Shown: one piece after another, positions 1-28,830 of the stretch | Position numbering within the stretch: the stretch's first letter is position 1 | Layout of the letters: every line of letters begins with the position of its first letter | From: Blastocladiella britannica | Lineage: Eukaryota; Blastocladiomycota; Blastocladiomycetes; Blastocladiales; Blastocladiaceae | Assembly: GCA_025349905.2 (NCBI GenBank) | Contig: MU624720.1 | Coordinates: forward strand, 1-28,830 | Length of the DNA stretch: 28,830 bases | Direction of reading: 5' to 3' | The notes under the pieces: model-generated | The model's database searches: none | What the model was told of the DNA's origin: nothing | The model's input: only the letters and a program-made list of their open reading frames with translations | Translations under genes and position numbers: made by a program

Positions 1-451
1 TGCGGTAGGCAGGGTAAAATCAGGGATATATATATTGCTACAATGCAGGCACGGCCGCCCGTCCCGTCCGCGCTGCACCGCTCGCTCGTTCGCTCGCTTG
101 CTGGGGGGTGCACGCCGTGCGCACGGGGCATCGGCTCTTTGGCGTCGCTTCTTCTTATTGGGCAGGGCGGGCGGGCATCGGGTCATTGGCAAGAGCGTTC
201 AGAGGTCGTGGTGGAGCTAGCCGGGATGGCGGCGCTGGGCGGCGCAGGCGGGGCGGCAATAATTTTGGTCCGAAAAATAAAAAAAGGGCTAATTTAATTA
301 ATATTGGGTTTTGGCGGCAAATTGAACGAGGGGGATGGCGGTGACGGTGGGTGCGGGGTTCGGGTGCGATGTTCAGCTGCTGCCTTCTTTAAGTCTGCAC
401 ACTTCCATTTCGAACAAAATCGTCTATAATTTGTCTGACCGCAACAGCGAT
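1..451. other. Intergenic sequence, no supported gene
   Basis: This stretch lies downstream of the MRE11 stop codon and reaches the window edge. It has a GC-rich part (about 50-250) followed by an A/T-rich part (about 255-320). Short open frames on the plus strand overlap each other in several frames, with no recognisable protein pattern, and I do not support any of them. The first 451 bases probably hold the MRE11 3' end and the flank of a gene lying outside the window. Confidence 0.5.
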
Positions 452-3112
452 CTACCGCTTCGAAGCGACGGCACCACGGCCACGCCCGCGTCCCCGCGGC
501 CCCGAGAACGAGCTAGGCAGCACGCGAGGCGTCGTGGGCATCTGGCTCTGGCTCTGCGATGATGCTCCCGACAAGGACGGCGGCAGGATCTGCGACGACC
601 CGGGCGCAAAGGACGAACCAGGGGCAAACGCGAGCGTGGTCTGGACCTGGCGGCGCGGCTGCTGTGGAGGCGGGAGGGCCATCGACGATGCTCCCGACGC
701 TGCCGACGACGAGCTTCCGGCCAGCGCCTGTCGTGACGTGTCCGAGTCGGCCGCTGAGAACGACGAGTCGACTGTTGCAGGTGCTCGAGTGGATCGCGTG
801 GATCGAGCCGCGGCGGCGGTGCGGGGAGCGGGCGCAGCGCGCTTGCGAGCTGGTCGCACGTCCTCTTCGTCGTCATCCTCACTATTGTGCATCCCAGCTC
901 CGTCTTCCTCCTCCTCCTCGTCGTCTTCATCGACTGCTCGTTTCCGTTTCCGCGGCACCACTGCTCCGGCCTTGGCACCGCGTCCTCGCCCACGGGTTGC
1001 GGCGGTCGCGCGTTTCTTCGGAGCCGTCTTGGACGCTGGCGCCTTGGGCGTCGCAAACACGTCGTCCTCGCCGTCGTCACCGTCGGCGTTTCCACCGGCG
1101 CCGCCGCCCGTGCGCGACATCATGTACTCGAGCGACCGTTCGGGCGCGTGGTGCGCGTTGCGCTGCGACTTGTATGTGAACGCGTGCTGCGTAAACATCT
1201 CGTCCGACACGTCCGCGGCCGCATCGACCTTGGTGAGCGCCGACTGGGTTTGGTCAGTGGCCTCCGCCAAGAAGCTGTGTAAAAAAGGTCCTCAGGTGTC
1301 GTCCCAAAAAAAAAGAGGAAAGCGTACTCTTGAAGCGCCTCATTGTCCTGCTTCTCGACGTAAACGCGCATGGCATCGCTCAGCTCGGTCTCGGGCAGCG
1401 CCTTCAATTGTTGTGCCTCCAGACACAAGGCCACCAGGTCCTCCATTTTGACCGCGTCCAGGCGCTCCGGTAGTCCCGGCCGTGTCCCGCCCGCCGCTGG
1501 AGGGGGCCGGATCGAGCCGTCCAAGTCCATGGCATCCTCGCCCAGCACTTCCCCAGCGCCCGCCCGCTTGCTGCCGGGAATATGGCCCGCGCGTTTCCGA
1601 TAAAACAGCACCATATCGCGCGGATTGGCGACCTGGCCAATGAACCCCTGGCCAAACTGCTGCGGGTTGAATGTCGCAAACCCCGTGTACTCGACCCGCA
1701 GTCGAATCAGCGGCAAGAGAGGTTTGGCGCCATCGGCTTCGAGCGAGGCGTCATTGATCGTGTGACCAGCAGCGGCGGCAGCAGCAGCACGGGTGGCTAG
1801 CCGATCGGCCTCCCACTCAGCGTTGGCTTGGCTAATCAGCGCCTGGATACGTTTGCGGATCACCCGGTGGACCGCTTCCTTGTCGGCGGTGGACAAGTTG
1901 GGCACGGTGGATAGCACTAGCTCGTCAAGCAGGAACGGGCGCACGGTCTGCAGCCGGATCGGGTACACTTCGAACGTGCGCTTGTACAGTTTGACGACTG
2001 CGACATGTCTATTTTGTTATATGTGAGTGCGCTCCAAAAAAAAATTTCAAAAGAATTAAAAAAAAAAAACATACTTGGGCTTGGCCTCGCCCTCACTCAA
2101 CGAGGTAGCGATCGACGACCCGGGCTGCATGACGTAAAACTCGCGCTCCGTGTTAAATACCGGGTCAATGATGGACTCGTGCTCGTGGCCCCACACCACC
2201 AGTTGCAGGAACTTTTCCAAGAAATTCTCGGGGATCCAGTTGGTCTTGCCGTGGGGGACGCGGTTCTGGTGAATGACCATCAGGTTGAACCAGTCGTCGG
2301 CGTCCTCGGTCGGCCGCAGCATGCGCATTTTGCGGTTGACGAACGTTCGGTGCAGCCGCTCATCGCGCACGTTGCCAAGACCGTACAGCGCCAGCGACGT
2401 GATGCCTTTGCGAAGCAGGACGGGGGACATGGTGATGTCGTCCACTTGCGGGTGGCGGCCGAAATAATTGACCAGGCCCGATACGCTCAGCAGGTCGAGG
2501 GCTGCGAGGCCGCCATCCTTTTTTACTTGGTTGGTCAGACCTTCAATGTGATACATGGAAATGGAAAAAGTACTCCGCTCGGATCGTCGTGGTTCCCATG
2601 GATCGAAAAGACGGGCATGGAGATGTTGAAGTTTGGGTCCAAATAATTGGCGGTCGCGAATCTAACGTCAAAGCAAAAGTGAATCATTCGCTTATTCAAT
2701 CCGCATCAATGGATAAATACTTGTTGGGAAAGTTGACCGACTGGTCGCTCAAGTACTCGAGCTGTACAGGCCGGTCACCCATGCAATATGTTCGCAGCAG
2801 CTCCATGGTCCCATGCATCGTCTTTCGCGACGGCTTGTTGTCGTGAAACAAATCCCCACCCAAAAGCACCATGTCCACGTCGTGGGCGTGTGCCAGCTGC
2901 AGGATTTCGGCAAACGAGTCGAGCGAGTCGTTGCCACGCACCGGGTCGTTCTCGGCATAGCCAATGTGGTTGTCGGTGGCGACCAGGATCTTGAGCACAT
3001 CCTCGGGCGGCGCATCGGATGGGGGCATGTCCCCGCCGTGGGAACCGGGCGTCGAGGACGGCGGCGGCAGCGGTGGGGGCGCAAAGTCGGCGTCCATGTG
3101 GTCTGCAGACAT
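452..3112 (-). CDS. MRE11: MRE11 double-strand-break repair nuclease
   Basis: Mn-dependent nuclease of the MRE11-RAD50-NBS1/XRS2 complex, which acts in the nucleus on DNA ends, in meiosis and at telomeres. I read five exons: 3112-2721, 2661-2574, 2517-2075, 2008-1328 and 1274-452, giving 808 residues (human is about 708). The phosphoesterase motifs appear in order: ATDNHIGY (D47, H49), GGDLFHD (D87), GNHDD (about 153-157), then VIHQNR and WGHEHE, followed by the QPGSS segment and the capping domain. The C-terminal 250 residues are low-complexity: acidic Glu/Asp runs, Lys/Arg blocks and two glycine-arginine stretches, one almost at the end. Human MRE11 has a comparable GAR motif methylated by PRMT1. 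The start at 3112 is the first ATG that leads directly into the Pro-rich N-terminus, and an in-frame extension upstream looks non-coding. It is divergent from the H-protein gene. Confidence 0.95.
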
Positions 3113-3368
3113 CTTTTTTTTTTTGAATTTAACGCGTAAATTTCTGTTGGAAAGGAGCACCTCCACATTGCGCACGATCGTCGTCTCCTGCAGCTGTCCA
3201 CGATTGGGCCATGTGCAGTGAAGCTCGTACCCACCTCGTACCTCACATTATATTGGAGATGATCCGGAAGTCGCCGGGATCCGCTGCAACACCAGAACCA
3301 AACGAGAAAATGCCAGCAGCCGCAACGAAGTTCTCTTTCTCAACCACCCCCCAAGCAAAACAAACAGT
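3113..3368. promoter_or_regulatory. Shared divergent promoter region, MRE11 / GCSH
   Basis: These 256 bp separate the start codons of MRE11 (-) and the glycine cleavage H gene (+), so both promoters must lie here. A T run (3113-3124) sits directly upstream of the MRE11 start. I see no clear TATA box or known factor site. Confidence 0.5.
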
Positions 3369-3969
3369 ATGCTGCGCACCCTCGCCGCCCGCTCTGCCCC
3401 CGCGTTCGCGCGCTCCTCGGCCACACCGACTCTGCGCCTGGCGCTGCGTGGCTACGCCTCGGGTATGTTTTTTACTTCTTTTCACCAACAGAGAAATCCC
3501 CAAGAAAACGGGCCACCAACCATTTGAAAGCAGCACCCCGCCGGTACACCAAGGACCACGAGTGGGTCGCGTATGACTCGGCGTCGGGCGTGGGCACCAT
3601 TGGCATCTCCAAGTACGCGGCGGACGCGCTCGGCGATGTTGTGTTTGTGGAGCTGCCCGAGGTGGGCCGCACCGTCGCGGTCAAGGACGCGGTGGGTGCG
3701 GTCGAGTCGGTCAAGGCCGCGTCGGACGTGTACGCGCCCGTGTCGGGCGAGATTGTGGCCGCTAACGAGGAGCTCGAGAGCGATTCGGGCCTGATCAACT
3801 CGGCGTCGTTCACTGAGGGTATGCTCTTATGGTTTTGTTTTTTTTATACTTGTCAATTGACACGTTGATTTCAATGATAGGCTGGCTGTGCAAGATCAAG
3901 CTGTCCAACCCGGCCGAGCTGGAGGCGCTTCTGGACGAGACTGCTTACGCCAAGCACATTAGCGAGTAA
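3369..3969 (+). CDS. GCSH: Glycine cleavage system H protein, mitochondrial
   Basis: Lipoyl-carrier protein of the glycine decarboxylase complex, which shuttles the aminomethyl group between the P, T and L proteins in the mitochondrial matrix. Exons are 3369-3462, 3531-3818 and 3881-3969, giving 156 residues. Exon 1 encodes a Ser/Arg/Ala-rich presequence without acidic residues ([13 protein letters not shown]...), typical of mitochondrial import. Exon 2 starts the mature fold (RRYTKDHEW) and carries the lipoyl-lysine motif ESVKAASD, with the Lys near residue 93. Exon 3 gives the conserved [13 protein letters not shown] tail. The second exon can start at 3531 or 3534, because two AG acceptors lie 3 nt apart, and the choice only adds or drops one Ala. 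Length and order match the family with nothing missing. Confidence 0.95.
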
Positions 3970-4158
3970 CGTCAAAGAGTCTTTCCCCACCTCACAATAT
4001 ACATATTTTGTTATACTATAAAGTTTCAAGAGAAAGTAAATGGTGAAGAAAGGTTTGGTTATATTCGACATCGCACACTGCTACACGCAAGCTGCCACCA
4101 CGACAAGAGAGACACATCGCAACTGGCATTTGCGCGAACGTGCGTGCACGCGAGACGC

Positions 4159-4699
4159 TTAGTCGAAGAGACCGAAGCCCATGTCCTCCTGTTGCATTTG
4201 TATTTCTTGTTGTTAGTTTTCTTTTTTTCCATACATGCATCGAAGTAAAGGTACGTACGTCCTCCTCCTCCTCAGCCTCCTCCTCCTGTGAAAAATCCAT
4301 TTTGTTTGTACTGTTGAGTCCTCATCCAAAATCAAAACGAAATAAAGAAGAATTATACCTTGGGAGCGGGGGCAGCCTCAGCGGCAGCCGAAGCACCGCC
4401 GGCAGCAGCGGCGGCGGGGGCAGAACCGGAGGGGGCTGTTATATTTCAATAATCACGTCAACAAAAGACGCGTCCCTTATGTCCAATAAAACATATAATG
4501 AATAATTACCCGAGCCAACGTTGGTGAGGAGGTCGGTCACCGAGACACCGGCGAGGGCCTTGGCGAAAAGCGAGAACCAGATCGAGTCCACCGACACGCC
4601 AGCGGCCGAGGTCAGGGCCGACAGCTTGTCAGCGGTGATCTCGATGCCCTCATCGGCCAGAATAAGCGCGGCGTAGGAGATGGCCTTCTCGTTCGACAT
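4159..4699 (-). CDS. RPLP1: 60S acidic ribosomal protein P1
   Basis: Component of the ribosomal stalk that recruits translational GTPases to the large subunit. Four exons (4699-4510, 4435-4359, 4285-4259, 4188-4159) give 107 residues. The N-terminal helical dimerisation domain reads [14 protein letters not shown] and continues to [21 protein letters not shown], which favours P1 over P2. An Ala/Gly/Pro hinge, a Glu-rich stretch and the invariant C-terminus EDMGFGLFD follow. The last two exons are only 27 and 30 nt: one is almost entirely the acidic run and the other is the factor-binding tail. The gene is divergent from the ERICH2-like gene and convergent with the H-protein gene. Confidence 0.95.
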
Positions 4700-4885
4700 T
4701 GTTGTTTTCGATGGATTTAATGAAAAAACCGGAAGAGGGAATCCTTTGACTTAATTTGGGCCGCAGCGCGACATGACCTTCTATTTTCCTTTGCTCTCTG
4801 CTCCCGTGCTGTGTTGCGACTGTCCAGAGTTCGGCAACCGTTACTCCCCACTTTTGTTTTTCCCACTTATTTTTTTTTTTAAAGC
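4700..4885. promoter_or_regulatory. Shared divergent promoter, RPLP1 / ERICH2-like
   Basis: The 186 bp lie between two divergent start codons. A long T run (about 4869-4880) sits just before the plus-strand start. No specific factor site is recognised. Confidence 0.45.
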
Positions 4886-5860
4886 ATGCTCGCACCACCT
4901 TCGCAGCAGGCCGAGAAGAAAAAGCTGGTCAAGGCTGCGCCGCCAGCTATCAAGAGTGGTGGTCGCTCCCAGTCCTCGCCTCTATCGTCGTCACGGCCGG
5001 GGGTAGGAGCGGCGGCTGTTCCCAAACGAACCACCTCATCAACGACCACCACTGGCGCGATCCGCCGACCTTGCGGGTCTCCCCCAGGAGCTGTCAAGCC
5101 GCCAATCTCTACTATTGCTGCCACAGCTAAAAAGACGCCTGTTCCTAAACCATCATTCGGATCAACTCGAATGGCTACTCCTACTTCTGCGGCAAAATCG
5201 ACACCAAGAGCTTCTGCGGTAAAAACTGCCCCTCACAGATCAGTTGCTCCCGCCTCGAGCAACAATGGTCCCAAGAAGGTGACGACGACACCCAGGACAC
5301 CGAGCAGCAGTAATGGATCTGCAGCAAAGAAGTCACCTACCGCTGGATCCTCCTCTACACGATCACCACCACCGACGACGCGGACTACTTCCAAGCCGCC
5401 CGTGCCTCCACCCAAACCCAGCAAGGCGGTCCCCAAATCAGCGCCGGTTGGCAATGGAGCCGGTCCCACGATCGAGGAACAGCAAGAGTTGCTGGTCTCC
5501 ATGCTGCGCCGCGATTACGCGACTGCCGCCAAGGTCTGTGAGACTCGTACGTTTCTCTTTCGTTGCAACCCGTTAAGGTTAACTCATAAATGGTGAAAAA
5601 CAGTCGGCGCATTGTACCCAAGCAACCCCTTTGTCCAAGAGTATGCGCGCGTGCTCAGGGCGTGGAAGATGCGCGAGGAGGATCAATCAGATGCATCAGG
5701 ATCGGATGGGGAAGAGGATGAGAGCGACGGATCCGAATCATTGCTATCATCGCTGTCTTCGTCGGGGTCCGACAGTGACAGCGATGCACTGCCCACCCGC
5801 GACAGTAGCACCAGTACCAACAACAGCGCCCGGCGACCTCCTGGAGGTACCGGATTGTAG
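4886..5860 (+). CDS. ERICH2-like protein with disordered N-terminus
   Basis: Two exons (4886-5546 and 5604-5860) give 305 residues. About 195 N-terminal residues are Ser/Thr/Pro/Lys-rich and look disordered, with many basic and SP/TP sites. A compact helical segment follows, spanning the splice: EEQQELLVSMLRRDYATAAK, then VCETLGALYPSNPFVQEYARVL. Its pattern (short hydrophobic helix, NP-F/I-QE, second helix) resembles the TPR-like C-terminal domain of glutamate-rich protein 2 (ERICH2), which animals express in ciliated tissue and testis. The last 65 residues are Asp/Glu/Ser-rich. The similarity is by eye over about 45 residues only, so the name is tentative. If it is right, a role in the flagellum is possible. 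The gene stops 35 bp before the first transporter ATG considered here, on the same strand. Confidence 0.5.
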
Positions 5861-5895
5861 TAATGTGGCTGAGGATTTCCTGGAAAGAAAAAAAA

Positions 5896-7743
5896 ATGAA
5901 TGAACTCATGAACCGGCCCACTCAGCTCAAGAAAGGGACGCGTATCGCCCCTGACGTTTCCCCTTCGCCAACCAAGAATAAAAGTAAAGAAATGACCTCG
6001 ACAAAAACACCAGAGCCCTCTGCCGTGCGCAAGCGCGCGATGGGATCACCGCCAGCACAAAATGACAGCGAAAAGACATCGTCAACGGCCCTGACGCCCG
6101 AGCAGCGCAAGAAGATCATGCGCACCGTGTTTTTCGCGCTGCTGGTCGACATTTTCTCATTCACCATCATCCTGCCGCTGTTCCCACGCCTGCTCGAGTA
6201 TTACAAGCAGAACGAGGCGTCGGACCCGGTTCGTATTCATTACATTTTCTTCGGTCGGTCATGACAATGGAAACTGATTGTTGTTCATAATAGACATCCC
6301 TGTTTTCGTGGACGCTGCGGCAGCTCGACGCGTTTAAGGCCCTGCTCGGGATCCGGGGAACGCGTCTGGACGTGGTTCTGTTTGGCGGCGCGCTCGGATC
6401 GCTGTTTTCGCTGCTGCAGTTTGCCGTGTCGCCGCACATTGGCCGGTTATCGGATAAACTTGGTCGCAAGCGCGTCCTGATGCTGTGCATGGTATCCATT
6501 TTATCATATTATTCATTAGGCGGATCAGATGTACTAACTGATGATGGATGTAGGCAGGAAACCTGGCATCGTGCTTCCTATGGATCATTGCCAAGCCTTT
6601 CTGGGTGTTTGTGGCATCGCGCGTGGTCGGCGGCCTGTCCGAGGGCAACGTGCAGCTGTCGGTCGCCATGATCTCGGACGTGACCACTCCGGAAACGCGG
6701 TCGCGCGGTTTGGTATGCTGTTTTCTGATCGTTTTAACTCTGCCTTCATGAAGTACTTAAATGGATGAAAACAGGCCTTGGTCGGAATCGCATTCGCGCT
6801 CGGCTTCACGTTCGGCCCCGCGGTTGGCGCAGCGCTGGCCTCGCACGACCTGACGGGCCATTCGGCGTTCCTCGACTCGCTCGGCCTGAACCCGTACTCG
6901 GCGTCGGCGCTGCTGGCGTTCCTTTTGATCCTGGCCGAAATCGTGTACCTGCACCGGTCCATGCCCGAGACGCTGGTCCGTCGCATTGTTCCTGCCGCCA
7001 AGCCAAACACCACCACCACCATTACCGCAGCCGTACCGAACACCCAGACCTCCAGCACCCGTCTCGGCACGCTGTCGTCGCTGCACTTCGCGTACCTGTT
7101 TTTGTTTTCGGGGCTCGAGTTCACACTGCCGTTCTATACGTACGACATGTTTGCGTACACCAACGCGCAGCAAGGTGCGCTGCTCGGGTTCATTGGCCTG
7201 GTGGCGTCGGCGGTGCAGGGCGGGTACACGCGTCGGCGTGGGCACGCGATCGGCGAAGAAAAGATCGTGGTTCAGGGAGTGACGACGTGCGCGGTGGCGT
7301 TTGCGCTGATTGCCGCCAACAGCGGGTCCGGGTCCGCCGTCACCAGCACCGCCACCGCGGCGGGTTGGTCATTGTGGGCGGCGGCAACGTTGCTGGCGTT
7401 CACATCGGCGACGGTGGTGACGTGCTTGATGACGCTAGCGAGCCTCGAATGCCGCCGCAGCTCGGACGCGCGCGCCGCTGCCGCCAATGCCCCGATCGGG
7501 GACAGTGAGCACGAGGACGGGTCGGGCGACGACGAAGGGTCGGCGATGGGATCGTTTCGCGCCTGGGGACAGCTCGGCCGCGCGATTGGCCCGCTGGTCA
7601 CTTGCTCGGCGTACTGGATCGTTGGCGCTCGCACCACGTACGCGGTCGGGTCGGTCGCGCTGTTTGCAGTCTCTCTGTGGGTGCACCGGGTGGGGAAGGG
7701 GATTGCGCGGGACCGCAAGGCCGCCTTGGGCAAGAAGCAGTAA
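5896..7743 (+). CDS. MFSD10: MFSD10-like major facilitator transporter
   Basis: Major facilitator superfamily organic-anion/solute transporter similar to animal MFSD10 (TETRAN). Exons are 5896-6228, 6294-6491, 6554-6712 and 6775-7743, giving 552 residues. A start at 5992 would give 520, and either ATG is possible because the first 75 residues are hydrophilic. Family landmarks: FFALLVDIFSFTIILPLFPR in TM1; VLFGGALGSLFSLLQF; the MFS signature GRLSDKLGRKRV between TM2 and TM3; SRVVGGLSEGNVQLS; VGIAFALGFTFGPAVGA; YLFLFSGLEFTLPF; QQGALLGFIGL; and near the end SFRAWGQLGRAIGPL with SAYWIVGA. These occur in the MFSD10 order, so orthology is well supported, although the substrate is unknown. The stop lies 38 bp from the stop of the convergent protease gene. 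Confidence 0.88.
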
Positions 7744-7781
7744 CGAAAATGAATGATATTGCAAACAACAACGGAGCGAAA

Positions 7782-10700
7782 TCAACCAAGGATGTCCTTG
7801 AGGAACGCGTCCGAGTTGGGCTCGCGGCCCAGGAACGTGCGCAGCAAGTCAAACTCGTCGCGGGTCCCACCGCGACCAATCACCTCGTTGCGGTACGCGG
7901 CGCCGACGGCCTTGTCCATGATCCCTCCAGGAGCGGCCTTGAACTTGGCGTACATGTCCTGCGCAAACACCTCCGAGAACAAGTACCCGTAGTAGCCCGC
8001 GTCGTATCCGCTCATGATGTGCGCAAACGTGGTCTGCGGGTGCATGCCGTCCTGGAGCGAGAACAGCGCCACGTCCTGCGAGATCTTGGCCCACAGCTCG
8101 GTGGTGTCCGGCACCGCGGCGCCGGGCGCCAGCTGGTGCAACGTCATGTCAACGTAGCAGAATTGCAGCTGCCGCAAGTACTGCAACCCGTTGCCCACGT
8201 TCTTGGACTTGCACAGCTTTTCCACCAGCGCGTCCGGGATCTTGGCGCCCGTCTGGTAGTGCGACGACAGGTTCTTGAGCACCGTCGGCTCCCACACCCA
8301 GTTCTCGTACAGCTGCGACGGCGCCTCGGAGAAATCGCGCGACGTGCTGGTCCCGCTGAACCGCGCGTACTTAATGCGGTTTCCCGTCGCAATGTGGTGC
8401 ACCGCGTGGCCAAACTCGTGCCACATGGTCACGATCTCCATGTGCGTCAGCAGCGACGGGGTGGTCGGCGTCGGCTTGGTAAAGTTACCTGTTCCGTTTT
8501 TTTGCACACTATGTTAAGTGCTTGCCATTTTCGTAAAAAAGGACGAGAAAACATACACTTCATGGCGCACACAGGTACCTGGAACGATCCGTCGGCGAGC
8601 TGGCATCCAGGACGCACGCCAAACACGGCGGCGTGGGTGAACGCTCCGGGCCGCGGGTGCATGTCGAGGTAGAAGGCGCCCAGGTAGTCGTTAGTCTTGG
8701 CGTCGTGCACGCGCCAGGCCGTCACGTCCTCGTGCCACACCTTGGCGTCGGCGACCTGGGTGAACGTCATGCCAAAGATCTCCGAGTACATGGCAAACAT
8801 GCCCTTGAGCACCGTCTCGTACGCAAAGTACGGCTTGAGCTGGTCCGAGTCAAAGTCAAAGTGCAGCTGCTTGTACTTTTCCAGGTAGTACGCCTTGTCC
8901 CACGAGTGCAGAGTGGTCTCGACGGGGAGACCGGCGGCGGTACGCTCGGCGTTCTTGATGGCCAGCAGCTCGCCAATCTCCTTCTCGGCCATCGGGCGCA
9001 GCTTGGCGCGCAGATCCTCCAGGAACGCGTTAACGGTCTCGGGGTTCTTGGCCATGTTGATTTCGAGCCGGAACTGCGCGTGGTTCTTGTACCCGTACAG
9101 CGCCGCGCGCTTGCTACGCAGCGCCACCATCTCCTCCATGAGCGCCTTGTTCATGGGCGCCATGATACCGGCGTCAAACTCGACCTTACGACGGGTTTCG
9201 GCCACGTCACACCGCTCCATGAGCGGAATGCGGTCCGGGTACGCCATGGTCACCACGTACTTGGCCGGGTCGGTAGTGCTGCGGGCCAGGCCGTCCAGGT
9301 ACGACTGCGGCATGCCCGCGAGCTCGGCGGCCGTGAACTCGACCGTGGTCTTGTCCTCGGCGACGTTGCGCGAAAAGTCGCGGCTCAGGTCGCCCATGCG
9401 CACCTGCAGAACCTTGTCCTCGGCGCGCTGCTCGGGGGTAAGCTCCAGGCCCTCGCGGCGGAAGTCACGCAGCATGCGCGACACGTAACGCTTGGTCTCG
9501 TCGTCGACGGTCGCCGGCATCATCGGCTCGGCGGCCTTGAGCGCCAGGTACAGGTCTTCGCGCTTGCCCATCTCGATCGAGAACTCTTGTAGAACCTTGG
9601 CCACCGCCGTGGACGCGTCGCGCACCTCTGGGTTGGGGTCCATCTGACGCGGAAGCATGTACGAGAACAGCTCGGACATCATGCGGTTTTCGATGCGCGT
9701 CAGTCGCACAATCACGTTCTCGTACGTGCGTTCCGAGGCGGGAAGCGCGCCAATCGCATCGTGCACGCGACGCACCGCCGTCACCAGCGCATTGGCGTCG
9801 GCCGTCAGCTCGGCCGCCGTGCGCACCACCTTAAACCCGTCCACGTCCTTGAGCAGCGGCGCCGGCTCGGGTGTAGCAGCGCGGTCCGCCGCCACCACCA
9901 CGGCCTCGATCGCCACCGGCGTCGGCTTGCCCTTGCGCGCGGCCGCGGCAATCGCGTTTTCAGTCTCTTGCCCTGCGTACTTGGACTTGATGCTGTCCAG
10001 CTTCTTTTCCAGAGTGGCCACCGCCGTCTTGAGCTTGGCCACGGCCGGGTGGTCCAGGTTGGCCTTGGCCGCGGCGGCGTCGGCCGCCTTGATCACGTAC
10101 GTGCGCAGCTGCGTCGCGAGCAGCGCCGCCGCCGAGCGAACGTGCGCCAGGTGCGGGCCCGAGAGCTCCTTGGGCAGGTTGATCACGCTCATGGCCGCCA
10201 CGATCCGCACGCGCTCGGCCGACTCGTCAAACAGGTACTCGGCGATCGCCTCGGCAATGTCAGCGCCCAGAGGCTTGGTGGGGACCCAGGCCGAAATGGC
10301 GGCCAGCGCGCCAATGACCGCGAGCTTGAAGCCGGAGGTCAGGCGCATGCCCTTGTCGGCCGCCACCGTCGCGTTAATGGCCAGGATATCGCGCGCGGCC
10401 GCCTCGGACTTGAACTGCGCCAGTCCGCGAACCGCCGCGGCCCGCACCTTGCTGTAAAACTCCATGCCTTCGAGGTCGAGCCCCTGGGCCCAGCGGCGGA
10501 GCTGCGCATAGTCGCGGTCGTCGGCTTGGGCCGCCAGCATCGTCACCAGCGACGAGATCTGCATGTAGGTCCAGTTCTGGCGCACGGCCGGGTCGGCCAG
10601 CTTGGCGCGGGCGTACTCGGACAGCAGCGGGTGCTTGAAGTCGAGGCCAAAGACCATGGCGCGACGAGTCAGGTCATCGGTCTCGAAGTCAATCTGCTCG

Positions 10701-12932
10701 AGCGCCAGCTCCAGGTACGGCGCATGGCGCAGCTTGGCCAGCTCGGCGGCCACCGCGCGGCGCACGTGCGTCGACTTTTCCGCCAGCATCGCCGCCCGGA
10801 CCTTGCGGGCCACCGAGTAGTCGGACGCGTCCTTGAGCAGCGCGCGGTACGCAAACACGCGATTGACCACGTCCGACCCGTTCTTGGCGGTCTCGAGCGA
10901 CATTTCCTGGCTGGGGTTGAAGGGGGCCGCCAGCTCGTACAGCGCAAACCCGTGCGGGTCGAGCTCCACGCGCACCGGCTTGCTGCCAGTCTGCACGCGC
11001 GCCGCCGCCTTGTTGGAGGTGCCGTCAAACGACGCCACGCTGCGGTACACTTTGCCCGAGTCGGTGACAAAGTGCACGGGAATGTCGAGCGCAAACAGCG
11101 GCACCGACTTGTCCTTGTTCTCCTGCGTCTGCTCGATCGTCACCGACGCGACACCCGACTTGGCGTCGAACGCGTACGCGGCTTTGACCACCGGGTGGCC
11201 CTTGGAGTAGAACCACTGGTCAAAGAACTGGGTCAGGTTGAGGCCCGAGTGCTTTTCCATGATCTTGCGGAAGTCGTCCGTCTCGGCCGTCTTCTTGGCG
11301 TACGTGTGGATGTAGTCTGACACGGCCGGCCAGAAGACCTCGTCGCCCATGAGGCCGCGGAGAACGTCTATTCATCATTTGGTCAGATTTGGTTTGTTTC
11401 AGGGGTATATGAGTAAAATCACGTACGAATCCGCGAGGCGCCACCAGGGTAGGTCGAGGCATCAAACATGTCCTATAACACACATGTACAGGTAGTCAGT
11501 TTTCATGTAAAGCTGGAGCAACCAAATAGGGAAACGAACCCAGCTGGAATCAAAGCGACGGTTGACGATCGGGCGCATGTAACGCTTGGTCTGGGCAAAG
11601 TAACGCTCGCGCGTGTCCTGGATGCGCATCTCCGAGAGATCGCGACGCTCCTCGGCCGTGGTCGAGTCGGCGTTGTAGCCCTCGGCAAGGTACACGAGCG
11701 GCAGGTACGTGGCCCACGACTCCTTGAGCCACACGTGCTCAAAGTAGCGCATGACGACGGCGTCACCGAACCAGGTGTGCTATAATATATGTATCTGAAT
11801 ATACATTTGATCGAGTCGAAATAAAGAATATAAGATGTACCGTCAGCTCGTGGAAGTTGGTCATGTCCACGCCGTACTTGTTGTCGCGCGCGTGGCGAGC
11901 GTCCATGTGCACGTGCTCGGCCCACCCGACCAGCGAAATGTTCTCCATGGCGCCGCCGCAGGCCGTGTTGGTGTACTGGTAGTACTTTTGCCATGGCAGG
12001 TTGTGACCGAGCTTGGCCGACGCCCACTCGATCATCTGCGGGGTCTGATCGAGGCCGCGGAACACCTGGTCGGCGGGCATCAGCATCGATCCAAAGTACT
12101 TGATGGGTACTTTCCGGCCGTCGGGGAGCACCGCGTCACGGTCCACGACCGAGTTGAACTCGCCCACGCACATGGAGATCAGGTACGACGGGCACGGCCA
12201 GTCGAGATGCCACGATGTCACGGACCGCGCCGGGTTCCCCTCGACGGCAACGGGCTCACCAATGGCCGCGCCGTTGGCCACCGCTTCAAACGACGCCGGG
12301 GCCGTCAGGTGGAAGGTCAAAGTAGTGCGGACGGTCGGCAGGTCGACGCACGCCAGCCAGTAGCGCGCGCGCTCCGTCTCGTGATCGGTGGCCACGTACG
12401 TCCCATGCGCGGGCTGCCCGTGCCCGCCGGCGCCGCCGTTAAAGTACAGGCCCGTCACCGGCTTGATCACCGTGTACTTGAGAGTGACGGTGCGGGTAGC
12501 GCCCTTTCCGGGGAACGGCGACGCCCACCGCAGCTGGATCTCGCGGCCGTCGTACTCGTGGCCCTCGAGCGCCTCACCGGTCACCGACAGGTCCTCGAAC
12601 GCCACGCCGTGCAGCGTGAGCGACGACGCCGCGTCAATGGTCGCCTGCGGCGTGTGCGCGTCAATTGGGAGCGACCGGTTGCACTTGATCGTGTGGGTCA
12701 CCGTCATGGCCGCCGACGCCTGGTCGAAATCAAAGTCGGCCGCGATCTCGGTGTGCACGGGCTCCAGGACCATGTCGGGCGCGTAGTGCTTGACTGCGGC
12801 CGCGCTCGCAAACCCTTCGAGGTCGTTGGCGGGCGGTGCCGCCATCATCATCATCTCCGCCATGGCCTCGGTGTACTCTTGCTCGTGCGACGAGTGGAGG
12901 TCGTCGGCCTGTGCGCAGCAAAGGTGGGGCAT
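7782..12932 (-). CDS. Fused M1 aminopeptidase / M3 oligopeptidase
   Basis: Five exons (12932-11841, 11779-11540, 11472-11427, 11367-8557, 8488-7782) encode 1631 residues. Residues 1 to about 880 are a full M1 zinc aminopeptidase: GAMEN exopeptidase motif at 327-331, HELTH at 361-365, the third zinc ligand Glu384 in WLKESWATYL exactly 18 residues on, then DMFDASTYPGGAS and a helical HEAT-like C-terminal domain. After a linker rich in Ala, Lys and Pro, residues about 950-1631 are a complete M3 thimet-type oligopeptidase: ETRRKVEFDAG, YGYKNHAQF, NMAKNPETV, YLDMHPRPGAF, NFTKP, HEFGH at 1420-1424 with RDFSEAPSQ downstream, then GYDAGYYGYLFSEV. HEFGH is separated from its Glu by 26 residues (24 in human THOP1). 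The join lies inside exon 4, with no stop or splice site needed. No signal peptide is evident, so the protein is probably cytosolic. The start is uncertain: an ATG at about residue 24 (MAEMMMM) is an alternative. Confidence 0.92.
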
Positions 12933-13170
12933 TGTTTATTTTTTATGTTTATTCCTTGTTGTACAGGAATGAGGAACTGAGTTGGAAGAGGGAAAAGGTG
13001 GGTGGGCCCACGCGGATCCTTTGAAGGGTTTTGGGGGGTGGGGACGTGGGCTCGCCCTGGCTGCTCCGTCATTTGAAGGCAGAATGGCCGGGTCAACAAA
13101 CGCGAAAGGTCGACGTGGACTTAACGTGGGAAAGCTACAGCGTATAAATTTACAGAATTAGATTAACGAC

Positions 13171-15590
13171 TCAGTACTTGCGGCTGCTCTGGCTGCCGCG
13201 GCCCATCCACGGCTGCTGGACGCGGTCGCGGTCGCCGTAACCGAAGCTGCGGTCGCGGTCGTTTCCGTAGCCACCGCGATCGCCATAGCTGGGGGGGCGG
13301 CGGCGATCGTTGTTGCCGCCGCCGTACCCGCCGCCGCCACCGCCAGAGCGACGCATGGGAGCGGCACGGGCAGTGAATGACGGACGGATCGCGGCGGGCA
13401 GCGACGGCGTGTGCCGCATTCCGAGCATGCGGTGGAAGTCCTCAAGCTCCTCCAGGGTCCGCGCGCCCGTGTATCCCGAGCCCTTGATCGAGTCCATCTG
13501 TCCTTGGTCTGATCTCGAGTCAGTTAGATATGATCCATGTAAATTGATAAGGACAAAGAACATACAAAAGCCAAGACTGCCCAGGAACGCGTCTTCGGCC
13601 TCAACCTCATCAATGCGCGTGCACGCGCGCGCAATGGCACTGGCGGCCATTTCGCCGTCCCAGGCAATGTCGTCGCCCAGGCCAATGTTGACCGACGCCA
13701 CGGCCTCCACGGTCGGGCCGTCCCCACTGCGCTTCTTCACCACAGCGCCACCCTCCTGATCGGCATCAGCAGCCTCAATAGCAACCGGGACCAAGGGCGC
13801 CTCTACGCGCGTGACGGTGATGCCGTTGAGCTCGTCCAGGAACTGGCGCTCGAACGGCGCAATGATCATGACCCCGGTCCCGTCACGGCCAGCGCGGCCC
13901 GTGCGGCCGACACGGTGCACGTACTGGTCCTTGGACATGGGAATGCCCATCTGCACCACCAGGTCGACGCCCGGGTAGTCGACCCCACGCGCCGACACGT
14001 CCGACGTGAACAGGATCCCGGACCGCGCCGACTTGAAGGTGTCGGCGATCCGTGCGCGCTGTGCCTGCGACTTCTTGCTGTGCAGCTCAAAGATGTGGTT
14101 GCGGCGCACGGCTCCCAGCACTCCCGGCTCGCCCTGAGCCACCAGATTGCGGAACAGCTCCGAGTAAATCGCTACCGCCTTGGTGGTCGGGAAAAACACG
14201 ATGGCCTTGAATGCGGGACCGGTAACGGACTCGGGCTTCTGCGGCGCACGCGACTTGTGCCCACCGTAGCTGCTGTTGCGGTCGCGGTGTAGACCCTCGG
14301 ACTCGGCCACAGCGCGGTCCTTGGGCGATACCTTGGCCGCCGACTCGGCAAACCCACGCGCCAGAATGCTGTAGAGAATCTGAGGGTGGCGCGTCAACGG
14401 CGCGACCGTCGCAAACTGCGTAATGCGGTCCACGGTAGCCTCGTCGTCGGGCGAGATGGTGTTGATCACCTCGTAGTCCGGGCGCAACGTCGAGTTCACC
14501 AGCGCTTGCACGTTGCTCGGGTAAGTTGCCGAGAACAGGAGCGTCTGCGGCGACGGGGGCAGGTACGTACGCAGCCGCTCAATGTCTTCCTTGAAGCCAA
14601 TCTCGAGCATGCGGTCGGCCTCGTCCAGGATAAACTATTGTTTTTTGGTCAGTTGTTTATTCGTGTCGGCATACACAAAGCGCAGACAGACAAAAAATAA
14701 ACACGTACCGACTGCACGCCCTCAAGGGACTCGCGGAACCGTGACTCGGTCTGGCACATGTCGAGCAGGCGGCCGGGGGTGCCGACAACAATATCGACGC
14801 GGCGACGGGCCAGGTCGCGCACCTGGCGCACTTTCGACTCGCCGCCGACCAGCATGTGCACTTCGGCGCGGGTGTGCGAGCACAGCTTGGTAGCCTCCTC
14901 GGCGATCTGGGCGGCCAGCTCGCGTGTTGGCGACACAATCAGGACCTTGGTCGCGTGGCGGCTCGCCGGGCGCGCCCACTCGGGGTTGGCCAGCATCGCG
15001 TTGACGGCCGGGATCAGGAATGCCAGCGTCTTGCCCGTACCGGTCTTGGCCTGCACCACCGCATCGCGCTCCAGGGGCATGCGCGACGTCACCGCCGCTT
15101 GCACGGGAGTGCAGTGCTCGTACCGGAACGTGCGCGTCAGCGCGTACAACAGGTCCGGAACCAGCCCCGGGACATTGGCCCAGGCCATCGGCGGCGGCGC
15201 AGTGTACTCGAAGGGCGACTTGAGCGATTTCCAGTCACTGGCCTCTTGCTGGGACTGCTCGTCACGGTTGTAGCCTCCCGACCGGCGGCCATTGTTGAAG
15301 TGGTTGTTACCAGTGCCGTGGGATGACCGCGGGACGTGGTCGTAGCGCGCGTCAATGGACGACCGAGGGTGCGCGTCGCGTTGGCGCGTATCGCGGGGAC
15401 GGAAATCGCGGTCATATGCCTCTGAGCGCAGGGCGGTTGTTGACAGGAATGACTGGGTCATCCGCATTGCGGCGACTCCTTTAACAAGGAATTGCAATCG
15501 CGATGCCGGCGCCGACGCCAACAAGAGCGTTGGCGACGGGACGACAACGGCGGAGCGGAGCGAGGATCTCAGCGCAAAGGACGTCAACAT
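13171..15590 (-). CDS. Mitochondrial DEAD-box RNA helicase, Mss116-like
   Basis: ATP-dependent RNA chaperone, probably mitochondrial. Exons 15590-14709, 14634-13566 and 13508-13171 give 762 residues. The N-terminus (MLTSFALRSSLRSAVVV...) lacks acidic residues for about 55 positions and looks like a presequence. The helicase core is complete: Q-motif region CTPVQAA, motif I AKTGTGKT, Ia PTRELAAQ, TPGRLLD, II LDEAD, III SAT, then IV FFPTTKAVAIYSELF, V SDVSARGVDYPGVDLVVQMG and VI HRVGRTGRAGRDG. The form ARGVDYPGVDLVVQ and the LGFY block after the core fit Mss116/CYT-19 helicases, which help group I and II introns splice. The tail is Arg/Gly/Tyr/Ser-rich (RGG-like), also typical. The DEAD motif falls just after intron 1. 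It is divergent from PPP4R2. Confidence 0.9.
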
Positions 15591-15706
15591 TGCTACGTTG
15601 GGTTGGTTCGTGGTGGTGGGCGCGTTGTTGCAGCCGCCATCACCTCTGAAAAAAAAAAACTCGTCACGCGTCAGGGAACCAACTCTTCGAATTTTTTGAA
15701 GTAAAA
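15591..15706. promoter_or_regulatory. Shared divergent promoter, helicase / PPP4R2
   Basis: Only 116 bp separate the two start codons, so both promoters and both 5' leaders lie here. An A run (about 15650-15658) is in the middle. No recognised factor site. Confidence 0.45.
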
Positions 15707-16559
15707 ATGTCACGACGATCCCACCCGTCGCTCGAGAGCCTGCAAGGTTGTGTGGTGCGCCGGGGAATATCCATATGGACGCAGCTCGTGCATGGTCACT
15801 GACTCTCAATTTACATTCAGCGTTTTGCGCACGCCCCGAGGCCGAGCGTACGTGGGACGCGGACTTCGAGCCGGTACTGCACCACACTGCGACCACAGGA
15901 GCGCTGTGCGTCGCCTGGCCAATTCTGCGCGAGCTTGCCAAGGCGCGCATTTTGCATGTGCGCTTGATTTATGATTTTTGGTCTAAGCGAAAAATGCACT
16001 CAAAATCTTGGGCCGACCATGCAGATCATCACCGCCCTCAACGCCGAGGCCGAATCTGCCGGATCCGCGCCTGATGCCGCGGCCGTAAACGCTCACCTGC
16101 GCGTCATTGGCGCTCACATGGACGCGCTTGTCCAGTAACGTATTCCACTTTATCGGACCAAGTCTTTGTAGCCTTACGAAGGTAAAAATTTCCGTCAGAT
16201 CGCCGTTTACCGTGCAGCGACTGTGCGAAATCGTGCTGGTGCCGCCACACACGGATGTGCTCAAACTGCTGCGCGCCGTGGACAAGGTGGTGGCCGTGTC
16301 CCAGGTGGAAGTGCCGTCCGAAGTGGATACCGATGGTCCAGGCGGCGGCGGTATGGATGGCGACGAGCTGCTGGAGCGCGCGCTCGTGGCATTCACACAC
16401 CACCTGACGGACGACAACAACAACAATGCTCAGGACGACGACGATGATGACGATGACCAGGACCGCACCATCACGCTGCGCCGATCGGGGTCGGGCGGCG
16501 ACGGCATGGAGGGTATAGAGTCTTCGGCGGCAACCACCGCACCATGGGCGACGCCGTGA
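15707..16559 (+). CDS. PPP4R2: Protein phosphatase 4 regulatory subunit 2
   Basis: Regulatory subunit of the PP4 phosphatase complex (with PP4C and the R3 subunit), which acts in DNA-damage recovery and centrosome function. Exons 15707-15746, 15821-15957, 16025-16134 and 16199-16559 give 215 residues. The N-terminus matches the family: FEPVLHHTATTGALCVAWPI followed by LRELAKARI, then the hallmark SPFTVQRLCEIV and LKLLRAVDKVVAVS. The C-terminus is Asp/Asn-rich (eight consecutive Asp), as in other R2 proteins, which end in acidic disordered tails. The protein is about half the length of human R2 (417) and keeps only the conserved core. The last splice was set by the need to join CA to A-TCG in frame at 16134/16199. 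The stop is 19 bp from the convergent kinase stop. Confidence 0.88.
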
Positions 16560-16578
16560 TAAGGAATGTATGTATTTA

Positions 16579-17425
16579 TTAAGAGTTGTCCACCACCACG
16601 TCCATTTGCGCAGTGTCGACTCGGGCACGGATCCAATGCGCGTTGAGTCCGTCGTTGTTGGTAATACGGGCGCGCGCGGCGTCGAGATCGGGCTCGAGCC
16701 CACACTCGACGTGCCTGGCCGCCAGCCTCGCCTCGGCCACCGACTCTCCCGCGTCTACCCACCACCGCTCGTCCGCGATCTGCGCTGCACTGAGCCACAG
16801 GTCCTGGCTGCCGTCTTCGTCAACATCACCAACATCGACACGATGGGTCAGCCCCACATAAAGTCCCTCGACGATTGCAATGTGGTGGCGCGGTTCCACT
16901 ATCAAGCCGGTTGGGTCGGGATCGCCGACCGCATGCGAAAACGTCGGCCAGATCAGGCTACTTTTAGATTTGAGCTGGCGCATGGCCTCCAGGAACTGGG
17001 GCGCGTCAAACGTGTAGGGTGATCCGCGTCGGCGATGGGCACGCGCTGGATCCTACGCACACTCTTGAGATCCATTTTTTTTTTTTGGAAGGGGGAATAG
17101 TGTACCGAAAAGGTATCCAGGACAGCTTTCGGATAGTGAATTCCGTCCATGGACAGAGCGACAGCCACCGATGATTGTGCTGCATCGTTTATTGCCCGCG
17201 CTAGGTGCTCGGCCACGGTGGTCTTGCCGGCCCCAGGTACGCCCGCGATCGAAATGATCAAGCGACTTCTTTTTGTATCGACATAAAATGAATGTTTGTC
17301 CATCAATAAAATAGTGACATAAGGACACACGGGTCGTGCTGCCCGGACCACTCAAGAATCCTGTTTGCCTCTGCTGCGAGCTGGCGTGGGGTTGGGGTGA
17401 TAGAACGCGTTTTTTGGTTCTTCAT
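16579..17425 (-). CDS. P-loop kinase of the YggC/FrcK/Yfh7 group
   Basis: Small-molecule kinase of the uridine kinase/phosphoribulokinase superfamily. Exons 17425-17331, 17268-17106 and 17052-16579 give 243 residues, near the length of bacterial YggC/FrcK. The N-terminal helix QLAAEANRILEW is followed by the Walker A motif GVPGAGKTT (41-49), the substrate motif MDGIHYPKAVLDT, then DPARAHRRRGSPYTFDAPQF, which is the clearest group signature, and IAIVEGLYVGL as the Walker B-like strand, ending with an Arg-containing lid (ARITNNDG). The true substrate is unknown: the group includes fructose and nucleoside kinases and yeast Yfh7 of unknown role. The first exon is short and easily missed, but it restores the standard N-terminal helix. 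The start lies only 47 bp from the divergent cyclophilin start. Confidence 0.85.
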
Positions 17426-17472
17426 TTTTCGTCTCTCTTTTGAAGGCCGCCACGCTCAAAAGAATTGAAAAA
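17426..17472. promoter_or_regulatory. Very short divergent promoter with inverted repeat
   Basis: Just 47 bp separate two start codons, so the transcription starts may lie inside the opposite gene. A 7-bp perfect inverted repeat, CTTTTGA (17437-17443) and TCAAAAG (17456-17462), is nearly centred in the gap with a 12-bp spacer. It could bind a dimeric factor that serves both genes. Confidence 0.4.
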
Positions 17473-18619
17473 ATGGACTCGACCAAGCTGCTCCTGACGC
17501 TCCTCGTGATTGTTCTCGCCGTCGTCTTTAACGCGCGCACCGCCAAGGCGTCGGCGGGCACCGTTACCAGTTTCGTTTTCCGCTTTTTTTTTTCACAATG
17601 CTTGATCGTATTGGCTGACACTTGATTGGTATACTGTCAGACCCCGAGATCACCCACAAGGTCTTTTTCGGTACTTTTTTTTTTATTTTATGTTGTGTTT
17701 CCACGTCCATATATACTAAAAAAAATATAAATCAGACATTGAGATTGGCGGCAGGAAGGAGGGCCGTATTGAGATCGGCCTCTTTGGCGACGTCGTCCCC
17801 AAGACCGGTATACGTCATTTCCTCTCAATGGACACACGCTTGTATACTCACATATCCAAACAGTCGAGAACTTCCGCGCCCTGGCCACTGGTGAGAAGGG
17901 CTTTGGCTTTAAGAAGAGCATCTTCCACCGCGTCATCAAGAACGTACGTGCCTCCTTCTTCAATTCAATGCACTTGACCCAGGACTCACCTTTATATATG
18001 TACAGTTCATGATCCGTGCGTCCTTGTGATCTAGTGTTGTCTGGGAGCTTGGCAAAGATCTCACCAATTTATGATTTACAGAGGGTGGCGACTTTACTCG
18101 CGGCGACGGTCGCGGTGGCAAGAGCATTTACGGCCCCAAGTTTGAGGACGAGGTACTACCATCTCTCGTTCCATGAGGTGCCTTGGACTGATGACAAGGA
18201 CCCATGAAAATAGAACTTTTCGCTCGCGCACGAGGGCCCCGGCTATCTCAGCATGGCCAATTCTGGCCGCGACACCAACGGTACGTTTGCCTTTTTTTTT
18301 TTCTCACTGTACGCGACAAGAAACTAAACAAAATCACGAAACAGGCTCGCAGTTCTTTATCACCACCATCAAGACCGGGTGGCTCGACGGCAAGCACGTG
18401 GTGTTTGGCAAGGTGGTCAACGGCATGGACGTGGTGTCTAAGATTGAAAACACCAAGACCGGCTGGAGCGACAAGCCCACCGAGGACGTGGTGATTGCCG
18501 ATGCGGGCGAGATCAAGGTCGAAAAGAAGTCTCCCCCGGCTGCCGCTGACTCCGTTGCCCCCGAGACCGCGGACGAGACTGTTGAGGAGGAGGCCCAGGA
18601 GGAGGAGCTCAAGAAGTAG
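17473..18619 (+). CDS. PPIB: Cyclophilin B-like peptidyl-prolyl isomerase, secretory
   Basis: Proline cis-trans isomerase that assists folding in the secretory pathway. Eight exons: 17473-17569, 17641-17670, 17736-17807, 17864-17943, 18006-18015, 18082-18152, 18214-18280 and 18345-18619, giving 233 residues. Residues 1 to about 26 form a signal peptide ([14 protein letters not shown] core, cleavage near AKAS). The core then reads [51 protein letters not shown] (catalytic Arg in FHRVI), [19 protein letters not shown] and [12 protein letters not shown], whose Trp is the cyclosporin contact. Exon 5 is only 10 nt and supplies FMI plus one base. The tail is acidic and Lys-rich and ends in EELKK, without HDEL, so retention in the ER is uncertain. 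Confidence 0.93.
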
Positions 18620-18675
18620 AGCACAAGGGTTGTGTGGGGTTAATAAGGAATTCATTTCTTCTCGTCCCCCCGCCG

Positions 18676-19240
18676 TCAGTAGCGGGCGCCAAATCGCAGC
18701 GGGAACCAGATCGCATTGACGGCAGCGATTTCCGCCGCAGTCAGGTCGCTGATAGTCGAGATCGCGTCGTCGTACAGCTCCTTCAGCAGGTCGTCGTCCA
18801 AGGAGAGGGTCAGCGTCCACATACCAGCGCGTGAAACGGCGCAATGATATTTGACCACGCGGAAGAACAGCCACGGCCCAGCGTTCTTCCACGCGTTTTC
18901 CTTGGCGCCTCGGCAGCCGAGCGGCCTTTGGATCTTGTCCCATCGGTAGTTTTTCCGGCACGTCATCAGAGTGGCAGAAATGGTGGGCGAGTCCCCGAAA
19001 TCGTTTGGCGTGGCCGTGTCGCCGTCCCAGTGGTTACACCGCGGTAAATGAGGAGCAATGCGAAGCGATGGACGCGATCGGCCGAGAAGGCAGTCGAGGG
19101 CGTTTCCACCGGTGGAAAAACCTTGGTGTCGGCTTGTCCTCGACCAGGCAGTCATCGATCACCCACTCGAGCTCGCGCAGGCGCGCCGCCTCGTCGGCCG
19201 CGTCTTCGCTCGACGGGAAAAGCGGCACGGGCAACCCCAT
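18676..19240 (-). pseudogene. Unknown protein, reading frame broken
   Basis: Two overlapping frames look coding. The first (19240 to about 19120) begins MGLPVPLFPSSEDAADEAAR and has a charged helix with WVIDDCLVEDKP. The second (about 19060 to 18676) holds NHWDGDTATPNDFGDSPT, then YRWDKIQRP, PWLFFRVVKYHCAV and a C-terminal helical stretch. No GT-AG pair of fitting phase joins them directly. A one-base change in the five-base A run at 19116-19120 would do so. The locus may therefore be a real gene with a sequence error, a gene with an unusual intron, or a decaying copy. I do not recognise the family. It sits between the convergent cyclophilin gene and RPS4. Confidence 0.4.
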
Positions 19241-19352
19241 CAGCTCTTCGATCTGGATGACGTATGTCGATCAGAATCAAGATATGATGGACTCAAAAAA
19301 AAAAAAAAAAGGGACAAAACAGAAGAGAAAATACTTGACGACTAAAAGAATA

Positions 19353-19358
19353 TTTATT
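19353..19358 (-). terminator. Polyadenylation signal AATAAA for RPS4
   Basis: AATAAA on the minus strand, about 22 nt past the RPS4 stop codon. Its place and canonical form fit a poly(A) signal, in a region otherwise made of A/T runs. Confidence 0.5.
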
Positions 19359-19379
19359 CACGAAGGAAAAAAAAATATT

Positions 19380-20593
19380 TTAGTTCTTGGCGGCGTTGCG
19401 ACGCTTGTCACGCTCCTCGGCGATGGTCAGCTTGAGTCCGCGCTCCTTGGGGAGCGAGATCCACGGCTTGTTGCCCTGGCCAATGACAAACACGTTGGTG
19501 AGACGGGTCGCGAACGAGCGCTCGTTGGCGTCCTTGACGTGGACAATGTCGAAGCCTCCGGGGTGCTTCTCGCGGTGGGTGATGACACCAACACGGCCCA
19601 TGTTGCGTCCGCCAGTGATCATCGACAGGTTGCCCGACTCGAACTTGACAAACTCGGTGATCTTGCCAGTCTCGAGCTCAATCTTGACGGTGTCGTTGAC
19701 CTTGACGAGCGGGTCGGGGTAACGGACAGTGCGGCCATCGTGGGTCACAATGACGGGCACGCCCTTGGCCGAAAGCTTGACCTTCTTGACCTTGCACAGC
19801 TTGTAGGCAGCCTCCTCGGCGGTGATGCGGTGAACGGCGAAACGGCCCTTGATGTCGTAGATCAGACGGAAGTTCTCGCCGGTCTTCTCGAGCGAGATCG
19901 TGTCTGGAAAAAGGGAGTAGATGGGCGACAGGGACCAAAGAAATGAGAACCGCGCTCGACCCACCAAAGTGAACGGGCAGGAGGACTATGATATGAATTT
20001 TGACTCGAGATGTGTGCAGGGGTACACTAACATCCGAGTTCCAGGACTGGTTCAAGTGCTCTGCCAGATAAATGGACAAAAACAGTCCTGGACGCCTACA
20101 AACCCCCCGAGTGCGACATTAATGTAAATGAGGCAACATCGCGGGTACCAGTGGACCGAGTCCGTAAGGGAACTCGGCGCAAGCTGGACTTTAAATCAGT
20201 CACTTTTTTTAATAAAAAGAGGACTGGACTACGAATTGCCAGACCAATGAATTGGCGGCAACGAGCCATAGAGGCGCAAAAATAACAGCAGTAATCACAC
20301 CCAATTCAGAAAAAAATAAATAAATACGAACCCATGAGACCAGCCGGGTAGGTGGTGTCAGTGCGGACCTTGCCGTCAACCTTGACGAGACGCTGCATGA
20401 GGATCGACATGACCTCCTTGTAGGTCAGGGCGTACTTCAGGCGGTTACGCAGGAAAACAACCAGGGGAAGGCACTCGCGCAGCTTGTGGGGACCAGCCGA
20501 CGGGCGGGGAGCCCAGGTGCCGGTCAGCTTGTCGAGCATCCAGTGCTTGGGCGCTGCGAGGCGCTTCAAGTGCTTTTTGGGACCGCGAGCCAT
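19380..20593 (-). CDS. RPS4: 40S ribosomal protein S4
   Basis: Structural protein of the small ribosomal subunit (eS4). Two exons, 20593-20332 and 19903-19380, give 261 residues, against 263 in human. The N-terminus is the family standard [20 protein letters not shown]. It is followed by [20 protein letters not shown] and the S4-type RNA-binding region ([10 protein letters not shown]), then across the splice [19 protein letters not shown]. The KOW-type and C-terminal parts follow, with [24 protein letters not shown] and the tail [18 protein letters not shown]. The intron of 428 nt is by far the longest in the window. The gene is divergent from an orphan gene. Confidence 0.96.
19904..20331 (-). 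other. Long RPS4 intron with two stem-loops
   Basis: The intron is 428 nt, while the other introns here are 53-75 nt. It is bounded by a GTTCG donor and a TTTCCAG acceptor. Read on either strand it contains a 9-bp perfect inverted repeat, CCAGGACTG (20041-20049) with CAGTCCTGG (20083-20091), around a 33-nt loop. A second hairpin lies at 20156-20177, with an 8-bp stem, one bulged base and a 5-nt loop. I found no convincing C/D boxes and no clear H/ACA arrangement, so an intronic snoRNA is only a possibility. A splicing-control element for ribosomal-protein autoregulation is another. Confidence 0.45.
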
Positions 20594-20771
20594 GTTGAAT
20601 TATTGTCGATAAGTAAAGAACCGAGGAAGAGAAAGAGCCAAGTAAATTGAATTGATGTTCCGGGAGTGTAATTTATGGTCAAAATTGGGGCAGTACTCAC
20701 GTGTGTGATCACCTGTGACCAAAACTGCCCGAAAAAGTAGATGAATATTGCGAAACAAACAGGCAAAAATA
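20594..20771. promoter_or_regulatory. Divergent promoter, RPS4 / orphan gene, with E-box
   Basis: These 178 bp separate the divergent starts. A palindromic E-box CACGTG lies at 20698-20703. It is flanked by a 7-bp inverted repeat, GGGCAGT (20688-20694) and ACTGCCC (20724-20730). TGGTCA and its complement TGACCA also lie nearby. CACGTG is bound by bHLH factors in fungi and animals. Function here is inferred from position and symmetry. Confidence 0.4.
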
Positions 20772-21779
20772 ATGGTCGAACGACCAACTCCAAAACCCGC
20801 GCGTCGGAAGTATGGCAACCATGGACCTACTCCAGCCATCTACGACGACTCGCTGCCCCATGCTATTGACGAGCCCATCCCTATGCCCGAGCTGCTGCCG
20901 CAGCAAGACAGGCTCGCTAACATTGTACTCCAGCAATTTAAACCGACATTGCTGTCAGGTCCTCGTCAATTTGTCGTGGAGGACGCCGACGGTATCTTTT
21001 AACGCACCTAGGTGACCTTAAAAAATCTGACTGACACATTTCGACCAACAACAGATCTTTTCCTTTTGTGCGGCTTCGTCGTCACGTCAACGGAGCATTT
21101 TCAGGTGCCACCCGCGCTCATCGCGTCTGATGGTACCTACGATGGCCCCGCCAATGTCCCGATTGGCGAGGTATATCCGTCGTCCATCGACCGAGTACTT
21201 GTTTGCGTCCGCCCCGCCATTGAGCAACGGGGTGACAAATCTTACTACCAATACCCGACCCCTCCAAACCCAGCGGACTCGCCCCTGAGAGAAATGGTCG
21301 TATATCGGTTGCCGACTGCAAGCCGGACCCTTGCCGCCGCACTCAAGATCGATGCAACCCGGTTCTCGGCCGTGCTGGCAAAGGACCCGTACTGGAAACA
21401 GATGAAACGCTTGACGAGGACTCGTGGCCAGATGGGGGAACAAGTGTCGTGGAGAACCACATTCCTGGAGCCGATGCATACCGAGAAACGGCTCGGGCTC
21501 CACACTTACTGGAATCAAGTGGGCAATCCAGAGCCGATGGTCCAACATCTCGTGACCGCTCCCGACCTCATCCTCGACATTGACCCGGCACTGGCGCCGT
21601 TTGTGCGCGGGATTGTGTGCGCTGTTCCGGGTCAGCGTATTGCAGGTGGCATTGTGACATTGAAGTGGTGCCTTTGCCTTCGAGCTGGCGTGGTGAATGC
21701 CGCTGATCGCTCGGGCCACGAAAGGAGCTCGGAGCTTGTTGATCAACTGCTCATGAGGATCTTTCCCAGCTTGCGGTGA
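20772..21779 (+). CDS. Orphan protein, function unknown
   Basis: Two exons, 20772-20991 and 21055-21779, give 314 residues. I do not recognise the family. The first 45 residues are Pro-rich (PTPKPARRKYGN, PIPMPELLPQQD). A globular region without long repeats follows, with DLFLLCGFVVTS, SSIDRVLVCVRP, YWKQMKRLTRTRGQ and LILDIDPALAPFVRGIVC. Strong hydrophobic strands alternate with charged turns. There is no signal peptide or clear membrane segment. Base use is less GC-biased than in the conserved genes around it, which suggests a lineage-specific or fast-evolving gene. The splice joins G to AT CTT in frame and removes a 63-nt intron, in line with the other genes here, which supports this being a real transcript. 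Confidence 0.6.
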
Positions 21780-22253
21780 CGGGTAGTTTCTATTTTCTCT
21801 GGAAATGCCTTTGGCTCATAATGATATTGTTTTTTTTATCTGTCTGGGGTGTCGCTTTGCTTGAGAAGTGCTGCCAGTTACCCACAGTCGTCGTCCGCTG
21901 TCGAGTGGACAGATAAAAAAAAAAGGTATATTTGGAGGGATCGAAAGTCCAGCGTCAATTGTAAAACAATCGGCCGCACATGCGCGTATGGCGGCGGCCC
22001 AGGCTCATGGCGGCAAAAGAAAAAAAATACTATGATGATCGACAAGGTCGGCGACAATACAGGCGGGTGATCGAGTGTTTTTTGGTTGGCTGAGGCGTTG
22101 AGGCGGTGCCGGGCGGGAGTTCTCGCTGGTTCTCGCTGGAATAGCCGGCGGTGGCGATGCTGGTTGAGACGGCAACAGAAGACGTGGCCCCGAAACTCCA
22201 CAGCAAAAAAAAAACCTCTTCCCGCCCTTGTCAAACATTTTCTATTCGCAAAC
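21780..22253. other. Intergenic region, nothing recognised
   Basis: A gap of 474 bp with several A or T runs (about 21830, 21916, 22020 and 22206) and no supported ORF, tRNA box pair or repeat. GTTCTCGCTGG occurs twice in tandem near 22118-22139. It ends with the start of the broken ankyrin-like locus. Confidence 0.5.
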
Positions 22254-23466
22254 ATGAGTTCCGAGAACGACGACTACATCGAACTCGTACTTGACGACGA
22301 CGGCGCTCCTAGTACTTGCCTCCACACCGACCATCCTTCAGTCGCTCGTCCGCCCAGCCCTTCAAACTTTAGCTCCGAGAACGACGACTTCGTCGAAATC
22401 GTTGACGACTCCGACGCTCCGAGTGCGCGTCTCCGCACCAATAATTCTCCAATTACTCGCCTGCCCAACTTCGATGACACAGACACTCAGTCTGATATGG
22501 AAGTCGAAATCTCACTTGATGTTGACGTTCCCAAACCTCCCACCAAAGCTCCCAAACATCCCAAACCCCCCAAACCCCCGCAGAGAAATGCGCCGAGCTC
22601 AATGATCAGAGGCGAGAGATAAATTCTATCACTATTGCCGCATGCGTTCGCGATGGTCTGGTTGGCAAGCTCGACTTTTTCTTGCACTCACCAGTGGTCT
22701 CTGTCAAGGACTGGGCCCAAGAAATCGCACGCGAGGCGATCAAGTATATGCGAGTCGAGGTGCTCGAATGGATGGACTGCAATCAGGCCCAGTTACCGCC
22801 TCAGAGATTTGACGATTGCCTCCAAGGTCTTGATGCTGCTCAACTGGATGACGCTGGCGTGGTGGCGTGGTGGCATGCGCACCGGCCACCAATGCCCATG
22901 GACTGGTGGCGACTTGTGCTTCAATGCAATTGCCCATAACTGTCATCGACTGCAACTGTGGCTTCGCGGCCATGCACATCGTTTTGCCCCGGGTCCGAAA
23001 AACAAGACGGGCAAGTTTACCAACACATACATCGTTGTCATGGAGCGCAGCACACCCACAATGCACACTCTCGAATTTATTGGCGTTTTCTCCCGTTATG
23101 AGCCGGGTCACGTGGTCAGGGCTCCCGGTCCAAGTATACTCGGGCATAACAGCGCTGAATTGGTTCACTTGCCGCGTCAACGTCTCGATCGACTCCCTCT
23201 TGCCCCTGGACCCGAAAGTTTTGATCCCGCTGCTCCATTCGAACTCGGTGAATACGGCGGAATGGTTGCTGCAATTGCACCTCGCGGCTGATCACAAGTT
23301 TGTCCTCCCTGATTATGACGCGCTTTATGAAATTTACGATTGGACTCAAGATTCCAAATGGTGGGTGTATGATGTGACTGTGACACGCAAGATCCCCATC
23401 TTTATCAAGGGGTTGTCGGATCTCCGGCAGTACACTGAGCCGCGGCCTTATCATCTTAATTATTAG
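22254..23466 (+). pseudogene. Frame-broken ankyrin-like protein gene
   Basis: A protein-like signal moves through the frames. 22254 to about 22570 gives an acidic start (MSSENDDYIELVLDDDG) that duplicates itself as SSENDDFVEIVDDSD, then a Pro/Lys run. About 22575-22939 in another frame gives GLVGKLDFFLHSPVVSVKDW, EVLEWMDCNQ and VVAWWHAHRPPMPMDWW. About 22920-23120 in a third gives CFNAIAHNCHRLQLWLRG. About 23130-23466 in a fourth step gives TALNWFTCRV, AEWLLQLHLAADHKF and KWWVYDV. Trp-rich units of the type V-L-E-W-W are typical of degenerate ankyrin families that I associate with chytrid and blastoclad fungi. I could not find GT-AG introns that join the parts. The first shift falls in C runs. 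Either it is a decayed copy or the sequence has indels. Confidence 0.45.
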
Positions 23467-23907
23467 CTTGCCAATATACTTTTGTTTTTTTCTTGTTTTC
23501 TTTACATTAACTGTTGCTTTTGAAAGAAGAAAAAAGTTAAAACGAACCAAACTCCGACCGCTGTCAGTCGCGCATAAAAGGTGGATGCATATGATATTAT
23601 TATACGACCGTGTCAAAGAGAGGTTGTTGGCAAATTTGGATCTAGCTTTGATCCCCGGTTTTGTCAAGCCCAGGGAATTGCCACGATGCCAAGCGTGGGC
23701 CGATCATGGAGCAATCCACGCACAAGATCGCGCTTGTGTCGTGTACCGACTGATCGTGGCCAGCACAAGCACGCCCTCTGCATCAAACACGAGTCCCGGG
23801 ACCGGGCTTGCGTGGTCGTTCCGAATTCTGTCCAAATGGAATTGGCTGCATACGTGTCAAGTTTTAGGAATAGGATTCCCAATACATTTTAATAGAAGTA
23901 GAAAAAT
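23467..23907. other. Intergenic region, nothing recognised
   Basis: A gap of 441 bp. It begins with a T-rich stretch (about 23478-23520) after the broken ankyrin-like locus and ends at the next start codon. Short open frames here show no protein pattern. A direct decay product of the upstream gene cannot be excluded. Confidence 0.45.
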
Positions 23908-26064
23908 ATGCAACCACAACAGGGAACACCCCGCCGCGCCGCCTCGCAGCCCCCCGTGGGCGCGCACCCTGGACTGGCGGATCTCATGCATGCGGCGCAG
24001 CGCCAGCCGATCCCCGAAGTCCTCGCCAAATTCGACGACGCCTACCGCGATGTCGGCACCACGCTGCGGATCTTTCAGGAACGGCGCCGCTCGTCGCTGG
24101 CAGAGCAAGGTCCATTCACCAACATTGTTGCCAAACTCGAGAACGACACGCCCGATGATATTTTCGCCGATACCGCTACCACTGCTGCTGCAAATGGAAC
24201 TGCTCCTCCACAACCTCCGATCGGGTCCCAGAACGGTGGCGGTGCATGGGACGGGAGCGGCATGACGGTGCAGTCGATGCCTCCGTCCACGAGCAGCGGC
24301 CGACCGGCTGCCGTGGCGCCGATCCCCTCCTCTACCCAGCCGGGATCGCTGAATGCGTCGCAGGGAGTGCTCACCCCGGCCCGCCGCTCGTCCATTTCCA
24401 TACTTGCCGCCGCCAACCTCGTATCGCAAATGGCTCAGGTCACGGCACAGGCCTCAGGGACATCCACGTCCGAGGTCATGCAGGCCGCGCGCCGGTCGTC
24501 CGTGTCCGTCCAGTCGGACTCGGCCGTGCGCAGCCGCGCGGCAGCGACCGGGTCTTCGGTGCGGGGATCGTTTGCGGCTGGCCTCAATGGCGATTTGCGT
24601 CGCTCACACTCGCAGGGCAAGGATCCGCGCCCCGCAAATGTCACCCCGGCTGGGCACGGATCGTCGCCGCTGGTAGGCGGTGCCCAGCAGCAGCACACGC
24701 TGTTTACGTCCTCTGGAAGTGGTCCTTCGGCGCTGATTTCGGGAGCCTTCATGTCGGCCATGTCTGGCAACTCGGACCCCATTGGTACGACAACCGGAAA
24801 TGCCGCAGCACACGAGTCGATGCCAATTGTGCCTGGCGCCTTGCAGCCCGCGTTTCTCGACCTCGAGCTGCAGTCGAGTCCGTACCAGGTGCCATTGACA
24901 GGCCCGGGGTCGTCCATGCCCGTAATTGCCCCACCCGCCATGGACCCCAGTGGTGGTAGCGGTGGGGCGGTCACCTCTACCTACTCGCTGAGCCACCGCC
25001 CGCCCGCGCACTTACCTCCTGTGATCCGCGCTGCTCCTTCCGTTTCATCCCCATTTTCGCCGATGGGCGATGCCCCTTATTCGCCTCCTCCCTTGCCTCA
25101 TGTCACGCCGCCCATGCCCGTCTTTCAAATGGCCATCATTGGCGGCGACGGAGAAGTCGCCAAGCCCGCAAAACCTGAAATGGAGTTTATTCCCGTCACG
25201 CCCAAAATGGATCTGGGTGGTGTTGGTGGCGTGGGAATCGATATGCCCCGATCGCGGTCGCGGACTCGGTCCATTGGAGACAATGCTATGGCGACAATCG
25301 CGGCCGATTTCCTGAATGGAGCTCATGGCGGCGGTACCAAGGTATTTCCTTTTTATTCTGTCAAAATGAGGCCACAGTCACACTGACGTTGGAAATGCAG
25401 CTCGACACGGATGGCGTTGCCAAGAAATGGAAGGCAGCAGCACGGAAAAAGAAGGCCAATGAGCGACAGCGCCGGCTCGAGCGCGGCCAACACCGCATTT
25501 CCCGTGAGGTATGCCTCTTTTCTTCATCCAGCAGTGGCGGGAACTTACAAAACGCACAAACAGGTTCCAGACACAATCCGCCTCGACATGCTTCGCGAGG
25601 CGCTTCCCGTAGTTCAAAAGATGATCACCGAGTACAAGAAACAGCTGGGCGACCGCGACGAGATCACGCAACAGGCGATTGCCCATCACTGGCACCTGCT
25701 CCGCATGTTGCCCAAGTCACATGCGTATCCAGAAGATGGCACCGTGGATCCCACCACCGTCACCACTGAGATCCAGCCGGCCGGCTCGCTCCCATCCACG
25801 GCCTCGGGACTGGGATTCAAAGGGTTTGGCCGGTCGGCTTCAAAAGCAATGGACGCTGGTGGCGCTGCTGGCGGCACGGGAAAAGAAAAGCGCGTATCGG
25901 ACAAGCCGGGCGTGACTTCCTTGGTCACCAATCTCATGGCCAATGTGAAAATGTCGGCACCATGGTCCCCGTCCACGCCTGACCGACCGCTGCGGCTCGA
26001 CGATATCTTGTCGGAGCAAGACAAGGGATTGGCGTCGCGGTTAACGCCGGGCATTGGCCGTTGA
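23908..26064 (+). CDS. Large disordered protein, function unknown
   Basis: Three exons (23908-25341, 25401-25508, 25564-26064) give 680 residues. I do not recognise it. Residues about 20-95 are partly helical (LADLMHAAQRQPIPEVLAKF, then YRDVGTTLRIFQERRRS). Residues about 95-420 are Ser/Pro/Gly/Ala-rich, with repeated RRSSVSV/RRSSISI-type sites that look like basophilic kinase targets. Exon 2 encodes a strongly basic helix (KKWKAAARKKKANERQRRLE), a candidate nuclear signal or nucleic-acid contact. Exon 3 holds the best-ordered part, DTIRLDMLREALPVVQKMIT and then QQAIAHHWHLLRMLPKSHAY, before another disordered tail. Intron sizes of 59 and 55 nt and consistent phases support expression. A regulatory or scaffold protein is a guess. 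It is convergent with SCFD2, with a gap of 42 bp. Confidence 0.65.
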
Positions 26065-26106
26065 GTCTTAAGAATTTTTGTCCTCGAAATATATTTTAGA
26101 GGTTGG

Positions 26107-28352
26107 TTACTGGAGCTTGAGCGAAATCGGGCCCTCAATGCCCGTGCAGATCAGGGTCATGGGCTTCCCGGTCCTCGCCATCACTTCCTTGGCAACGGCT
26201 CTGAATGCGCTGATCTCGGGCCACGACACGGGGCCTGTCACTGCAACCATGATATCGTCACAGTCTATGGGTACTTGCGGTTCTCGTCCGCCTCGTCCGA
26301 GCCTATTTGTTTTTTGTTTGCAATGTGAGATTTCCATTTCGAAAAGAAACCTGTAAACGTACCCGATACCACCCAAGAGCCCACCCAGTGCCTGGTACGC
26401 GAGATCCTCTTTCTTTTCCTTGATCCTCACAAACACTTGGTCGACTTGGACGCTGTTGACGGCAATCAGCGTCGACTGACGAACGAGATCGGGGACCTGC
26501 TCGGGGATCGCTCCCGAAGCCAGCCATGCCATGAGCGTCGACGAGACCTGATCGCCGTTCAGACTCTCGCGCAGTGTGGGCGATGGCGACAGTTGGTTGA
26601 CGGCATCCGACAGAGCCGGGGCAACGCTCGGCACGATCGCGGCCGCGGCTTCGAGTGGGGTCGGGGTCTGCAATGCGGTGCCAATGATTGCCAGGGCCGT
26701 GCGCACCGTCACCGAGTTGGGGATCATGGGGCCAGTGTATATGGCATTGACCACAGTCATGAAATCGGCTGGCGGGTGGATCGTCACGTCGAGCCACCAC
26801 TGCTGTCGGTCAAACAGCTTCAATTGGCTTTTTTTTTTTTTTTTTTGAAGCATTCAATACCAGAGACACGCCAATAGTATAATAGGAAGAGAAAATACCT
26901 CTCGTCCAGCGACTCCATGACAAGGCCAGCCAAGAGCAACGCCTCGGCATTTTCGCGCACAATAGCATGGCGGTTCGGGCTCTCGTGAATGATCGACAAG
27001 AGTTTGGCGTACTGCGCGGCCGTCGGCCGGCCAAGCACTCGTGCCTTCCCCGCTCCCAGGTCCATGATCTTTTTGCGCAGCAGCGAGACCCCCTCGACCG
27101 GAAAATCGGCCAGCATGTGCATCCACTGCGACGCGACCGATCCAGGAAACGGCAAGAACGGGACAGTCGGGGGCAACGGTTTGCTGATCACGGGCAGCGG
27201 GTCGCGCTCGGGCTCAATGTGGGTCAGGTGCGCAATGGATGCGGCCGGGCCCACGGTTGCGGCGGTGGCCAGAGTGGCGGGTGGAGAGGACAATGATGCG
27301 CGGTAGATCCGCGAAAGAATGTGGTCGGTCGGGGCGGTGGCGCCGAGCAAGTCCAGGGACCGGTCCACCACCACGACAGCGGTGCGCGAGGCTCCCGGCG
27401 GAGCGTCGCTGAGCCCGAGCGCGCGCCGGATCGCGTGCAAGTTCCGCACCACCGCTTCGGCGGCCGGCCCACGCGCCCACGTGTGCGAGACCGTGTCGTG
27501 GGCCTCGATCGCCGCAAACAAAGCGATCGCAAGCTGCCTCTCTCGGGCACCATCACCCCGTGCCGTGGTTGAGGATCGGCGATCATTGTTGCCGCTGACA
27601 CTGCTGACCATGCTTGCGCTGTCGTCCGTCTCGCCATCGTCCCAGTCGCTCCAGCCGGGCGACGCGCTGCGTTGGGGCTGCTGCTGGCCGCTGCCGTTGA
27701 CGGCCGACCACAGACCAGCGGGCGAAATGTCCAGCTCCCACGGGACAAGCAGAGACGGCGTGGTGGGCGACGACGGGACCACCAGGACATTGTCCAAGAC
27801 CGGCGCATGCGACAGTGGCAAGTACTCGCACGCGACCGTGTCGGTGGGACCACCGGCTGTGGCCCTGCTGATGCTATTGCTGCCGTTGCCCCCGGACGAC
27901 TCGGCGACCGCGCGCCGCAGCTGTGCCAAGATCCGATCGCGCGGGGTTTCGCCATAGAGCCGCGTGCGGGCCTCGGCCGATTCTCCCTCGGTTCCAGGAG
28001 ATAGACGGAACGGCGTCGCCGAGTACACAGTGACGCGGGTGGTGGGCGATGCGCGCACGATTGCGGTGATGGCGTCCATGGCTGTGGACGCGTGCAACGT
28101 CACAAAGAATACTTTGACGGCGGTGGAGGAGGCGCCGTCTGTGGGGCCACCAAGGGTGACGATCCGCACGGCGCCGGCGTCGGTTACAAAGCGCGCCAGG
28201 CCGCCACGGGAGAGCGCTAGGGACCAGCAGTCGGCAAACGCCGCGTCCATGTACACGGTGGCTCCGGCCAGCGTTGCCGCCACATCGCTCGCAAATAGCG
28301 CCTCGGCCGCGGCGGCAAACCGGCCAATGATCACTGTCGTAGGGTCGGCCAT
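26107..28352 (-). CDS. SCFD2: SCFD2-like Sec1/Munc18 family protein
   Basis: Sec1/Munc18-type regulator of SNARE-mediated membrane fusion, most like Sec1 family domain-containing protein 2. Exons 28352-26899, 26827-26363 and 26302-26107 give 704 residues (human SCFD2 about 684). The N-terminal domain starts MADPTTVIIGRFAAAAEALF with a hydrophobic Ala-rich helix. The central Sec1 motif is AVVVVDRSLDLLGATAPTDH followed by ILSRIYRA. A long loop with Gly, Ser and Asp lies between about residues 210 and 280. The C-terminus has DDIMVAVTGPVSWPEISAFR, equivalent to the VFVVGG-T-E block of Sec1 proteins. The start at 28352 is the first ATG of the conserved part. The second splice uses GG to G-CTC and keeps a Gly/Arg-rich insert (GRGGREP). 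Assignment to SCFD2 rather than another SM protein is by overall feel, so the family is more certain than the symbol. Confidence 0.75.
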
Positions 28353-28609
28353 TTTAAATGTGCTCTTGACTTTCTCAAAGACCGAGATCGAATGTGGATT
28401 TACATGGCTGCCCAATGAACACACGTGAACTTCCGTTGCAATAGGGAGCTTAACTGAGTTTGTGACTCGGGGGAAAAAACAAAGAGGGGGGATCTTGGAC
28501 AAGTTTTGACGGCATTCCGGGTCGCTTGGGTGCAATCAATGCCGGTACTTGACTTTTTTTGCAGGGAATCAAAACTACATTCAACAATGGTGAGCATAAC
28601 AAAAACAAG
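28353..28609. promoter_or_regulatory. Upstream region of SCFD2 and of a possible plus-strand gene
   Basis: 257 bp between the SCFD2 start and the first open stretch on the plus strand. Contains an A run (28474-28479), a T run followed by GCAG (28553-28564) that could be a splice acceptor, and an ATG at 28588. No known factor site is recognised. Confidence 0.35.
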
Positions 28610-28830
28610 AATCGGTGTCTGGATCCTTCGTTGGCCTCACTGGGCTCCTCAAGGATTGGTACAAAAGAGCCTCTCCTTTTCCCAAGTTTTCTTATGTGGC
28701 CAACAAGTCCCGGATGATTCCAAGTGTTGACTCTGATTTACCGTCTCCACTCACATGCGGCGAGTACGAGTACAAGCGCGATCAACCCACCGACTGTGTG
28801 ATCCCTATCGCTCTTTCTTTCCGTCTTGAC
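28610..28830 (+). CDS. Possible exon cut by the window edge
   Basis: One frame stays open from about 28610 to the last base (73 codons) and reads as a plausible protein: GSFVGLTGLLKDWYKRASPF, then KFSYVANKSRMIP and CGEYEYKRDQPTDCVIPIAL. In this frame a stop lies just upstream at 28597-28599 and there is no ATG, so it would be an internal exon starting at the AG at 28608-28609. A competing frame from the ATG at 28588 stops at 28730. I do not recognise either product. Confidence 0.35.

Follow-up and report, generated by a model that had tools for sequence, protein, structure and literature searches.

The question raised by this locus is whether a complete M1 aminopeptidase and a complete M3 oligopeptidase are joined in a single protein and, if so, what the two would do together. 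The window, that is, the whole stretch of DNA analysed, is 28,830 nucleotides of Blastocladiella britannica, a fungus whose spores swim. A preliminary description had claimed a single protein joining the two enzymes. When the gene was spliced and translated (Table 1), four GT-AG introns were found, and the joined exons gave 4896 nt with the sole stop at the very end, a frame of 1631 residues in which both domains are present with their catalytic motifs. Judged from this translation, one gene encodes a long protein uniting two complete peptide-cutting enzymes, as had been claimed. The identical protein is an existing database prediction from B. britannica, P0001.

Table 1. Positions in the window of the M1-M3 gene, its exons and the junction segments.
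Feature	Position	Strand	Residues	Basis
Whole gene, M1-M3 fusion protein	7782..12932	-	1-1631	Splicing and translation, 5 exons, stop at 7784-7782
Exon 1: M1 N-terminal domain and start of catalytic domain; GAMEN 11954-11940, HELT of HELTH 11852-11841	11841..12932	-		Translation, Pfam; motif bases derived by hand
Exon 2: HELTH completed by its final His; Glu384 as third zinc ligand (11722-11720)	11540..11779	-		Translation, motif check
Exon 3 (46 nt): Tyr452 of YPGGA motif	11427..11472	-		Translation, motif check
Exon 4 (2811 nt): remaining M1 (domain III plus the HEAT-like helical domain), followed by coiled coil and linker, then first ~429 M3 residues	8557..11367	-		Translation, composition
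Coiled-coil tail of M1 unit	9965..10060	-	896-927	Tree and alignment comparison with relatives
Linker between M1 and M3	9845..9964	-	928-967	Alignment with Catenaria
Exon 5: catalytic part of M3; HEFGH 8420-8406, EAPSQ 8327-8313, tyrosine loop GYDAGYYGYL 8009-7980	7782..8488	-		Translation, Pfam, motifs

The junction lies inside exon 4, which is free of stops for 936 codons. The earlier reading of this exon as an uninterrupted frame holding the M1 helical domain, a linker and 400-odd residues of M3 was thereby confirmed. The possibility was considered that the frame is open by chance, prompted by an antisense frame of 575 codons that overlaps the same exon; in such G+C-rich DNA, the openness of exon 4 is weak proof of coding. 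However, homology is found on both sides of the junction and across it, which rules out a chance frame. Third-position G+C at the junction (0.88 and 0.84 in two 80-codon blocks) lies within the range of 0.81-0.95 over the 20 blocks of the gene, and no intron-like stretch was found there, the lowest 60-bp G+C within 10400-9600 being 0.48 vs. 0.25-0.40 in the four introns.

The M1 half was matched by the Pfam profiles Peptidase_M1_N (PF17900; residues 60-251, 32.9 bits vs. a cut-off of 25.8) and Peptidase_M1 (PF01433; residues 294-511, profile positions 3-218 of 218, 111 bits vs. a cut-off of 27.7). The intact active site described earlier (GAMEN, HELTH, Glu384) was recovered by translation and a motif check, with GAMEN starting at residue 327 and HELTH at 361, and Tyr452 is also there. 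The GxMEN motif, the HExxH-18-E signature and the conserved tyrosine of the catalytic domain are those of peptidase family M1, as is the arrangement of an N-terminal M1 domain and a C-terminal helical domain, the helical part being assigned from its alignment with unfused relatives, P0009 among them (48% identical over 909 columns). With the Pfam profile HEAT_2, neither P0001 (E 0.6) nor the Catenaria protein P0003 (E 0.0022) reached the cut-off, so the label HEAT-like rests on relatives. Among the 11 rows compared, the unfused M1 models P0009, P0010, P0012, P0013, P0014 and P0033 lack some motif where it was expected and P0011, an unfused M1 protein of B. britannica, reads GAMED; gene-model faults and real changes are alike possible.

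The M3 half was matched over nearly the whole Peptidase_M3 profile (PF01432; residues 1176-1628, profile positions 2-454 of 457, E 5.9e-126, 421.9 bits), and residues 983-1627 align to neurolysin 37-674 (E 2e-152). HEFGH starts at residue 1420 and EAPSQ at 1451; together these provide the HExGH motif and distal glutamate of peptidase family M3, while the M3 fold was assessed on the B. emersonii counterpart only. The predicted fold of that counterpart reached a target-normalised TM of up to 0.97 to human neurolysin. By sequence and predicted fold, the M3 body appears nearest to thimet oligopeptidase and neurolysin, and the intact thimet-type enzyme of the preliminary description is borne out by the translation, Pfam and the neurolysin match. 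A tyrosine-bearing loop near the M3 active site is considered important; it is present in the B. britannica protein as GYDAGYYGYL at residue 1557 and also in the B. emersonii protein P0126. A profile search identified two further M3 genes of B. britannica, C211, which is a divergent M3 copy, and C64, which looks like a mitochondrial-type M3 enzyme.

The database check for other M1-M3 architectures found the same domain order in Catenaria anguillulae, where BCR44DRAFT_1434945 (P0003) is predicted as a single M1-M3 protein of 1620 residues, 53% identical to that of B. britannica. Its database name is taken from the M3 domain. The two proteins align end to end, with 61% identity in the M3 profile region and 58% in the M1 catalytic region, which makes decay of either half look unlikely. 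On these predicted proteins, the M1-M3 fusion is not a one-off. The same architecture can be extended to B. emersonii by inference from split models, and this third fungus very probably carries the joined gene too. With the same joined gene in a second fungus and very probably in a third, the fusion looks more like an ancient, maintained feature than a misreading.

How the two enzymes would work together was considered next to what is known of their relatives. According to PMC7565970, the M3 enzyme THOP1 acts after the proteasome and prefers peptides of 9-12 residues within a range of 5-22; according to PMC10343166, the M1 enzyme PSA breaks down peptides released by the proteasome. The reading favoured here as probable is a real, conserved single-chain fusion in which M3 cuts internally, M1 trims N-termini and tethering speeds the breakdown of peptides after the proteasome. 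The chain would run from an M1 aminopeptidase with a HEAT-like domain and coiled coil through a short flexible linker to a complete thimet-type M3 enzyme. It would be cytosolic, and its substrates would be short peptides, mainly proteasome-derived. The M3 half would cut peptides of roughly 5-22 residues, and the M1 half would take N-terminal residues off the pieces. Through tethering, fragments would be locally concentrated near the second enzyme, an effect perhaps multiplied by coiled-coil pairing, and proteasome leftovers would be broken down faster as an outcome. Hand-over would occur by proximity, without a sealed tunnel.

The junction bears on this last point. The linker is identical to that of Catenaria at 16 of 40 positions, and its counterpart in the B. 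emersonii model has a pLDDT below 50; because of this low confidence, tethering fits better than a built-in channel. The coiled-coil counterpart in B. emersonii is modelled as a single long helix, within an M1-tail part of moderate confidence only (means of 42-74 over 10-residue blocks), and a similar tail ends unfused M1 relatives. A flexible linker and a kept coiled coil would equally suit a fusion without relay, in which the link serves mainly to position or oligomerise one enzyme via its partner, or to keep both in equal amounts, while the sites act on independent peptides. Against this less likely, though by no means remote, reading, both catalytic sites are conserved across the fused clade, and the M1 and M3 families are known to draw on partly shared sets of short peptides (PMC7565970, PMC10343166).

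The possibility was also considered that there are two working proteins, either because the chain is cleaved or because M3 alone is made from an internal promoter or start, so that the long frame would not be the main active form. B. emersonii is indeed annotated with two proteins, P0008 and P0126, and the low-confidence linker could be cut. However, the M1 model P0008 halts within the M1 helical domain, and P0126 opens not at the start of M3 but with an M1-type tail. Residues 1-108 of P0126 match the C-termini of the unfused M1 proteins P0009 (E 5e-13) and P0012 (E 5e-10) as well as residues 846-947 of the B. britannica fusion (E 2e-6). In this BLAST comparison with 42 sequences, run with filters and composition correction off, the tail had no match to Catenaria P0003, which was included, or to the tail of B. 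britannica P0011, indicating that the M1 tail evolves fast. The B. emersonii gene thus seems to have been split in two by annotation and, with a single protein predicted in Catenaria, two separate products are unlikely.

It is more doubtful still that one half is a non-catalytic partner, for instance an inactive M3 in Catenaria, and that the fusion amounts to a regulated or scaffolded single enzyme. The tyrosine loop of about 10 residues is present in two of the three fused copies, those of both Blastocladiella species, and is missing from the Catenaria model P0003; this gap may be a gene-model error, such as mis-splicing, or a real loss. All other motifs are retained, HExGH and EAPSQ in three of three M3 copies (P0001, P0003 and P0126) and GAMEN, HExxH, Glu and Tyr in three of three M1 copies (P0001, P0003 and P0008). 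An assembly or splicing artefact joining two neighbour genes can practically be dismissed: a single assembly of B. britannica was read, and this DNA has many long open frames, but the join falls within one stop-free exon and is predicted again in Catenaria.

Trees were calculated separately for the two halves from rows hand-picked among the search matches, with B. emersonii counted as fused by inference. The fused copies were grouped with support of 100/100 in the M3 tree (16 rows, leaving out C211, which has a long branch, and 13 more) and 100/99 in the M1 tree (15 rows, leaving out Bsal_P0019, Chyc_P0045 and 14 bacterial or unnamed rows), and quick trees of 30 M3 and 31 M1 rows were concordant. 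The branching order within the fused clade received 89/90 in the M3 tree and is unsettled in the M1 tree. Since both trees group the (probably) fused copies, they point to one origin of the fusion for all three.

Two protein searches were carried out for other fusions. The first scored 7991 candidates of 897-2854 residues and gave 7 matches, two of which, from B. britannica and Catenaria, contain both domains; the second scored 7995 candidates and gave 243 matches, with the same pair alone containing both domains among the 120 listed. No further M1-M3 protein was thus present among the matches listed (7 of 7 and 120 of 243), a range that distant fusions could escape. The Elusimicrobiota protein P0002 and the related P0004 were rejected as candidates, being M3-M3 and M3-M3-M3, respectively, by Pfam. 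The preliminary description had stated that no M1-M3 fusion was known. None is described in the open-licence PMC papers searched, which leave subscription journals mostly outside and were represented partly by title and abstract start, and the main text of PMC8778642 does not contain 'M3A', 'M01', 'fused' or 'Catenaria'; the statement therefore holds for this literature, but the fusion was already predicted in databases for B. britannica and Catenaria.

A prokaryotic origin of the pairing was looked for at loci with M1 relatives, of which at least 120 were confirmed and the best 80, from bacteria and one archaeon (L087), were examined. When ten M3 proteins were compared with these by tblastn, only two weak matches were obtained, at L069 (24% identity over 255 columns) and L070 (20% over 341). 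The M1 control matched in 80 of 80, and this origin was not retained. The flanks are short at many loci, so the absence of M3 near prokaryotic M1 genes is weak evidence.

In cells, the last steps of protein degradation fall to several distinct soluble peptidases, and it is hard to demonstrate that these cooperate. That an internally cutting enzyme and an N-terminal trimmer are naturally fused, and that the fusion is conserved, suggests that the M1 and M3 families work as partners; it also provides a single protein in which post-proteasomal hand-over between peptidases can be studied.

Compared with known systems, the M3 half resembles thimet oligopeptidase and neurolysin over nearly the whole enzyme, with the zinc motif and EAPSQ kept, but it is preceded, in the same chain, by a complete M1 enzyme. 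The M1 half shares GAMEN, HExxH, Glu, Tyr and the M1_N and M1 domains with M1 aminopeptidases such as aminopeptidase N, PSA and tricorn interacting factor F3, the last being a structure match of this half. It compares in particular with bacterial and chytrid M1 proteins carrying HEAT_2, and the coiled-coil tail is common to unfused relatives; in contrast to these, the fusion runs on into M3 rather than stopping after the coiled coil. Catenaria P0003 has the same M1-M3 order and differs in its model by the missing loop. Other long proteins, P0002 of Elusimicrobiota, the related P0004 and the fungal P0005 and P0006, likewise carry M3 inside a longer chain, but without M1, their partners by Pfam being more M3 copies, a transporter domain or ankyrin repeats. 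In the archaeal tricorn protease with its factors F1-F3, an internal cutter is coupled with an M1-family trimmer as separate proteins. The likeness lies in the working only, a cutter and an M1-family trimmer finishing peptide breakdown, and implies no membership, since the tricorn components are separate and the core protease is unrelated. By this analogy, a coiled-coil-paired M1-M3 protein could tentatively be regarded as a eukaryotic single-chain counterpart of tricorn, a compact assembly that takes peptides to amino acids and whose own M1 sites catch the M3 products; it might also be the only close thimet-type M3 enzyme of B. britannica, as the other two M3 genes found are the divergent and the mitochondrial-looking copies.

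Removal of four GT-AG introns from the gene gave a single frame of 1631 residues in which the only stop is the terminal one. The assembly totals 15.3 Mb in 624 contigs, of which the window is one, and a protein search showed that the product is identical to a database prediction from Blastocladiella britannica (phylum Blastocladiomycota). Peptidase_M1_N, Peptidase_M1 and Peptidase_M3 were all found by Pfam close to full length, and the active-site motifs of both the M1 and the M3 family are present. Thus, the preliminary description of one protein carrying M1 and M3 was borne out, and splicing, translation and a motif check showed its coordinates, length and motif list to be correct. Alignment rows of several fungal relatives begin with MPHLCC, MPNCCAH, MPCHCAH, MPCSCAHH, MPCHCAL and MPCCNIH, a Cys-rich start that could bind metal or undergo modification.

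Coordinates of the fusion gene and adjoining features
Feature	Positions	Strand	Remark
M1-M3 fusion gene	12932-7782	minus	
Cys-rich start, residues 1-12	12932-12897	minus	common to several fungal relatives
Upstream neighbour	13171-15968	minus	presumably a DEAD-box RNA helicase gene (motifs in translation)
Convergent downstream neighbour	~6294-7743	plus	presumably a transporter gene (motifs in translation)

The possibility was considered that the join is not genuine. The exon spanning the junction is 2811 nt long and free of stops, but its openness is little proof because the opposite strand also carries an open frame of 575 codons across this stretch. The third-position G+C keeps its level at the junction (0.88 and 0.84), and every 60-bp stretch there lies above the low G+C typical of this gene's introns. 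Moreover, the fused Catenaria anguillulae protein P0003 aligns with the window protein over its full length, with 15/32 identical positions in the coiled coil and 16/40 in the linker. These three observations are better evidence for the join than openness.

The probable B. emersonii counterpart is annotated as two proteins. The M1 protein P0008 (H9P43_003220) ends mid-domain, at residue 771 of the window protein, while P0126, a 775-residue 'metalloendopeptidase', begins with ~108 residues that are not M3. With filters and composition correction off, BLAST of this tail against 42 sequences matched two unfused M1 proteins at their C-terminal ends, P0009 (E 5e-13) and P0012 (E 5e-10), and also residues 846-947 of the window protein (E 2e-6). 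The fused Catenaria protein, present among the 42, gave no BLAST match, although MAFFT does align the two. Most simply, annotation has divided a single fused gene, and the two gene models possibly adjoin each other; M1 and M3 may still be genuinely split in that species, a less simple reading.

Trees were built separately for the two halves. The B. britannica, Catenaria and B. emersonii copies formed one clade in the M3 tree (support 100/100, 16 rows) and in the M1 tree (100/99, 15 rows), and the fused clade was recovered in quick trees of 30 and 31 rows (SH-aLRT 100). Since each half unites the three copies, a single joining of one M1 with one M3 copy probably took place before Catenaria and the two Blastocladiella species diverged. 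The closest unfused M3 is Catenaria P0127; on the M1 side, further predictions from Blastocladiella and Catenaria lie closest among the unfused proteins, and Allomyces falls outside them. Unfused M1 predictions occur in all three species, and an M3 profile search of the B. britannica genome found at least two further M3 genes: C211, a divergent, long-branched copy, and C64, which by resemblance may be of the mitochondrial intermediate peptidase type.

Allomyces M1 relatives were present among the M1-search matches listed, and no Allomyces protein was named among the 120 M3 matches listed, few of which carry names; at most, this hints that Allomyces lacks a close M3. The unfused Catenaria M1 protein P0014 ends ahead of the coiled coil, and its gene may lie next to that of P0127, or the two may be parts of a second M1-M3 gene that annotation has split. 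Near residue 1555, P0003 lacks ~10 residues bearing the tyrosine loop of M3, either a gene-model error or a real loss.

No paper describing an M1-M3 fusion was found in the open-licence literature, in agreement with the preliminary description; two public proteins (B. britannica, Catenaria) are already listed with Pfam domains of both families. The proposed database check for other M1-M3 architectures yielded P0003 and no additional protein among the matches listed: both domains occurred in 2 of 7 matches to an M3-directed search (the window protein and P0003), and in 2 of the 120 matches listed (of 243) to an M1-directed search. No convincing M3 neighbour of prokaryotic M1 relatives was found in 80 loci searched. 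The M1 and M3 parts are ordinary; their combination and its conservation are unusual. Bacterial-type tandem proteins with two (P0002, Elusimicrobiota) and three M3 units (P0004, 2119 residues) were also seen.

Most unfused M1 relatives whose ends were inspected finish in a helical, coiled-coil-like tail, which the fusion retains, followed by a ~40-residue linker and M3. AlphaFold2 was employed on P0126 (34 alignment rows, mean pLDDT 88.9, pTM 0.81). In the model the M1 tail is helical with moderate confidence, the coiled coil is a single 38-residue helix (residues 54-91), residues 92-108 fall below pLDDT 50, and the M3 body is of high confidence. Because the linker is predicted to be flexible, the model argues for tethering and proximity rather than a closed tunnel.

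According to excerpts of published work, thimet oligopeptidase acts downstream of the proteasome on peptides of ~5-22 residues, with an optimum of 9-12 (PMC7565970), and PSA, an M1 enzyme, breaks down proteasome-released peptides (PMC10343166). By analogy, these roles may transfer to the fusion, in which the M3 half would yield short fragments with fresh N-termini near an M1 site. In Foldseek searches with the predicted structure, the M3 body of P0126 matched the fold of thimet oligopeptidase (best E 5.9e-59) and that of neurolysin, with a target-normalised TM of up to 0.97.
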